In this document: positions 1-64,000 of the stretch, piece after piece | How the letters are laid out: the number at the start of each line of letters is the position of its first letter | Numbering within the stretch: the stretch's first letter is position 1 | Origin: Opitutaceae bacterium EW11 | GTDB lineage: Bacteria > Verrucomicrobiota > Verrucomicrobiia > Opitutales > Opitutaceae | Direction of reading: 5' to 3' | DNA: 64,000 nt | Assembly (NCBI GenBank): GCA_003054665.1 | Contig: QAYY01000022.1 | Span: 124,001 to 188,000 of the forward strand | The notes under the pieces: model-generated | What the model was told of the DNA's origin: nothing | The model's input: the letters and a program-made list of their open reading frames with translations, nothing else | Databases searched by the model: none | Made by a program: the position numbers and the translations under genes

Positions 1-2604
1 GTAGACGGCGATCAACGCGGTAACGATCAGGATCGGCTGATTCTGTAGGGACTCCTGGAATACGCGCGCCGTGCCCTGGAAGCTGCCCACGATCGAACTC
101 GGCACACCCATGCCGCCCATCATGCGCTGGATCGCCTCGCCGGCCTGGGAGAGTGAAACGTTGGGCGCGAGGTTGAAGGAGATCGTCGCGGCGACGAACT
201 GCCCCTGGTGATTGACCACGAGCGGGGCGTTCGTCGCCTCGTAGTGGGCGAAGGCGGAGAGCGGCACCTTGGCGGCGTTGCGGCCGATCACGTAAACGTC
301 CTTCAGGTCCTGCGGTCCCTCGGCGTACTGCGGCGCGACCTCCATCACTACGTGGTATTGGTTGAGCGATTTGTAGAGGGTCGAGACCTGCCGCTGGCCG
401 AAAGCGTCGTAGAGCGCCGCGTTGACCTGTGCGACGGTGATCCCGAGCCGAGCCATCATCTCGCGGTCGTAGATGATCGTCGTCTGCAGACCCTTGTCCT
501 GCGTGTCGACATTCACATCCGTCAGCTGCGGCAGCTTCGACATTTCGTTGCGGATCTTCGGCTCCCATTGCGAGAGCAGGGCGTAGTCATCGGCCTGCAG
601 CGTGTATTGATATTGCGCATTCCCGGCGCGTCCGCCGATGCGGATGTCCTGCCCGGGAAAGAGGAACAGCTGAGCGCCGGAAACATGGGCCGTCTTTGCC
701 CGGAGGCGGTTCACCACCGCGTCCGCCGACACCTTCCGCTCCGAGAGCGGCTTCAACGCGACGAACATGCTGCCGCTGGCCGCGCCGCCGCGGCCGCTCG
801 CGCCGGCCGAGGTGTTGACCGCCGCCACCGCCGGGTCCTGCCGCACGATGTCGGAGAACTGCTGGACCTTCTCGCGCATCGTCTGGAACGACGTGCTTTG
901 GTCGGCCTGAATCCCGCCGAAAAGCATGCCGGTGTCCTGCTGCGGGAAGAAACCCTTCTGGATGGTGGCGTAGAGGAAGCCGTTGAGCGCGACGGTGCCG
1001 ACGAGCACGAAGAGCATCAGCAGGCTGTGCCGGAGCGCCCAGGCCAGGGACCGTTCGTATCCGGAAAGCAGCGACCCGAGAATCCGCTCCGTCCAGCGCG
1101 GCCCGCGTTCCGGGCGGGAAGCGTGTTTCGGCTTGAGCAGCCTCGCGCACATCATCGGAGTCGTTGTGAGCGAGATCGCCATCGAAACCAGAATCGCCAC
1201 CGAGAGGGTGACGGCGAATTCGCGGAAGAGCCGGCCCACCAGCCCGCCCATGAGCAGGATCGGAATGAACACCGCGACGAGCGACATGCTGATCGAGAAA
1301 ACGGTGAACGCGACTTCCCGCGCTCCGAGAATCGCCGCCTGAAGCCGCGGCATGCCTTGCTCCATGTGGCGCGACACGTTTTCAAGCACGACGATGGCAT
1401 CGTCGACAACGAAGCCGGTCGCGATCGTAAGCGCCATCAGTGAAAGATTGTTCAGGCTGAAGCCGGCCAGGTACATGACCGAGAACGTGCCGATGAGGGA
1501 CACGGGGACGGCCACCGCGGGGATCAGCGTCGCGCGGGCATCCCGGAGGAAGAAGAACACCACGAGCGTCACGAGGATCACGCTCAGCGTGAGCGAAAGC
1601 TCCACGTCGTGCAGCGAAGTGCGGATGGTGATGGAGCGGTCGGCCGAGACCTGCATGTGGATCCCGGCTGGAATCGATGCCTGCAGCACCGGCAGCATTG
1701 CCTTCACCCGCTCCACCGTCTCGATGATGTTCGCCCCGGGCTGGCGCGTGATCCAGAGCAGCACGGCGGGCTTGCCGTTGAAGTCACCCGTGTTCCGGAG
1801 ATTTTCCACCGATTGCGTCACCGTGGCGACGTCGCTCAGGCGGACCGGTGCGCCTGAATGGTAACTGAGGATCAACGGCAGATAGTCGCCCGGGTTGAGC
1901 GCCTGATCGTTGGCCGTGACCTGCCAGCGAAAATCGGGGGTTTCCACCGTCCCTTTGGCGAGGTTGGCATTGGTGGTGGAGATGGCGTTGCGCACCGCTG
2001 CAAGCGACAGACCCTGCGAACTCAGGCGGTCGGGATCCACCGTGACGCGGATCGCGGGTAGTGCCGCGCCCCCTACGTTTACGTCGCCCACGCCTTCGAT
2101 CTGCGAGATCTTCTGCGCGAGGACGGTCGAGGCGGCATCGTACATCTCGCCGCGACTGACGGTGTCGGACGTCAGGGCGAGGATCATGACCGGAAAGTCA
2201 GCGGGATTCACCTTCCGGTACGTTGGGTTGCTGACGAGACTCGTCGGGAGGAGCGGGCGGGCGGCGTTGATCGCCGCCTGCACTTCGCGTGCGGCGCCAT
2301 TGATGTCCCGCGAGAGGTCGAACTGGAGAATGACGTTGGTCGAGCCCTGCGAACTCCTGGATGTGATTTCATTCACCCCGGCAATACGGCCGAGCGCGCG
2401 TTCGAGCGGCGCTGCCACGGTGGCCGCCATCACTTCGGGACTTGCGCCGGGCACGGACGCGGAGACGAAGATCGTGGGATAGTCGACCTGAGGAAGCGGC
2501 GAGACGGGAAGGAGCCGAAACGCGAGGGCGCCCGCCATCGCGATGCCCAGGGTCAGCAGCGTGGTGGCGACCGGCCGGCGAATGAAGGTCTCGAGGAGTG
2601 TCAT
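1..2604 (-). CDS. RND efflux permease, second subunit (MdtC-like), partial
   Basis: Inner-membrane proton-driven drug/solute exporter of the RND (AcrB/MdtC) family. The frame is open for 868 codons from an ATG at 2604 to the window edge; the family is usually about 1030 residues, so the last two or three transmembrane segments lie outside. The N-terminus [17 protein letters not shown] is the typical first helix, and GFVVDDAIV in the middle carries the paired Asp residues of proton relay. Its start overlaps the stop of the upstream pump gene by four bases (ATGA), so the two are translationally coupled. It is a diverged paralogue of that pump, as in MdtB/MdtC heteromeric systems. Substrate cannot be read from sequence. 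Confidence 0.95.
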
Positions 2605-5600
2605 GGCGTTTGACGTTCGCCGACCGGTTCGAGGGCCTCGGCCGGAGCGGCGCTCGAGCGCCGAAAACGGGCCGCGAGTCGCGTGAAGCCGAGGTAGATG
2701 ACCGGCGTGGTGAAGAGCGTGAGCACCTGGCTCACCATCAACCCGCCGACCATCGTGAGGCCCAGCGGCCTCCGGAGCTCCGCGCCCATGCCGTGACTGA
2801 GCATCAGCGGAAGCGCGCCGAGCAGCGCCGCCATGGTAGTCATCAGAATGGGCCGGAAGCGGAGAAGCGAGGCCTGGTGAATTGCGTCGCGCGGGGCGAG
2901 CCCCTGTTCGCGTTCGGCCTCGAGGGCGAAGTCGATCATCATGATCGCGTTCTTCTTCACGATGCCGATCAGCAGGATGATGCCGATGATCCCGATGACG
3001 TTGAGGTCCATGCGGGCGACGATCAGGGCGAGCAGCGCTCCGACGCCGGCGGACGGCAGCGTGGAGAGGATCGTGATCGGGTGAATGTAGCTCTCGTAGA
3101 GAACGCCCAGCACGATGTACATGGTCGCGATCGCGGCCAGGATGAGGAGCAGTTGATTTGAGAGCGCCGACTGAAAGGCGAGGGCGGCTCCCTGAAACTG
3201 CGTCTGCATCGTGATCGGCAGCCCGATGTCCTGTTCGGCCTGCTTGATCGCCGCGACGGCGGCGCCGAGCGACGATCCCGGCGTGACGTTGAAGGAAATG
3301 CGCGCGGCGGGAAACTGAGCCAGCCGTGAGATAACGAGATTCGCGGGCTTCTCGGTGACATGAGCGATGCTCGCGAGGCGGACCTGCCGGCCGGCGCTCG
3401 AGGTGACGTAGAGATCCTCAATCGACTTGGGCCCCTCGCGGAACTGCGGCTCAACCTCCAGGACGACCCGGTACTGATTGGCCTGCGTGAAGATCGTCGA
3501 AATCAGACGCTGGCCGAGGGCGCTATAAAGCACGTTGCTGATGTCGACCGTCGTGATGCCGTAGCGTCCCGCCGCCGCCCGATCGATCTCCACGTAGACC
3601 TGCCGGCCTTGATTCTGAAGATCGGTGGCGACATCGGACAACTCGGGTAGTTGGCTCAAGCGGTTGGCCAGCTTCGGCACCCAGACCGCGAGGTCGTCGA
3701 GACTCGGGCTCTGCAGCACGAACTGGTACTGCGTCCGGCTGACCGTGGTTTCGATCGTGATGTCCTGGACGGGCTGCAGGTACACCGTGATGCCGGGAAC
3801 GGAGGCGACGCGACGCTGCAGGCGGCGGATGATTTCCGGCGCGCGCGACGAACGCTGAGACAGCGGCTTCAGGTTGATCGAGACGCGTCCGCTGTTGAGC
3901 GTTGTATTAGTGGCGTCGATACCGATGAAGGACGACAGACTCTCGACGTCGGGATCCTCCAGGATCGCGGCTGCGAGCGCCTCCTGGCGTTTGGCCATCG
4001 CGCCGAAGGAGATGTCCTGCGAGGCCTGTGTGATGCCCTGGATCACCCCGGTGTCCTGGGTGGGAAAAAAACCTTTCGGCACGGCGACGTAGAGGATGAC
4101 CGTGAGCGCCAGCGTGCCCCCTGCGACGAGCAGCGTGAGGGTCTGGTGGTTCAGCACCCAGGTGAGGCCTCGGTCGTAGCCGGCGATGAGGCGGTCGAAC
4201 AGCGTTCCGCTCCACCGCCCGAAGCGGCTTTCGTTTTCGAGGTGGGGACGCAGCAGTTTGCTGCACATCATCGGAGTGAGCGTGAGCGAGATGCCGCCGG
4301 AGATGAGGATGGCGACGGCGAGCGTGATCGCGAATTCGCGGAAGAGCCGGCCGATGACGTCGCCCATGAAGAGCAGCGGGATCAATACGGCGATGAGCGA
4401 AATCGTGAGGGAGATGATCGTGAACCCGATCTGCTCGGCGCCCTTCAAGGCGGCTTCGAACGGACCGTCGCCGCGCTCGATGAAGCGCGAGATGTTTTCG
4501 ATCATCACGATGGCGTCGTCGACGACGAAGCCGGTCGCGATCGTCAGCGCCATGAGCGTGAGATTGTTGATCGAGAAGCCCGCCAGGTACATCACGCCGA
4601 ACGTGCCCACGAGTGAGAGCGGCACGGCGACGCTGGGAACGATCGTCGCGCGGACGTTCCGGAGAAACACGAAGATGACCAGGATCACGAGCACGATGGC
4701 GAGAACGAGCTCGACCTGCACGTCGTCGACCGAGGCACGGATGGTGGTGGTGCGGTCCGTCAGCACGGACAAGTGCACCGCCTGCGGCAGCGTCGACTGA
4801 AGCTGGGGGAGCAGGGCTTTGATCCGATCGACGACCTGGATGACGTTCGCACCGGGTTGCCGCTGGATATTGAGGATCACCCCGGGTGTGTTGTTGGCCC
4901 AGGCGGCGAGGTACATGTTTTCGGCGCCGTCGACGGTTTGGGCGACGTCCGACAGGCGAACGGGCGCGCCGTTCAGGTAGGCGAGGATGACCTTCTTGTA
5001 GTCGTCGGCCGACCGGAGCTGGTCGTTGGCATTGATCGTCGAGGCCTGCGTCGGACCGTCGAAGCTTCCCTTGGCGGAGTTTGAATTCGCATTGGCGATC
5101 GCCGAGCGGACCGTTTCGAGGCCGATGCCATAGGCCGCCAGGGCGCCGGGGTTCACCTGGATGCGCACGGCAGGTCGTTGGCCTCCGGACATGCTGACGA
5201 GTCCGACGCCCGTGACCTGCGAGATCTTCTGCGAAAGCCGTGTATCTACGAGGTCGGCAATCTGTGGGAGGCTCAGGGAATCCGACGTGATCGCCAGCGT
5301 CATGATCGGCGTATCCGCCGGATTCACCTTGCTGTAGGTCGGTGGATTCGGGAGTCCCGTCGGAAGAAAGTTGCTCGCGGCATTGATCGCCGCCTGTACC
5401 TCCTGCTCGGCGACGTCGAGTTTCAGATCGAGGCTGAATTGAAGCGTGATGACGGATGCGCCGCCGGAGCTGGAAGACGTCATCTGCGTCAGACCCGACA
5501 TTTGCCCGAACTGCTTTTCGAGGGGGGCGGTGACGGCGGATGTCATCACTTCGGGGCTGGCCCCCGGGTACAGCGTCGTTACCTGGATGGTCGGATAGTC

Positions 5601-5720
5601 GACCTCCGGCAGCGCGGAGATCGAAAGCATGCGATAGGCGATGGCTCCGGAGAGCAGCAGCGCGACCATCAGCAGAGCGGTCGCGACCGGCCGTTGGATA
5701 AAGGGCCGGGAAATGTTCAT
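2601..5720 (-). CDS. RND efflux permease, first subunit (MdtB-like)
   Basis: Complete 1039-residue RND inner-membrane transporter. The N-terminal helix ([17 protein letters not shown]), two large periplasmic loops and the proton-relay motif [11 protein letters not shown] with Asp401-Asp402 are visible; length is normal for the HAE1/AcrB family. It sits between the membrane-fusion protein and a second RND gene, and overlaps both by ATGA, so the three form one operon. The tandem pair of different RND genes after one adaptor resembles mdtABC, where the two pumps form a hetero-oligomer. No outer-membrane factor gene lies in the visible part; it may follow beyond the left edge. Substrate unknown. 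Confidence 0.96.
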
Positions 5721-6982
5721 GACTGTTTGCGTCCGCCGGACCAGCCGCCGTGCGTGGAATGAGCGCGAGCCCCGGAACCGCTCTCCGAAGCGGGAGTGGC
5801 GCTGGGAAGGGTGACTTTCGCGCCATCCTGCAACCGATCGAGACCCGCGGTGACGACCGTGTCGCCGGGCTTCACGCCCTCGACGATGCTGGTGGTTTCC
5901 CCCTCGCCGGGGCCGAGCTTGACGGTGCGGCGCTCGACGGTGTTTTCCGAATCGACGACGTAGACGTAGCGGTCGACGCCGCTGATCTGTATTGCGGAGT
6001 TGGGGACAACTGTCGCGCCCGGCACTGTCGCGACCAGGAGCCTGACGTTCACGAACTGATTGGGAAAGAGGCCGCGGTCTTCGTTCGGGATCGTGGCCTT
6101 GAGGCGGACGGTGCCGGTGGCCGAGTCGATTTGGTTGTCCACTGCGGCGAGCGTGCCCTCGGCCAGGCGGCGCGACATGGCCCGGTCGAAGATCTCAACC
6201 GGGAGGGCGGCGTTTCGGGCCATCGCCCGATTGAGGTCGGGCAGGTTGTCCTCAGGAATGCTGAAAATCACCCCGATGGCCTGCATCTGGGTGATCACCG
6301 CCAGACCCGACGTGTCGGTGGAGCGCACCAGGTTGCCGGGGTCGACGGTCCGCAGACCGATCCGGCCGGTGATCGGCGCCGTCACGCGACAGTAGCTCAG
6401 TTGTAGTCGATCACTGGCTACAAGACCCTCGTCGACTTTGACTGCACCTTCATATTGGGCGACCGCCGCTTTCGCGGTGTCGATCTGCTGCTGGGTCACC
6501 GCCTCCTGGGCGCTTTCGTAGCGCTGGAGATCGAGTTCGGCATTGTGGAGGAGCGCGCGATCTCGCGCGAGTTGCCCCTCCGCCTGCTGGAGTGCGACTT
6601 GGTAGGGCCGAGGGTCGATTTCTGCGAGGAGGTCGCCCTCCTTGACCTCCTGGCCCTCGACAAAGTGAAGCTTCTCGAGCTGACCGTCGGCGCGGCTGCG
6701 AACCGTGACCATGTTGAGCGGAGTGACGGTGCCCAGCGCGGTGACGTAGACGTGAACGTCCATCGTCTTTGTCCCCGCGACGGCGACAGTCATCGGCCTC
6801 AGCATGCCGCGCCCTCGACCGCCCCCGCCCGGCGCGGCTCCGCCCGCTTCCTGTTGAGCGGGCCGAAGCCAGAAGTAGAGCATCACGGCGGCAACGGCGA
6901 GAGCCAGGAACCAGATCCAGCCGCGCGGGCGGCGACGGGCGGCGGCTGGCGCGCGAGTGGGAGGCGGGACGGCGGCGTTCAT
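5717..6982 (-). CDS. RND efflux periplasmic adaptor (membrane fusion protein, MdtA-like)
   Basis: 421-residue HlyD/AcrA-family adaptor that links an RND pump to an outer-membrane channel. One N-terminal membrane anchor (about residues 22-40, [18 protein letters not shown]) is followed by a Gly-rich stretch, a lipoyl/biotinyl half-motif ([20 protein letters not shown]), an alpha-helical hairpin rich in Ala/Gln (about 130-190), the second lipoyl half ([17 protein letters not shown]) and beta-barrel domains. First gene of the efflux operon: its stop overlaps the start of the first RND gene by ATGA. No dedicated regulator gene is adjacent, so control is unknown. Confidence 0.95.
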
Positions 6983-7119
6983 TGGGCAGAAGTGGTCGAT
7001 GATATGGGTCGGAATGCAGATGAGCCGGTGTGCGCGGACACAAAGAGAAGTGTCCGTCAGCGGGAGATCGACGGCGGGCTCCTCAAGCCGGCTGGCGAGG
7101 CGAGAGACGGCTGCCTGCG

Positions 7120-7761
7120 TTATTGTTTTTTCCAGGGCGCTTCGACCACGCGGTAGCCTGCCGGAGTTTTCCGGAAGTAGACCCCGTCGCTTTCGAAGTA
7201 CTCGATATCGTCATGCCAGACACTCGTCGCATCGGACGGCAGAATGGGCGTGATCGCGCCGATCGGCGCCGGCGTCCAAACGAGACCGTCCGTCGTGCGC
7301 TGGAAAAACTGGCCGTCTTTCACCAGGTACTCCGCACCGCCGACGGAAATCGACTGGTAGCCCGCTGGGATGGCCGGAGAAGAGGGAGGCGGGGCGGCAA
7401 TGGCGGGAGGCGGATCAACCACCACGTAGCCGCCGGTGGTGTCCTGGTAATAGATGTCTCCATACCGATAATACGGGACCGTGCCCACGTAGATCCGGAC
7501 AAAGCCAGACGGCAGGATTGGGATCACGACACCGCGCGGCGGCCGCACGACCACGTACCCACGCGGACCCGGACGATAGAACACTCCGCGATGCTCGAAG
7601 AATCGGTCGTTGCCGACGTGCACCTCCACGGCGCCACGAGGGAAGCGAGGCTCGTCGTGTCTTGGGCCATCGCGACCGTGATCCCGGTCGGGCTTGGGAT
7701 CCGCGAAGGCCAGCGGAGACAGCAGGGAAACAAACAGAAGAAGGAGCGATAGCTTTTTCAT
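7120..7761 (-). CDS. exported DUF6515-type protein
   Basis: 213-residue protein with a signal peptide (MKKLSLLLLFVSLLSPLAFA) and an Arg/Asp/His-rich linker. About four short repeats of a Tyr/Gly/Pro-rich motif follow, of the kind YRPGPRGYVVV, YYQDTTGGYVVV, FQRTTDGLVW and FRKTPAGYRVV. This repeat pattern matches my memory of the DUF6515 family of secreted proteins, whose role is unknown. It stands alone between the efflux operon and the SPFH genes, with about 137 bases to the adaptor start. Function cannot be assigned; a periplasmic or surface structural role is a guess. Confidence 0.85.
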   Translation of the reverse strand: MKKLSLLLLFVSLLSPLAFADPKPDRDHGRDGPRHDEPRFPRGAVEVHVGNDRFFEHRGVFYRPGPRGYVVVRPPRGVVIPILPSGFVRIYVGTVPYYRYGDIYYQDTTGGYVVVDPPPAIAAPPPSSPAIPAGYQSISVGGAEYLVKDGQFFQRTTDGLVWTPAPIGAITPILPSDATSVWHDDIEYFESDGVYFRKTPAGYRVVEAPWKKQ

Positions 7762-8220
7762 CAGAACTCGCCCTGAGTCGGGCAGTGCGAGGTATGACGC
7801 CGAAGCCCAGCTATCGGTTGCTGCTCACTTTGATGGTGCCCGTCACAGGACTTTTCCCGGAGGCACGCGGACCGGCTTTTTGACAGTCGGAAACTTCGTG
7901 CTTAGTTTCCGCACGGCATCCGGACCGTCTGGCCGGAAGGCTTCGTGCGGCGCGCGCGCAGAAGCGCTGCTTCGCGGCTTGGTCACGTTGTTGGAAAAGA
8001 CGGCGAGCGGCCGAGTGGATGCCCAACGCGAAACGCCACGAGGGGGCGGAATTCTCAGAATGGCTCGGGCGCAGTTCGACCGGTCAGGCGCCGGCCTGTA
8101 CGCGGAGTTGGACGGCACGACGAAGCGCGTCGTGATTATTCAACGACACCATGCGCCTGCAGGTCGTCGGTGAACGCCGCGTCCCGAACCGAATGTGGTG
8201 CGCCAGCGGACTTGATCCGC
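7762..8220. other. intergenic region without a recognised gene
   Basis: 459 bases between two minus-strand genes. Only short open frames with Arg/Pro/Ser-rich, GC-driven composition occur on both strands, and none resembles a known family. A small inverted repeat (agcgga/tccgct) lies at its left end, next to the stop of the small membrane protein gene, but has no T-run after it. Promoters for the exported protein at 7761 should lie here; none was clear enough to mark. Confidence 0.5.
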
Positions 8221-8415
8221 TCAGTCCTTTTTCCGCCCGGCGAAAAACGAAAGATAGATCCCGAGCGCGGCGATGGCGATCAGCCACCAAAGGTAACGCA
8301 GCTCCCGCGCGGCCAGTTCGGTGAATGCGAGCACGCGCGGGAAGATAAGGCAGAGGATGATCAGGATTGCGATGGCGGCGATGAAGCCGGCAAACCGGCG
8401 GGCGGAAGGTGTCAT
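8221..8415 (-). CDS. small two-helix membrane protein
   Basis: 64-residue protein with two hydrophobic segments (about residues 10-30, FIAAIAILIILCLIFPRVLAF, and 42-58, LWWLIAIAALGIYLSFF) and a charged C-terminus (AGRKKD). Its ATG overlaps the stop of the SPFH gene by ATGA, so it is very probably translated with it and could be a membrane partner of the SPFH protein. No family recognised. The coupling and clear membrane pattern are the reasons for calling it real. Confidence 0.75.
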   Translation of the reverse strand: MTPSARRFAGFIAAIAILIILCLIFPRVLAFTELAARELRYLWWLIAIAALGIYLSFFAGRKKD

Positions 8416-9245
8416 TTGCGCGTGGGCGAGGCGCCGGACGTCATGCCCTGCACCGGCGCAAGCGGCAACAGAATGTTCGCACTACCGCCGTCGTGGCCGG
8501 AACCGCCGACGACGAGCGGCGCCTTGCCGTCCCACTTCTCCACGATCTGCAGCTGAATGAGATTCGGGTTGTCGCGGAGGGCGTCGCCGCGCACGCGGAT
8601 TGCCTCGGCCTCGCCCTTGGCGCGGATGATCGCGGTGTTGGCCTCGATCTCGGCCTTCTGCTGGGTGAAACGGGCCTTGGCCGCTTCCTGCTCCTGGACC
8701 ATCTTGGATTCGATCGCCGCCTCGAGTTCCCGCGACAGAGTGATGTTCTCCAGCACGAGGTCCTCGATCACCAGCACGTCGCCGACTTTTTCCCGCGCTG
8801 TTTTCAGAGCGCGAACCTTGATGCCTTCGCGCTGCTTGACGATCTGCTCCGCGCTCTGCAGCGCGGTCACTTCCTTGAGCGCCTCCTGGATGCGCGGCGC
8901 GATCAGGCTGTCGAACGGATCGCCGGCGTACTGGCGGTAGATGCGAACCACGGACGACTCGGGAATCCGGTAGAGAACCCGCAGCTGGAAATTCACCTGC
9001 TGGAGGTCGGACGAGTAGCATTCGGCGGGCAGTCCGCGGGTCTGCTGCCTTACGAGCACCGGAATGATGTGGGTGATGAACGGTTGTTTGGTTCCGAAGC
9101 CCTCAGGTTTGAATGCGTCGCTCACTTTTCCGAGCGTGACCTCGACGCCGCGAAAGCCGGGGTTGACCACGTACGTGGCCTGATAACCGGCCAGGATGAT
9201 CACAAGAATCAGGAAACCGATGCCGACCAGTTTGACGGGGTTCAT
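8412..9245 (-). CDS. SPFH/prohibitin-family membrane protein
   Basis: 277-residue prohibitin-like protein. A single N-terminal membrane anchor (MNPVKLVGIGFLILVIILAG) is followed by the SPFH domain (YVVNPGFRGVEVTLGKV to about residue 190) and an Ala/Glu/Lys-rich coiled coil (about 165-225) with EAEAIRVRGDALRDNP, typical of prohibitins. Such proteins form large ring or cage scaffolds in membrane microdomains, often controlling FtsH-type proteases. The start at MNPVKL is preferred to an upstream in-frame start because it puts the anchor at the N-terminus. Coupled by ATGA to the small membrane protein downstream. Confidence 0.92.
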   Translation of the reverse strand: MNPVKLVGIGFLILVIILAGYQATYVVNPGFRGVEVTLGKVSDAFKPEGFGTKQPFITHIIPVLVRQQTRGLPAECYSSDLQQVNFQLRVLYRIPESSVVRIYRQYAGDPFDSLIAPRIQEALKEVTALQSAEQIVKQREGIKVRALKTAREKVGDVLVIEDLVLENITLSRELEAAIESKMVQEQEAAKARFTQQKAEIEANTAIIRAKGEAEAIRVRGDALRDNPNLIQLQIVEKWDGKAPLVVGGSGHDGGSANILLPLAPVQGMTSGASPTRK

Positions 9246-9304
9246 GCCGCCGAGCACATGCAAGAGCGAACACCCTCGCAAGCGGGAAGGGGCGTCGGAA
9301 CGTT

Positions 9305-9862
9305 ATGATTCCGGGAGCAGTTTCCAGAACGGCGGGGCTTGAGTCGCCTCAGCCGGCTTGCCCGCTCGCGTGGGGCCGGTTGATCTGGGACGTGGCTTTC
9401 GAGAAGCACCTCCTGATCGACGGTTCGAACGTCCTCCGCGCCTGGCCGGAGCTTCGGGCGCTCGAACGCCGGGATCGGGATGCCGCGCGTAATCGACTGT
9501 CGGATACCGTGAGGATCCTGCACGATTTCGAGGAATTCAGGCTGACGCTCGTATTCGACGGCAAAGGGCAGGAGGTCGTGGTGGAGCATCCGTCAGGTCA
9601 CGAAACGTTCACGGTCGTCTTCACTCCGAGCCACCTGACGGGGGACGACGTCATTGAGCATCTCGTCGGACAGTCGACCGACCCGCGGACCTGCTGGGTG
9701 GCGACCGACGACCGCGCGGAACGGCAAACGGTGGATGCGGTGGGCGGCAGCAGCCTATCTGCCGCGGAACTCGCCGAATGGGTGGACCGGGCGAGAGTCC
9801 GGCAGTCGGCTCAACTTTCTGGACTTCACGAACGCAACCGGCAGGAATGGCGCCGTAAATGA
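9305..9862 (+). CDS. NYN-domain (YacP-like) putative ribonuclease
   Basis: 185-residue protein with a PIN-like NYN fold: LLIDGSNVLRAWPEL carries the first acidic residue, LTLVFDGKG the second strand, and WVATDDRAERQTVDAVGG the third acidic cluster. YacP (Rae1) in Bacillus is a ribosome-associated endoribonuclease, so RNA cleavage is plausible. The ATG at 9305 gives a leader with no homology-like features; an in-frame GTG at 9392 just before the NYN core could be the true start (156 aa). Its stop overlaps the DUF2851 gene by ATGA. Divergent from the SPFH gene. Confidence 0.85.
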   Translation: MIPGAVSRTAGLESPQPACPLAWGRLIWDVAFEKHLLIDGSNVLRAWPELRALERRDRDAARNRLSDTVRILHDFEEFRLTLVFDGKGQEVVVEHPSGHETFTVVFTPSHLTGDDVIEHLVGQSTDPRTCWVATDDRAERQTVDAVGGSSLSAAELAEWVDRARVRQSAQLSGLHERNRQEWRRK

Positions 9863-11133
9863 AACTCGCGATGGGGGAGGGCGGGGGCTCGGCCGTGGCC
9901 GAACTCCAAGGACTGGACGGAGCGTTTTCGTTCGCGGAACGACTCCTGCAACGGATTTGGCGGGACGGTGAATTCGATCGAAGCCGGGCCGCCACGGTGG
10001 ATGGGCGGGGCGTGCGGATTTTGTATCCAGGAAAGTGGAACCGACTCGGAGGGCCGGACTTTTTCAACGCTCGCCTCGAACTGGACGGCAGGACCGTTTG
10101 CGGGGACGTCGAGCTGCACTTGCGGGCGAACGACTGGATTTCACACGGCCACCGCGAGGATCCGAAGTACCGAAATGTCGTCCTGCACGTGGTGCTGTTT
10201 CCTCCGATGGAAGCCACGTCGCCGGGCGCGGACGGACGGTCGATCCCCATCCTGGCGCTGCTGCCGCTTCTTTACCGCTCACTGGAAGAGCACGCCGAGG
10301 ACGATGCCGTGGAGCGTTTGGCCACCCCGCGTTTCTCGGAGGCATGCGAGGCGTTGCTTGCGTTGTCGGCCGCGGACCGGCTGACCGAACTCCGCGCTCG
10401 CGCTCGGGATCGATGGAGGGTGAAGGTCGGCCACGCGACCAAACGGGTCGAACGGTCGGGGTGGCGAGAGGCGTGTCATCAGTACGCACTGGAAATCCTC
10501 GGATATCGTTTCAACCGAGGTCCGATGCTGGCCCTTTCCACCGAGCACCCGCTAGAAGAGTGGCTGAGGATGGGCGGAGATGCCGGCGACGTGCTTCGGT
10601 GGTACGACGAGCGTCCTGAACGTTGGAATCGGCAGGCGGTGCGCCCGGCCAACCACCCCCGTCGGCGCCTTCAGCAATACGCGAGTTGGGTGCAAGCGGT
10701 GGGGGACTGGCCCTCTCGTCTCCAGACCATCGCTGGTCCTGACGCGGCCTTGAGGTTCGCTCCCCCTGTTGGCTCTGTGTCTGCGACCAGGCGCAGCGAC
10801 TGCTTTCGTCGGCTCACGGCTGATTTCGCTGACAACGTTTGCGGCGCAAGCGTCGGCGGCACGCGTTTTCAAACGCTCGTTTGCGACGGCTTCCTTCCGC
10901 TGCTCGGCGCGACTTGGCCGGAAAACGAGCCTGCCCTGTTCGGCTTTTGGTTTGCTTGGCATCCCGGCGACCTGCCCGAAACGATCGGCAGATGGTTGTC
11001 TGAACTGGGTGTCGTGGACGGTCGCGAACAACCGTCATGCCAAGGGTTGGCGCAGGGCTTGCTAGGGTGGATTTTACGAGAGGAAGAGCGGCAGGAGCAA
11101 TCGACAGCATGCCAATGCTGGCGCGGGACTTGA
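9859..11133 (+). CDS. DUF2851 family protein
   Basis: 424-residue protein matching my memory of DUF2851: an N-terminal LQRIWRDGEFD segment, then ILYPGKWNRLGGPDFFNARLELDG and GDVELHLRANDWISHGHREDPKYRNVVLHVV, which are the hallmark motifs, and a helical C-terminal half. Function unknown; the conserved His/Asp/Glu residues in the first third suggest a nuclease or hydrolase fold but this is speculation. Translationally coupled (ATGA) to the NYN gene, so the two likely act together, perhaps in RNA or DNA handling. Its stop codon lies inside a consensus -35 element in front of nusA. Confidence 0.88.
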   Translation: MKLAMGEGGGSAVAELQGLDGAFSFAERLLQRIWRDGEFDRSRAATVDGRGVRILYPGKWNRLGGPDFFNARLELDGRTVCGDVELHLRANDWISHGHREDPKYRNVVLHVVLFPPMEATSPGADGRSIPILALLPLLYRSLEEHAEDDAVERLATPRFSEACEALLALSAADRLTELRARARDRWRVKVGHATKRVERSGWREACHQYALEILGYRFNRGPMLALSTEHPLEEWLRMGGDAGDVLRWYDERPERWNRQAVRPANHPRRRLQQYASWVQAVGDWPSRLQTIAGPDAALRFAPPVGSVSATRRSDCFRRLTADFADNVCGASVGGTRFQTLVCDGFLPLLGATWPENEPALFGFWFAWHPGDLPETIGRWLSELGVVDGREQPSCQGLAQGLLGWILREEERQEQSTACQCWRGT

Positions 11134-11159
11134 CAAGATTTCCACCCGATAGCTACGTT
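11130..11159 (+). promoter_or_regulatory. candidate nusA promoter
   Basis: A perfect TTGACA at 11130-11135 is followed after 18 bases by a weak -10 (TACGTT, 11154-11159). It overlaps the DUF2851 stop codon and is the only consensus-like -35 seen before nusA. The short leader from here to nusA contains three hairpins. The poor -10 keeps confidence low. Confidence 0.4.
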
Positions 11160-11187
11160 GAACCACTTCAACAACGTTCACTTTTCG

Positions 11188-11216
11188 AAAGTGGGCCTCT
11201 GGCCCGCTTTTTTTTT
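11188..11216 (+). terminator. intrinsic terminator or attenuator in the nusA leader
   Basis: Stem gtgggcc (11191-11197), loop tct and ggcccgc (11201-11207), extendable by three A-T pairs, then nine T residues (11208-11216). It ends the NYN-DUF2851 unit but lies only 18 bases before the nusA ATG, too little for a separate promoter. So nusA transcription must read through it. A competing hairpin, CACTTT/AAAGTG at 11179-11193, overlaps the base of its left arm. Confidence 0.85.
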
Positions 11217-11234
11217 CCCATCTAAACAAGCCCT

Positions 11235-12458
11235 ATGAGCAGCGAAATTCTATCCGTCCTCGAGTACATGGAGAAGGAGAAGGGGATCGGTCGTGCCGAC
11301 ATGATCGCCGCGATCGTGAACGCGATCAAGACCGCCGCCCAGAAAGGCGTGAACTCCGGCCAGGAACTCAAGATCGAGATCAACCCCAAGAACGGGCAGC
11401 TGAAGGCTTGGTCTGTCTTGAAGGTTGTCGATTCCGTCAGCAATCCGAAGACTGAGATCCACGTGGAGAAGGCCCAGGCGGTGAAGCCGGGGGCGGTGTT
11501 GGGAGAAATCCTGGAGAAAGAGATCGATCCTTCTTACCTCGGTCGCATCGCTGCCCAGACGGCGCGTCAGGCGATCATGCAGCGCCTTCGTCAGTTCGAG
11601 AAGGACCGCATCTACGACGATTTCAAGGACATGGTCGGCAACATCGTGACGGGCACGGTTCGCCGCAAGGAGCGCAACGATATCTTCATCGACTTGGGCA
11701 AGGCCGAGGCGGTGTTGCCCGGAAAAGAGCAGGTCCCCGGTGAAGAGTACCAGGCCGGCGATCGTATCCGCTGTCTCCTTCTGTCGATCGATTCCACCCC
11801 GCGAGGCCCCGAGCTCATCCTGAGCCGCGGCAGCCCGAAGTTTGTCCGCCGCCTGTTTGAAGTCGAAGTCACGGAAATCGCAGACGGCACGGTCAAGATC
11901 GAAGCATTCGCCCGCGAACCGGGCTATCGCACCAAGATCGCCGTTTCGACGACCGATCCCAAGGTGGATCCGGTCGGCGCGTGTGTCGGCGCCCGTGGCG
12001 CGCGGGTTAAAACGATCGTCCGTGAGCTCAATGGCGAGAAGATCGACATCATCAATTATTTCGCCGACCCGAAGCAGATGGTCGTCGAGGCACTGAAGCC
12101 GGCCGTGCCGCGCGAAATCGTTCTCGACGAGCGGAATCACCGTATCCTCCTGAAGGTGGACCCGGAGAATCTCGCGATCGCCATCGGCCGCAAAGGTCAG
12201 AACGCCCGGTTGACGTCCCGCCTGATCGGCTGGCGTTTGGACATCGAGGAGTTCAAGGCCGCCTCCACCGATCCGCGCGAGAGCGCCATCCTCGCTCTGA
12301 CGAAAACCCTTTCCATCGATCGCGCCATGGCGGAGCGGCTGGTGGGTATCGGCATGAATTCCGCGGCCGTCTTGGAGACGGTCGAACTCTCCGACCTTAT
12401 CGAAGCCGGCTTCTCCGAAGAAGAGGCACAAACCATTATCTCGCGGTTGGCGAAATAG
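11235..12458 (+). CDS. nusA: transcription termination/antitermination factor NusA
   Basis: 407 residues, with N-terminal RNA-polymerase-binding domain (1-125), S1 domain (about 133-200, [28 protein letters not shown]), and two KH domains. The second KH carries [23 protein letters not shown] short helix-hairpin-helix-like tail ([30 protein letters not shown]) ends the protein; it is shorter than the E. coli protein (495 aa). It binds RNA polymerase and modulates pausing and termination. It heads the conserved nusA-infB block, but the usual upstream rimP is absent here. The start has no Shine-Dalgarno sequence. Confidence 0.97.
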
Positions 12459-12484
12459 CAGCCGCATCACCCTTACCTGACTGA

Positions 12485-15064
12485 ATGAGCATCCGCATCC
12501 ACGAACTCGCCAAGAAGATCGGCATGGACAACAAACACTTGTTGGCCCTGCTAAAGGAGCGCAAATACGACGTTAAGAGCGTCTCCAGCACGATCGACAA
12601 CATCTCGGCCGAGGCGCTCGAGCAGGAGTTCGGCGGTCAGGCGAAAGCAGCAGCGACAGCAACGGCACCCGCGTCCGAATCTCACGGCGCGCATCCTGCT
12701 CCGGATCGCCGTCCGGAGGACGAGCCCGCTCAAGGGTTCACGACCAAGCTTCCCCCGGGCGTGATGGTGAAATCAGCCCAGGACATCGCTCGCGAACGCG
12801 AGGAGCACGCCAAGGCCGCGGCCGCCGCCGCGGCAGCTGCTGCCGCCGCCGCGAAGCCGCCTCCGCCCGTTGTGATCCCCACGCGTGCGCCCGCTCCGGC
12901 AGCTCCGGCGCGTCCCGCGTCGCCTCCTGCGCCTGTGAGCCGTCCCGCCCCCCTTCCTCCCATTTCTTCGCAGCCGGTCTCCGCTCCTCGCCCGACGCCA
13001 ATTCCGCCCGTTCAGGCGGCCACGTCGCCCCGCCCGGCTCCGACACCTCCTCCGGTGGTTCATGCGCCGCGGCCGGCATCAACTCCGGTGCCCGTTGCAC
13101 CGACTCCGGCCAGCGCTCCGGCGCCGGTCGCCAAAGCACCCGCACCGCTCCCGCCTGCGGTTCCGGTGTCGGCCCCTCCGGCCGCCCCCAAGCTTCCCAC
13201 CGTCGTTTCCGCGCCCGCTGCGGTACCGGCGATCCCGAGCGCGCAAACGGCTCCAGCCGTGAGCGTCCAGGGCGACATCAAGATCATCCATCTCAAACCG
13301 CCGATCGTGGTGCGCGATTTCGCCACCGCGCTCGGACTGAAACCGTTCAAGCTCATCTCGGAACTGATGGAGATGGGCATTTTCGCCTCGATGAATCAGA
13401 ACATCGAGGAGGCGGTGGCTGTGAAGGTCGCCGAAAAGCACGGCTTCCTGCTCGAGATCAAACACCGCGGCGACGCTGCGGCGCAGCAAGCGGCGAAAGA
13501 GAAGGAAAAGGAAAAGAAGGCACCCGAGGAGGACGAGGCAAAGAACCTCGTTCCGCGTCCCCCGGTGGTCTGCATCCTGGGCCACGTCGACCACGGCAAG
13601 ACGTCGCTGCTCGACGCAATCCGCCAAGCCCACGTGGCGGCCGGCGAGGCCGGCGGCATCACGCAGCACATCGGTGCCTACCAAATCGAGTTCAACAGCC
13701 GGAAGATCACTTTCTTGGATACGCCGGGCCACGCCGCGTTTCAGAAGATGCGCGCCCGCGGCGCCAGTGCGACGGATATCGCGGTCCTGGTGGTTGCTGC
13801 GGACGATGGCTTCATGCCGCAGACGGATGAAGCGCTGAAGCACGCCCAGAACGCGAAGGTCGCCCTGATCGTCGCGGTCAACAAGATGGATGTGAAGGGA
13901 GCCAACCTCGACCAGGTGAAGGCTCAGATGCAGCAACGCGGCATCGCTCCGGAAGACTGGGGTGGTGAAACCATCACGGTTCCGGTTTCGGCCATCAAGG
14001 GCACCGGCATTAGCGAACTGTTGGAAATGGTCCTTCTCCAAGCCGACGTGCTGGAGCTGAAGGCCAATCCGAAGGCGGAAGCCAGCGGTGTCATCATCGA
14101 ATCCCAGGTCGACGTGGGCCGCGGCCCGCTCGCGACCGTCATTGTCCAGCGCGGCACGCTTCGCGTCGGCGACTCGATCGTCTGCGGTCCCAACTGGGCC
14201 AAGGTTCGCGCGATGTTCGACGACCAGGGCCGGAACTTGAAGGAAGCTCCTCCGGCGACTCCGGTCCGTGTGATCGGCTGGTCTGGCACGCCGGACAGCG
14301 GAGCCAGTTTCCGCGCAGTCAAGAATGCGCGCGAAGCCGAAAAGCTCGCCGAAGAGGAGATGCTGAATCTGCGGAAGGCGATGACCTCCACCGCCGCCGC
14401 GCCGAAGGAAGTCTCGGTCGAGAGTCTCTTCGCCAACATCGCCGCCACCCAGCAGAAGGTGCTCAAGGTCATCATCAAGACCGACGTCTTCGGCTCAACC
14501 GAAGCGGTGCGCAACATCCTCGAGGGAATCAAGAGCACAAAGGTTTCGCTGGAGATCGTATCCACCGACGTGGGCTTGGTCACCAAGAACGACGTCCTCA
14601 TGGCGAGTGCCGCGGGGGCCGTGATCATCGGCTTCAACACGAAGTTGGAAAACGGCGTCACTCCTCTCGCGAAGCACCACAACGTTCGTATCGAAACCTT
14701 CGATATCATCTACGAACTCGGCGACAAGGTCCGCGACATGATGGCCGACCTGCTCGAACCCGAGCAGCGCGAGGTGAAGATCGGCGGCGCGGAAGTCCGC
14801 GCCACGTTCCCGCTCGCGAAGGGCTTTGTTGCCGGTTGCCTCGTCACGGAAGGCAAGGTCACCCGCAACGCCTCCGCCCGCGTTCGCCGCGGTCGCGAGA
14901 ACGTCTACGAGGGCAAGGTTGCCACGCTCAAGCGCTTCAAGGACGACGCCAACGAGGTTCGCGCCGGCCTGGAGTGCGGTATCAAACTCGACGATTTCAA
15001 CGGCTACGAAGTCGGCGACGTCATCGAGTGCTTCGAAATCCAGAAGGTCCGCGCCTCCCTCTGA
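12485..15064 (+). CDS. infB: translation initiation factor IF-2
   Basis: 859-residue GTPase that places initiator tRNA on the ribosome. An IF2_N domain at 1-50 ([22 protein letters not shown]) is followed by a low-complexity Ala/Pro linker (about 55-260) and a second IF2_N-like domain (about 275-325, [21 protein letters not shown]). The G domain follows with G1 GHVDHGKT at 366-373, then DTPGH, NKMD and SAIKG motifs, and then beta-barrel domains. The linker contains an 11-Ala tract and many PAP/PVP repeats. It lies 26 bases downstream of nusA and is almost surely co-transcribed. Confidence 0.98.
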
Positions 15065-15169
15065 GCGCGGCAGACCGGACTTACGCGATGGCCTGATCGG
15101 TAGCGGGATTGCTGGTGTCCAGCCGTCCCGCAGCTGTTCCATTCCGTTTCCGAGCCACTCCCACCTCCG

Positions 15170-15541
15170 ATGTCCAACCGCACGCTCCGAGTAAACGAGC
15201 TGATTCAGCGCGAACTCAGCGACATTCTCCGCAAGAAATATCAGTCGGAGGCCTTGGCGCTGACGATCACGGCTGTCGACGTGGCCCCCGATCTCCGGGA
15301 CGGGCGCGTTTACGTCTCCGTCATGGGCGACGCCACCGTCGCGGCGCAGAAGCTGAAATGGCTCCGCGCAAACTCGCAGGATATCCGCTTCGAACTCGGC
15401 CGTCGCATCGTGCTGAAATACATGCCGCAGTTCGTCTACAAGCTCGACGAGTCCACGGTGAAGGGTAACCGCGTTCTCCAGTTGCTCGACGAACTCGGTC
15501 CGAGCGAGACGAAGCCGGCGCCGGAAGAGGAGAAGAGCTGA
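15170..15541 (+). CDS. rbfA: 30S ribosome-binding factor RbfA
   Basis: 123-residue KH-fold protein that helps mature the 30S subunit and the 5' end of 16S rRNA. Diagnostic segments are RTLRVNELIQRELSDILRKKY, TITAVDVAPDLRDGRVYVSVMGD and the C-terminal ELGRRIVLKYMPQFVYKLDES, in the right order and at normal length. It follows infB after 105 bases and is followed by a GTG-started phosphoesterase one base after its stop, in the standard infB-rbfA order. The upstream leader is pyrimidine-rich with no Shine-Dalgarno motif. Confidence 0.96.
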   Translation: MSNRTLRVNELIQRELSDILRKKYQSEALALTITAVDVAPDLRDGRVYVSVMGDATVAAQKLKWLRANSQDIRFELGRRIVLKYMPQFVYKLDESTVKGNRVLQLLDELGPSETKPAPEEEKS

Positions 15542-15542
15542 C

Positions 15543-16541
15543 GTGGAGACCTTTTTCGGAACGTTGACTCCCTCGTTTGTGGAGATGCTTCCGCGCTGCC
15601 GCGGAAAGCGCGTCGCCGTTGTGGGGCATGCCCGGCCTGACGGCGATTGCATCGGCTCGCAAGTTGCCGTGGCCCGCGTCCTCCGGGCGCTCGGATCGGA
15701 AGTCGTGTGCGTCAACATGGACGCGGTGCCGCGCCGCCTGCAGTTCTTGGTGCACGATCTCGAGTTCAAGAAGGCGCTGGAAGTCGAAGGCGACGATTGG
15801 CTGGCGGTCTTCGTCGATTGCGCCGACCACGGACGGGCGGGAGACAAGGCCCGTGCCCGTTTTCCGAAGCCGTTCGGAAATATCGACCATCATCTTTCGA
15901 ACATCGGCTACGCGGAAAACAACTTCGTCGACGTCGCCGCGGCCGCCACCTGCGAGATCCTCGCGGGCATGTTTTTCGACGCGAAGCTGCCGGTGGACAA
16001 GATGACCGCGCAGGCGCTCTTTGCCGGGATCATGACGGATACGGGGCAGTTTCGCTTCAATTCCACCACCCGGCGCACGTTCATGCTCGCGGCGGAACTG
16101 GTGGCGCTCGGAGCGAATCCGGCCGAGATCGGCGGCGAGATCTACGAGCGCGAGTCCGCCGGAAAGCTCCAGTTGCTTCAGCGCTTTCTCGCTTCGCTCA
16201 AACTCGAGTGCGGAGGGGTGGTTTGCATCGGCACGCTCCCGAACGGGATTTTTGAGGAGACGGGGAGCAACCCCGAGGACACGGAAGGCTTGGTCGACTA
16301 TGCTCGCGCTATCGACGGCGTCGAAATCGGCGTGCTCATCGAGGAGCGGGCCGGCGCGATCAAGGCCAGCCTGCGCTCGAAGGAGCCGCGCTTCCGCGTC
16401 GATCAGGTGGCGGCGAGGTTCAACGGAGGCGGTCACGCATGTGCCGCAGGCCTGAATCTCAAGAACATCACGATGGCGGAGTTTCGCGCCCAATTGCTTG
16501 TCGCGCTCGAGGAGCAGCTGGCCGCCGTGAAGCGGAAGTAG
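15543..16541 (+). CDS. DHH-family phosphoesterase (NrnA/bifunctional oligoribonuclease-PAP phosphatase type)
   Basis: 332 residues with GTG start one base after the rbfA stop. Motifs: [17 protein letters not shown] (motif I), [10 protein letters not shown] (motif II), NIDHHLSN (the DHH motif), [10 protein letters not shown] (motif IV) and the DHHA1 signature [11 protein letters not shown] near the C-terminus. Members degrade nanoRNAs, pAp or cyclic dinucleotide products with Mn2+; the exact substrate cannot be told from sequence. The place between rbfA and truB is conserved in many bacteria and supports a role in RNA turnover linked to translation. Confidence 0.93.
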
Positions 16542-16605
16542 TTGCGCCTTCGCCGGACCGCTCCGCAAACCGCGACCCACTCGAAAGCCTGGCCCCCGTT
16601 TCCCG

Positions 16606-17331
16606 ATGCTCGTTCCTCCCAAAGAAATCGAAGGAGTCCTCCTCGTCGACAAACCGACCGACCATACGTCGCACGACGTCGTGGCCCGGCTTCGCGGCAA
16701 ACTGAAGATCAAGCGTATCGGCCACGCGGGTACATTGGATCCGATGGCGACGGGCCTGCTGGTGATATTGGTCGGCAAGGCGACGCGCGTCTCGCAGTAC
16801 CTGATGAGCACCGACAAGGAGTACACGGGCACGATCACTCTGGGCAAAGTCACCAGCACCCAGGACGCGGAAGGCGAGATGCTCGAGACGCGGCCGGTGC
16901 CGCCATTGGGCGAGTCCGACGTGAAGGCGGCGATGAAAGCCTTCGTCGGAGACCAGTACCAAACGCCGCCGATGTATTCGGCGATCAAGATCGACGGCGT
17001 GCCGCTCTACAAGAAGGCGCGCCAAGGCGAAGAGGTCGAACGAGAGCCGCGGTTCGTGCGGGTCGCGAGCTTCGAACTGACTCGCTTCGCGTCGCCGGAA
17101 ATCGACTTTGTGCTCCGCTGCAGCAAGGGAACTTACGTTCGGACGATCGCGCACGACCTCGGTCAGAAGCTCGGTTGTGGTGCGCACCTCTCCAAGCTGC
17201 GCCGGACCGCATCGGGCAAGTTCACGATCTCCCAGTGTCTGACGCTCGACGAGATCGAGTCGATGCCGCTTGCCGAGATCGAAAAGCGGCTGATCCCCGT
17301 TCACCAAGCCGTTCCGAGCGTCGCTCTGTAG
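16606..17331 (+). CDS. truB: tRNA pseudouridine(55) synthase TruB
   Basis: 241-residue enzyme converting U55 of the T-loop to pseudouridine. The core is clear: [35 protein letters not shown] with catalytic Asp45, the TSTQDAEG segment, and [16 protein letters not shown]. It is about 60-70 residues shorter than E. coli TruB and ends after the catalytic domain ([13 protein letters not shown]), lacking the C-terminal PUA-like domain. Placed between the DHH phosphoesterase and ribF as in the canonical cluster. No Shine-Dalgarno before the ATG. Confidence 0.96.
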
Positions 17332-17447
17332 GTGGCCGAATGGCGCGCGGCGCCTCGGCTGGCCATCCTCTCAGGTTTCCTGGGTTTCTGTTATTGCGCC
17401 GAACAAGGGCCGCCGCAGCGTGACTGTTTAGCCTCTCGCATCCGCAT

Positions 17448-18392
17448 ATGGCGCAACAGTTCCAAGTCTCCCAACTCTGCGACGTCGTCGGATTGCCCGG
17501 TCGGCCGTTGCACTTGGCGATCGGGATGTTCGATGGCGTTCATCTTGGCCATCGTGCGGTGATCGACGCCGCGATCCAGTCGGCGCGGCGTTCGGGCGGT
17601 TTGGCGGGCGTGCTCACGTTCTGGCCGCATCCGAGCACGCTGTTTCGTCCCGAGGCGCCGACTCGGCTCATTGTCAGCCCCACGGTGAAAACCCGGCTGC
17701 TGATCGCTGCGGGCGTCGACGTCGTGATCACGCAGGAGTTCACAAAGGATTTCGCGCAAATCGAAGCGGAGGCGTTCCTGCCTCACTTGAAACGGTTTCT
17801 GCCCCGGCTCACCAGCGTGTACGTCGGGGAGAACTGGCGCTTTGGTCACGGACGCCGCGGGGACATTCACATGCTCGTGGCGGAGGGCCGGAAACACGAC
17901 GTTGCGGTGATCAGCGCCGAGCGGATCAACCTCAATGGCGAGCCGATCAGCAGCACGCGGATTCGCGAATGCCTCCAGGCGGGACGAATCGAGGAAGCGA
18001 ATGCGTTGCTCGGCTACACGTACTTTGCCGAGGGCGTCGTGACCCCTGGCAAGAGCCTTGGGCGCGACCTCGGTTTCCCCACGCTCAACGTGCCGTGGGA
18101 GCCCGAGCTGCAGCCGAAATATGGCGTCTACGTTGTCCAGGTTTCGGGCGCCAAATCGGCGGGGAAATACGCCGGAGTCGCCAACTACGGCCTGCGACCC
18201 ACGGTGGAATCGAGCAACGAACCGCGCCTCGAGGTCCATGTGCTTGGCCCTTGCCCGTTCGCAGGCGGAGATCGTGTCCAAGTCGAGTGGCTCACATTCC
18301 TCCGGCCGGAGTTGAAGTTCGGGAGCGTGCAGGAACTCACCTCGCAGATCGCTCTGGACCGCGCCCAAGCCGAGAGCTTCTTGCGAGGCTAA
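17448..18392 (+). CDS. ribF: bifunctional riboflavin kinase/FAD synthetase
   Basis: 314 residues making FMN and FAD from riboflavin. The N-terminal FAD synthetase (nucleotidyltransferase) has GMFDGVHLGHRAVIDAA, LTFWPHP and the ISSTRIRECLQAG motif; the C-terminal kinase domain (about 185-310) has GKSLGRDLGFPTLNV, GVANYGLRPTV and EVHVL. Normal length. Last gene of the nusA-ribF block, 116 bases after truB. No FMN riboswitch was seen upstream. Confidence 0.96.
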   Translation: MAQQFQVSQLCDVVGLPGRPLHLAIGMFDGVHLGHRAVIDAAIQSARRSGGLAGVLTFWPHPSTLFRPEAPTRLIVSPTVKTRLLIAAGVDVVITQEFTKDFAQIEAEAFLPHLKRFLPRLTSVYVGENWRFGHGRRGDIHMLVAEGRKHDVAVISAERINLNGEPISSTRIRECLQAGRIEEANALLGYTYFAEGVVTPGKSLGRDLGFPTLNVPWEPELQPKYGVYVVQVSGAKSAGKYAGVANYGLRPTVESSNEPRLEVHVLGPCPFAGGDRVQVEWLTFLRPELKFGSVQELTSQIALDRAQAESFLRG

Positions 18393-18407
18393 GCCTCAGG
18401 AAGGGGA

Positions 18408-18544
18408 AGGTTCACGGACTTCCACCGGAGGCCAAGCGTCGCCGGGAGACGACGGCGTTCTCCTCGGCGCACCAGGTTTGGTGCGTGCTGCCAGATCTAG
18501 GAGGTTTGAAACCGGCGCCCGATGGAGGAAGGCCCCGTGAACCT
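18408..18544. ncRNA. candidate structured RNA element downstream of ribF
   Basis: A 137-base region closed by a perfect 10-bp helix (18408-18417 with 18535-18544). This stacks on a 7-bp helix with one A·A mismatch (18419-18426 with 18524-18531). Inside are hairpins at 18468-18485 (7-bp stem, GGTT loop), 18437-18454 (5 bp) and 18503-18513 (4 bp). Nothing in it matches the conserved motifs of SRP RNA, RNase P RNA or tmRNA. Strand is unknown: it could be the 3' UTR of ribF, the 3' UTR of the opposing peptide gene, or an independent small RNA. No clear promoter or T-run was seen. Confidence 0.35.
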
Positions 18545-18550
18545 CAGCTG

Positions 18551-18787
18551 CTAGATGTGCGTCAGGCTCGGAGTCTGCTCGAGCGGCTGGACAACGTCGC
18601 TATTGAGCGAGGTCGGCTGGGTCGTCGCCTTGTGGTGGGAGCCCTTGTGTTTGTGCGAGCGATGGTGAGTCGAGGAGTGGTGGTGCTTCGCTTTTTTCGA
18701 ATGCGTCACCGTGGCCGGCGTCTGGGCCCAACCGGCGGAGGAAAGGATCAGCGCAATGGCAAGGCAGGAAAGGAGCCTGGATTTCAT
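18551..18787 (-). CDS. small secreted His/Lys-rich peptide
   Basis: 78 residues: signal peptide MKSRLLSCLAIALILSSAGWAQ, then a mature part dominated by His, Lys, Ser and Thr (KKAKHHHSSTHHRSHKHKG), ending in an acidic-polar tail (DVVQPLEQTPSLTHI). The composition suggests periplasmic metal (Zn, Cu, Ni) binding or buffering, but no family was recognised. The ATG giving the signal peptide is preferred to an upstream in-frame start (18850). It stands alone, convergent with ribF and divergent from xylulokinase. Confidence 0.65.
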   Translation of the reverse strand: MKSRLLSCLAIALILSSAGWAQTPATVTHSKKAKHHHSSTHHRSHKHKGSHHKATTQPTSLNSDVVQPLEQTPSLTHI

Positions 18788-19020
18788 GAGCAGGAACTGA
18801 CGGCTAGGGGCTTGAATGGGGCAGGCAACGAGAAAAGCGGCTTGTCGCAAACATACGAATACGAGGGAGCCGAAATCGGCGGGCCGCTTGGCGCCATTCG
18901 CCGGGTTGAAGGTGGCCGGTTGTTACACTGTTAGCGTGGAAACGGGCTTCTCTCCGCTTGCTCCACGCCCGGGAATTTGCGGCGATACGGCCCCGACACC
19001 CAGTCAAAATCGCCCCTACC

Positions 19021-20535
19021 ATGTCACTCTTCATCGGTATCGATTCAGGAACGCAGAGCACCAAAGCCGTCGTGCTGGATTTGGAGACCCGCAAGGTCAT
19101 CGCCGAGGCCCGCGCGCCACACAAATTGATCGAGGGATTGCCTGTCGGTCACATGGAGCAAGACCCGCGCGATTGGACGACGGCGCTGGACTTTGTGATC
19201 CAGGAAGTCTGCTCGAAGATCGATCGCTCCCAGGTCCGGGGCATCGGCGTATCCGGCCAGCAGCACGGCTTTGTGCCGTTGGACGAAAAAGGGGAGGTGA
19301 TTCGCCCCGCCAAGCTCTGGTGCGACACCAGCACGAGCAAGGAATGCGAGATTCTGACGAAGAAGATCGGCGGGCCGAAGGCGGCTCTCAAGAAGGCCGG
19401 GCTTCTGTTCCTCCCGGGCTTCACCGCGCCGAAAATCCTTTGGCTGAAGCGCAACGAGCCGGCGAATTTCAAGCGCCTCCGGCACGTCCTGTTGCCTCAC
19501 GATTACCTGAACTTCCATCTCACGGGTAACTACTTCATGGAGTACGGCGATGCCTCTGGCACGGCGCTAATGGATGTCCGGAAGCGGGTCTGGTCGAAGG
19601 AAATCTGCTCGGCCATCGACCGAAACCTCATCGATTATCTCCCTCCGCTTTCCTGCTCCGACAAAGCGGCCGGCACGCTCCGGCCCGAGATCGCCCAGCA
19701 GTATGGCCTGTCGACGGACGTGGTGGTTAGCGCCGGCGGTGGCGACAACATGATGGGAGCGATCGGAACCGGCAACGTGAGTGCGGGCGTCGTTACGGCG
19801 AGCTTCGGAACCAGCGGTACTATTTACGCGTTCGCGAAAAACCCGGTGGTCGATCCGGACGGGGAGATTGCTGCCTTTTGTTCGTCGACCGGCGGATGGC
19901 TGCCGCTGCTCTGCACCATGAACGTGACGACCGTGACCGAGCAGGCTCGGGCGCTGTTCGGATACGACGTGAAGGAGTTCGACGCCGCAGCAGCGACGGC
20001 ACCGGTTGGTTCGGACGGACTGGTTCTCCTCCCGTACATGGCCGGAGAACGCACTCCCAACGTGCCGGAGGGCACGGGCGTGTTGCTCGGGGTGAATTCG
20101 CGCACCTTCAAACCGGCGCACATCGCGCGGGCCTCGATCGAGGGTGTCACTCTCGGAATGAACTACGGACTGCGTCGCCTCGCCGATCTCGGCGTGAAAG
20201 CCAAGGAGATCCGCGTCACCGGCGGAGGCGCCAAATCGGCGGTCTGGCGCCAGATCATGGCCGACGTCTTCGGCGTGCCGGTCGTCGCGATGGTCGAGGA
20301 TGAAGGCGCTGCGTTGGGTGGCGCCTTGCAGGCCGCGTGGTGCGTCGCTCTTCGCGACGGGAATAAGAAAGCCAAACTCACCGATTTCACCGAGGGCACG
20401 GTTGAGGTCGACGAGGCCACCCGATGCCTGCCCGACAAAAGCCGTGTTGCCCGGTATCGGGCACTCCAGGACGTCCAGGACAAACTCAGCCTGACGTTGC
20501 GCGAGCTTTTCCCGCAGCATCGCAAGCTAGCCTGA
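19021..20535 (+). CDS. xylB: xylulokinase (FGGY family)
   Basis: 504 residues, typical of xylulokinase, which phosphorylates D-xylulose to xylulose 5-phosphate. N-terminal ATPase motif SLFIGIDSGTQSTKAVVLDL; GVSGQQHGFVPLD and LWCDTST are xylulokinase-like substrate-site segments; GGGDNMMGAIGTG and the C-terminal ITGGGAKS-like block (VTGGGAKSAVWRQIMAD) are FGGY signatures. The ATG at 19021 starts exactly at the phosphate-binding domain; an upstream in-frame ATG adds 21 non-homologous residues. No xylose isomerase or transporter lies beside it. A strong terminator follows. Confidence 0.93.
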   Translation: MSLFIGIDSGTQSTKAVVLDLETRKVIAEARAPHKLIEGLPVGHMEQDPRDWTTALDFVIQEVCSKIDRSQVRGIGVSGQQHGFVPLDEKGEVIRPAKLWCDTSTSKECEILTKKIGGPKAALKKAGLLFLPGFTAPKILWLKRNEPANFKRLRHVLLPHDYLNFHLTGNYFMEYGDASGTALMDVRKRVWSKEICSAIDRNLIDYLPPLSCSDKAAGTLRPEIAQQYGLSTDVVVSAGGGDNMMGAIGTGNVSAGVVTASFGTSGTIYAFAKNPVVDPDGEIAAFCSSTGGWLPLLCTMNVTTVTEQARALFGYDVKEFDAAAATAPVGSDGLVLLPYMAGERTPNVPEGTGVLLGVNSRTFKPAHIARASIEGVTLGMNYGLRRLADLGVKAKEIRVTGGGAKSAVWRQIMADVFGVPVVAMVEDEGAALGGALQAAWCVALRDGNKKAKLTDFTEGTVEVDEATRCLPDKSRVARYRALQDVQDKLSLTLRELFPQHRKLA

Positions 20536-20567
20536 GCTGGGCTTCCGGTCACAAGGGCGAGTGTTTC

Positions 20568-20598
20568 GGGCGCGCTTCCGAGCGCGCCCTTTTGTTTT
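20568..20598 (+). terminator. intrinsic terminator of xylulokinase
   Basis: Perfect 9-bp stem gggcgcgct (20568-20576) with agcgcgccc (20581-20589), loop tccg, followed by TTTTGTTTT. It lies 33 bases after the stop, between convergent genes; the opposite strand has no matching T-run. Confidence 0.85.
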
Positions 20599-20662
20599 GC
20601 CGCAGGCCGCCGCGGCGCGGCGGAAACGGGACCGTCGCCGCCGGACCAGCTCTCGAAAGCGA

Positions 20663-23600
20663 TCACGCCAGGATCTGCTGCAAGTGCTCCCGCAGCGTTT
20701 CCAGCGTGAACGGCTTCTGGATGAACGAGAGGACTCCGTCGCCGGCGAGCGTTTCAACGACTTCCCGGCGGTTGTAGCCGCTCATGAAGAGCACGCGAAC
20801 TTCGGGCCGAATCTCACGGAGGAGAAGAAGCGTCTCTTCGCCGCTGAGGCGCGGCATGGTCATGTCGAGGAGAACGATATCGAAAGACTGCGGCTTGGCG
20901 CGGAAAAGATCCAGACCCTCGTATCCGTCGCGGGCCGTCTCGGTCCGCAGCCCGCAAGTGTTCAGCATCCCGGCGGTCACGTTGCGGACGTGATCCTCGT
21001 CGTCGACGATCAGCGCCAGGCCCTCCTGGCGCCAGGGCGCTGCGGTATTCTTGCGGACAATACCAACCTCCGTGGGACCGGGAACGACGGGAAAGAGCAG
21101 CGTGAACGTCGAGCCGACTCCGGGTTTGCTGGTGACCTTGAGGGCGCCCTTGTGGCTGCGAATAATGCCAAGCACGGCGGCCAAACCGAGCCCGCGTCCG
21201 GCGAATTTCGTGGTGAAGAAAGGATCGAAGATCTTCGCGATCGTCTCCTGCGTCATGCCGCAACCGGTATCGCGGACTTCGAGCACGACGAAATCGTTGC
21301 CCAATTCGGGAGGGGCGAGCACCGCGCCGACAAGATACTCCTCGGTCGGCTTGAGGATCTTGGTGCTGATCGTGATTTCGCCATCCTGCTCGCCCAGGGC
21401 TTCCGAGGCGTTCAACACCAGATTCATCACGATCTGGCGCATCTGCGTCGGGTCGGCGAGGATCGCCGGAACACCCGGAGTCAGTTCGAACTTGAGGTGG
21501 GCCCGTTTGCTGATCGATGCGCGCAGCAGAGGAACCGTCGTCTCCACGAGGTGGCCGAACTCGATACGTTGGACGACAAACCGGCCCTTTCCGGCATACG
21601 CGAGCATCTGCTGACAGAGTTCGGCGGCGCGCTGCGAAGCCACTTCGATCTGTTTCAAATTGCCCTGCACCTTCGACGCCGAAGGTAATTCGAGGGCGGC
21701 AAGGTTGGCATTGCCGATGATGCCGGTGAGGAGGTTGTTGAAATCGTGGGCGATGCCGCCGGCAAGGACGCCGATGCTCTCCAGCTTCTGACCTTCGAGG
21801 AGGCGGCGCTCAACGAGGAGCTTTTCCGACTCCGCGTCCTTTCTCTGGGTGATGTCGATCGCGAGTCCTTCGATGAAGAGAAGCTTTCCCTCCTCGTCGA
21901 AGACACCCTGGCCGCGTTCCAGGACCCACTTCGTTTTTCCCGATCGATCGATGATCCGGTATTCGACTTCGAAGCCCCTGCGCTTTTTCACGGCGCCGGC
22001 GATCGCGTTACGAGAGCGCTCGCGGTCCTCGGGGTGAATCACGTCGGGGATGCGGACGACGCCTTCGATGAAGTCGCGCGCCCCATGGCCGGTGAGCCCC
22101 AGGGCCCCGCGGCTGACGTAGACCGGCGTCATCTGCCCGTCGTTGATCAGGCGGAACGCCATTCCCGGCAGTTGTCCCAGCAGGCTCTCCAACTGGCGCC
22201 GATTCTCCCGGATTTCCGCTTCAGCCCGCTTGCGTTCGGAAATGTCCGTCGTGATGCCGCAGAGCCCATGAACCCGGCCGTCTTCGCCGATGAGGGGAAA
22301 CTTGTGAATGATGCTCGTATGAGTGCCCGCCGGGAGGGAGAAGGACTCTTCTAGCTCGATGGGCTTAGCGCTCGAGAGAACGCGTGTATCGCTAAGGCGG
22401 AGACGCGAGGCGACTTCCGGCGAGAAAAGGTCGAGATCGCTGCGTCCGACAAATTCTTCGCGGCTCCGACGGTACATCTCGGCGAACTGGCGGTTGACCG
22501 CGAGGTACCGGCCCTGAACGTCTTTGACGAAAATCCCGCTGGGGCTGTTTTCCATCAGCGCATTCAACAGCTGCTGACTGCGCCGCAGCTGGGCGGCGGC
22601 CGAAGCATCCGGGATCGCATCGACGGAAGACCCCGAGGTCGGACTCGTCTCGCTCTTATCCTCCGCCGACCCGCTCTGAGCGCGAAACGCGGAAAAGACG
22701 TAGGCGGCGATCGAACCGGTCAGCACCAATCCTCCGAAGAGAAAGAGGAGTGGCAGCGCAGAGCCTTGTCCGCTGAGCCAAGCGGTGTTTCCGCGATGCA
22801 GCACGAGCCAGACTCGTTCGCCGATCGCCACCGGGATCTCCGTGAACCAGTGGGAGCGAAATTCGGCCTCCGAAGGCGTCGACGGATCAAGGTCGGCGGT
22901 TCGGTAAAAGATCTGGCGAGAGCTTGGCGGCGTGCCCGGGGTGGCATCCAGAACCAGAATGTCCGTCGCAACTTCAGCAGAGCCTTGCCTCAGCGAGGAA
23001 AGGACCTCGGCTGCGCGGACAACTCCGATCGCAAATCCGAGAAAATCGTCTTGGTTCGAACTCCCCACGGCGTTCGTCTCGGCAGCGAACACCGGTAAAA
23101 TATAAGCAACGACCTCGTCCGGCTGGCCAGAGAGCGAAGCGGGGTATTTTCCCGTCAAGACCGGCCGCCGGTGGGCCCTGGCGAGGTCGAGGGCCGCGGC
23201 AAAATCGCTGGTCCGGAGATCTCGCGCCAGATCGGCCGCGGCGCTGCTTGGGCCCTCGATGTACTGAACCGGATATGCGTCGGCTGCCGGGTCGACCGCG
23301 CCTTGAATGTGGAGCGTCGGCGAAGCCGACTTCTGTATTCGCTGCTCGAATGCTAGGCGATCGCCTGCAGCGACGAAGGGTGCCCATTCTATGCGTACAA
23401 ACTCCGGGTGGGTTTCGGCGATCCGGTGCGCGACCGAGCGGAATGCCGCCTGATCTTCAATTCTGCGGAACGCGAAAGGAGACCCGAGACGTTCGAGTGC
23501 CGCAAATCGGGCCGACACCTGCTCCTGGACCCGTTGTTGTTCGGCGCGTGCATGCCGCAGCAGGACATCCCTCGCGCGCTCCTCCTCGGCCAGGCGAATT

Positions 23601-23704
23601 GTTCGCGAAACCCAATAGGAGCAGCCCGCTCCGACGAGAACGACGCAACTGACTACGACCGGAGCCTGAAAAACAAAACGTCTGAGAATGGCGCTAATCC
23701 GCAT
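20663..23704 (-). CDS. membrane hybrid sensor histidine kinase (CHASE-PAS-PAS-HisKA-HATPase-REC)
   Basis: 1013 residues. An N-terminal membrane helix (about 12-32) and a second near 320-345 bracket an extracytoplasmic CHASE-like sensor domain (FVRIEWAPFVAAGDRLAFEQRI). Two PAS domains follow (about 385-500, LMENSPSGIFVKDVQGRYLAVN, and 505-630). The HisKA box GGIAHDFNN has His653. The ATPase core has DTGCGM and GRGLGLAAVLGI motifs, and the C-terminal receiver has phospho-acceptor Asp947 in VLLDMTMP. The receiver on the same chain implies an internal phosphorelay; no partner response regulator or HPt gene is adjacent. The ATG at 23704 is preferred over a TTG ten codons upstream. Confidence 0.92.
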   Translation of the reverse strand: MRISAILRRFVFQAPVVVSCVVLVGAGCSYWVSRTIRLAEEERARDVLLRHARAEQQRVQEQVSARFAALERLGSPFAFRRIEDQAAFRSVAHRIAETHPEFVRIEWAPFVAAGDRLAFEQRIQKSASPTLHIQGAVDPAADAYPVQYIEGPSSAAADLARDLRTSDFAAALDLARAHRRPVLTGKYPASLSGQPDEVVAYILPVFAAETNAVGSSNQDDFLGFAIGVVRAAEVLSSLRQGSAEVATDILVLDATPGTPPSSRQIFYRTADLDPSTPSEAEFRSHWFTEIPVAIGERVWLVLHRGNTAWLSGQGSALPLLFLFGGLVLTGSIAAYVFSAFRAQSGSAEDKSETSPTSGSSVDAIPDASAAAQLRRSQQLLNALMENSPSGIFVKDVQGRYLAVNRQFAEMYRRSREEFVGRSDLDLFSPEVASRLRLSDTRVLSSAKPIELEESFSLPAGTHTSIIHKFPLIGEDGRVHGLCGITTDISERKRAEAEIRENRRQLESLLGQLPGMAFRLINDGQMTPVYVSRGALGLTGHGARDFIEGVVRIPDVIHPEDRERSRNAIAGAVKKRRGFEVEYRIIDRSGKTKWVLERGQGVFDEEGKLLFIEGLAIDITQRKDAESEKLLVERRLLEGQKLESIGVLAGGIAHDFNNLLTGIIGNANLAALELPSASKVQGNLKQIEVASQRAAELCQQMLAYAGKGRFVVQRIEFGHLVETTVPLLRASISKRAHLKFELTPGVPAILADPTQMRQIVMNLVLNASEALGEQDGEITISTKILKPTEEYLVGAVLAPPELGNDFVVLEVRDTGCGMTQETIAKIFDPFFTTKFAGRGLGLAAVLGIIRSHKGALKVTSKPGVGSTFTLLFPVVPGPTEVGIVRKNTAAPWRQEGLALIVDDEDHVRNVTAGMLNTCGLRTETARDGYEGLDLFRAKPQSFDIVLLDMTMPRLSGEETLLLLREIRPEVRVLFMSGYNRREVVETLAGDGVLSFIQKPFTLETLREHLQQILA

Positions 23705-23790
23705 TGGAAGGCGAAAGCAGGGGGCCTCCGCCAACTATGCATCGCACAAACGGATGCGGATTTAAATGTAAAATACTGCCCTTTGACAGG

Positions 23791-23815
23791 GATCCGCCGC
23801 GAACCGAGGCGGATC
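23791..23815. repeat. inverted repeat in the glyA-kinase gap
   Basis: gatccgcc (23791-23798) and ggcggatc (23808-23815) form a perfect 8-bp stem with a 9-base loop, 20 bases after the glyA stop on the minus strand. No immediate T-run follows, so it is at best a weak terminator or mRNA-stabilising hairpin for glyA. Confidence 0.5.
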
Positions 23816-23834
23816 TCCTGCGCTCTCAGATGCC

Positions 23835-25100
23835 TTACACCTTGTAAGGCAGCGGGAAACGGCTCGTGAGGGCCACGACGCGGCGTTTCGATTCTGCAAT
23901 GGCTGCGGCCTCGTTGGGCGTCCCGATCGCCTTCAATACGAGATCGATACAAGCCGCGATCTCGCCCATGTCCGCCTCGACCATGCCGCGTGTGGTAACA
24001 GCAGGCGTGCCAAGCCGGATGCCGGATGCCTGGAACGGACTGCGGGTCTCGAACGGAACCGTGTTCTTGTTACAGGTGATATTGGCGAGATCGAGCGTCT
24101 CCTGGGCTTTTTTCGCCGTGAGTTCGGGAAGGTTGCCGCGAAGGTCGACGAGGAAGAGGTGATTGTCGGTGCCGCCGGAAACGATCTTGTAGCCACGTTG
24201 AGACATGGCTGCACACAGCGCTTTGGAGTTCTTGATGATCTGCGCAGAGTAGGTTTTGAACTCGGGGGTGAGTGCCTGGCCGAAGCACACTGCCTTGGCC
24301 GCGATCACGTGCATCAACGGTCCACCCTGACCGCCGGGGAACATGGCGGAATCGAGGGCTTTGGCGTGTTGCGCCCGGCAAAGGATCAGGCCGCCGCGGG
24401 GGCCGCGCAGGGTTTTGTGTGTCGTCGTCGTGACGAAATCGGCATGCGGGACCGGGGATGGATGAAGTCCGGCGGCGACCAGCCCGGCGATGTGGGCAAT
24501 ATCCGCAAAGAGAAGAGCGCCGTTGGCGCGGGCGATCTCGCCCATGCGGGCAAAATCGATGGTCCGCGAGTAGGCGCTGGCGCCCACCGTGATCATCTTC
24601 GGCTTCTCGCGGGCGGCGGTCGCGGCGAGTTCGTCGTAGTCGATCAGACCGGTATCCTCGCGCACGCCGTATTGGACAAACTGGTACAGCTTTCCGGAGA
24701 AATTGGCCGGATTGCCGTGCGTGAGATGTCCGCCATGGCTGAGGTTCATGCCGAGCACTTTGTCGCCCGGCTGAAGGACGGACGTGTACACGGCGAAGTT
24801 GGCCTGCGATCCGGAGTGCGGCTGGACGTTGGCGTGCTCGGCGCCGAAGAGGGTCTTGGCACGCTCGATCGCGAGCGTCTCGACCTTGTCGACGAATTCG
24901 CATCCACCGTACCAGCGTTTTGCCGGGTAGCCCTCGGCGTACTTGTTGGTCAGCACGCTTCCCTGCGCTTCCATCACGGCGGGAAGGGTGAAGTTCTCTG
25001 ACGCAATCAGCTCGATGTGACTTTGCTGGCGGGACAGTTCCGCCGAAATCGCAGAGTAGATTTCAGGATCGAGGGTCTTGAGCGGCGCGGCGTTGATCAT
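23835..25100 (-). CDS. glyA: serine hydroxymethyltransferase
   Basis: 421-residue PLP enzyme interconverting serine and glycine with tetrahydrofolate, the main source of one-carbon units. Key features: [68 protein letters not shown], and the PLP-lysine motif [14 protein letters not shown]. The ATG at 25100 gives the normal start; 54 upstream in-frame codons look non-coding. The leader before it is pyrimidine-rich without Shine-Dalgarno. It links functionally to metF at 39722-40600 in folate metabolism. The next gene upstream on the same strand is 266 bases away. Confidence 0.97.
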
Positions 25101-25366
25101 GGCAGAAAGGTGAAAAACTCGCGTAATTGGCCCCGGACGCAAAGACATTTTTGGAGCGAAGCTCGTGAGCGGACGCTCTCGAGGAGAGTGCGGTGGGAGA
25201 GCGGCACCGGCTCCAGCGATGCGGCCTGCTCCCATCTGTACGGGCGGTGAGGGGGCCTCCAACGGCGACGACTTTCCGGACCATCGAAGCGATTCGACCG
25301 TTACCGCCCGGGGGCCGGGCAGGACAGCGGCGATTCGGAGAAATCCGCGGCCGCGATCGGCTGGAG

Positions 25367-25867
25367 CTACTTTTCCCCGGCAGAGGATTCCGCAACCAGC
25401 TTCTTCAGAAAATCGAGAATGGAGGGTACTGCTTCGACCATCTCGTCGCGGCAGGCTTCGTAGACTCGGAGAGGTCCGCCAAACGGGTCGGGGATCTCCG
25501 GATCTGCGGGCGGCGGCATGAATTCACGGAGCAAGTACAGGTGCTTGGGCGCCGGATCGAATGCCAGCTCGATCATCGCCCGGTGGGACTCCGTCATGCA
25601 GAAGATCGCGAGTGCGTCGTCCACGAGTTTCTGCGTGAGCGGCTGGGCGATGTGGCCCGACAGATCGATGCCGACTTTTTTGAGCGCTATGACGGAGTTC
25701 TCCGAGACAGGTTCGCCGAAGCGCGCGGCGACGCCAGCCGACATCACTTTCATGGATTTGAGCGGTTCCTCTTGGCCGCGAAGCGCGTGCTGGAGCAGTG
25801 CCTCTGCCATCGGGCTTCGACAAATGTTGGCTGTGCAAACGGTGAGGATATGTCCGAGCTGAGCCAT
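25367..25867 (-). CDS. low-molecular-weight protein-tyrosine phosphatase
   Basis: 166 residues with the CX5R(S) active site near the N-terminus: Cys11 and Arg17 in [15 protein letters not shown]. The later DPF motif (PEIPDPFGG) supplies the general-acid Asp. It hydrolyses phosphotyrosine (or phosphoarginine, as in YwlE), acting in the cytoplasm; in many bacteria such enzymes counter tyrosine kinases in polysaccharide export. No kinase gene is beside it. Start ATG at 25867 is chosen because it places the catalytic loop at the usual distance; 50 upstream in-frame codons are unrelated. Divergent from the large membrane protein gene. Confidence 0.92.
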
Positions 25868-26080
25868 GCGGGGGCGACGGGCAATGGACACGGTTTTGCA
25901 CGAAAGGCAAAGCCTGAGTTTACGGCCAGTGGGCAGAGCGGACTCGAGGCAGAAACACGGATTGACGTTTCCTTTGGCGAGAAGCTCTGTCTGAGCCGCG
26001 ATGATTCCCAACCGCATCCATCTTGTTCAACCCATCGGCACGGCGTGTCCGTTCGCCTGGGGGATCTCGATTCGCTGACG

Positions 26081-28960
26081 ATGGATTTCGAGGAACGATC
26101 CCGCGAAAAACGGCCGAACCACGCCGGGCCGCTCGGCGTATCCACATTGGCCACGCTGCTTTTGGTCGTGACGATGTACCTGGCGTTCGCCTTCACGTCG
26201 GGAAGCGCCGTGGCGCTTCAGAAGCCGGGGAGCTATTACGCGCATCTGACCGAGGGCTTCCTACGCGGTCAGACCTATTTTGCCGTCGAACCGGATCCGC
26301 GGTTGGCGACGTTGGCGAATCCCTACGCCGGCTACCAGGGCATTCCGCGCTGGCACGACACGACGTATTACCACGGGCACTACTATCTCTATTTCGGCGC
26401 GGCGCCGGCGGTTCTGCTCATCGCTCCCTGGTACCTGCTGACCGGCACCTATCTGACGGACGCAGCCGTGGTGGCCTTGTTTTGCTCGGTCGGGTTCTTG
26501 TTTGCGGCAGGCACGTGGATCCAGCTTGCGCGACGGTTCTTGCCGGAATTGGCGGCGCGATGGATCAACGCCGGCCTGCTCGTCCTCGGCTGCGGTGCGC
26601 TCGTCCCATACCTTCTGCAGAATCCCACCATCTACCAAGCTGCGATCTCCTGTGGATACGCGTTGTTGATGGCCGCCCTGTTCTCGACCACACGAGCCAT
26701 CCTGTGCCGTGGAACCGCCGCGGTTGTCGTGTGGTTGGCGTTCGCGAGCACGGCTTGGGGGTGTGCGATCGGGGCACGGCCGAATTACGTCTACAGCCTT
26801 CCCGTCCTTGGGCTGGCCGGCTGCTGGCTGGCGGTACGCGGCTTCAGGCGCTCTGAAAAACGAACCGTTGGACTTTTGTTGTGGCCGGTCCTCGCCGCGG
26901 TCGTGCCGGCGGCGATGGTCGGCGGAGCGCTGGCGCTCTACAACTACGCGCGGTTTGGCAGCGTCACGGAGTTTGGTGTGACCTACCAGCTCGCGTCCGT
27001 GGACGTCCGCGGAATCAAGCTCTTCGGTTTGGAGTATCTCAGTCGAAATCTCCGCGCCTATTTCCTGGGGCCCTGCCTGTTCACCCGCTATTTCCCGTTC
27101 GTTTCGCAGAGTGGCGATGCATGCGGGATGCTGTACTGGACACCTTTCGCACTGCTTGGATTTTTTGTCCCTTTGACGTGGTTCTCGACGAGCCTCCGAC
27201 GGCGGGCGGGGTGGTGTGGCGCGGGAAGCCTCATCGTCCTGACGGCCTCCGCCCAGCTTCTCGGGCTCTTGCTCATCGCGTTTCAAAGCGAACGCTACGA
27301 ACTCGATTTTATTCCGACGCTGACGCTCGCGGCAGTGCTGGTACTGGGAGCACTCGCTTTGCCCCGGACGCGACTGCGGGCTGCTTGGGCGGTATTTCGG
27401 ACGGTTTTCGGAACGATCGCGGCGGTCACCGTCTTTGTCGGCGTTATGTTTTCCCTGGACCGGAGCCCCCTGAGAAACGACCTGGGCGGGCTGGCGCGAG
27501 CGATGAACTATCCGTCGCACCTCGTCGAAAAGGTCGTCGGCACGAAGTTCGGCGCGGTTTCGGGCGAGATGTCGTTTGGCGCTGGCGGGATCGGCACACG
27601 TGAGCCGCTGGTGGCGTCGGCGTATGGCCGGGACGTTCTGTTCGCCGAGCGCCTTCCGGACGACAAGGTGCAGTTTGGGTTCTTCCACCTGGGAACGATG
27701 ACGCCGCTCAGCGAACCGGTTTCGATCGAACGTGGAAAACGTTACCCGTTCACCTTCGATCTCGGTTCGCTGTATCCGCCGACGGAGCATCCACTGCTCG
27801 CCGGTCTTCCGCGCGATGCAATTGACGCACTGCGACGCCGTGTCCGAGTGATCTGGGACGGGCGGCTGGTCCTCGATGCCGCTTCGGCATTCTATCCGAG
27901 CAGCCCAGGTCTCGTGCGGATCGGGAAGAATCCGGATGCGATCAACACCTTGCCCGCCGTCTCGGGAGCAATTGGGAAAGTCAAAAGGCGCGGGATTCCC
28001 CGGAGCGAGTCCTTGGCGAAAGATCAGATTACGGGGCCGGTAAGGTTGACCCTTAGATTTCCTCCCTTCGTGTCGGTGTACGGAGAGCCCCTGATCAGCA
28101 CGGGAAGTCCCGAGGAAGGGGATCTGATTTTCGTCACGTATCTCGGCCCCGGCCGCCTGCAGTTGGGGCACAATTCGGCCCGGGGAGGAGCGGTTCAGTC
28201 GAGGCCGCTGAGCTTCGATCCCGCAGTCGCGCATACGATCGACGTGGAGACTCCGCCGCTGATGGTTCAGGACTCAGGAGGCCACCTCGACGGAAGAGTT
28301 GTCATTCGTTTCGACGGCAAGCTCGCCTTGTATGCTCAGCGCACATTCGCGCCAACTTCCGCGCTCGATATCGTGTTTGGGTACAACGCCGCGGGGCTGA
28401 GTGCGGCGAGCGCGCTCTTTACCGGGCCATTGCTGCAGGTTTCTGCGATACGCGCCTTCCATGTGACCAAGACGGGGAGCACGGAGTGGGGGCCTCGCCG
28501 CCTATCGCTTGTATTGCCGCAGGGCAGGACGGGGGCTTGTGAACCTCTCGTGTGCACCGGACAGACGGGGAAGGGAAACATCGTCTACGTTCGGTATCTC
28601 TCGGACTCGAAGATCCAGGTCGGATACGATCATTGGGGCGTCGGCGCAGTGACGAGCGACCCGATCGCCATCGATTACAGCGCCACGAATCAGTTCGAGA
28701 TCAGCGTGGGTTCGCTGTACCCAGAACTTGGAGACTCCTGGTGGGGCGAAAAGCCCGGCAGACCGCGGACGGCCAAGAACACTGTTTTCGTCAAGGTGAA
28801 CGATCAGATTGTCCTGAATACACCTTTTGCGGCGCATCCGACGAATCGGGACGACATCGTCGTCGGCCTGAATCCAATCGGCGGTTCAACTGCGGAAAGC
28901 GCGTTTACCGGCGAGATTCAGGCGGTCGAAGCGATCCCCGTGCCGCAGGAAATCAAGTGA
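26081..28960 (+). CDS. large polytopic membrane protein with three C-terminal repeat modules
   Basis: 959 residues. After a charged N-terminus, residues about 20-460 hold around ten hydrophobic segments with loops such as YYAHLTEGFLRGQTYFAVEP and HDTTYYHGHYYLYFGAAPAVLL, reminiscent of GT-C-fold (mannosyltransferase/ArnT-like) membrane proteins. Residues 508-950 hold three diverged copies of a beta-rich module starting at 508, 669 and 821, each beginning EPL[VI] and containing a GxLxL/V-type strand, VxxDG/NxxL and a closing AF/LFTGxxxxVxAI. The modules look lectin- or jelly-roll-like. I do not recognise the full protein; a glycan-processing role at the membrane is an inference. The first 296 codons of the open frame upstream of 26081 overlap the phosphatase gene and are not coding. 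Confidence 0.8.
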   Translation: MDFEERSREKRPNHAGPLGVSTLATLLLVVTMYLAFAFTSGSAVALQKPGSYYAHLTEGFLRGQTYFAVEPDPRLATLANPYAGYQGIPRWHDTTYYHGHYYLYFGAAPAVLLIAPWYLLTGTYLTDAAVVALFCSVGFLFAAGTWIQLARRFLPELAARWINAGLLVLGCGALVPYLLQNPTIYQAAISCGYALLMAALFSTTRAILCRGTAAVVVWLAFASTAWGCAIGARPNYVYSLPVLGLAGCWLAVRGFRRSEKRTVGLLLWPVLAAVVPAAMVGGALALYNYARFGSVTEFGVTYQLASVDVRGIKLFGLEYLSRNLRAYFLGPCLFTRYFPFVSQSGDACGMLYWTPFALLGFFVPLTWFSTSLRRRAGWCGAGSLIVLTASAQLLGLLLIAFQSERYELDFIPTLTLAAVLVLGALALPRTRLRAAWAVFRTVFGTIAAVTVFVGVMFSLDRSPLRNDLGGLARAMNYPSHLVEKVVGTKFGAVSGEMSFGAGGIGTREPLVASAYGRDVLFAERLPDDKVQFGFFHLGTMTPLSEPVSIERGKRYPFTFDLGSLYPPTEHPLLAGLPRDAIDALRRRVRVIWDGRLVLDAASAFYPSSPGLVRIGKNPDAINTLPAVSGAIGKVKRRGIPRSESLAKDQITGPVRLTLRFPPFVSVYGEPLISTGSPEEGDLIFVTYLGPGRLQLGHNSARGGAVQSRPLSFDPAVAHTIDVETPPLMVQDSGGHLDGRVVIRFDGKLALYAQRTFAPTSALDIVFGYNAAGLSAASALFTGPLLQVSAIRAFHVTKTGSTEWGPRRLSLVLPQGRTGACEPLVCTGQTGKGNIVYVRYLSDSKIQVGYDHWGVGAVTSDPIAIDYSATNQFEISVGSLYPELGDSWWGEKPGRPRTAKNTVFVKVNDQIVLNTPFAAHPTNRDDIVVGLNPIGGSTAESAFTGEIQAVEAIPVPQEIK

Positions 28961-29009
28961 GCCTCCAGCCTTGGCGCGAGGGAGAGAATCGGCCTTGCGC
29001 GTCGGGCGC

Positions 29010-29666
29010 TTACGACGCCTTGCGCAGAATGGGGAGGGAGCGAGCGATCTGGATCGCTCGTTCCAGGACGGCATCGTGGGGCGGAGCCATTTCTTTCTTC
29101 GCGGGCTCCGTGGCTTCCATCGCCTCGGGCGGAGGCGCCTGATTGTCTTCGTCCTGAGTCGGAATTTCTCCGCCGCGGTTATGGGCGAGGCTCAGCTCAT
29201 CGAAGCGGCGCTTGTCGGTATTGCTGCTGGTGAGCTTTTCTACCGGTGTTCCGGCGGCGAGCGCCTCGTACGCGCGGCGGTCTTCCTCTTCGGTGGTGCT
29301 GACAGGAATATCCACGACCAAAGCCGGGCTGGCGGGCCCGATCGTCAACTCGCGCGGCCGTTCATTCGTGAGCACCCCTGCCAGCCGTTGATCGGTCTGC
29401 GGATTGACGAGGAAGAGCCGGAGACCTTTGGGCGGAGGTGTCTTGGCCTCCAGGCGAAGGTTCAATGACTCGATCGAGGCAACAGTCGCCGCGGCAAACC
29501 GAAAATCGAGGACGACATCGGGCTTGGTCAGCGCCTCCTCGAGGGTCGCCGCGTCCTTCGTCAGATCGGCGATGCGCACGTACACCAACCCTTGCCCGAC
29601 GTCCCGCTGGAGCGCGGCCCAACTCGGGACGGAGAGCAGAAAGAAAACCAGAATGCGGCGGATCAT
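29010..29666 (-). CDS. exported protein of unknown function, coupled to purD
   Basis: 218 residues beginning with a signal peptide (MIRRILVFFLLSVPSWAALQ). The mature N-terminal half (about 20-130) reads as an alpha/beta domain (GQGLVYVRIADLTKDAATLEEAL, VVLDFRFAAATVASIESLNL, LRLFLVNPQTDQRLAGVL). The C-terminal half is charged and proline-rich, probably disordered. Its ATG overlaps the purD stop (ATGA), so it is translated after purD although its export signal makes a purine role unlikely. No family recognised. Confidence 0.75.
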   Translation of the reverse strand: MIRRILVFFLLSVPSWAALQRDVGQGLVYVRIADLTKDAATLEEALTKPDVVLDFRFAAATVASIESLNLRLEAKTPPPKGLRLFLVNPQTDQRLAGVLTNERPRELTIGPASPALVVDIPVSTTEEEDRRAYEALAAGTPVEKLTSSNTDKRRFDELSLAHNRGGEIPTQDEDNQAPPPEAMEATEPAKKEMAPPHDAVLERAIQIARSLPILRKAS

Positions 29667-30946
29667 CGGCGGTTCAGCTGCTTGGCCCCGATATCGCGGC
29701 GGAAATATTTCGAAGCGCACTGGATGGCTTCGCAGGCCGAATACGCGCGCTCAGACGCTTCGCGCAGCGTTGGGGCAAGTGCGGTGACTCCGAGCACCCG
29801 TCCGCCGTTGGTGACAATTCGGTTCTGGGCGTCGCGCGCCGTCCCTGCGTGATAAACCGTCGTCCCGGCAGGGAGCGATGGCGGGAAGGTGATGGGATCT
29901 CCTTTTTTGAAACTGTCCGGGTAACCCTGTGCCGCAATGACGACGCAAAGAGCGTAATCCGCGCGGATTTTCAGCGGAACGTCCCGCAGGTGCCCCTGAG
30001 CCGCGGCCCAGAGCAATGCAAGCAGATCGGTTTCGAGTCGCGGCAAGACAACCTGGGTTTCCGGGTCGCCGAAGCGCGTGTTGTACTCCAGCACGCTCGG
30101 GCCGTCTTTCGTCAGCATGATCCCGATGAAGAGAGTCCCTCGGAAGTCGATGCCCTCCGCGGCGATGGCGTCGACGGACGGGTGCACGATTTCTTCGTCG
30201 ATGCGTTTCAGCAGAGCCGGGGTTACCACTTCGGCCGGAGAGTACGTGCCCATCCCGCCGGTGTTCGGACCGGTATCTCCATCACCGATACGCTTGTGAT
30301 CCTGCGACGTCGGAAGCACGACGTAGTCGCGGCCTGAGACAACGACGAGGATCGAGGTCTCCTCCCCAAAAAGGCAGTCTTCGATCAGGATCTGCTTGCC
30401 GCTGGCGCCGAAGCGGCCGCCTTCGAGCATCGATTTGACCGACTCTTCGGCTTCCGCGAGCGACTGGGCGACGACGACGCCTTTGCCGGCCGCGAGGCCG
30501 TCCGCCTTGATCACAATCGGGATTGGTCTCGTACGGAGGTAGGCGAGCGCCGGGGCAACCTCGGTGAAAATCCCCGCGGGGGCCGTGGGGATGCGATGTT
30601 TCAGCAGAATCTGTTTGGTGTAGACCTTGGAGGCCTCCAGCCGCGCACCGTCGGATTTGGGTCCGTAAGCGGGAATGCCCGCCTTGGCCAGCGCATCGAC
30701 CAGGCCGAGGGAAAGCGGAACTTCGGGGCCGACGATGACAAAATCGACCTTCTCCCGCTGCGCCAAAGTCACCAGGCCGGGCACGTCGTCGGCGGCGACC
30801 GCGTGGCATGAAGCGTCTTGAGCGATGCCCGCGTTTCCTGGGGCGGCGAGGACGCGCGGTTTGGCCGGGGAGGCGAGGATCGCGCGGACCAACGTGTGTT
30901 CACGTCCGCCAGAACCAACGACGAGAATCGTGCGGGGAAGAATCAT
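29663..30946 (-). CDS. purD: phosphoribosylamine-glycine ligase
   Basis: 427-residue ATP-grasp enzyme of purine synthesis that joins glycine to phosphoribosylamine to give GAR. Motifs: ILVVGSGGREHTLVRAIL at the N-terminus, VGPEVPLSLGLVDAL, KADGLAAGKGVVVA, GEETSILVVVSG, QDHKRIGDGDTGPNTGGMGTYSPA and NTRFGDPETQVVLPRL. Complete and of normal length. It is followed by a coupled exported protein gene and stands 111 bases downstream of the LOG-family gene; no other pur genes are here. Confidence 0.97.
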   Translation of the reverse strand: MILPRTILVVGSGGREHTLVRAILASPAKPRVLAAPGNAGIAQDASCHAVAADDVPGLVTLAQREKVDFVIVGPEVPLSLGLVDALAKAGIPAYGPKSDGARLEASKVYTKQILLKHRIPTAPAGIFTEVAPALAYLRTRPIPIVIKADGLAAGKGVVVAQSLAEAEESVKSMLEGGRFGASGKQILIEDCLFGEETSILVVVSGRDYVVLPTSQDHKRIGDGDTGPNTGGMGTYSPAEVVTPALLKRIDEEIVHPSVDAIAAEGIDFRGTLFIGIMLTKDGPSVLEYNTRFGDPETQVVLPRLETDLLALLWAAAQGHLRDVPLKIRADYALCVVIAAQGYPDSFKKGDPITFPPSLPAGTTVYHAGTARDAQNRIVTNGGRVLGVTALAPTLREASERAYSACEAIQCASKYFRRDIGAKQLNRR

Positions 30947-31057
30947 GGGAAAAAGCTGAAGGGGAAAAGGGACCGGGGGCGGCAGATCCGCGGGCCGGGT
31001 CGGGAAGCGCGATCAACGGAAACTCCGAGCGCCTTCGGACCGTGGCCCGCAGGGGCT

Positions 31058-32974
31058 CTACATCACTTGAAGCGTCTTTCGGTAGAAAGCGACGACCTCG
31101 TCCGGATCGTCGGTGAAGAGGATGTAGTCGGCCATCCAGGCCGGAGCGCGTTTGAGACGGATCATCTCGCGGACCTGCTTTCGGAGGTCACCCCAGAATT
31201 TCGCGTTGTAGAAGATGTAGGGAATGCGCGGACGGATACCGAGTTTCAGGTTGCAGAGCTCGATGCCGATTTCCTCGAGGGTTCCGACACCGCCGACGTT
31301 GAAGATGCAAAAATCGGCGATCTCGAACCACTTTTGCCGGTTGTGCCGAGCGGTTTCCTGGAACGTGTTGAAGAAATCCACGCCCAGCTCCGGTGGTTGC
31401 GCCTCGAGTTCGAGGAAGCAGGCCCCGGTGAGCGCTCCCTTGGTGCGGGCTTGTTCGGTCGCCAGGCGCATCACACCCGGCCCGCCGCCCGTGAGAACGC
31501 CGACCGAAGGGCCGATGAAGGCCGTCAGCTTCTCGATCAGGCTGGAAATTCGATCGGTATCCATCTGATCGAGACCGACCGCGGAACCGTAGAAGGCGAT
31601 GATGGTGGATTCCTGGAACTTCTTCGCCATCTCGTCGCGAATGAAGAAGCCGTGGTCCTTCTTGTACGTGTGAAGGTACAGGTCGTTCAGGCCCTCGTTG
31701 TACCAATAGACGTCGAGACCCAGGGCGTCGAAGTTCTCCAGCCGGGCATGGGCATTGTTCGAGAGGAAGAACCCGTGGGTGCGCGACGGCTTCCGGAAGA
31801 TGATGCGCTTGAGCTTCAGCTGCTGCAGACGCGTCATGAGCTCGATTTCCTCGAGCAGGTTGGGGAAGTAGTCCGTCAGCAGCGTGTCGGCCGAGTCCGG
31901 CGCGGCGTCGAGGGCCTCGATCATCGTCCGGTAGCCGCACGCAGCCTCCTTGGCCTCGATCTTCGCCTTCAGGTTCGCGAAGTCGCCGGCATTCAGAAAG
32001 AGGCTCTTGTTCTCCATCGTGGAACTCTGCCCGCGAACCGTCAGGCGCGTGCGGGGCTTGGCTTCGGAGGACGTCTCCCGCGGCGGATTCTCGTCGAGAC
32101 ATTTGTAGAGATCCGTCGCTTGCCCGGCGAGGCGCACGCGGCGTTTCTGCAGCGCCTTCGTTTCCGGATCGGCGGCCACGGGTGCGCGAAAGATCTCCAC
32201 GGATACGACGGGATTCACCACCGGCTGGTCGCCCGTGTTGTAGATCTCCAGCATGATGTTCGTGCCGAAGGTCTTGATCGGATCGAGAAGGACGGCGCTG
32301 GTGTGGATGCCGAAATTCCCCTCGCCGCGATTGAGCAAAACGTAGTGCTCTTTCAGGTACATCGAGCAGCTGGTGAGCACGCCCGAGCGCGGCGGAATGA
32401 TCAGGAGGTCGGTTTCGTGGCGGACCTGGACCTTGTCGAGATAGCCGCGGCCGGCGCTCCCGTTGACCAGGCGTTCGAATTCCGGACGCTGCAGCCGGGG
32501 GCTGAGCGTGTAGCGGACGCTGTGCGGCGTGAGGAACACGCGGCCGAGCCGGTCGATGCTGATGGTCTGCGGGAGCTTCAGCTGGTTCGTCTGAACGGCG
32601 TCCCAAATCTCGGCGGTCGAGAGCTTGGCGGATTCGGGCGCGTAGAAAAGCCGTCCTACCGGGACGCCCGATCGCATCAGCTTTTTCCAATACGCCGCGT
32701 GGGGGAAGGTGGTGTCGTAGAGGAAGGCCGAGGCCTCCAATAGCACCCGGTTTCCGTCGAGCGTCGGCTTCCCGAGTATGGACATCTCGATCCCGATGCG
32801 GGCTAGCGTGCTCCGCTCCGTGAAGTGCAACTCGCCGAGGTGCGACTTCAGAAATTCGAATTCCGTGGGGTTGCGGGGCCAGAACGCGAGCGTGAGGGAA
32901 ACGCCTTGGTCCTCGGTCGGCCGCACGGTGAGGATCTGGCCGTCTTGGGAGGCCCAGAATGGATCGGGAGTCAT
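31058..32974 (-). CDS. LOG-family protein with a long N-terminal extension
   Basis: 638 residues (from ATG 32974). The C-terminal 200 or so residues form a Rossmann-like LOG domain (cytokinin-activating phosphoribohydrolase/TIGR00730 fold): FYGSAVGLDQMD, GVLTGGGPGVMRLATEQARTKGA and FNVGGVGTLEEIGIEL. The usual PGG of the PGGxGTxxE motif is VGG here. Ordinary LOG proteins are about 180-230 residues; here about 400 residues precede the domain, with segments such as YLKEHYVLLNRGEGNFGIHTS and VVNPVVSVEIFRAPVA that I do not recognise. Function may be nucleotide-related but is not proven. Upstream in-frame starts exist (33070, 33115), so the start is uncertain. Confidence 0.88.
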   Translation of the reverse strand: MTPDPFWASQDGQILTVRPTEDQGVSLTLAFWPRNPTEFEFLKSHLGELHFTERSTLARIGIEMSILGKPTLDGNRVLLEASAFLYDTTFPHAAYWKKLMRSGVPVGRLFYAPESAKLSTAEIWDAVQTNQLKLPQTISIDRLGRVFLTPHSVRYTLSPRLQRPEFERLVNGSAGRGYLDKVQVRHETDLLIIPPRSGVLTSCSMYLKEHYVLLNRGEGNFGIHTSAVLLDPIKTFGTNIMLEIYNTGDQPVVNPVVSVEIFRAPVAADPETKALQKRRVRLAGQATDLYKCLDENPPRETSSEAKPRTRLTVRGQSSTMENKSLFLNAGDFANLKAKIEAKEAACGYRTMIEALDAAPDSADTLLTDYFPNLLEEIELMTRLQQLKLKRIIFRKPSRTHGFFLSNNAHARLENFDALGLDVYWYNEGLNDLYLHTYKKDHGFFIRDEMAKKFQESTIIAFYGSAVGLDQMDTDRISSLIEKLTAFIGPSVGVLTGGGPGVMRLATEQARTKGALTGACFLELEAQPPELGVDFFNTFQETARHNRQKWFEIADFCIFNVGGVGTLEEIGIELCNLKLGIRPRIPYIFYNAKFWGDLRKQVREMIRLKRAPAWMADYILFTDDPDEVVAFYRKTLQVM

Positions 32975-33126
32975 CGGGCGGACAGTGAAGAAGGGGGCCG
33001 GGAGCGTGACAAGAAACGAGTGTAGCCGCCGCCCCAGGATTTTATTGCCCTCCGAGAGGGCCGCGGTCATGCAAGGAAACTTTACGGCACAATCTACCCT
33101 CTGCCGTTTTCCCATCCCCTCATCGC

Positions 33127-33945
33127 ATGAAACTGAAACACACGCTCACGGCCTCTCTGCTCGCGCTCGGCATTGCCGGCGCCGCCCGCGCGGAAGACGC
33201 CAAGACTCCTGCCGCGAACGCCCAGCCGGCCGCCGCCACGCCTGCCGCGGCCGCTGCAGCCGCGCCGGCGAACCAGTTCTCCGAAGCCCAATTGCTCGAG
33301 ACGTTCGGCTGGTTCATCGGCAAGCGCATTGGCCTTTCCGAGCTGGATTTTTCGAAGGAGCAGACCGACGCGCTGGTGAAGGGATTGATCCTCGCCGCCT
33401 CCGGCAAGGAATCTCCGTACGATCTTCAGAAGATCGGGCCCGAGATGGACAAGTTCATGCAGGCGAAACAGCAGCTCTACATGGGCAAGCTTCGCCAGCA
33501 GGGCCAGGCCGAGGGCGAGAAGTTCCTCAAGGAAGTCAAAGCCAAGCCCGGCGTCGTCACGCTGCCGAGCGGCCTTGCCTACGAGATCGTCAAGCCCGGC
33601 ACCGGCGAGTATCCGAAGGCCACCGACATCGTGAAGGTCAACTACACGGGCACGCTGGTCAACGGCACCAAGTTCGACAGCACGGTCGAGCGCGGCGAGC
33701 CCGCCGAGCTGGCGCTGAACGAGGTCATTCCCGGATGGACCGAAGGTATCCAGAAGATCAATAAGGGCGGAAAGATTAAGCTCTATATCCCGCCGCAGCT
33801 GGGTTACGGCGACGACGCGCGCCCGAACATCCCTCCGAGTTCCACCCTCGTCTTCGAGGTCGAGCTGCTCGACATCAAGGCGCCGGCCGCCCCGGCCCCC
33901 GTTCCGGCTCCGGCCGGCGCGCCCGTCGCTCCGGAGAAGAAATAA
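33127..33945 (+). CDS. periplasmic FKBP-type peptidyl-prolyl cis-trans isomerase
   Basis: 272 residues. Signal peptide MKLKHTLTASLLALGIAGAARA, an Ala/Pro-rich linker, an FKBP N-terminal dimerisation domain (about 50-140, QLLETFGWFIGKRIGLSELDFSKEQTD) and the FKBP catalytic domain (about 155-250). The last has VKVNYTGTLVNGTKFDST, VIPGWTEGIQ, IPPQLGYG and STLVFEVELLDI. It ends in a Pro/Ala tail. It resembles FkpA/Mip, which help fold periplasmic proteins. Monocistronic: a strong terminator follows 28 bases after the stop. Confidence 0.95.
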   Translation: MKLKHTLTASLLALGIAGAARAEDAKTPAANAQPAAATPAAAAAAAPANQFSEAQLLETFGWFIGKRIGLSELDFSKEQTDALVKGLILAASGKESPYDLQKIGPEMDKFMQAKQQLYMGKLRQQGQAEGEKFLKEVKAKPGVVTLPSGLAYEIVKPGTGEYPKATDIVKVNYTGTLVNGTKFDSTVERGEPAELALNEVIPGWTEGIQKINKGGKIKLYIPPQLGYGDDARPNIPPSSTLVFEVELLDIKAPAAPAPVPAPAGAPVAPEKK

Positions 33946-33973
33946 GCGCAACAAGCGCCGATGCAGTTTGCAG

Positions 33974-34000
33974 CCCGCGGCCGAAAGCCGCGGGTTTTTT
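33974..34000 (+). terminator. intrinsic terminator of the FKBP gene
   Basis: Perfect 8-bp stem cccgcggc (33974-33981) with gccgcggg (33987-33994), loop cgaaa, then six T residues (33995-34000). It lies before the GTG start of the glycosyltransferase at 34117, so that gene needs its own promoter in 34001-34116. Confidence 0.88.
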
Positions 34001-34116
34001 GCGGCCACATGCCGGCCGTGCGCCGCCTTTCCGGTTGCGAAAAATGCCCGGTCGGCGGATATGGTGCACGCTGGGAGCCATTCTCAGCTCCGCTGGTCTT
34101 CCAGGGCCTGCCACCG

Positions 34117-35286
34117 GTGAAACTCGCACTCGTAACTGAAACCTATCCGCCCGAGATCAACGGCGTCGCGATGACGCTGAGCCATCTTGTGGCCGGCTTG
34201 GTCGCCCGCGGGCACGGCGTGCAAGTCATCCGGCCGCGGCAGAAGGGCGAAAAAGACGTGAACGAGACGCGCTTCAGCGATGACGACGGCGCGTCGCACT
34301 GGCTCGTTCCGGGAATGGCGATTCCCATGTACAAGTCGCTCCGGCTCGGTTTGCCCGTGGCGCCGACTCTCCAGCGGCACTGGCGGACGGAGCCCCCGCA
34401 CGTCGTGCACGTTGCGACCGAAGGCCCGCTTGGCCTCGCCGCGTTGTATTCGGCGGCCAAATGCGGGTTGCCCGTCACCTCGAGCTTTCACACCAATTTC
34501 CATCAGTACGGCGGCCATTACGGATTAAAGGTTGGCCAGGACGTGGCGCTGCGGTATCTGCGGTGGTTTCACAATCGGACCCGGTGCACGATGGTTCCGA
34601 CCGACGAAATGCTGAGGCTTCTTGCGGCCGACGGTTTTCAGCGGCTCCACGTCCTGGCTCGCGGGGTGGACACGCGCCTGTTTTCTCCCTCGAAACGGTC
34701 CGATGCGCTGCGACGCGCCTGGGGCGCCGCACCGAAGGATCCCGTGGTGATCTACGTCGGCCGGATGGCGGCGGAGAAAAACCTCGGCCTCGCCGTCGAG
34801 GCATTTCTTCGCGTGCAGGAGTTCGAACCCGGCGCGCGTTTCGTCTTGGTGGGCGACGGCCCGGAACGCGAGGCTCTGGCCGCCAAGTACCCGCATTTCC
34901 ATTACGCCGGAACGCGCCGCGGCGACGAACTGGCGGCGTTTTACGCTTCGGCGGACGTTTTCGTCTTTCCCAGCACGACGGAGACGTTCGGAAACGTGAT
35001 CACGGAGGCGATGGCGAGCGGGCTCGTGGTCCTGAGTTACGATTACGCAGCGGCGCGGCAGTTCATCCGAGATGGCGAGAACGGATACTCGGCTCCGTTC
35101 AACGATCGCCCGGCTTTTCTGACGCGGGCGGAGGCGGTTTTTCGACATCGCGCGGCGTGGTCGGATATCCGCGCAGCTGCGAGGGCCACCGCGGAAACGA
35201 TCACCTGGGGGGCGATTATCGACCGCTTCGAAAGCGAACTGGCCGCCGCATGCGCGGTGGTGAAACCGGTGGCGAGCGGAGTCTGA
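34117..35286 (+). CDS. GT4-family glycosyltransferase
   Basis: 389 residues from a GTG start. N-terminal Rossmann half: KLALVTETYPPEINGVAMTLSHLV, HVVHVATEGPLGLAALYSAA and SSFHTNFHQYGGHYGL. C-terminal donor-binding half: VIYVGRMAAEKNLGLAVEAF, LVGDGPEREAL and the EX7E-type motif in FPSTTETFGNVITEAMASGL. Closest in look to GDP-mannose-dependent alpha-mannosyltransferases of glycolipid synthesis; exact donor and acceptor unknown. The GTG at 34117 was chosen because upstream in-frame codons run through the FKBP terminator and lack family features. Confidence 0.92.
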   Translation: MKLALVTETYPPEINGVAMTLSHLVAGLVARGHGVQVIRPRQKGEKDVNETRFSDDDGASHWLVPGMAIPMYKSLRLGLPVAPTLQRHWRTEPPHVVHVATEGPLGLAALYSAAKCGLPVTSSFHTNFHQYGGHYGLKVGQDVALRYLRWFHNRTRCTMVPTDEMLRLLAADGFQRLHVLARGVDTRLFSPSKRSDALRRAWGAAPKDPVVIYVGRMAAEKNLGLAVEAFLRVQEFEPGARFVLVGDGPEREALAAKYPHFHYAGTRRGDELAAFYASADVFVFPSTTETFGNVITEAMASGLVVLSYDYAAARQFIRDGENGYSAPFNDRPAFLTRAEAVFRHRAAWSDIRAAARATAETITWGAIIDRFESELAAACAVVKPVASGV

Positions 35287-35375
35287 GCCTTTCGGGAGGG
35301 TATTCAGGCTGTGATTGCAGGACCAAGCCGCCCCTGCGTCGTTCGCAAACGGCCAGGGCGGTTGTGCGAGGGGAG

Positions 35376-35403
35376 AAAAAAGCCGCGCCCTCGCGGACGC
35401 GGC
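35376..35403 (-). terminator. intrinsic terminator of the 627-aa protein gene
   Basis: On the minus strand a 9-bp stem (one G-U pair) with loop gcga is followed by six T residues. Plus-strand coordinates are 35382-35390 and 35395-35403 for the arms, 35376-35381 for the A-tract. It lies 27 bases after the stop at 35430. No T-run on the plus strand, so it does not serve the glycosyltransferase. Confidence 0.82.
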
Positions 35404-35429
35404 CGAACACTGCCCTGTCTTTCGGAACG

Positions 35430-37313
35430 TCAGTTCACGTTCACGGAATTCACTGCGATCGGGTAGCCGCTGAAACTCAGCTCACCCGTGCATTCGTAAC
35501 CGGCCTTTCCGTCCGCCCCGCAGCCGTACCAGCGGCCGTGGCGATCAGAGAGCGCGCCGACGCGGAAGCTGATCACCTTGCGGCCGTTGAAATCGGCCAC
35601 CGTCACGATGTAGCCGCGTGAGGCAACGCTGACGGCGACCGGGTCGCCCATGCGGGTGTCGCTGATGCGGCGGTAAACCTGTCCTTTTCCCTCGTAGGTC
35701 ACGACGGCGTCGACTTCACGGTCTCCGCGACAAGCCACGTAGAAGGTGTTGTTCAGCGGATCCGCTTGGCGGGGCTGGCCGTCCGAGCCGTTCGGAATGA
35801 GCGGCAGCGGGTATTCGAGGAATCGGGTGAACGCCATGTTCACCGGATTCCGACCCACCTTGACGGTTCCCAGCTCGGAGAGGACTCCGTTCTTTTCCCA
35901 ATCCCAGCGCGCCATCAGCGAAGACGTATCGATAATGTGGATCGTCCCGTCCTCCTGCGCGATATAGGCCTTGTGGCGGTCCGGTGACCAGCGGTCGATG
36001 CGCAGGCCCGCGAGCACGGCGGTCGGCGCGGGCAGGCTGCGTTCCCAAACCACCCGGGGCGCTATCTGGGGATTCTCCGTGAACGTGGCGGGCCATTGCC
36101 CGGCTCCGTCTCCGCGCGTCGAGGTGGTGGTCTTGAAGCTCGCGTCCGAACTGAGATAGCTGCTGCGAACGTAGCCGAACAGCGGCGTTAGGTCGACGAT
36201 CACAGCCTTGTTGTCCAGCTTCGAGGCGACGATGGCGTAGCCTTTGCTCGCGACGATGCTGCTCCAGCCGTATTCGCCGCTGGTCAAACCCCAGCGCACG
36301 CCGGGATCCGCCAGATTGATTTGGCTGAGGACTTCGTTCGCCGTCTGCGACGGACCGTTCCACCAGCCATTGCTCGCCGCGGCGACGGCGCTGGGCGCCG
36401 CCATCGGCAGATCGACGTAACCGAGCAGCTTAAAGTCGGACCAGCTTCCCTGGTTGGGCAGAGCCATGTACGGCCAGGTGTGGAAAGGCAGGTATTTGCC
36501 TTCCAGCGCCACGACGGCCAGCTGGCCGCGCTGCGTCTGGGTGTCCCAGATCGTGATGAGGGCGAATTCGTTCGCCGACGTGACTGCGATGCCAGTCGGC
36601 ACCTTGTTGGCCGGGAAGAGTAGGCCTGGATACGGGCGCTCGTAACCTTCCCGGCTTGTCTGCGTGCCGGCGACCCCGAGCAGACCACCTTTGTACAAAA
36701 CGAGGGCCTCGTTCTGAAGCATGCCGTAATTGCGAACCATCGCGATCGGCTGGCTGGCCGGATGGCCCAGGATCGAGACGTAATTGGGATCGTCCGTTTG
36801 CGGGTCCGGGTGCGGACGTCCGCTCGCAAAATCGAGGCGAGGACTGAGGGCGAAAACGTTGTCGTAGTAGGCGAACGTCTGGATGCGATCGAGGCCGGGA
36901 TCGGTGGCCGCGTTGTCCGGCACGTAGGCGACCTGTCCGCTGTCGCTCCAGTAATCGCCGTCCGGAGAGCAGCCGGCGGAGCCGAGTTCGTACGGGTTCG
37001 TGCGATTGGCCCAGGACAAGAGGCACTCGTGCGAGGCGGGTTTGAAGTTCGTCGGCCGGGTGTCCGCCACCTCAAGGTTCAGCGATTCGAAAGTCGGCCC
37101 GAGGCGGGCGCTGATCGATTCCTTGTCCGACGCGGTGACGTAACGGAGGTACGCCGCAGGATCGATCGTTCCGTTTCCGCGGAAGATGGTGGAGCCCGAC
37201 GCCGGAGGCGTCGAAGGCAGGCTTGGAGTGGGCGTCGTGGGTGTCGGTCCCTGCACGCCGCTGATGATCGCCACTGCCGTGGGCAGGGTGACGGTGAGGA
37301 ATTCTTTGAGCAT
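35430..37313 (-). CDS. 627-residue probable exported beta-propeller protein of unknown function
   Basis: The N-terminus (MLKEFLTVTLPTAVAIISG) is weakly hydrophobic and is followed by a Pro/Thr-rich linker (PTPTTPTPSLPSTPP), suggesting export or anchoring. The body has repeated beta-strand blocks with Gly/Asp turns (VTSANEFALITIWDTQTQRGQLAVVALEGKY, ASKGYAIVASKLDNKAVIVDL, HKAYIAQEDGTIHIIDTS, SRGYIVTVADFNGRKVISFRVG), as in WD40/YVTN-type propellers. Paired Cys near HECLLSW and SAGCSPD and near WYGCG and YECTG may form disulfides. No catalytic motif or family recognised. Own terminator; no obvious partner genes. Confidence 0.8.
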   Translation of the reverse strand: MLKEFLTVTLPTAVAIISGVQGPTPTTPTPSLPSTPPASGSTIFRGNGTIDPAAYLRYVTASDKESISARLGPTFESLNLEVADTRPTNFKPASHECLLSWANRTNPYELGSAGCSPDGDYWSDSGQVAYVPDNAATDPGLDRIQTFAYYDNVFALSPRLDFASGRPHPDPQTDDPNYVSILGHPASQPIAMVRNYGMLQNEALVLYKGGLLGVAGTQTSREGYERPYPGLLFPANKVPTGIAVTSANEFALITIWDTQTQRGQLAVVALEGKYLPFHTWPYMALPNQGSWSDFKLLGYVDLPMAAPSAVAAASNGWWNGPSQTANEVLSQINLADPGVRWGLTSGEYGWSSIVASKGYAIVASKLDNKAVIVDLTPLFGYVRSSYLSSDASFKTTTSTRGDGAGQWPATFTENPQIAPRVVWERSLPAPTAVLAGLRIDRWSPDRHKAYIAQEDGTIHIIDTSSLMARWDWEKNGVLSELGTVKVGRNPVNMAFTRFLEYPLPLIPNGSDGQPRQADPLNNTFYVACRGDREVDAVVTYEGKGQVYRRISDTRMGDPVAVSVASRGYIVTVADFNGRKVISFRVGALSDRHGRWYGCGADGKAGYECTGELSFSGYPIAVNSVNVN

Positions 37314-37588
37314 CGGAATACGTCCCGCAGGACGTATCCAGTATCGTCACACGGCAGGGGCGTGCTTTGCCGATTGAGCCCCGCCGCCGCTAAATCTCTT
37401 TCAAAATCGTGCGCGGCTGTTCGCTCGAGTGGAATCCAGCGGGCGGTCGGTTCGGCGTAACGGAAAAGCCAATACCGATGTCCCCGCCAATCGGCCGGCG
37501 CGGCGCGATCCGGTCGGCGGCAGACGGCGCTTCGCGGCGGAAATTCCGGGCGAGCCAGCCTGCCGGGCTGCCTGCGTCGAGGTCGGCT

Positions 37589-38887
37589 TCAGGTCAGCAT
37601 CGCCGCGACGCAAGCGGTGAGGAAGCAGGCGATGCTGCCGCCGAGCAGCGCGCGCCAGCCGAGTTGCGCCAGCTCGCTTCTCTTTTCCGGCGCGAGGGCG
37701 CCGATCCCGCCCACCTGGATTCCGATGGAGGCGATGTTGGAGAATCCGCAGAGCGCGTAGGTGAGGATGACCTGATCGCGGATGTTGGGCAGCACGCCCG
37801 AGGTTTTCATCTTCGCGAGCGTTGTGTAGGCGTAGAACTCGTTGAGGATTGTCTTCTCGCCGATGACCTGGCCCGCGGCGGTCAGGGAATGGCTGTCGAC
37901 CCCCATCAACCAGGCGAGGGGAGCGAAGAGGAGGCCGAAGATGTATTCAAGAGAGAGGGACGTGTACCGGCCGGCGGTGCTCGCCGCGATCCACCCGTCG
38001 AGTCCGGTCCAGCCGCCGACCGAAAGCGAGAGCAGGGCATTGCTCAACTTGATCATCGCGGTGAACACGAGGAGCATCGCGCCGACATTCACGGCGAGCT
38101 TCAGGCCGTCCGCTGTGCCGTTTGCGATCGCTTCGAGCACGTTCGCGCCGATTTTCTCCCGGCTGACCGAAAGGTTCCGGTTCACTTCTTCGGTTTGCGG
38201 AAGAAGCATTTTGGCGGTGAGGAGCGCGGCGGGTGCGGACATCACGGACGCGGTAAGGAGATGTTTCGCGAAGAGCACGCGCTGGGCGGGATCGTCGCCG
38301 CCGAGAAGACCGATGTAGGCGGCCATGACGCCACCGGCGATCGTCGCCATGCCGCCGACCATGATCGCGAGGAGTTCGGACCGTGTCATCGTCGGCAGGT
38401 ACGGCCGGATGATCAACGGGGCTTCCGTCTGCCCGACGAAGATGTTTGCGGAGGCGGAGAGACTTTCGGCGCCGGAGAGCTTCATCGTCTTCGACATCAC
38501 CCAGGCAAAACACAGAACCACCCGCTGAAGGATGCCGAAGTAGAAGAGCAGCGAGGTGAACGCCGAGAAAAAGATGATCGTCGGGAGGATGTTGAATGCG
38601 AAAAGGTATCCGAACGTCTTCTGGTCCGTGACGAGAGAACCGAAGAGGAATTCCGTCCCTGCCCGGTTGAAATCGAGCAGAGCGACGATCCCCGTGCCGA
38701 CCCAATCGATGGCGATCCGCACTCCGTCGACGTAGATGACAAGGAGGCCGATGACCAACTGCAGCAGTATGCCGGAGATCACGAGTTTCCAATCGATCGC
38801 GCGGCGGTTGGCCGAACACGCGTAGGCAATTCCCAGAAAAGCGGCGATTCCCAACAGGCCGCGAAATACGTGGGTTAATGTTTCCAT
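37589..38887 (-). CDS. concentrative nucleoside transporter (NupC/CNT family)
   Basis: 432-residue polytopic inner-membrane symporter for nucleosides driven by H+ or Na+. CNT signatures: NILPTIIFFSAFTSLLFYFGILQ, GQTEAPLIIRPYLPTMTRSELLAIMVGGMATIAGGVMAAY, and near the C-terminus GEKTILNEFYAYTTLA and YALCGFSNIASIGIQVGGIGAL. Length and motif order are normal. Stands alone; divergent from the carbonic-anhydrase-like gene with 77 bases between starts. No nucleoside catabolic genes adjacent. Confidence 0.94.
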   Translation of the reverse strand: METLTHVFRGLLGIAAFLGIAYACSANRRAIDWKLVISGILLQLVIGLLVIYVDGVRIAIDWVGTGIVALLDFNRAGTEFLFGSLVTDQKTFGYLFAFNILPTIIFFSAFTSLLFYFGILQRVVLCFAWVMSKTMKLSGAESLSASANIFVGQTEAPLIIRPYLPTMTRSELLAIMVGGMATIAGGVMAAYIGLLGGDDPAQRVLFAKHLLTASVMSAPAALLTAKMLLPQTEEVNRNLSVSREKIGANVLEAIANGTADGLKLAVNVGAMLLVFTAMIKLSNALLSLSVGGWTGLDGWIAASTAGRYTSLSLEYIFGLLFAPLAWLMGVDSHSLTAAGQVIGEKTILNEFYAYTTLAKMKTSGVLPNIRDQVILTYALCGFSNIASIGIQVGGIGALAPEKRSELAQLGWRALLGGSIACFLTACVAAMLT

Positions 38888-38964
38888 ATATCGAGCCCGA
38901 GCTGGAGGGGCGAATGGACCGCGAGCTTGCGGACTGTGGGTGCCGGGGCGAGAACCAACTCGTC

Positions 38965-39501
38965 ATGACTGTTCAAGAACGCCTTGCCGCTCACCTGTCG
39001 AAGACGCCGGATACGACGGCCGCCAATTGGGTCGCGAAGAACGCGACGCTGGTCGGCGACGTCACGCTCGGCCCCAAGTCGAGCGTCTTCTACGGCGCGG
39101 TGCTCCGCGGGGACATCGCGCGCATCGTCGTGGGCGAAGGCTCGAACATTCAGGACAACGCGATCGTCCACCTAGCAGACGATCTGGATGCTGTGATCGG
39201 CTCGTGGGTCACCGTCGGCCACGGAGCCATCGTTCACGCCTGCACGATCGAGGACGAGTGCCTGATCGGGATGGGGTCGACGATTCTCGACGGCGCTCGC
39301 GTTGGAGCGCGCAGCATCGTCGGTGCGGGCGCCGTGGTGACGCCGCGAACGGTGATCCCGCCGGGCTCGATGGTTTTGGGAGCTCCAGCCAAGGTGGTCC
39401 GTCAGCTCACGGACGAAGAGCAGAAGGGCCTCAAAAAATGGGCCGAGAAATACACGCATGTCTCCGCCGCTCACGCAGCCAGGGAGAAGGCGCAGGGATA
39501 A
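38965..39501 (+). CDS. gamma-carbonic anhydrase family protein (left-handed beta-helix)
   Basis: 178 residues of hexapeptide-repeat beta-helix (YrdA/CaiE/PaaY type). Repeats include ATLVGDVTLGPKSSVFYGAVLRGD, IVVGEGSNIQDNAIVH and VTVGHGAIVHACTIEDECLIGMGS; the histidines in NAIVH and GHGAIVHAC match the zinc-binding positions. A trimeric enzyme or acyl/CoA-related hydratase; true carbonic anhydrase activity varies in this group. ATG 38965 (MTVQERL) chosen; an upstream in-frame ATG at 38878 would overlap the divergent nucleoside transporter gene. Confidence 0.92.
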   Translation: MTVQERLAAHLSKTPDTTAANWVAKNATLVGDVTLGPKSSVFYGAVLRGDIARIVVGEGSNIQDNAIVHLADDLDAVIGSWVTVGHGAIVHACTIEDECLIGMGSTILDGARVGARSIVGAGAVVTPRTVIPPGSMVLGAPAKVVRQLTDEEQKGLKKWAEKYTHVSAAHAAREKAQG

Positions 39502-39619
39502 CGTTGTGCCCGGGAGCGGTGCGCTGAGCGAACCGCGAGCTCACTTGGGAAACTCGGCCCTCGTTGGCGGCTGGCAGCACCCGCAGGGCAGCACATGGGG
39601 TTGGACCCCGACTGTGAGG

Positions 39620-39643
39620 CGCTATCGAAACCGATAGCGTTTT
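39620..39643 (+). terminator. intrinsic terminator of the gamma-carbonic anhydrase gene
   Basis: Perfect 8-bp stem cgctatcg (39620-39627) and cgatagcg (39632-39639), loop aaac, then four T. Located in the convergent gap to metF; the short T-run makes it modest, and it has no T-run in the metF direction. Confidence 0.65.
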
Positions 39644-39721
39644 CCCGGCGAAAATGCTCGGAAGCACGCGTGCCGACCGAGCCGGAGATCGGCGACGCGC
39701 GAAACTTCGCACGCTGAGTCC

Positions 39722-40600
39722 TCAGGCCGCTAGTCCCGCCGCGAGCGCCACCGCTGACTTTGCGCGATTGAGGATGTAGAGGTGGTATCCCGGCGCGCCG
39801 CGAGAAATGAGATCACGGATTTGCGTGAGCGCCCAGTCGATCCCTACGGCCTCCACCGCATCGGCGTAGTCGCCGGCGGTCTCCAAACGCTTGACCAGCC
39901 TCGATGGCAACGAGGCTCCGCACATCTGCGTGAAGCGCTGAATCTGCTTGAGCGACAACACGGGCATGATTCCAGGCACGATCGGAACCTTGATCCCCGC
40001 GTTGCGACACCGCTCCACAAAGCGGTAGTAGAGATCGTTGTCGAAGAAGAGCTGCGTCGTGATGAAATCGGCGCCGGCGTCGATCTTCCGCTTCAAGTTC
40101 GAAAGATCCGCGTCGGCGTTGGATGCCTCCGGGTGCTTTTCCGGATAGCCGGCGACACCGAGGCAGAAGTCGGGATGACGGGCCTTCAATAGGGCGACGA
40201 GATCCGACGCATACCGCAGTCCGTCTTTGAACGGCTCAAACGTCGTTTGGCCCTTCGGCGGATCCCCGCGCAGAGCCATGATGTTTCGAAAGCCATTCCC
40301 GTAGATACGATCCGCGTGCTGTCCGATTTCGTCGCGCGTCGAACCGACACACGTCAGGTGCGGCATGACGGTATAGCCCAGATCCCCCCGCAGCAGCGTT
40401 GCGACTTGGGCCGTCCGCTCGCGCGTGCTGCCTCCCGCGCCGTACGTGACGGATACAAAATCGGGCTGAATGCGTTTCAGGACGACCGCCGCGTCGCGCA
40501 GATTCGCGACGCCTTCGTCGTCCTTCGGAGGAAAAAACTCGATGGAACGAAGGGGCCGGTTCTGTGCGAACAACTGAGAAATGGGACGGTCGGGGATCAT
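39722..40600 (-). CDS. metF: 5,10-methylenetetrahydrofolate reductase
   Basis: 292-residue FAD TIM-barrel enzyme reducing methylene-THF to methyl-THF for methionine synthesis. Typical blocks: RSIEFFPPKDDEGVANLRDA, DFVSVTYGAGGSTRERT, HLTCVGSTRDEI, NIMALRGDPP, CLGVAGYPEKHPEA, GADFITTQLFFDND and PIVPGIMPVLS. ATG 40600 is used; a TTG three codons earlier is possible. The start is immediately preceded by an 8-bp palindrome, suggesting repressor control by methionine or SAM status. Pairs with glyA in one-carbon flow. Confidence 0.97.
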   Translation of the reverse strand: MIPDRPISQLFAQNRPLRSIEFFPPKDDEGVANLRDAAVVLKRIQPDFVSVTYGAGGSTRERTAQVATLLRGDLGYTVMPHLTCVGSTRDEIGQHADRIYGNGFRNIMALRGDPPKGQTTFEPFKDGLRYASDLVALLKARHPDFCLGVAGYPEKHPEASNADADLSNLKRKIDAGADFITTQLFFDNDLYYRFVERCRNAGIKVPIVPGIMPVLSLKQIQRFTQMCGASLPSRLVKRLETAGDYADAVEAVGIDWALTQIRDLISRGAPGYHLYILNRAKSAVALAAGLAA

Positions 40601-40603
40601 TCG

Positions 40604-40629
40604 TATCAACGCATGCGGATCCGTTGATA
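40604..40629. promoter_or_regulatory. palindromic operator candidate before metF
   Basis: TATCAACG (40604-40611) and CGTTGATA (40622-40629) form a perfect 8-bp inverted repeat with a 10-base spacer, ending three bases before the metF ATG on the minus strand. It fits a dimeric repressor site overlapping the transcription start. No regulator gene is adjacent, and the cognate protein is unknown. As RNA it could also form a hairpin next to the start codon. Confidence 0.55.
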
Positions 40630-40771
40630 TGTTGTAAAGCTCGAACCTTAAGGTGGCCCGACGAAGCTGGGCCGGCAGCAGCGGGGGAAAACCAAAGGGA
40701 GCCCCTGGCTAGGCCTGCCCGCGATGGATTTCAACTCCGGTGTTTCTGGCGCCGGACCGGCATACCCGCCG

Positions 40772-41983
40772 CTATTTCTTTGGTCCTTCCGCGGGCTTGG
40801 TCTCGGTTTTCGCGCCAGCGGTCGGGGCTGCAGGAGAAGCCAGGGGCGGAGTCGGCGGCGGAGGAATTGGTTCGAAGAGATCCGCTCGCTTAACCGGCAG
40901 GCCGGTGAAGGCGTATTCGTAAACCTGGAACGCGCGTTTTGCCATCATCGCGTTCACCGGTGCTTTGGCGTCGGAATCGGTGATGAAGGCGAAAACGGGC
41001 CCGGCGGGAATCGTCTCGATTTCAGGCTCCGCTACCTTCGCAGGTCCTCCGTTGGCCGGTTCGGCTTTGCCGTCGGCTTTAGCGGCATCGGCGATTTTGC
41101 CGAGAGCGGCAGGGCCCGATTTGCCGTCCGACTTGGCTGCGGGAGGTTTCACGATCTTCTGTTCCGGTTTCCGGCCCAGCGCGACTGTGAGGGTTTTCCC
41201 ATCGAACGTCGTGAGCTTTACGGTCCGCTCGTGCTGCTTGGCCGCAGCGACACTCGGATCCGACGGATCGGAGGTTTCCGAAAACCGCAGGGACGTGAGT
41301 GAGGAGACAATGGAGGTGATCCTGTCGTTTTTCACGCGCTGCCCGGCGGGTGCGTCGGACGCGGCAAACGGGTCGTCCTTCTTTGCCCGTTTCGCCACGA
41401 CAGGGGCGCCGTCGGTGGTGGCGACTTCCACTTTGGCGATGTCCTCGGGCTTCACGTGGATCAGAGTGGAGTCGGCCCAGTTCTTCGGCTCCGCGTCCAG
41501 CCAGAGCGAGAGACCTGCACGATAGCCCTTCTTTTCGTCGTCGAAGCGGACGAACCGGCCGCCGGCGTCGGCGTTCTTTCCGAGTGTGACTTCCCAGACC
41601 GGTTTGTCGGAGGCGTCGAGCAGAGCCAGCTTTGTATCCTTGAACTCGAGACGAGCGAGCTTCTCCGGTTGCGCGGTGACGAACTGCTCGATCTTGGCCG
41701 AGGTCAAGTTGCCGACGAATTCCGACAGTTTCTGGAAGTCAGCGGGAAAGTCGTAGTACGAGACGACGCGCCAGGAGCCGTCGGGCTGTTTCGCGAGTTC
41801 GACGGACTTGGCCTGGTCCGAGATTTTGATCTTCGAGGCCTTCTCAATCGTGCCTGTTTGGAGGAGCGGCTGATTCAGCCGCGGATCCGCCGAACGTTGT
41901 GGCGCGGGACGGTTCGCGAAAAACACGATGCCGGAGAGGACGGCGAGGAGGGCGACGGTGATGGCGAGAGTCTTGAGTTTCAT
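40772..41983 (-). CDS. DUF4340-domain protein of a Gld-type ABC transporter cluster
   Basis: 403 residues: N-terminal membrane anchor (MKLKTLAITVALLAVLSGIVFFA), then repeated DUF4340-like beta-rich units (IKISDQAKSVELAKQPDGSWRVVSYYDFPAD; LEFKDTKLALLDASDKPVWEVTLGKNADAGGRFVRFDDEKKGY; RTVKLTTFDGKTLTVALGRK). A Lys/Ala/Pro-rich low-complexity insert and tail follow. Such proteins commonly follow GldG-type and ABC-2 genes; function unknown, probably an extracytoplasmic partner. Separated from the GldG gene by 22 bases in the same operon. Confidence 0.88.
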   Translation of the reverse strand: MKLKTLAITVALLAVLSGIVFFANRPAPQRSADPRLNQPLLQTGTIEKASKIKISDQAKSVELAKQPDGSWRVVSYYDFPADFQKLSEFVGNLTSAKIEQFVTAQPEKLARLEFKDTKLALLDASDKPVWEVTLGKNADAGGRFVRFDDEKKGYRAGLSLWLDAEPKNWADSTLIHVKPEDIAKVEVATTDGAPVVAKRAKKDDPFAASDAPAGQRVKNDRITSIVSSLTSLRFSETSDPSDPSVAAAKQHERTVKLTTFDGKTLTVALGRKPEQKIVKPPAAKSDGKSGPAALGKIADAAKADGKAEPANGGPAKVAEPEIETIPAGPVFAFITDSDAKAPVNAMMAKRAFQVYEYAFTGLPVKRADLFEPIPPPPTPPLASPAAPTAGAKTETKPAEGPKK

Positions 41984-42005
41984 CGCGAGGGAAAGCGGAG
42001 GCGGC

Positions 42006-43907
42006 TCAAGCGGTTTGATGACGGCGTTGATAGAACCACACGCCGAAGGCGATGAGGAGGAGCGGGCTCGCGATCAGGTTGATTACGAGGAGCCGGTTGC
42101 CCAGTCCGTCGATGTCCTCGCGCAGGGCGCGCCGGATCTGGCGGCGTTCCGCGCGGAGGCCGGCTTCCTGCTTGCGGTAGTCGTCGATCGCCTTGGTGAC
42201 CTCGGGTGAGGCGACGAGGCGGTTTCCTTCGGTTTTTTTGCCCTGGAGCTGGGTGAGCTGCTTTTGGACGTCGCCGAGGCGCGCCTCGAGCGCCGTCAGC
42301 TGGTCTTGGTAACGCTTGTTGGCCTCGACCTGCATGGCCTGCACCACCTTGAACGGGCGGAGCGAGCTGCCTTTGCCGCGGATGGAAATGAGATCCTGCG
42401 AGCCGGCGAGGAATTCGAGCGAGTTGCTGCCGAATGCGAGATTGTCGTTCAGCGGCTCGGCGGCATTGACGCCCAGGAAGTTCATCTTGCGCACACTGTA
42501 GTCGTCGAGGAGCCAGTCAGTATCGGCCACGACGATGAGGGTGGAAGTGGCCTTCGACTCCACGAGATGGCCCTCCTTCTTGGCCTCAGGCTTCTTTTCC
42601 TCGGCCTTGGCGTTCGCCTCCTTCTTTTCCTCCGGCTTCGGCTCTTCGGGCGCGCCGTTGGGGAAGGCGGACTTCAGTTTCCCCTGAAGAAGAACCGCGA
42701 GGGTCTTTTTGCCGGATACCGTGATTTGGCGGGCGACCTCCTCGGGCTTCGCCATTGTCACCATCATGCTCTGCAGGTCGCCGGCCTGCGTCGACGATTC
42801 GACCAACGGCGTCACCGTGACGCCGGGTTCGGCTTTGACGGTGAGATCGCCTGATTCGATGAAGAGGAGGGAATTCAACTGCGCGGTTGGCAGGGATTTC
42901 GAGTTGAAGTTCTCCTTGGCGAGCGAGAGCCAAATCGGGTAGCGGACCACCTGGCCGTCGCCGGTCGCAACCTGAGCGGCGTCGACGAGATCGCCGACGA
43001 GCATCTGTGGGTTGTAGCCGATGCCGTAGGCCTTGAAGAGTTCCGGAAGGTCGCTGGAAACGTTGGGCTGCGGACCGCCGAACATCGCCATCTGGCCGCC
43101 CTGGCGCTTGAAGTATTGCGACGCCGGATCGACGGCGACGAACACGGGCTTTCCGGAGAGGAGGAATTGGTCGATCGCGTATTGAAGCTTCGGAGACAGA
43201 TGTTGCGGATGGATGACCGCCAGAGCGTCGAGATTGGCCGGCAATTCGGACATCGATGCCTCGACGGGCACGATGTCGAAACTGCGCTCCCATTCGCTGA
43301 CCACAAATTGGTCCTGCTGCTGCGGCTGCCGCATCATCATCATCGGGTTCGGCGCCGGGGCGCGGAGCGGGATGCTGCTGATCAGGCCGAGCTTCTTTTT
43401 GTCGACCTGCTGGACCGTGTAGATCAGCTGCGACAGGTCGTACTCGAGAAACTGCTCACGCTGAGGAGTGAAGGCGGGAATGTTCTTCTGCTGATCTGCC
43501 TGGGTGGCCACCAAACCGAAATAGATCCGGTCGCCGCCCGGGAGCATTTGCGGACTGATCCCGGAGGCCGCGGCTTTTTCCTCTTCGGGGGAGTCGGGCT
43601 TCGGATCGATCACGTTCAGCTGGATCCGACCCTTCGATGACCGCACGTACTGCCGGAGCATCTCCTGGACGCGCGTGGCGAAGTTCTTGTACGAGATCGG
43701 GAGCGATTCGACGCTCTTGGAAAAATAGAAGTCGAGCTGCACCGGCTCCTCGAGCTTGGACAGGAGGGACTTTGTACCCGCGGAGAGGGTGTAGATGTTG
43801 TCCGCCGTCGCGTCCGCGCGCACGGGAAGCGACGAGGCGAGATAGTTGACGAGCACCAGGCCGACAAAGAGCAGGATGACCGCGATGGCTTTGCTACCGA
43901 GTTTCAT
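42006..43907 (-). CDS. GldG-family ABC-transporter-associated protein
   Basis: 633 residues with a membrane segment at each end (about 8-26, and 605-625, LLVINLIASPLLLIAFGVWFY), flanking a large extracytoplasmic ABC_transp_aux domain: DATADNIYTLSAGTKSLLSKLEEPVQLDFYFS, RIQLNVIDPKPDSPEEEKAA, FLEYDLSQLIYTVQ. A Lys/Glu/Ala-rich linker (about 425-450) and a coiled coil (about 540-595) precede the last helix. Known in Flavobacterium gliding (GldG) but common outside gliding bacteria. Sits between DUF4340 and the ABC-2 permease, 19 bases from the latter. Confidence 0.92.
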   Translation of the reverse strand: MKLGSKAIAVILLFVGLVLVNYLASSLPVRADATADNIYTLSAGTKSLLSKLEEPVQLDFYFSKSVESLPISYKNFATRVQEMLRQYVRSSKGRIQLNVIDPKPDSPEEEKAAASGISPQMLPGGDRIYFGLVATQADQQKNIPAFTPQREQFLEYDLSQLIYTVQQVDKKKLGLISSIPLRAPAPNPMMMMRQPQQQDQFVVSEWERSFDIVPVEASMSELPANLDALAVIHPQHLSPKLQYAIDQFLLSGKPVFVAVDPASQYFKRQGGQMAMFGGPQPNVSSDLPELFKAYGIGYNPQMLVGDLVDAAQVATGDGQVVRYPIWLSLAKENFNSKSLPTAQLNSLLFIESGDLTVKAEPGVTVTPLVESSTQAGDLQSMMVTMAKPEEVARQITVSGKKTLAVLLQGKLKSAFPNGAPEEPKPEEKKEANAKAEEKKPEAKKEGHLVESKATSTLIVVADTDWLLDDYSVRKMNFLGVNAAEPLNDNLAFGSNSLEFLAGSQDLISIRGKGSSLRPFKVVQAMQVEANKRYQDQLTALEARLGDVQKQLTQLQGKKTEGNRLVASPEVTKAIDDYRKQEAGLRAERRQIRRALREDIDGLGNRLLVINLIASPLLLIAFGVWFYQRRHQTA

Positions 43908-43926
43908 GGCAGGGGCGCGAATAGGT

Positions 43927-44646
43927 TCAGCGTTCCAGGACGACGACGTTGAGGAAGAGCGTGAATCCCATCAGCGAGAGGAAAAACACGACGTCCTTGG
44001 GATCGACGATGCCCTTGGTGAACGAGTCAAAATGGGTCATGAAACTGAAGTTCGAGACGGCGTCCGCGACCGAGACGGGGAATACGGCCGCGAGCGTGTC
44101 GGTGAACCCGCTGAGACCCAGAAAAACCAATACGGCGCAGGCGACGAGGCTCAGCACGAAGCTGATGACCTGGTTTTTCGTCAGGGCCGACATCAGCGAG
44201 CAGACTCCAAGATAACCGCCGGCCATGAGAATCGCTCCGAAGTAGGTCGCGATCAGAACGCCCCAGTCCGGATCGCCGAGGTAGGCGACGGTGAGAACCA
44301 TCGGGAAACTGAGCAGGATGCCGAGCGTGAGGAAGGCCCACGCGGCGAGGAATTTTCCGAGCACCGCTTCAAGCGTGGTGATCGGAAGGGTGAAAAGGAG
44401 CTCGACCGTCCCGGAGCGCTTTTCCTCGGACCAGAGGCGCATCCCCGCCGCCGGGACGAGAAAAAGAAACAGCCACGGGTAGAACTGGAAGTAGGCGTCG
44501 AGGCTCGCGAGGTTGGCGCGATAGAACCCTCCGTAGCGCGAGAACGCCAGCGCGACCGAGATCACGAGAAACGCGATCAGGAACACGTACGCCACGGGAG
44601 ACCGGAAATACCCGAGAAACTCACGTTTGAAAACAGGAGTGATCAT
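43927..44646 (-). CDS. ABC-2 type transporter permease (GldF-like)
   Basis: 239-residue membrane protein with six hydrophobic helices. The N-terminal MITPVFKREFLGYFRSPVAYVFLIAFLVIS and the segment PAAGMRLWSEEKRSGTVELLFTLPITTLEAVLGKFLAAW are characteristic of the ABC-2/GldF permeases. It should form the channel with the ATPase at 44821-45543 and the GldG-like protein. Gene order ATPase, permease, GldG, DUF4340 on the minus strand supports one system. Substrate unknown; a role in envelope or surface-protein export is a guess. Confidence 0.93.
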   Translation of the reverse strand: MITPVFKREFLGYFRSPVAYVFLIAFLVISVALAFSRYGGFYRANLASLDAYFQFYPWLFLFLVPAAGMRLWSEEKRSGTVELLFTLPITTLEAVLGKFLAAWAFLTLGILLSFPMVLTVAYLGDPDWGVLIATYFGAILMAGGYLGVCSLMSALTKNQVISFVLSLVACAVLVFLGLSGFTDTLAAVFPVSVADAVSNFSFMTHFDSFTKGIVDPKDVVFFLSLMGFTLFLNVVVLER

Positions 44647-44820
44647 TGCGGAAGACCTAAGGAAGAATGGAGAACGAAGAATGCAGAATGCGGATTCGGC
44701 TTAGGACGTGCAGCGGGAGAGATGGTGGAACCGCGAGAAGCACCGGACGGGAGCGGCACTCTGGATTCTTCAGTCATCGTTCTGCCTTCTGCATCTGCGG
44801 CTGCGGGTCGCGCAACCGCG

Positions 44821-45543
44821 TCACACGTCGCTGAGCGTCAGAGTGCGGAAGATCTCGTCGAGTCGGGCGCCAGGCTGGCGGGCGCGAAGCTGCTCGGGTG
44901 TTTCGTCGGCGACGACCCGCCCTTGCGAGATGATGATGACCCGATTGCAGATCGCTTCGACCTCCTCGAGGATGTGGGTCGAGAGGATGACGGCCTTCTC
45001 CACCGCCATGCCTTTGATCAGCGAGCGGACCTCGTTTTTCTGGTTCGGATCGAGGCCGTCGGTAGGCTCGTCGAGCACAAGAATCGGAGGATCGTGAAGC
45101 ATGGCCTGCGCGAAACCGACGCGCTGTTTGTAGCCTTTCGAGAGGGTCTCGATGGTTTGCCGCCGCACCGGCACGAGATGAGTGAGCTGGATCGCCCGTT
45201 CGGCTGCGGCTCGTTTGGCATCGGGGCCCTTGAAGCCCCGGCACTCGGCGATGAAGAAGAGGAATTCCTCGACCGTCATTTCCCCGTAGGCGGGTGCGCT
45301 TTCGGGGAGGTAGCCGATCTTGCGTTTCACGGCGACCGGATCGGCCGTGACGTCGTGGCCACCCACCACGGCGGTTCCGGCGGTCGGGCGGAGAAAGCCC
45401 GTGATCATTTTCATCGTCGTCGATTTGCCGGCGCCGTTGGGTCCGAGGAATCCGAGGATGTCGCCCCGGCGGACGGAGAAGGTGACGCCATCGACGGCGC
45501 GTTTCGCACCGTAGGTTTTCACCAAGCCTTTGACTTCGATCAT
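44821..45543 (-). CDS. ABC transporter ATP-binding protein (GldA-like)
   Basis: 240 residues. Walker A GPNGAGKST at 34-42, Q-loop region YLPESAPAYGEMTVEEF, signature-like LSKGYKQRVGFAQAM (LSKGY in place of LSGGQ), Walker B ILVLDEPTDGLDP and switch STHILEEVE. Energy-coupling subunit of the Gld-type exporter. Starts at MIEVKGLVKTYG; upstream in-frame codons are not coding-like. A 177-base gap separates it from the permease, containing short A/G-rich repeat-like text, so separate or attenuated expression is possible. Confidence 0.94.
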   Translation of the reverse strand: MIEVKGLVKTYGAKRAVDGVTFSVRRGDILGFLGPNGAGKSTTMKMITGFLRPTAGTAVVGGHDVTADPVAVKRKIGYLPESAPAYGEMTVEEFLFFIAECRGFKGPDAKRAAAERAIQLTHLVPVRRQTIETLSKGYKQRVGFAQAMLHDPPILVLDEPTDGLDPNQKNEVRSLIKGMAVEKAVILSTHILEEVEAICNRVIIISQGRVVADETPEQLRARQPGARLDEIFRTLTLSDV

Positions 45544-45678
45544 GGGGACGGAAGGGAAACGTGAACTCGCGCGTGCGGGATAGCGGAAGATAAACAACAT
45601 CCGATCCCGGTGGAGCGGAGGGCCAGCGTCGTAGCAGATTCCACCCAGTTGCCCGCAAGCAAAAACCCGCCTCCGAAA

Positions 45679-45694
45679 ATTACAGTTTGGTAAT
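45679..45694. promoter_or_regulatory. small palindrome upstream of the ABC ATPase gene
   Basis: ATTAC (45679-45683) and GTAAT (45690-45694) with a 6-base spacer, about 135 bases upstream of the ABC ATPase start and in an otherwise gene-free 283-base gap (45544-45826) between it and the LysR gene end. It has the T-N11-A-like look of a LysR box, but the match is short. Confidence 0.3.
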
Positions 45695-45826
45695 GTCCGA
45701 CGCGCGGTGCGGTATCGCCCGGCCGGGTACGCGGGCCGAACGGGCGCTCCCCAACTGCAGTGCGGCAATCTGGGCGCCGCACTCCCGCTCATCCGAACCG
45801 TTGCTCCTCGCGCGCCGCGGTTGCGC

Positions 45827-46741
45827 TCAGGGAGCGGAGTTGCCGCCGGCTACGCTGAGAAAAGCGGAGAGTGCCGGATCCAGCCGCGGGGTCTGTTTCC
45901 AGCCCAGGACAAGCCGGCTTTCGGGCGCTTGTCCGACGAGGGGCTTGAACACGACGTCCGCGGGCACGTTGCGCGCCTCCGACGGAGTGATGAACGTCGC
46001 TCCGATCCCGGCTCGCACGAGCCCGATGCCGTTGGCTCTGGGCCAAACCTCTTCGGCGATCTTTGGCGTCATGCCGGTGCGGGCGCAGGAGGCGAGGATG
46101 CGGTCGTAGAAACCCGGATTGTGGGAGCGCGGGAAGAGGACGAACGGAGTCGACGCCAGATCTTTCAGCTTCAGCGCAGACGAACGGGCGAGGGGATGAC
46201 CGGCAGGCAACAGAATGCCGTTGCGTTCGCGAAGAAGCAGCCGCGTCTGGATGCCGGGCGTGCCGCCGGCGTCGGGATGAAAAAACCCGCATTCGAGATC
46301 GCCGGCCAGCAGCGCCGCGTGTTGGGCGGCCGTGGGAGACTCGTTCAGCTCGAGGCGGATTCCGGGATAGCGTTGGTTGAACTCGCGCAGGATTCCTGGG
46401 AGCACGGTCGCCATCGCGAGGCCGGTGAAGGCGATGCGAATGTGCCCGGCCTGACCTTGGGTGAGGGCCTTCAACTCACGTGCGGCGGCCGAAAGCGAGC
46501 GAAGGACCGGCTCGATCCGATCGGCGAAAGCTCGGCCGGCGGGAGTGAGCTCCACTCGTCGCCGCGAACGAACGAAGAGTTGCGCGCCCACGGCCTTTTC
46601 AAGCTGAGCGATCTGCCGGCTCAGCGCGGGCTGGGCCACCGCCAGCGCTTCGGCTGCCCGCCGGAAATGCAGCTGCCGGGCGACCTCCAGGAAATAGACG
46701 AGGTGCCTGAGTTCGTAGGGGAATTGATACTCGCGAGGCAT
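45827..46741 (-). CDS. LysR-family transcriptional regulator
   Basis: 304 residues. Winged helix at the N-terminus (LRHLVYFLEVARQLHFRRAAEALAVAQPALSRQIAQLEKAVGAQLFVR), then a LysR substrate-binding domain (HIRIAFTGLAMATVLPGILREFNQRYPGIRLEL to the C-terminus). Such regulators usually control the divergent neighbour: here leuC starts 98 bases away on the plus strand, so control of leucine synthesis is plausible (compare LeuO-like or LysR-type activators), but effector is unknown. Start MPREYQFPYELRHL preferred; upstream in-frame codons would overlap the leuC leader. Confidence 0.92.
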   Translation of the reverse strand: MPREYQFPYELRHLVYFLEVARQLHFRRAAEALAVAQPALSRQIAQLEKAVGAQLFVRSRRRVELTPAGRAFADRIEPVLRSLSAAARELKALTQGQAGHIRIAFTGLAMATVLPGILREFNQRYPGIRLELNESPTAAQHAALLAGDLECGFFHPDAGGTPGIQTRLLLRERNGILLPAGHPLARSSALKLKDLASTPFVLFPRSHNPGFYDRILASCARTGMTPKIAEEVWPRANGIGLVRAGIGATFITPSEARNVPADVVFKPLVGQAPESRLVLGWKQTPRLDPALSAFLSVAGGNSAP

Positions 46742-46839
46742 CACAGCAGACGAAACGGGTATTTTCCGGCAAGGCAACCTTCTGGTAGGCTCACGCGGTT
46801 GACGGCACCCGCCGTTTGCGAAAAATTCCCCGTTTCTCC

Positions 46840-48270
46840 ATGGCAAAATCTCTCTTCGAAAAAGTCTGGGACGCTCACGCCGTCCGAAAGCTGGCCAACG
46901 GCCAGACACAGCTCCTGATCGGCACCCACCTGATCCACGAGGTGACCAGTCCGCAGGCCTTCGGCATGCTGCGCGACCTCGGGCTGAAGGTTCTGATGCC
47001 GCATCGCACGTTCGCGACGGTGGACCACATCGTCCCGACGGACCAGCTGGTCGAGCCGTTTGCCGATCCGCTGGCGGACGCCATGATCAAGGAACTCCGC
47101 AAGAACTGCCAGGAGTTCGGAATCACGTTTTTCGACCGCTCGACCGGCAAGCAGGGCATCGTCCACATCGTCGGACCCGAACAAGGTATCACCCAACCGG
47201 GTACAACGATCGCCTGCGGCGACTCGCATACCTCGACGCACGGCGCGTTCGGCGCGATCGCGTTCGGCATCGGCACGACCCAGATCCGCGACGTGCTCGC
47301 CACGCAGACCATGGCGCTCGGGAAGCTGAAGGTCCGCCGCATCAACGTCGATGGGAAGCTCCGCCCGGGAGTGTACGCGAAGGACGTGATCCTCCACATC
47401 ATCCGCACGCTGGGCGTGAACGGCGGCACGGGCTACGCCTACGAGTATGCCGGCAGCGTCTTCGACCGGTTCTCGATGGAAGAGCGCATGACCGTCTGCA
47501 ACATGTCCATCGAAGGCGGCGCCCGCGTCGGCTACGTCAATCCCGACGAAACGACGTTCAAGTATCTCGAAGGCCGTCCGTACTCCCCGAAGGGCCAGGC
47601 CTGGACCCAGGCAGTCGCGAGCTGGCGGTCTTTCGCGTCCGACCCGGGCTGCCATTACGACGACGTGGTGAACATCCGCGCCGAGGATATCGCCCCGACC
47701 GTCACCTGGGGCATCAATCCGGGGCAGGGCATCAGCATCGAGGAGAAGATCCCCGATCCGTCGGCTGCCCAAGCCGTGGACGAAAAGGCTTCGATTGAAG
47801 AGGCTCTGGCCTACATGAAGCTGAAGCCGGGCGCTCCGATCAAGGGCACGAAGATCGACGTGGCGTTCCTCGGATCCTGCACCAACGGGCGCCTGAGCGA
47901 TTTCCAGGAAGTTGCCAAATACATCAAGGGCAAGAAGGTCGCTCCCGGCGTGAAGGCCATCGCGGTTCCCGGATCTCAAGGCGTTGCGGTGCTGTGCGAA
48001 TCGCTGGGCATCGACAAGGTCCTGCGCGAAGCCGGCTTCGAGTGGCGCGCCGCCGGCTGCTCGATGTGCCTGGCCATGAATCCCGACAAGCTCGTCGGCG
48101 ACCAGCTCTGCGCAAGCTCCTCAAACCGCAATTTCAAGGGCCGCCAAGGCAGCCCTACCGGCCGCACCTTGTTGATGAGCCCGCTGATGGTCGCCGCCGC
48201 CGCCGTGACCGGCCAGGTGAGCGATGCCCGCGAAGTCTTCCATGTCCGCGATCTGCCCGCCGCCGTCTGA
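46840..48270 (+). CDS. leuC: 3-isopropylmalate dehydratase large subunit
   Basis: 476-residue aconitase-family protein isomerising 2- to 3-isopropylmalate with LeuD, using a [4Fe-4S] cluster. Motifs: [50 protein letters not shown], and the three cluster cysteines in FLGSCTNGR and [11 protein letters not shown]. Normal length. The start MAKSLF follows a pyrimidine-rich leader with no Shine-Dalgarno. A possible -35 (TTGACG at 46799) lies upstream. Co-transcribed with leuD after 28 bases. Confidence 0.98.
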
Positions 48271-48298
48271 GCGAGCAAATCCTTCAACTCCTTCAAAA

Positions 48299-48901
48299 AT
48301 GTCTCTCGAGAAAATCACCCAAGTCACTGGCCGCGCTGTGAACGTGCCCGGCAACGATATCGACACGGACCGCATCATTCCGGCGCGCTTCATGAAGTGC
48401 GTCACTTTCGACGGTCTCGGCGAGTATCTCTTCTTCGACGTGCGCAAGAATGCCGACGGCACGGACAAGCCGCACCCGTTGAACGATCCTCGTTTCAAGG
48501 GCGCCACGATCCTCCTGTCCGGCGCGAACTTCGGCTGCGGCTCGTCGCGCGAGCACGCCCCCCAGGCGATCCAGAAGTACGGATTCCGCGCGATCGTGGC
48601 CGAAAACTTCGCCGAGATTTTCTTCGGCAACTGCACGACCCTCGGGATTCCGTGCGCCACCGCCAGCCGAGAGGACATCGCGAAGATCTCCGCCGCGGTG
48701 GAGGCGAATCCGAAGCTGGACGTCGTGCTCGATGTCGCGAAGCAGGAGATCCGTTTCGGCAACCAGACGGTCAAGGCGTCCATCCGCGACACCGCTCGCG
48801 ATGCGCTTGTCAACGGCCGCTGGGACGCCATCGGCGAACTGCTGGAAGGGAAGCCCGCGGTGCTGCAGACCGCGGCCAAGCTGCCGTATCTCGCGGCTTG
48901 A
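48299..48901 (+). CDS. leuD: 3-isopropylmalate dehydratase small subunit
   Basis: 200-residue swivel-domain partner of LeuC. Recognised by GRAVNVPGNDIDTDRIIPARFMKC, LLSGANFGCGSSREHAPQAI and AENFAEIFFGNC. Start MSLEKI at 48299 is chosen; an earlier in-frame codon would overlap leuC. A 10-bp stem terminator follows, ending the leuCD unit. Together with ilvBN downstream the region supplies two branches of branched-chain amino acid synthesis; leuA and leuB are not here. Confidence 0.97.
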   Translation: MSLEKITQVTGRAVNVPGNDIDTDRIIPARFMKCVTFDGLGEYLFFDVRKNADGTDKPHPLNDPRFKGATILLSGANFGCGSSREHAPQAIQKYGFRAIVAENFAEIFFGNCTTLGIPCATASREDIAKISAAVEANPKLDVVLDVAKQEIRFGNQTVKASIRDTARDALVNGRWDAIGELLEGKPAVLQTAAKLPYLAA

Positions 48902-48911
48902 TTGGTTGAGC

Positions 48912-48953
48912 GGTGCGCCGTTGGATGGCACGGCGCACCTGCAAAACTTTTTC
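48912..48953 (+). terminator. probable terminator of leuCD
   Basis: Perfect 10-bp stem ggtgcgccgt (48912-48921) with acggcgcacc (48930-48939), 8-base loop. A run of five T comes only after eight further bases, so efficiency may be limited. Confidence 0.6.
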
Positions 48954-48995
48954 TGAATCTTTTCCTGCGGACGCGCGTCACACCTCGGAATCCCT

Positions 48996-49619
48996 ATGCT
49001 TCTGCTCTCGGTCATTGATGGAATGCGCGTTATCAAGGAGGCCGGCTTGCTGGCCTACCCGCTGGGTCTCTGTTCCGTGGTCGCGGTGTTTATCATCTGC
49101 GAGCGCAGTTTCGCTCTTCGAAACGCCGCGATCGTTCCGGCGGACCTGACGGATTCCGTGCTGCAGGGGCGTACGGTTTCGGGCGGTCAGCACTCCGCTC
49201 TCGGCCGAATCATCAGTTTCGTGGAGCGCCATCCCGGAGATGACGACGGCGCCAAAGCCTATGCGCGACTCGAGATCATGAAGATGGAGCGCGGGGTGAG
49301 TTACCTCGACACCATCTACACGGGCGCGCCGCTGATCGGATTGATCGGTACGGTGTCCGGATTGCTGGCGGCGTTCTCGGTCATCGATCCGCAGACACGC
49401 ATGCCCGACCCGGTGAAGTTCACGGAAAGCGTCGGCTACGCCCTTTCCGCGACGCTCATCGGTCTGGTTATCGCGGTCATCGCTCTTGTCGGGAACGGTT
49501 ATCTTCAGCGCCGGATCGACCATCACGCGGCGCGGCTCGACGTTTTGCTCGAACGCATCCTGGCTCATCACGCCGGCCGCGGGGTGACGAAGATGGAGAG
49601 CAAGGAACTCGTTTCATGA
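48996..49619 (+). CDS. exbB: MotA/TolQ/ExbB proton channel family protein
   Basis: 207 residues with three membrane segments: about 18-35 (LLAYPLGLCSVVAVFIIC), 107-125 (TGAPLIGLIGTVSGLLAAF) and 146-168 (GYALSATLIGLVIAVIALVGNGY). The GLIGTVSGLLAAF segment with its conserved Thr/Gly pattern is the ExbB/TolQ hallmark. With ExbD it uses the proton gradient to drive TonB- or Tol-like energy transfer to the outer membrane. Stop overlaps exbD start by ATGA. No TonB gene is adjacent. Confidence 0.92.
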   Translation: MLLLSVIDGMRVIKEAGLLAYPLGLCSVVAVFIICERSFALRNAAIVPADLTDSVLQGRTVSGGQHSALGRIISFVERHPGDDDGAKAYARLEIMKMERGVSYLDTIYTGAPLIGLIGTVSGLLAAFSVIDPQTRMPDPVKFTESVGYALSATLIGLVIAVIALVGNGYLQRRIDHHAARLDVLLERILAHHAGRGVTKMESKELVS

Positions 49620-50020
49620 GCGGCCTTGGCCTACGGATCAAACGCCACCACCGGCCCGAGCTGCCGCTGGTGCCGCTCATCGACGTGCTGGTGATGCTCG
49701 TGCTTTTTTCGTTCGTGACGATGCGGTTTGCGTCGACCCAGACGCTGAACATCACGCTGCCGAAGGTCGAAACCGCGGGCAAAAACCTCTTCGACGGCAC
49801 CGTGACACTGTCGATCGACAAGGACGGACTGATGCGCTTCAACGGCAAACCCGCGACGCGCGATCAACTCCGTGCGCTGCTTGCCCAAGTGAAGAACATC
49901 AATCGCGACACTCCGGTGCTGATCAGCGCCGACGAGAAGACCCCGCTGGAGCACGTGACCTTCGTGATGGATGTCTGCCGCCAGACAGGCCTGAACAAAT
50001 TCAGCCTGCAGAGTCGGTGA
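49616..50020 (+). CDS. exbD: ExbD/TolR biopolymer transport protein
   Basis: 134 residues: a short cytoplasmic N-terminus, a single membrane helix (about 18-40, LPLVPLIDVLVMLVLFSFVTM) containing the conserved proton-binding Asp in LIDVLVM, and a periplasmic domain ending in a TolR-like fold (DTPVLISADEKTPLEHVTFVMDVCRQTGLNKFSL). Partner of the ExbB-like protein, with four-base overlap. Followed by the 520-base ilv leader region. Confidence 0.93.
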   Translation: MSGLGLRIKRHHRPELPLVPLIDVLVMLVLFSFVTMRFASTQTLNITLPKVETAGKNLFDGTVTLSIDKDGLMRFNGKPATRDQLRALLAQVKNINRDTPVLISADEKTPLEHVTFVMDVCRQTGLNKFSLQSR

Positions 50021-50040
50021 CCGGCCGCGGCGCGGATGCG

Positions 50041-50290
50041 CCGCGGAGAAGTTGGAATTTGGAAGTTAGTAGTTGGTGGTTGGACACTCTGGTGCGCATG
50101 GTTCTTGGGCGCCGGTGACGTCGCCAGGGGCGGTTGTCGTGTCTCGCGGAGCGACGACGGGCGCGAAGCCGAAGTCGCTGAACTTCGGAAAAGAGCCCAT
50201 TCTGCTTTGCCTATCGCCGGTAGAGAACACGCGTCGGAGTCGCTTTGTCTTCCCGAATTTCCAAAATGCGAGATTCCAACTTCTCCGCGG
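50041..50290. repeat. 250-bp element with 18-bp perfect terminal inverted repeats
   Basis: The 18 bases at 50041-50058 (ccgcgg...ggaat) recur as an exact reverse complement at 50273-50290, with partial match continuing inward (a TTTGGAA-like word). Inside is a further hairpin, 7-bp stem at 50169-50175/50182-50188. The right end overlaps another perfect stem, 50285-50292/50299-50306. No open frame inside resembles a protein. It lies between exbD and the ilv leader peptide. It may be a small non-autonomous mobile element or a structured 5' region; no target-site duplication was seen. Confidence 0.6.
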
Positions 50291-50357
50291 TGCCTCGACA
50301 CCGCGGCCAAAACTAATTCTTGACGGCGCGCGGCTGTCCTGCCACTCGTCCCGCCAC

Positions 50358-50444
50358 ATGTCCTCCACGTTCGAATCACGCGCATTCGCCGCTCCTGCAA
50401 GCCTCGTCCTTGCGGTCGTCGTCGTTACGAACGTCGCACCGTAG
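50358..50444 (+). CDS. ilvBN operon leader peptide (IvbL-like)
   Basis: 28-residue open frame starting ATG at 50358: MSSTFESRAFAAPASLVLAV continuing VVVTNVAP and a TAG stop at 50442. It has six Val codons, four of them consecutive (V20-V23), plus two Leu, close to the C-terminus. The E. coli ilvBN leader IvbL likewise has Val runs and ends in NAP. The ribosome stalls on the Val codons when charged Val-tRNA is scarce. The frame lies just before the terminator at 50471-50500 and 97 bases before ilvB. Its last codons (GCA CCG TAG) are themselves part of the antiterminator. No Shine-Dalgarno is evident. Confidence 0.82.
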   Translation: MSSTFESRAFAAPASLVLAVVVVTNVAP

Positions 50445-50503
50445 GGCATAAACGAATCCAAAACCCTTTGCCCCTCCGGTGCCAACCGGAGGGGCTTTTT
50501 GTT
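50411..50503 (+). terminator. ilvBN transcription attenuator
   Basis: Three mutually exclusive pairings are visible. Terminator: cccctccggt (50471-50480) with accggagggg (50485-50494), perfect 10 bp, loop gcca, then CTTTTTGTTT. Antiterminator: 50436-50446 (gcaccgtaggg) pairs with 50472-50482 (ccctccggtgc) at 10 of 11 positions, removing the terminator's left arm. Pause hairpin: 50411-50416 with 50438-50443, 6 bp with one G-U. A ribosome stalled at Val codons 50415-50426 would free the antiterminator; one reaching the stop codon would cover it and allow termination. This is classic amino-acid attenuation. Confidence 0.85.
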
Positions 50504-50540
50504 TCTCCGGTGCGGCGCAGAAGGGGCTCCAAAAAACGCC

Positions 50541-52214
50541 ATGAAACTCACCGGAGCCATCATCCTCAGAACCCTGTTGGAACGACAGGGTATCCGCATC
50601 CTCTCGGGCATGCCCGGCGGCGCCAACCTGCCGCTGTACGACGCCCTGCATGAAAGCCACATCCAGCACGTTCTCGCCCGGCACGAACAGGGCGCCGGGT
50701 TCATCGCGCAGGGCCAGGCGCGGGCCACCGGCCGCGCGGCCGTGTGCCTCGCCACGTCCGGCCCCGGGGCGACGAATCTGCTCACCGCCATCGCCGACGC
50801 CCGCCTCGATTCCATCCCCCTCGTGGCGATCACAGGGCAGGTGCCGCAGGCGTTGATCGGTACGGACGCGTTCCAGGAAGTGGATACGTACGGGCTCACC
50901 GTGCCGATCACCAAACACAACTTCCTCGTGCGCTCGGCGCGGGAACTCCTCGAGGTGATTCCGCTCGCCTTCGAGATCGCCGAATCGGGCCGCCCGGGCC
51001 CGGTGGTGGTGGATGTGCCGAAGGATGTGCTGCAGGCGTCGATCGAGGTGTCGTCGTGGCCGGTCCCTGGAAAGGGGCAGCCGACGCCGCCGTGTGCGGA
51101 TGCTCAGATCGACGAACTCGCGCGTCAGCTGCACGCAGCCGCGCGGCCGGTGTTGTACATCGGCGGAGGCGCGGCGAACACGCGCGCCGCGGCGTCGTTG
51201 CGCCAGCTGTCGCAGCGGGAGGACCTTCCCTCGGTGTGCACGTTGATGGGGCTCGGGGTGATGAACGCCGACGCGCCGCTGCACATGGGCATGCTCGGCA
51301 TGCACGGCCTCAAGGGTACCAACGTTCTCCTGAACGAAGCGGACTTCATCTTCGCCATCGGAGCCCGTTTCGACGACCGCGCCACGGGAAAACTCGCGGA
51401 GTTCTGCCCGTCGGCGACGATTGCGCATGTCGACATCGATCCGTCCGAAATCGGCAAGAACAAGAAAGCGCATCTCGCCTTGATCGGCGATGCGGCCGAC
51501 GTGGCGGAGCGCCTCGCGTCCCGAATGGAGACGAAGCGCCGTCCCGAGTGGCGCGATCGAGCGCTCGAACTGAAGCGCCAGTATCCGCTGCATGCGCCGG
51601 CGGACGAGCCGCTGCATCCGGTGAACGTGATCCGCGCCCTCGCTGCCTCGCTGCCGGGCGACAGCATCGTGACGACGGACGTGGGGCAGCACCAGATGTG
51701 GGTGGCGCAGGCGTATCCGTTTTCGGAGCCGCGAACGCTGCAGACGTCGGGCGGCCTCGGCACGATGGGCTTCGGGCTTCCCGCCGCGATCGGAGCCGCA
51801 CTCGCAGCTCCGGGGCGCCGCGGGCTGTGCGTGAGCGGCGACGGTTCGATCCTGATGAACGTCCAGGAACTCGCCACCCTCGCCGAATGGAATCTGCCGG
51901 TGAAGACCGTCATCTTCAACAACGCCAACCTCGGGCTCGTGCGCCAACAGCAACAGCTCTTCTACGGAGGCCGCTACTCGGCGTCCCGGCTGGACAAAGC
52001 TCCGGACTTCGCCGCGCTTGCCCGCGCATTCGGGATTCCCGCCTGCCGGATCGACCGCGACACCGAGGATCCTCTCGCCGCGCTCCGCGAGGCGCTGTCG
52101 GGCGACGGGCCGTGTGTGGTGGATCTTCAGATACACGAGACGACGAACGTGTACCCCATGGTGCCTCCCGGCGCGGCGAACCATCAGACGATCACCGAAC
52201 CTGCGTATGCCTGA
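50541..52214 (+). CDS. ilvB: acetolactate synthase large (catalytic) subunit, AHAS I-like
   Basis: 557-residue ThDP enzyme joining two pyruvates to acetolactate (or pyruvate and 2-ketobutyrate), first common step to Val, Leu and Ile. N-terminal pyrimidine-binding domain with catalytic Glu in LARHEQGAGFIAQG, central FAD domain (IGARFDDRATGKLAEF), C-terminal ThDP motif GDGSILMNVQELATLAEWNLPVKTVIFNNANLG. Starts MKLTGAIILRTLLERQGI. Short small subunit follows, and a Val-rich leader peptide precedes it, as in enterobacterial ilvBN (AHAS I) rather than ilvIH. Expression is predicted to fall when Val/Leu is plentiful through the leader attenuator. Confidence 0.96.
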   Translation: MKLTGAIILRTLLERQGIRILSGMPGGANLPLYDALHESHIQHVLARHEQGAGFIAQGQARATGRAAVCLATSGPGATNLLTAIADARLDSIPLVAITGQVPQALIGTDAFQEVDTYGLTVPITKHNFLVRSARELLEVIPLAFEIAESGRPGPVVVDVPKDVLQASIEVSSWPVPGKGQPTPPCADAQIDELARQLHAAARPVLYIGGGAANTRAAASLRQLSQREDLPSVCTLMGLGVMNADAPLHMGMLGMHGLKGTNVLLNEADFIFAIGARFDDRATGKLAEFCPSATIAHVDIDPSEIGKNKKAHLALIGDAADVAERLASRMETKRRPEWRDRALELKRQYPLHAPADEPLHPVNVIRALAASLPGDSIVTTDVGQHQMWVAQAYPFSEPRTLQTSGGLGTMGFGLPAAIGAALAAPGRRGLCVSGDGSILMNVQELATLAEWNLPVKTVIFNNANLGLVRQQQQLFYGGRYSASRLDKAPDFAALARAFGIPACRIDRDTEDPLAALREALSGDGPCVVDLQIHETTNVYPMVPPGAANHQTITEPAYA

Positions 52215-52515
52215 AAACCATCCTTTCACCATGATTCTCGAACTCCATGTCAGAAACCACCCCGGTGCGCTTTCGCACATCACGGGGCTTTTCGCCCGCC
52301 GTGCCTTCAACCTGGACGCCATCTTCTGCGTCCCTGAACGCGAACGGGACCAGAGCGTCATCTTCCTGCAGGTCGTGGACGAGCCGCGGCTGCCGCAGGT
52401 GGAAAAACAACTCGCGCGCCTGTACGACGTGCTGTCCATCCGCCAGCGTCCGGACCTCGGTTGCGAGTTTTTCGCGAATCTCGCCGCCGCCGCGTCGCCC
52501 GTGTCGACGGCGTAA
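52207..52515 (+). CDS. ilvN: acetolactate synthase small (regulatory) subunit, short IlvN type
   Basis: 102-residue single ACT-domain protein: MILELHVRNHPGALSHITGLFARRAFNLDAIFCVPERERDQ, very like E. coli IlvN (96 aa), and lacking the long C-terminal domain of IlvH-type subunits (about 160 aa). It binds Val for feedback control and stimulates the large subunit. ATG 52207 overlaps the ilvB stop by eight bases; a second ATG at 52231 would remove eight residues. Translationally coupled to ilvB. Confidence 0.93.
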   Translation: MPENHPFTMILELHVRNHPGALSHITGLFARRAFNLDAIFCVPERERDQSVIFLQVVDEPRLPQVEKQLARLYDVLSIRQRPDLGCEFFANLAAAASPVSTA

Positions 52516-52584
52516 GTGTCGTCGTCCGCCGCGGCCGCACCTTCAACCTTGCCGGCGCGCGTGGCCTTTGACCCATTCGGCGGT

Positions 52585-53271
52585 ATGAAAATTGTCATCA
52601 CCGGAGTCACTCGTGGATTGGGGCGTGCTCTGGCCGAGGAGTTCATCCGCGGCGGGCACACCGTGATCGGCTGCGGGCGTGGGGCCGAGGGCATCCTCGA
52701 TCTTCGTTTCGCTCACGCCGCCCCCCAGGACTTCTCGGTCGTGGACGTGGCGGAGCCGACCAAAGTGGAGATGTGGGCCGAGCGCGTTATCGGCATTCAC
52801 GGCGCGCCCGATTTTCTCATCAACAACGCCGCACTGATGAACGTTCCGGCGCCGCTGTGGAAGGTTCCGGCACAGGAGTTCTCGAAGCTGATCGACGTTA
52901 ACATCAAGGGCGTCGCGAACGTCATCCGCGCCTTCGTGCCCGACATGATCAAGGCCAAGAAGGGCGTGATCGTGAACCTCAGCTCCGGTTGGGGGCGTTC
53001 CGTTTCTCCCGAGGTCGCTCCTTACTGTGCCTCCAAGTGGGCGATTGAAGGTTTGACCAAGGCGCTTGCGGAGGAACTGCCCGAGGGCATGGCGGCGATC
53101 CCGCTCAACCCTGGCGTGATCGACACCGACATGCTGCGTCAGGCGTGGTCAGACGGTGCGGCGAGCTACCCGAAAGCGGAGGTCTGGGCAAAAAAAGCCG
53201 CGGACTTCATCGTGCGGCTCGGGCCGAAGGAGAACGGCCAATCCATTTCGGTCGGCGGCTTCGAGGACTGA
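52585..53271 (+). CDS. short-chain dehydrogenase/reductase
   Basis: 228 residues with the SDR Rossmann fold: cofactor motif GVTRGLG near the N-terminus, NNAAL, and the active-site Ser and YxxxK in NLSSGWGRSVSPEVAPYCASK. NAD(P)-dependent oxidoreductase of unknown substrate. Starts MKIVITG; a GTG 23 codons upstream directly after ilvN is possible but adds low-complexity residues. It may be the last gene of the ilvBN transcript (69 bases after ilvN) but no ilv role is known. Confidence 0.92.
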   Translation: MKIVITGVTRGLGRALAEEFIRGGHTVIGCGRGAEGILDLRFAHAAPQDFSVVDVAEPTKVEMWAERVIGIHGAPDFLINNAALMNVPAPLWKVPAQEFSKLIDVNIKGVANVIRAFVPDMIKAKKGVIVNLSSGWGRSVSPEVAPYCASKWAIEGLTKALAEELPEGMAAIPLNPGVIDTDMLRQAWSDGAASYPKAEVWAKKAADFIVRLGPKENGQSISVGGFED

Positions 53272-53572
53272 CCGGGCTGCGGATTCTTCGCCACCGGAAG
53301 CGAGATCGACCGCTACCGTCTTCAGCGGGGGGCCGTTGTTTGGCGCCCCGAACCCGGCCAGAGGACGGTCGTGGTTGTCGCCACCGAGCTTATACGGCTG
53401 GCAGCACTGCATTCAGCCACGCCTGCATGCCGTATTCGGAAATTCGTGCGCGGCCGGTTGCGCCCTTTGGCGGCGCGATTCTCTTATCGAATGCCCCCAA
53501 CCAGCCAGACGGGAATCGGCCCGCGCAGGAGAGTCGGCGGATTTGACGGCTGACGTTGCGACAAGGAGCGTG
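53272..53572 (+). other. gene-free gap before the phosphorelay cluster
   Basis: 301 bases between the SDR gene and the CHASE3 kinase. Open frames running through it are in-frame extensions of the flanking genes without family features. An AAGGAG Shine-Dalgarno-like sequence at 53563-53568 precedes the kinase ATG. No terminator or clear promoter was recognised. Confidence 0.5.
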
Positions 53573-55384
53573 ATGGACCGTAGCCGCGAAAAAGTTACAA
53601 TCGGTCTGCTGGTGCTGTCGCTCGCCATGCTGGTGGTGCTCGCAGGGGCGGCGTATCGGACGATCGAAGCCTTTCAGCGCTCGCGTGCGGAACTGCTTCA
53701 GAGCAGGGAAAGGTTGCGTGAGGCGGCGGAGTTGGTCTCGACCCTCCGTCGCTTGGTCGGAGATGTCCGCGGCTACGTGATCGCCGGCCGGGAAGAGTAC
53801 GTCAGTGGAATGCCGGCCGCCATCGAAGAGCTGCGAATCCGCACCCGGACGCTGAAAGTACAAGTGGAAGACAATACGGCCGGCTCCCGCTTTGTCGCGG
53901 AGTTTGAGCCGCTCCTCGAGCAGCGGATCGCCCGGCTCAACGAGACGGTCGCCTTGCGGCGGGAACGTGGGAAAAGCGCGGCCGAAGAATTCGGCAGTAC
54001 GGGTCAGGGACGCGATATGGACAATGCGATTGCGAGGCGCGTGAGCGAGTTTCGCGCGGTTGAAGACAGCGCTGTCGCGGCGCGCATGGCCCGTCTGGAT
54101 CGGCATGCGCGGGTGACCTTCGTCCTGCTTGCGCTGGCGGTGGCCGGAAATGTCGTGCTGGTCACCGTGATCGCCGTCGTCCTCCGCCGGGAGTTGAGGA
54201 AGCGGGAGGAAATATCGGCGCGCCTGGAAACGGAGGCCGAACAGGCCCGAGTCGTGTCGGCGGATCTCCAGCGGAGCCAGCAGTTGTTCATGCGACTGTT
54301 CGAAAACTCCCCGGATGCGCTCGTCTTGGTGGACGCGGACCGGCGTATCGCACGGGCCAATGCGCGCGCCCACGAGCTCTTCGGCTGGACGTCCGGCACG
54401 CTCGACGGGCAGCTGCTCGATCTTCTGCTGCCGGAGCGGTTCCGCGCGAGGCATCTGGCCCACATGGCCGCGTATTTCAAGGCGCCGAAGGCGCGCCCCA
54501 TGGGGCAGGGATTGGATCTCTTCGGCCTTCGCAGCGGCGGCGACGAGTTTCCCGTGGACATCATGCTCAGCCCGATGGGAGGCGACACGAGCCCCCTCGT
54601 GCTGGCCGTGATCCGCGACATCACGCAGCGAAAGCAGGCGCAGCAGCACATCGAGCGGCTCAACGAGGATCTCCAGCGGCGCGCGGTGGACCTTGAGTAC
54701 GCGAACAAGGAGTTGGAGGCGTTTTCGTATTCAGTGTCTCACGACTTGCGGGCGCCGTTGCGGCATATCAACGGCTTCTCCGACATGCTGAAGGCCCACG
54801 CGGCGAACATGCTCGACGAGAAAGGCCGCCGATACCTCGACACCATCGTGGACGCGGCGAAACGCATGGGCGTGCTGATTGACGACCTGCTGATGTTTTC
54901 GAGAATGGGAAGGTCCGAAATGGTTCGCCAGCCGGTGAACCTCGCCGTTCTCGCCGAGGAGGCGAAGCGCGCGGTGGAAGACGAAGCGTCCAGCCGGAAT
55001 ATCCGCTGGAGCATCGCGAGCCTGCCCGAAGTGCAAGGCGACGTTGCTATGCTGCGCCAAGTGCTGTTCAATCTCGTGTCCAACGCGGTGAAATACACTC
55101 GGGCGCGATCCGAAGCTTTGATCGAGATCGGCACGGCTCCGAGTTCACCGGGTGAGGTGGTGTGCTTCGTCAAGGACAACGGGGCAGGATTCGACATGAA
55201 ATACGCTCACAAGCTCTTCGGCGTCTTCCAGAGACTCCATGGCTCGGCGGAGTTCGAGGGAACGGGCGTGGGGCTCGCGATCGTCCGGCGGATCGTGCAG
55301 CGGCACGGCGGGCGTGCCTGGGCCGAAGGCGCGCTGGACCAGGGAGCCACCTTCTATTTCAGCCTGCCGGCCAACGGCACCTGA
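53573..55384 (+). CDS. CHASE3-PAS sensor histidine kinase
   Basis: 603 residues. Membrane helix at about 8-28, CHASE3 extracytoplasmic sensor (about 35-175: SRERLREAAELVSTLRRLVGDVRGYVIAGREEY), second helix about 180-205, PAS domain (about 235-350: LFENSPDALVLVDADRRIARANARAHELFGW). The HisKA box has His390 in SYSVSHDLRAPLRH and the HATPase has NAVKYT, DNGAGFDM and GTGVGLAIVRRIV. The kinase core is the phytochrome-like type that often pairs with Rcp1-type single receivers, and such a receiver follows five bases after the stop. AAGGAG precedes the ATG, one of few clear Shine-Dalgarno sites in the window. Confidence 0.93.
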   Translation: MDRSREKVTIGLLVLSLAMLVVLAGAAYRTIEAFQRSRAELLQSRERLREAAELVSTLRRLVGDVRGYVIAGREEYVSGMPAAIEELRIRTRTLKVQVEDNTAGSRFVAEFEPLLEQRIARLNETVALRRERGKSAAEEFGSTGQGRDMDNAIARRVSEFRAVEDSAVAARMARLDRHARVTFVLLALAVAGNVVLVTVIAVVLRRELRKREEISARLETEAEQARVVSADLQRSQQLFMRLFENSPDALVLVDADRRIARANARAHELFGWTSGTLDGQLLDLLLPERFRARHLAHMAAYFKAPKARPMGQGLDLFGLRSGGDEFPVDIMLSPMGGDTSPLVLAVIRDITQRKQAQQHIERLNEDLQRRAVDLEYANKELEAFSYSVSHDLRAPLRHINGFSDMLKAHAANMLDEKGRRYLDTIVDAAKRMGVLIDDLLMFSRMGRSEMVRQPVNLAVLAEEAKRAVEDEASSRNIRWSIASLPEVQGDVAMLRQVLFNLVSNAVKYTRARSEALIEIGTAPSSPGEVVCFVKDNGAGFDMKYAHKLFGVFQRLHGSAEFEGTGVGLAIVRRIVQRHGGRAWAEGALDQGATFYFSLPANGT

Positions 55385-55389
55385 GCGCC

Positions 55390-55845
55390 ATGCAAAAACC
55401 CAAATGCATTCTTCTCGCCGAGGATAGTCCGCCGGACGTCGAAATGACGCTCTCCGCGCTCGAATCGTATCACCTTACGAACGCCGTCGTCGTGGTGGAG
55501 GACGGAGAACAGGCGCTGGATTTTCTCTATCGCCGGGGAAAATTCGAGGGGCGCCAGGACGGTGACCCCGTTGTGATCCTGCTCGACCTGAAGATGCCGA
55601 AGGTCGACGGCATGGAAGTCCTGCGCGTCATCAAGTCGGACTCCTCTCTCCGCAAGATTCCGGTGGTCGTGCTCACCTCGTCGCGAGAGGAGCAGGATGT
55701 GGTGAAGAGCTATGAGCTGGGAGTGAACGCCTACGTGGTGAAGCCCGTGGGCTTCCAGCAGTTCGTCGAAGCCGTGCGCCAACTGGGCGCATTCTGGACC
55801 GTCCACAACGAACCCCCGCCGGGCTGCACCGTGCTGACCCGGTGA
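55390..55845 (+). CDS. single-domain response regulator (Rcp1-like)
   Basis: 151-residue receiver with no output domain. Acidic pocket ED at 11-12, phospho-acceptor Asp66 in VVILLDLKMPKVDGMEVL, the Thr/Ser VLTSS and Lys in YVVKPVGFQQFVEAV. The insert YRRGKFEGRQDGDP and the C-terminal length are typical of Rcp1-type regulators that serve phytochrome-like kinases. Five bases after the kinase; its stop overlaps the GTG of the hybrid kinase (GTGA). Likely a phosphate shuttle between the two kinases, or a protein-interaction output. Confidence 0.94.
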   Translation: MQKPKCILLAEDSPPDVEMTLSALESYHLTNAVVVVEDGEQALDFLYRRGKFEGRQDGDPVVILLDLKMPKVDGMEVLRVIKSDSSLRKIPVVVLTSSREEQDVVKSYELGVNAYVVKPVGFQQFVEAVRQLGAFWTVHNEPPPGCTVLTR

Positions 55846-58172
55846 ATCCGCCGGCCGCGCGGCCGGTGTTCCCCATGCATTTCCTCCACGTCGAAGACAA
55901 CCCCCACGATGCCGAGCTCGTCGAATCCCTGATTCAGCGGGAATGGCCGCAGTGCCGCGTCGAGCGAGTGGATACGCGAGCGGCCCTCGACAAGGCGCTG
56001 AAGGAGTCGGATCCGCAGCTGATCCTGTCCGACTTCTCGCTGCCGTCGTTCGATGGTCTAAGCGCGCTCAAACTCGCCCGGGAGCTTTCGCCCGACACGC
56101 CGTTCATCTTTCTGTCCGGCACCATCGGAGAGGAGGTCGCGGTGGAGGCGCTGAAAAACGGCGCGATCGACTACGTTTTGAAAGACCGGATGGGGCGCCT
56201 CATCCCCGCGATCCAGCGGGCTCTGTTGCAGGCGGAGGAGCAGGCCCGGCGCCGTCGCGCCGAGGAGGCGTTGCGCGAGACTCAGGAGCGCTACCGCCAG
56301 ATCACGGAGAACGTCGCGGATCTGATCGCCGTCTTCGATCTCGAGGGCTGCCGCGTCTATAGCAACCCGGCGTACCAGACCCTTTTCGGCCAGCAGGACG
56401 AACCCGACGGCGCCGAGTCGTTTCAGGACGTGCATCCCGAAGACCGCTCGCGGGTGCGGCAGAGCTTCCTGGAGACGGTCCGCACGGGCGCAGGGCGCCG
56501 CAGCGAGTTCCGTTTCCTTCTGCGCGACGGCGGCGTGCGCTACATCGAGGCTCAGAGCAGCGTGCTGCGGGACGCCGAAGGGAAAGTGGTGAACGTGCTC
56601 ATCGTCTCGCGCGACGTCACGCTGCGCAAACAGGCGGAGGAGCGAATCCGGGAGCAGGCCTCGTTGCTCGACAAGGCGCGAGACGCGATCTGCGTCGTCG
56701 ATCTGGCGGAGGCCGTCACGTACTGGAACGCCAGCGCCGAGACGCTCTTTGGCTGGAGCGCTTCCGAGGCCGTGGGGCAGAAGATCCAGCGGCTGCTTTT
56801 CAGCCAGGACGTGTTTCGGTATCCGGACACCATTCGCGACGTGCTCGTGGAGGGCCGGTGGATGGGCGAGCTTCGGCCCGAGACGAAGGCCGGAGCGACC
56901 GTCGTCGTGGAGAGCCGGTGGACCCTGGTCGCGGACGCGAGCGGCAGGCCGCAGTCGATCCTGATCATCAACACCGACGTGACGGAGAAGAAGCGGCTCG
57001 AAGTGCAGTTTCTCCGAGCGCAGCGGATGGAAAGCATCGGGACGCTGGCCGGCGGGATCGCGCACGATCTGAACAACGTGCTGACGCCCATCCTGGTGGC
57101 CGCCCAAGTGCTGCAGACCCACGCGACCAAGGACGACCGGCCGCTGCTCGAAACGATCGAGAAGAGCGCGCTCCACGGCGCCGGGTTGGTGAAGCAGGTG
57201 CTGCTGTTTGCGCGCGGCGCCGAGGGCGAGCACGCGCCGCTGCAGGTTCGCCACCTGATCGGCGAAATGGAGAAACTGCTCAGGGAGACCTTGCCGCGGT
57301 CGATCGAGATACGCACCCGGCTGGACCGCGAACTGTGGCTCGTGCGAGGCGACGCGACCCAGCTCAACCAAGTGTTGATGAACCTTTGCGTGAACGCGCG
57401 GGACGCGATGCCGAACGGGGGGCAGATTATGATCGAGGCCCGAAATCGTTCGGCTCCGGACGAGTTCGTCTCGAGCCATCCCGAACTGGCGTCCGGGCCT
57501 TACCTGACGATCTCGGTTTCCGACACGGGGACCGGAATACCGCCCGACGTCATCGAGCGGATCTGGGATCCGTTTTTCACCACGAAGGAAATCGGCAAGG
57601 GCACCGGCCTCGGCTTGTCGACGGTGATGGGCATCGTGAAAGGCCATGGAGGCGCGGTGAACGTGCACAGCCAGCTCAACAAGGGTACGCGCTTCGACAT
57701 CTACCTGCCGGCAATCCCGAAAGAGGAAGAGGCAGAGCCGCAGCCGAGCCGTTCACGTTTCCCGACGGGCCAAGGGGAAGGTATCCTGGTGATCGACGAC
57801 GAACCCTACATTCGCGACGTGGTGGGCTCGATGCTGAAGTATTGCGGTTACCGCGGTTACTTCGCGGCCAGCGGTCACAAAGGCATCGAGGTGTATCAGA
57901 AACACCAGGACGAGATTGCGCTGGCCATCGTCGACATGATGATGCCGGGGCTCGACGGAGCGGCGACCATGCGCCATCTGCGGGAGCTGAACCCGGAGGC
58001 GAGGCTGATCGCCATGAGCGGGATGCTCGAGAACTCCTCGTTTGGGCCCGGCTCGGGTCTCGAGGGAGTGGAGCTTCTCCGAAAACCGATCACCGCCGAA
58101 GACCTGTTGACCAAGATCGCCGCAGTGCTGGGCCGCGAAGAAGCCGGCAGGCGCCGCGAGAACCGCGAGTAG
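55842..58172 (+). CDS. hybrid sensor kinase REC-PAS-PAS-HisKA-HATPase-REC
   Basis: 776 residues, GTG start overlapping the previous gene; an ATG at 55875 ([10 protein letters not shown]) is an alternative. No membrane helices. N-terminal receiver with Asp64 in [13 protein letters not shown], coiled linker, two PAS domains (about 150-270 and 275-390), HisKA with His408 in [15 protein letters not shown], HATPase with DTGTGIP and [12 protein letters not shown], and C-terminal receiver with Asp698 in [12 protein letters not shown]. The input receiver suggests it is driven by the upstream kinase, making a multi-step relay; no HPt or DNA-binding output gene is in the cluster. Confidence 0.93.
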
Positions 58173-58186
58173 GAGGGGCGGGCGGA

Positions 58187-58221
58187 GGTGCGGCTTCGAC
58201 GGCGATGATTCGAACCGCACC
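58187..58221. terminator. hairpin between convergent hybrid kinase and glnS
   Basis: ggtgcgg-c-ttcg (58187-58198) pairs with cgaa-ccgcacc (58211-58221): 11 bp with a one-base bulge. It fills the 69-base convergent gap but no T-run follows on either strand, so termination here is only suggested. Confidence 0.4.
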
Positions 58222-58241
58222 CGACCGACGGACGGCCCGGA

Positions 58242-60044
58242 CTACTTCTTCGGCGGAGCCCAGGCGTCCTTCAGCGTGATCGTCCGGTTGAAGACCGGTT
58301 TCCCGGGCCTTGAATCCGGATCGAGCGTGAAGTACGCGAGGCGCTCGAATTGGTATCGGAGATCCGAAGACGCGTTTGCCAGCGAGGGCTCGAGCTTGGC
58401 GGTGACGACTTCGAGGGAATGCGGGTTGATGTGCTTCTTGAAGTCCCCGTCGGCGTCGGGTTCGGCGGTGTCGAAGAGCCGGTCATAGAGCCGGACTTCG
58501 GCGTCGATTGCCTCCGTCGCGCTTACCCAGTGAATCGTGCCCTTGACCTTGCGGCTCGCGGTCGGTCCGCCGGTCCGGGAATCGAGGTCGGCCGAGCAGC
58601 GGACCTCGACGACTTTCCCGGAAGCGTCTTTCACCACCTCGTCGCACTTGATGATGAAGGCGTATTTGAGACGCACCTCGCCTCCCGGGCGGAGACGGAA
58701 GTATTTCGGCGGCGGGGTCTCCATGAAGTCGTCGCTCTCGATGAAGAGTTCGCGAGTGAACCTCAGCTTGCGGCTGCCGGCGTTGGGATCCTCGGGGTTG
58801 TTGACCGCATCGAGCTCGATCGCCTGATCCGGCGCGATGTTGGTGATCACGGCTTTGATCGGGCGCAGCACGGCAAGACGACGGAGGGCGGATTTGTTCA
58901 GCTCTTCGCGGATCGCGTGCTCGAGCACGGCGATGTCGGTCACGCTGTTGAACTTGGTCACTCCGAGGCCGGTGACGAAGGCGCGCAAGGCGCTCGCCGG
59001 CACACCTCGGCGACGAAGCCCGGAGATCGTCGGCATGCGCGGATCGTCCCAGCCGCTCACGATCTTGTCGTCGACCAGCTGGATCAGCTTCCGCTTGCTG
59101 ACGATCATGAAGGTCGGGATCAGCTTCGCGAATTCGTATTGGTGGGGCAGGGGACGAGCCAGGCCCAGTTCCTCGAGAATCCAGTCGTAGAGCGGGCGGT
59201 GAACCTCGAATTCGAGCGTGCAGATGCTGTGGGTCACGCCTTCGAGGTAGTCGCTCAGGCAGTGGGCGAAGTCGTACATCGGATAAATGCACCAGGCATT
59301 TCCCGTGTGGTGGTGTTCGGCGTGGCGGATCCGATACAGCACCGGATCCCGCAGCCAAATGTTCGGTGCCGCCATGTTGATCTTGGCGCGCAGCGAGCGG
59401 GCTCCGTTTGGAAACTCGCCGGCTTTCATACGCTCGAACAGGCTGAGGTTCTCCTCAACCGACCGATTGCGGTAGGGACTGTCCTTGCCCGGCGTGTCCG
59501 GGGTGCCGCGGTATTTGTCGGTGTCCTCCGGGCTCAGGTCGCAGACGTAAGCCTTGCCCTTCCTGATCAGGGCGACGGCGTATTCGTAGATCTGTTGAAA
59601 ATAGTCGCTCGCGAAAAACGGCTCGAGCTCGTCGCTGTTCTGGGCCGACGGACAGACGGCGGGGAGAAAGTAGTCGGACGCGCCGTTCACCGATTGAAGC
59701 TGAGGCACGCGCCCCTTGGGCTTGAAGCCGAGGCAATGGTCGGCCCAGCCGGCGACCAGCCATTTCACGTCCTGAATGATCGATTCGACGTACTCCACGT
59801 CCTCCTTGGTGGGATTCGTGTCATCCATCCGGAGGTTGCACTGGCCGTTGTTCTCCCGAGCGATGCCGAAATTCAGGCAGATCGATTTCGCGTGCCCGAT
59901 GTGGAGGTATCCATTCGGCTCGGGCGGGAACCGCGTCACGATTTTTGAGTAGCGACCCTCAGCGACGTGCTGCGCCACGATGTCGCGAATGAAATCGGAC
60001 GGCGCTGGCGCGGCTGAAGGAGTCTCAGGATTGGGAACGGTCAT
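58242..60044 (-). CDS. glnS: glutaminyl-tRNA synthetase
   Basis: 600-residue class I synthetase charging tRNA-Gln. HIGH-type motif HIGHAKS in PPEPNGYLHIGHAKSI and the KMSKS equivalent VSKRK in FMIVSKRKLI. The catalytic core contains MDDTNPTKEDVEYV, and GlnRS-specific C-terminal beta-barrels end in FNRTITLKDAW. Start ATG 60044 (MTVPNPET) preferred over an upstream in-frame codon. Its presence implies direct glutaminylation rather than only the GatCAB transamidation route. Monocistronic. Confidence 0.97.
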   Translation of the reverse strand: MTVPNPETPSAAPAPSDFIRDIVAQHVAEGRYSKIVTRFPPEPNGYLHIGHAKSICLNFGIARENNGQCNLRMDDTNPTKEDVEYVESIIQDVKWLVAGWADHCLGFKPKGRVPQLQSVNGASDYFLPAVCPSAQNSDELEPFFASDYFQQIYEYAVALIRKGKAYVCDLSPEDTDKYRGTPDTPGKDSPYRNRSVEENLSLFERMKAGEFPNGARSLRAKINMAAPNIWLRDPVLYRIRHAEHHHTGNAWCIYPMYDFAHCLSDYLEGVTHSICTLEFEVHRPLYDWILEELGLARPLPHQYEFAKLIPTFMIVSKRKLIQLVDDKIVSGWDDPRMPTISGLRRRGVPASALRAFVTGLGVTKFNSVTDIAVLEHAIREELNKSALRRLAVLRPIKAVITNIAPDQAIELDAVNNPEDPNAGSRKLRFTRELFIESDDFMETPPPKYFRLRPGGEVRLKYAFIIKCDEVVKDASGKVVEVRCSADLDSRTGGPTASRKVKGTIHWVSATEAIDAEVRLYDRLFDTAEPDADGDFKKHINPHSLEVVTAKLEPSLANASSDLRYQFERLAYFTLDPDSRPGKPVFNRTITLKDAWAPPKK

Positions 60045-60132
60045 AGCTCCAATCCAATGCGAAACGGCACCGGCGATGCAATGAAGCAATTGCTCGGAGC
60101 ACCGTCGGGAGCGAGACCGCGAGTACCGGCCG

Positions 60133-60546
60133 TTACGCTCCGGCGAGTTTGAGGATGCGCTGGAATTCCGCGGGCGTGACCGGCTGGACCGACAGGCGAC
60201 TGTTCTTCAGCAGTACCATCTCGCGGAGTGCCGGGTCTCCTTTGATCGCATCGAGGAACACGGGCTCCGGAAGCGACTTCACGGCCTGGAGCTCGACCGA
60301 AACCCAATCCCCGTCGTCCGCCGTGGGGTCGGGAAAGGCGGCGCGAACCACGCGGGCGATGCCCTGTACCGCTTTGGTGGTTACACTCGCGTAGAAGAGT
60401 ACTTGGTCGCCCGCCCGCATGGCCCGGAGATTGTTCCGAGCTTGGAAATTTCGCACTCCGTCCCACGACGTCCGGCCGTCGCGCAGAAACGTCTCCCACG
60501 CGTAAGCCGACGGTTCCTGTTTCACGAGCCAGTATTGGTTTGTCAT
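60133..60546 (-). CDS. EVE (ASCH/PUA-like) domain protein
   Basis: 137 residues matching the EVE family: YWLVKQEPSAYAWETFLRDGRTSWDGVRNFQARNNLRAMRAGDQVLFYAS at the N-terminus is diagnostic. EVE domains bind modified bases in RNA or DNA and are often near thymocyte nuclear protein 1 homologues. It stands between glnS (88 bases downstream) and a divergent membrane peptide/PIN-TRAM pair (33 bases). Cytoplasmic; specific ligand unknown. Confidence 0.92.
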   Translation of the reverse strand: MTNQYWLVKQEPSAYAWETFLRDGRTSWDGVRNFQARNNLRAMRAGDQVLFYASVTTKAVQGIARVVRAAFPDPTADDGDWVSVELQAVKSLPEPVFLDAIKGDPALREMVLLKNSRLSVQPVTPAEFQRILKLAGA

Positions 60547-60578
60547 GAGCACCGGGGTTTTATGCACTCGCGTAAGAA

Positions 60579-60692
60579 ATGGAGCCGTCTCCGGTTGAAA
60601 AGGCCAAAGCGCGCCGAGCCATCCTGATTCTTTACCTGTGCATGGCGGCGGGGATCGCCGCGCCATTAGTCCTTTTCCTGTTTCGCCGCTAG
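60579..60692 (+). CDS. 37-residue single-helix membrane peptide
   Basis: Short frame ATG 60579 to TAG 60692. The peptide starts MEPSPVEKAKARRA, has one hydrophobic helix (about 15-35, ILILYLCMAAGIAAPLVLFLF) and ends RR. A positively charged N-terminal stretch before the helix and Arg-Arg after it fit a small inner-membrane protein. It ends 16 bases before the PIN/TRAM gene, in the same direction, so is probably co-transcribed with it. No family recognised; the hydrophobic pattern and position are the evidence. Confidence 0.55.
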   Translation: MEPSPVEKAKARRAILILYLCMAAGIAAPLVLFLFRR

Positions 60693-60708
60693 CAACGTCC
60701 GCCGATTC

Positions 60709-61710
60709 ATGAACAAAACCCTCCTCCCCATCCGTGCCTGTTTTATCGCCCTCTGTGCGGCGGCGGGGTGGTTGCTTTGCTACACGATTCCGGACTGGGA
60801 TCAGAATCGCGGGATTGCTGCATTCGTCGGGTTTTCGATCGGGGTGCTGGTTGTGCTCACCGACATGCTGCTGAAGGGGTTTTCCCTTCGCGGCCTCTCC
60901 GCGGTGACCTTCGGTTTGGTGGCCGGTTCGCTCATTTCCTACCTGCTCGGAACCTCGCCGCTCTTCAGCCGCGGCGACGCCCAGACCATCTTCCTCGCGC
61001 AGCTGGGTTTGTTCCTGGTCGTGACCTATCTGTGCACGGTCATCGCGCTCCGCGGAAAGGACGAGTTCAACCTGGTCATTCCCTACGTGCGATTCGTGCC
61101 GCACGACGTCGAGGTGCCGCTGGTGGTCGTGGATACAAGCGCGCTGATCGACGGGCGGATCGCGAAGGTCTACGAGGCGGGTTTTCTCGCGGCGGCGCTG
61201 GTGATCCCGCGTTTCGTTCTGGATGAACTCCAATCCGTCGCGGACTCCCCCGATCCGGTGAAGCAAGCCCGCGGGCGCCGCGGCCTCGAGGTCCTGGGCG
61301 AGCTTCGCAAGGTGAAGAATATCGATATCCGGATCACGGAAAGCGAAGTCAGCAAGCGGCAGGACGTGGATGCGAAGCTCGTTTTCCTCGCCCAATCGAT
61401 GCGGGCGAAGCTTCTCACCACGGACTACAACCTCGCGAAGATGGCGGAATTCCAGGGTGTCGCTTGGCTGAATCTGAACCTGCTCGCCCGCGCACTCCGC
61501 CCCGAACTGGTGGTGGGCGAGACGATCGAGGTGGAGCTCGTGAAGCCGGGCAAGGAAGAAGGCCAGGCAGTCGGTTTTCTCGAAGACGGTTCGATGGTGG
61601 TCGTCAGCCACGGCCGCCAAATGCTGGGTCAGCGGGTGAACGTCGAAGTGAACAGCGTGCTCCCGTCGGCCGGCGGCAAGATGGTATTCGCGCGGATCGC
61701 GACGAGCTGA
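60709..61710 (+). CDS. membrane PIN/TRAM-domain protein (YacL-like)
   Basis: 333 residues. Four hydrophobic segments in the first 115 residues, then a PIN ribonuclease domain (about 138-260: VVVDTSALIDGRIAKVYEAGF, VLDELQSVADSPDP, LLTTDYNLAKMAEFQGV) with the conserved acidic residues, and a C-terminal TRAM RNA-binding domain (about 270-330: LVKPGKEEGQAVGFLEDGSMVVVSHGRQMLGQRVNVEV). Members such as B. subtilis YacL are thought to be membrane-attached RNases. The 37-aa membrane peptide upstream may be its partner. Confidence 0.94.
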   Translation: MNKTLLPIRACFIALCAAAGWLLCYTIPDWDQNRGIAAFVGFSIGVLVVLTDMLLKGFSLRGLSAVTFGLVAGSLISYLLGTSPLFSRGDAQTIFLAQLGLFLVVTYLCTVIALRGKDEFNLVIPYVRFVPHDVEVPLVVVDTSALIDGRIAKVYEAGFLAAALVIPRFVLDELQSVADSPDPVKQARGRRGLEVLGELRKVKNIDIRITESEVSKRQDVDAKLVFLAQSMRAKLLTTDYNLAKMAEFQGVAWLNLNLLARALRPELVVGETIEVELVKPGKEEGQAVGFLEDGSMVVVSHGRQMLGQRVNVEVNSVLPSAGGKMVFARIATS

Positions 61711-61713
61711 GTC

Positions 61714-61730
61714 AGCCGCTCCGCGGCTTT
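61714..61730 (+). terminator. weak hairpin after the PIN/TRAM gene
   Basis: agccgc (61714-61719) and gcggct (61723-61728) with loop tcc and a short TTT at 61728-61730. Only a six-base stem and little T, so a weak terminator at best. Confidence 0.35.
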
Positions 61731-61765
61731 CGGACGCGCCAAAGCTTCTACTCGCTCGGGAGAAC

Positions 61766-61792
61766 AAAAAAGCCGGGCTCGAAAGCCCGGCT
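61766..61792 (-). terminator. intrinsic terminator of the OmpW-like gene
   Basis: Perfect 9-bp stem agccgggct (61771-61779) with agcccggct (61784-61792), tetraloop cgaa. On the minus strand it is followed by six T (A-tract 61766-61771). It lies 34 bases after the porin gene stop. Confidence 0.88.
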
Positions 61793-61826
61793 TGGGACGA
61801 AGGAAGATTCTGCCGAAAACGTCCGA

Positions 61827-62456
61827 TCAGAACTCGTACCGGGCGCCCACGGAGTAGAGCCACGGATCGAGGCGAGCCTGAGTGAGGGAGGTTCCACCGG
61901 CATATACGTCGGAGCGGATTGCGGCGCGCTTGACGTCGACGTTGAGCGACCAGTGCTCGTTGAGCTTCCAGTCGGCACCGGCCTGAGCGGCGAGGCCGAG
62001 GCTGTAGCTGTCGAGACCGAGCGGGACATTGGCGACCGCAAGCTTGTCGCTCCAGATGAGCGTGAAGTTCACGCCGACCCCGACGTACGGACGGAACGCG
62101 CCGCCCGGATTCGCACGGTACTGAACCAGAAGCGTCGGGGGGAGGTGCTTGAACGAACCCAGCTTGCCGACGCCCGCCAGCGAGACGTCCTGCGTCTGGG
62201 GCACCGTGAGGACGACCTCGGCGGAGATCGTGTCGGTGAACGCGTAGTCAACGTCGATTTCGGGGATCCATTGATCGTTAACGGCCACGGCGTTATCCGC
62301 AAAGTGAATACCCAAGGCCGTGAAGGCATCGGAGTGATCGACCGTTTGCAGGTAGGTGGCCCGGAGGCGGACCGACCACGGACTTGCGGCGTGGACGGCG
62401 AGAACAGACAGCAGGAGCAGCGCGCTCTGCGTGAGAGTACGGATGAGTTTGGTCAT
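61827..62456 (-). CDS. OmpW-family outer membrane protein
   Basis: 209 residues: signal peptide MTKLIRTLTQSALLLLSVLAVHA, then an eight-strand beta-barrel pattern with OmpW marks: SPWSVRLRATYL, IPEIDVDYAFTDTISAEVVLTVPQTQDVSL, LGSFKHLPPTLLVQYRANPG, FRPYVGVGVNFT, and the C-terminal DPWLYSVGARYEF ending in Phe as outer-membrane barrels do. Small hydrophobic-solute channel. Start ATG 62456 gives the signal peptide. Own terminator. Confidence 0.94.
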   Translation of the reverse strand: MTKLIRTLTQSALLLLSVLAVHAASPWSVRLRATYLQTVDHSDAFTALGIHFADNAVAVNDQWIPEIDVDYAFTDTISAEVVLTVPQTQDVSLAGVGKLGSFKHLPPTLLVQYRANPGGAFRPYVGVGVNFTLIWSDKLAVANVPLGLDSYSLGLAAQAGADWKLNEHWSLNVDVKRAAIRSDVYAGGTSLTQARLDPWLYSVGARYEF

Positions 62457-62965
62457 GGTTAGCAGAAGTTCGCCTGGCCACGTGAATTGCACACGGCCAA
62501 GCGGCCGGCGAAGGTACAAAAGCTGTAGTACGCTCGCTCCCTATACATTGCCGAACAGCATGCATATATTGTTCTTACGTTCCTGCTGCCCGCTCATTCG
62601 GGCAGACGCTGCGTTGCCCAAGCGCGGTTGGTGCGGGTCTGTTCCGATTGCTTTTCGGCAGAGCCCGCCAGCCCGAGTTGTCTCGACGGTCCGGACGAGT
62701 GGACCACGCGGCGCGGTGGCGCGCGCGGTCGTTAGCCGGTAGAAATCCGGAGGCGATCGGAGATCCCGCCGACGTCCGCGTTGGTGCAGACAGAGAGCGT
62801 CGGTCGCGGCGAGAGGGCGCGGCCGGAGGAAGTGTGTTGTATCCGTTTTTCCGATTCCGAGCGGGATGCTCAGGGCTTGCGAACGCGAACTTGCCTGGCC
62901 GCCGCGGCCCGTCCTAGGTTTGACCGACCGGCGGGAGTCTCGCCGGCATTTCCAGCCTTACCCCC
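62457..62965. other. divergent intergenic region, OmpW-like gene to S9/propeller-like gene
   Basis: 509 bases without a convincing gene. An AT-rich patch at about 62543-62580 (with catgcatatatt) may hold the OmpW promoter on the minus strand. On the plus side a hairpin (ccggcggga/tctcgccgg, 62929-62947, one G-U pair) lies 18 bases before the next start. Open frames here are Arg-rich shadows. Confidence 0.45.
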
Positions 62966-64000
62966 ATGACTTCGCGTACTGTTTTCGCCGCGACCGCTGC
63001 TGTCGCGTTTGCCTGCGCCGTCGACGCCCAAATCCAGCCCGTTGCGCCCGTGGACGGGCAGCTGCTGCCGATCGCCACCTACACCGAGCGGCAGATCCAT
63101 GTCCTGAAGGACGGGAAAAAGCGTCGGGCTCCGACGATGAAGTTCGAATTGCATCCGAGCACGACGTTCACCGAGGGATTGATCACGGTGAGCGACATCT
63201 CTCCCGACCTCGATCCGCTCCGCAACGCCACTCCCGCCGAAAGGGCGAAACCGGACGCGATTCACTTCCGGTACACGGCCAAGGTTTCCTCGGATCGTCC
63301 GCTGTCGGATTGTTACGCGCTCCTTACGTTCAGCAATGAAGGCTCGGTAGGGACGCACTTGATACCGATCGGGAAACTGAAGCCGGGCGCGCTGAAGACG
63401 GTGGAGGTGGAGATCCCCGCCCAGGTCGAGGTGGTAGGATCCCTCCATGTGTTCTGCAACGGACACGAGGTTCGTTCGAACCTTCATCCTTCCGCGTACG
63501 ATCCGCAGGCCTACTTCGCGGAGCTGACGAAAAGCGGGCGCGGACTGCCTGCAGCCGAGTTGTTGAACTACGAGGACGTGTTCCCCCACGTGCTATCGCG
63601 AGATGGCCAGCGCCTCGCGTCCATCCGCAAGCGCGACGGCAAGAAGATCATGTTCGTCTACGATCTCGCCTCGATGAAGCTGCTTTATCAGGAGGCGGTC
63701 GCGCAGATCTCCCAATACGTGAGCTCTCCCGTATGGGTCTCGGACCACGAACTCGCCTACGTGATGGACGATAGCACGACCGAAGATTACGGGACCTGGC
63801 GGCTCAAGCTGCTCGACGTCGCCACCGGCAAGACCGAGTCGCTGCTCGACGATGTGATCGACATCATCGAGTCGTTGCCCAGCCGACCCGACGAACTGGT
63901 CCTCGAGTCCTACACCTATCGTTCAGGAAGCTGGTGGGAGCACTACAACGTCCACACGCGAAAGAGCTCCAAGATCGACGAGCCTTCGGCGGGCTCGTAC
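62966..64000 (+). CDS. secreted beta-propeller/S9-peptidase-like protein, partial
   Basis: ATG at 62966, open for 345 codons to the window edge. Signal peptide MTSRTVFAATAAVAFACAVDAQ, then about 200 residues of beta-rich sequence (PVDGQLLPIATYTERQIHVLKDGKKRR; HFRYTAKVSSDRPLSDCYALLTF). TolB/prolyl-oligopeptidase-like propeller repeats follow (FPHVLSRDGQRLASIRKRDGKKIMFVYD; WVSDHELAYVMDDS; WRLKLLDVATGKTESLLDDV). This resembles the N-terminal propeller of S9-family peptidases, whose catalytic domain would lie beyond the edge; that part is not visible, so enzyme function is not shown. Confidence 0.85.
   Translation, partial: MTSRTVFAATAAVAFACAVDAQIQPVAPVDGQLLPIATYTERQIHVLKDGKKRRAPTMKFELHPSTTFTEGLITVSDISPDLDPLRNATPAERAKPDAIHFRYTAKVSSDRPLSDCYALLTFSNEGSVGTHLIPIGKLKPGALKTVEVEIPAQVEVVGSLHVFCNGHEVRSNLHPSAYDPQAYFAELTKSGRGLPAAELLNYEDVFPHVLSRDGQRLASIRKRDGKKIMFVYDLASMKLLYQEAVAQISQYVSSPVWVSDHELAYVMDDSTTEDYGTWRLKLLDVATGKTESLLDDVIDIIESLPSRPDELVLESYTYRSGSWWEHYNVHTRKSSKIDEPSAGSY

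Follow-up and report, generated by a model that had tools for sequence, protein, structure and literature searches.

Attenuation by leader peptides is a textbook form of regulation in Pseudomonadota and Actinomycetota, and ivbL of E. coli is a proven attenuator. According to a 2010 survey, no leader attenuators had been shown outside these two groups until it presented the His leaders of Firmicutes; the survey weighed transfer against repeated origin, somewhat favoured convergence because sequence similarity was lacking, and did not settle how leader peptides have spread (PMC2965389). Actinobacterial ilvB leaders, including those of C. glutamicum ilvBNC (MTIIRLVVVTARRLP) and M. tuberculosis ilvB1, are covered in three papers (PMC11857589, PMC13236596, PMC1262725). 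As portrayed there, they share with the locus described here a leader peptide and a terminator before ilvB, and an antiterminator in the worked-out cases, but they carry mixed Ile, Val and Leu codons in a short run, and the likeness considered here is one of plan. Acetohydroxyacid synthase I (AHAS I) has been described as gamma-proteobacterial, with Desulfovibrio and one Firmicute as exceptions, and the available text of that account names neither Verrucomicrobia nor Opitutus among its holders (PMC5727371). In open-licence full texts we found no leader-peptide attenuator for Verrucomicrobiota and no Opitutaceae ilvB leader.

The window analysed here is a 64-kb stretch of DNA that an initial annotation, made from the sequence alone, had placed in a probable member of Verrucomicrobiota; this guess was right, the host being a member of Opitutaceae. 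The same annotation had proposed a Val-dependent attenuator upstream of ilvBN. On the comparative evidence presented below, we give a probability of about 0.92 to the reading that this element would act as a ribosome-mediated transcription attenuator of ilvBN, sensing charged tRNA-Val, a function deduced from sequence analysis.

AHAS-I genes in the window and in related genomes

The leader precedes ilvB (50541..52214, forward strand), which encodes an AHAS I-type large subunit, and ilvN (52231..52515, forward strand), which encodes a short AHAS I-type small subunit of 94 amino acids. Their best NCBIfam models are NF006016/PRK08155 and NF006036/PRK08178, with scores of 796 bits (under the curated cut-off of 870) and 93.5 bits (under the cut-off of 128), respectively. 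In the phylogenetic tree, the window IlvB falls inside the AHAS-I clade together with E. coli IlvB (100/100). The same genome contains an AHAS-III-type relative on another contig (43% identity). Across 387 genomes of the phylum, the AHAS-I small-subunit score was 150 for the window, at least 114 in seven genomes and no higher than 66 in the rest; the seven genomes with an AHAS-I small subunit all come from the order of the window. Within the family, AHAS-I ilvB (E at most 1e-170) was found in 46 of 252 genomes and 20 of 49 genera, a patchy spread. These results extend the range of AHAS I to Opitutales.

Several of the collected loci have an unusual composition. L123 (G004:C1:2407683-2407937, reverse strand) contains an AHAS-I-type ilvN without ilvB in a 3255-base locus, behind a Val-rich leader ORF (MIRSSAKSAIASAHVSVVVAVVRTGSPSGS); apparently, the gene for the large subunit has dropped out of the module between leader and ilvN. 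Four others (L011, L020, L021 and L022) have AHAS-I ilvB and a Val leader, with no ilvN seen within 500 bases on the 3' side. The enterobacterial-looking ivbL-ilvBN of L075, from a record titled Chryseobacterium sp. 18061, probably comes from a mislabelled or mixed assembly.

Leader, antiterminator and terminator

The leader peptide ORF (50358..50444, forward strand) has 28 codons and encodes MSSTFESRAFAAPASLVLAVVVVTNVAP followed by a stop, and its frame is conserved among relatives. As initially annotated, it includes four consecutive Val codons (GTC GTC GTC GTT, the control codons 20-23; 50415..50426, forward strand), and additional Val codons are present at positions 17 and 26. The last leader codons and the stop overlap strand 2 of the antiterminator (GCACCGTAGGG, 50436..50446, forward strand). 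The intrinsic terminator hairpin 3:4 (50470..50495, forward strand), with the loop GCCA and a T-rich tail (TTTTTGTTT, 50496..50504, forward strand), begins 25 bases 3' of the leader stop. The earlier description of a perfect hairpin with a T-run stands, and only its size needed correction, from 10 pairs at 50471-50494 to 11 perfect pairs. Strand 3 (CCCTCCGGTGC, 50472..50482, forward strand) is common to the antiterminator and the terminator. Its pairing with strand 2 was counted by eye as 10 of 11 pairs, in agreement with the initial annotation; when the ORF end was shuffled 300 times, the duplex energy (-20.2 kcal/mol) was reached once. The fold of the region 50340-50510 had a z-score of -2.68 against shuffles.

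A 1:2 pause hairpin (50411-50416/50438-50443) had also been proposed. It is possible on paper, but it did not exceed chance in the window, where 157 of 300 shuffles paired segments 1 and 2 as well, and it was absent from both ribosome-free folds, in which the partner of 50412-50416 is 50388-50392.

The window was scanned on both strands for short ORFs in which at least four of six residues were the same (one of V, I, L, H, W, F, T, C and M) and whose end lay no more than 45 nt from a terminator candidate. With 12 terminator candidates in the window, the Val leader was the sole such arrangement. An Rfam search of the window returned no family at its threshold, including no T-box (RF00230) at the gathering score. 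A lax search of 50250-50560 gave anti-hemB (16.9 bits) and Magnesium-II (16.8 bits), which are far below their thresholds and were dismissed as chance matches, and again no T-box.

Conservation of the leader in Opitutales

We collected 53 Opitutales AHAS-I loci, 52 of them with upstream sequence (L156 lacks it); L101, which has a partial ilvB and no upstream sequence, had been excluded beforehand. Each locus was tested for a Val-rich ORF (four or more Val within six residues) whose end lies no more than 45 nt from a gapless terminator. This arrangement was present at 50 of the 52 loci (45 distinct loci after removal of five duplicates), a result that supports the Val-dependent attenuator of the initial annotation. 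The two misses were L022, where the leader is present and the terminator imperfect, and L161, which has Ns in the leader. By the same test, no arrangement of this kind was found at 14 AHAS-III-type loci of Opitutales, at seven clostridial AHAS-I loci or at five actinobacterial loci; the enzymes behind the C. glutamicum and M. tuberculosis leaders mentioned above are of the AHAS III type. Only seven of 45 enterobacterial-type loci passed, with that of E. coli itself among the misses, because their terminators are bulged, which is a limit of the gapless test; a Val leader is present at each of the 45.

For the RNA analysis, 44 leaders were retained after removal of the duplicates (L106 and L150-L153), L156, L161, L022 and L176 (GTG start) from the 53 loci; the leader start was corrected by hand in L016 and L023, and the terminator in L149. 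The Val run comprises at least four codons in 39 of the 44 leaders and three in the other five. The terminator lies 14-30 nt 3' of the leader stop and ends 44-163 nt 5' of ilvB. The leaders fall into group 1 (28 leaders), in which IlvB identity to the window is 63-71%, and group 2 (16 leaders), in which it is about 54-56%, and the two groups differ in leader ends and terminators.

The spacing bears on the proposal that the hairpin merely ends the transcript of the gene before it (49616-50020, presumably ExbD-like) and that the Val ORF is a chance frame. Terminator-like hairpins are not rare, as the 12 candidates in the window show, and a TTG-started frame of 123 codons (50073-50444), in phase with the leader ORF, shares its end at 50444. 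However, the terminator is located 450 nt past that gene, yet close behind the leader stop in all 44 leaders, and the ORF, the Val run and the 2:3 pairing are conserved, which leaves this proposal very improbable. The TTG-started frame itself is probably not used, since the promoter and the conservation start further 3'.

The leader peptide is more variable outside the Val run. In 79 close leader pairs, which are not independent, the difference rates at codon positions 1, 2 and 3 were 0.09, 0.11 and 0.28 for Val codons and 0.18, 0.20 and 0.27 for the other codons. The stop codon of the window sits at the Arg codon of many group-1 leaders (GCACCG TAG GGC versus, for example, GCGCCG CGA GGG). 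Within group 1, the RNA motif is kept although the reading frame ends at different points.

Covariation and predicted folding

In 28 of 28 group-1 leaders, the antiterminator pairing was stronger than with a shuffled ORF end (mean z -3.7, range -2.16 to -5.56); in the 16 leaders of group 2, the mean z was -2.0 and the weakest -0.86. In the alignment of the 28 group-1 leaders, 88.3% of the cells of the 2:3 stem are paired. The covariation of this stem was 0.226 versus 0.143 in shuffles (none of 500 as high) and no more than 0.096 in slid registers, and 18 cells were changed on both sides, against a shuffled mean of 5.0 (none of 500 as high). Four pairs of the 2:3 stem showed changes on both sides, a count that is not unusual (136 of 500 shuffles). 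The 3:4 stem is 97.3% paired in the same leaders, with 18 two-sided cells and a covariation of 0.206 versus 0.120. Because strand 3 is common to both stems, the three strands 2, 3 and 4 change in concert. Thus, the compensatory changes in the 2:3 and 3:4 stems that had been suggested as a check are present among the relatives. The parts of the attenuator, together with their conservation, covariation and geometry, are direct observations on these leaders.

The geometry was examined on the assumption that the ribosome covers the RNA to a point 12 nt beyond the first A-site base. With a ribosome on a middle Val codon and RNA up to the loop, 2:3 forms in all 44 leaders (-18.0 kcal/mol in the window), and with a ribosome at the stop, 3:4 is left to form in all 44 (-26.1 kcal/mol in the window). 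From this arrangement we infer translation of the leader, termination and a response to valine. When valine is plentiful, the ribosome would reach the stop (50442-50444) and cover strand 2; the 3:4 terminator would then form and RNA polymerase would stop near 50500. Under valine shortage, it is on the Val run (codons 20-22) that the ribosome would stall, leaving strand 2 free; 2:3 would form with the polymerase at the loop, and transcription would continue into ilvBN. In the full-length leader, 3:4 beats 2:3 even with a stalled ribosome, and antitermination would therefore rest on co-transcriptional kinetics.

In a classic attenuator, 1:2 occupies strand 2, so that an untranslated leader terminates. 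The 1:2 pause hairpin was above chance in three of 28 leaders of group 1 and in 10 of 16 of group 2. Without a ribosome, the full leader adopts the terminator fold and, with the polymerase at the loop, the 2:3 fold. Since 2:3 forms at the loop and the window has no above-chance 1:2 hairpin, these models suggest that the untranslated leader may read through, unlike the classic default.

Promoter and translation start of the leader

A probable -35 box of the leader promoter, TTGACG (50320..50325, forward strand), has its first base 38 nt 5' of the leader ATG, and the -10-like sequence CACTCG (50343-50348) is weak. All 28 group-1 leaders have CTTGA at 38-50 nt 5' of the ATG, and 26 of them have an exact TTGACA, at 39-50 nt, with T-rich columns about 17 nt 3' of this box. 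If transcription starts at the usual distance from the promoter, a few bases 5' of the ATG, the 5' UTR would comprise roughly 2-15 nt. Leaderless Cys leaders have been reported in mycobacteria, as indicated by a title in the reference list of PMC13236596. A Shine-Dalgarno core (GGAG, GAGG or AGGA) was absent before the leader and before ilvB in group 1 (0/28 each).

This absence points to an unusual translation start and could speak for an element working mainly via translation or via the peptide itself rather than via transcription termination. Against such a mode of action stand the terminator with a T-run at 50 of 52 loci, placed in the 44 measured leaders shortly before ilvB, and the variability of the peptide outside the Val run; we consider it very improbable, and transcription attenuation remains the preferred reading.

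Directly 5' of the leader promoter, the window contains an inverted pair (50023-50067/50264-50308) with 45-nt arms that are 80% complementary and 196 nt apart. This pair is part of a dispersed palindromic repeat that has 31 further partial matches elsewhere in the genome, several of them arranged as inverted pairs within about 200 bp; the repeat looks like a REP/REPIN family. The genome has two Y1_Tnp (PF01797) matches (L191 and L192), and the repeat arm was not found in these two stretches.

Comparison with other leaders and descent of the module

The likeness to enterobacterial IvbL that the initial annotation had seen in the peptide is real at the nucleotide level. Like the window, E. coli ivbL has a Val-run leader before an AHAS-I operon (MTTSMLNAKLLPTAPSAAVVVVRVVVVVGNAP in L071), and its leader end, GCGCCG TAG GG, lies just 5' of a GC-rich terminator. 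In contrast, the Val runs of E. coli comprise four plus five codons versus a single run of four in the window, its terminator arm is CCCCGCCGG versus CCCCTCCGG, enterobacterial terminators are bulged whereas that of the window is perfect, and the predicted 5' UTR of group 1 has just a few bases. A Val leader and terminator were also found before AHAS-I ilvB at nine of 10 betaproteobacterial loci (among L037-L053; L038 fails), at the one locus of Telmatospirillum (L076), and at both loci of a delta-proteobacterium (L099) and Desulfovibrio (L103). These leaders have other ends and terminators, and they branch with group 2, not with the group of the window.

T-boxes bind tRNA directly and do not need a leader peptide. 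Clostridial AHAS-I operons have a T-box (RF00230) in five of seven cases (L092, L095, L096, L105 and L108), ending 46-109 nt before ilvB, whereas the window has no T-box match. In Clostridia, the enzyme and the control layer are the same as in the window, and the sensor is different.

The IlvB tree was built from 63 of 135 translated IlvB proteins. The window is the basal branch of group 1 (97/89), and group 1 stands beside clostridial AHAS I (98/91), while group 2 clusters with Desulfovibrio and its kin, Betaproteobacteria and Enterobacterales (99/95). A single Opitutales clade was rejected (AU p 0.0003), leaving two separate Opitutales lineages in the tree. A profile of 53 leaders from outside Opitutales (mostly from Enterobacterales, the others from Betaproteobacteria, one alphaproteobacterium and one deltaproteobacterium) had one significant match in the 64-kb window, at 50404-50506 (E 2.8e-9), and the next match had an E of 1.4. 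Because any attenuator of this kind would look somewhat alike, 3000 random synthetic attenuators of the same plan were scored as a convergence null. All 16 group-2 leaders scored above every synthetic attenuator, the score of the window was reached by one of the 3000, and 14 of 28 group-1 leaders were in the top 1%.

Common descent with the proteobacterial leaders is well supported by these scores for group 2. For the window, the attenuator could be real and yet have arisen in Opitutaceae by convergence, not by descent shared with E. coli ivbL. This origin would fit the T-boxes of Clostridia, whose AHAS I forms the sister group of the lineage that includes the window. It would also fit the difference between the terminator arm of group 1 (in the window, CCCCTCCGG) and the proteobacterial CCCCGCCGG, and the 14 of 28 group-1 leaders outside the top 1% of the null. 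However, the window, basal in group 1, has the leader end GCxCCG TAG GG as in E. coli, its profile score is nearly unmatched among the synthetic attenuators, and group 2 exceeds them all, so we regard convergence as unlikely, though much less so than the two rivals above. Since the proteobacterial profile matches this site alone in the window, it is likely that the attenuator shares ancestry with proteobacterial ivbL and came with the AHAS-I genes.

Implications

Elsewhere in the same genome, no terminator candidate was found upstream of the leuA-like (L178-L180), trpE-like (L183 and L184) and ilvB-like (L002 and L003) genes, and a search limited to His-rich short ORFs found none upstream of hisG (L186). 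As far as these loci go, such attenuation is not a general habit of the genome; the weak matches L181, L182, L185 and L004-L007 lay outside the scan.

The evidence leaves evenly balanced the broader proposal that the Val leader and AHAS-I ilvBN form one module, which would have crossed phyla (Pseudomonadota, Desulfovibrio and its kin, and Opitutales at least twice) with a recognisable RNA sequence kept, and would have been exchanged for a T-box in Clostridia; in the lineage of the window, it would have a nearly leaderless transcript without Shine-Dalgarno or classic pause hairpin. The mechanism is known, and because it is a textbook one and no Verrucomicrobiota case was found in print, the novelty lies in the phylum and in the apparent travels of the module. 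With a Val leader at 45 distinct loci in Verrucomicrobiota, sequence kinship and a resolved enzyme tree, the question of transfer versus convergence becomes testable.
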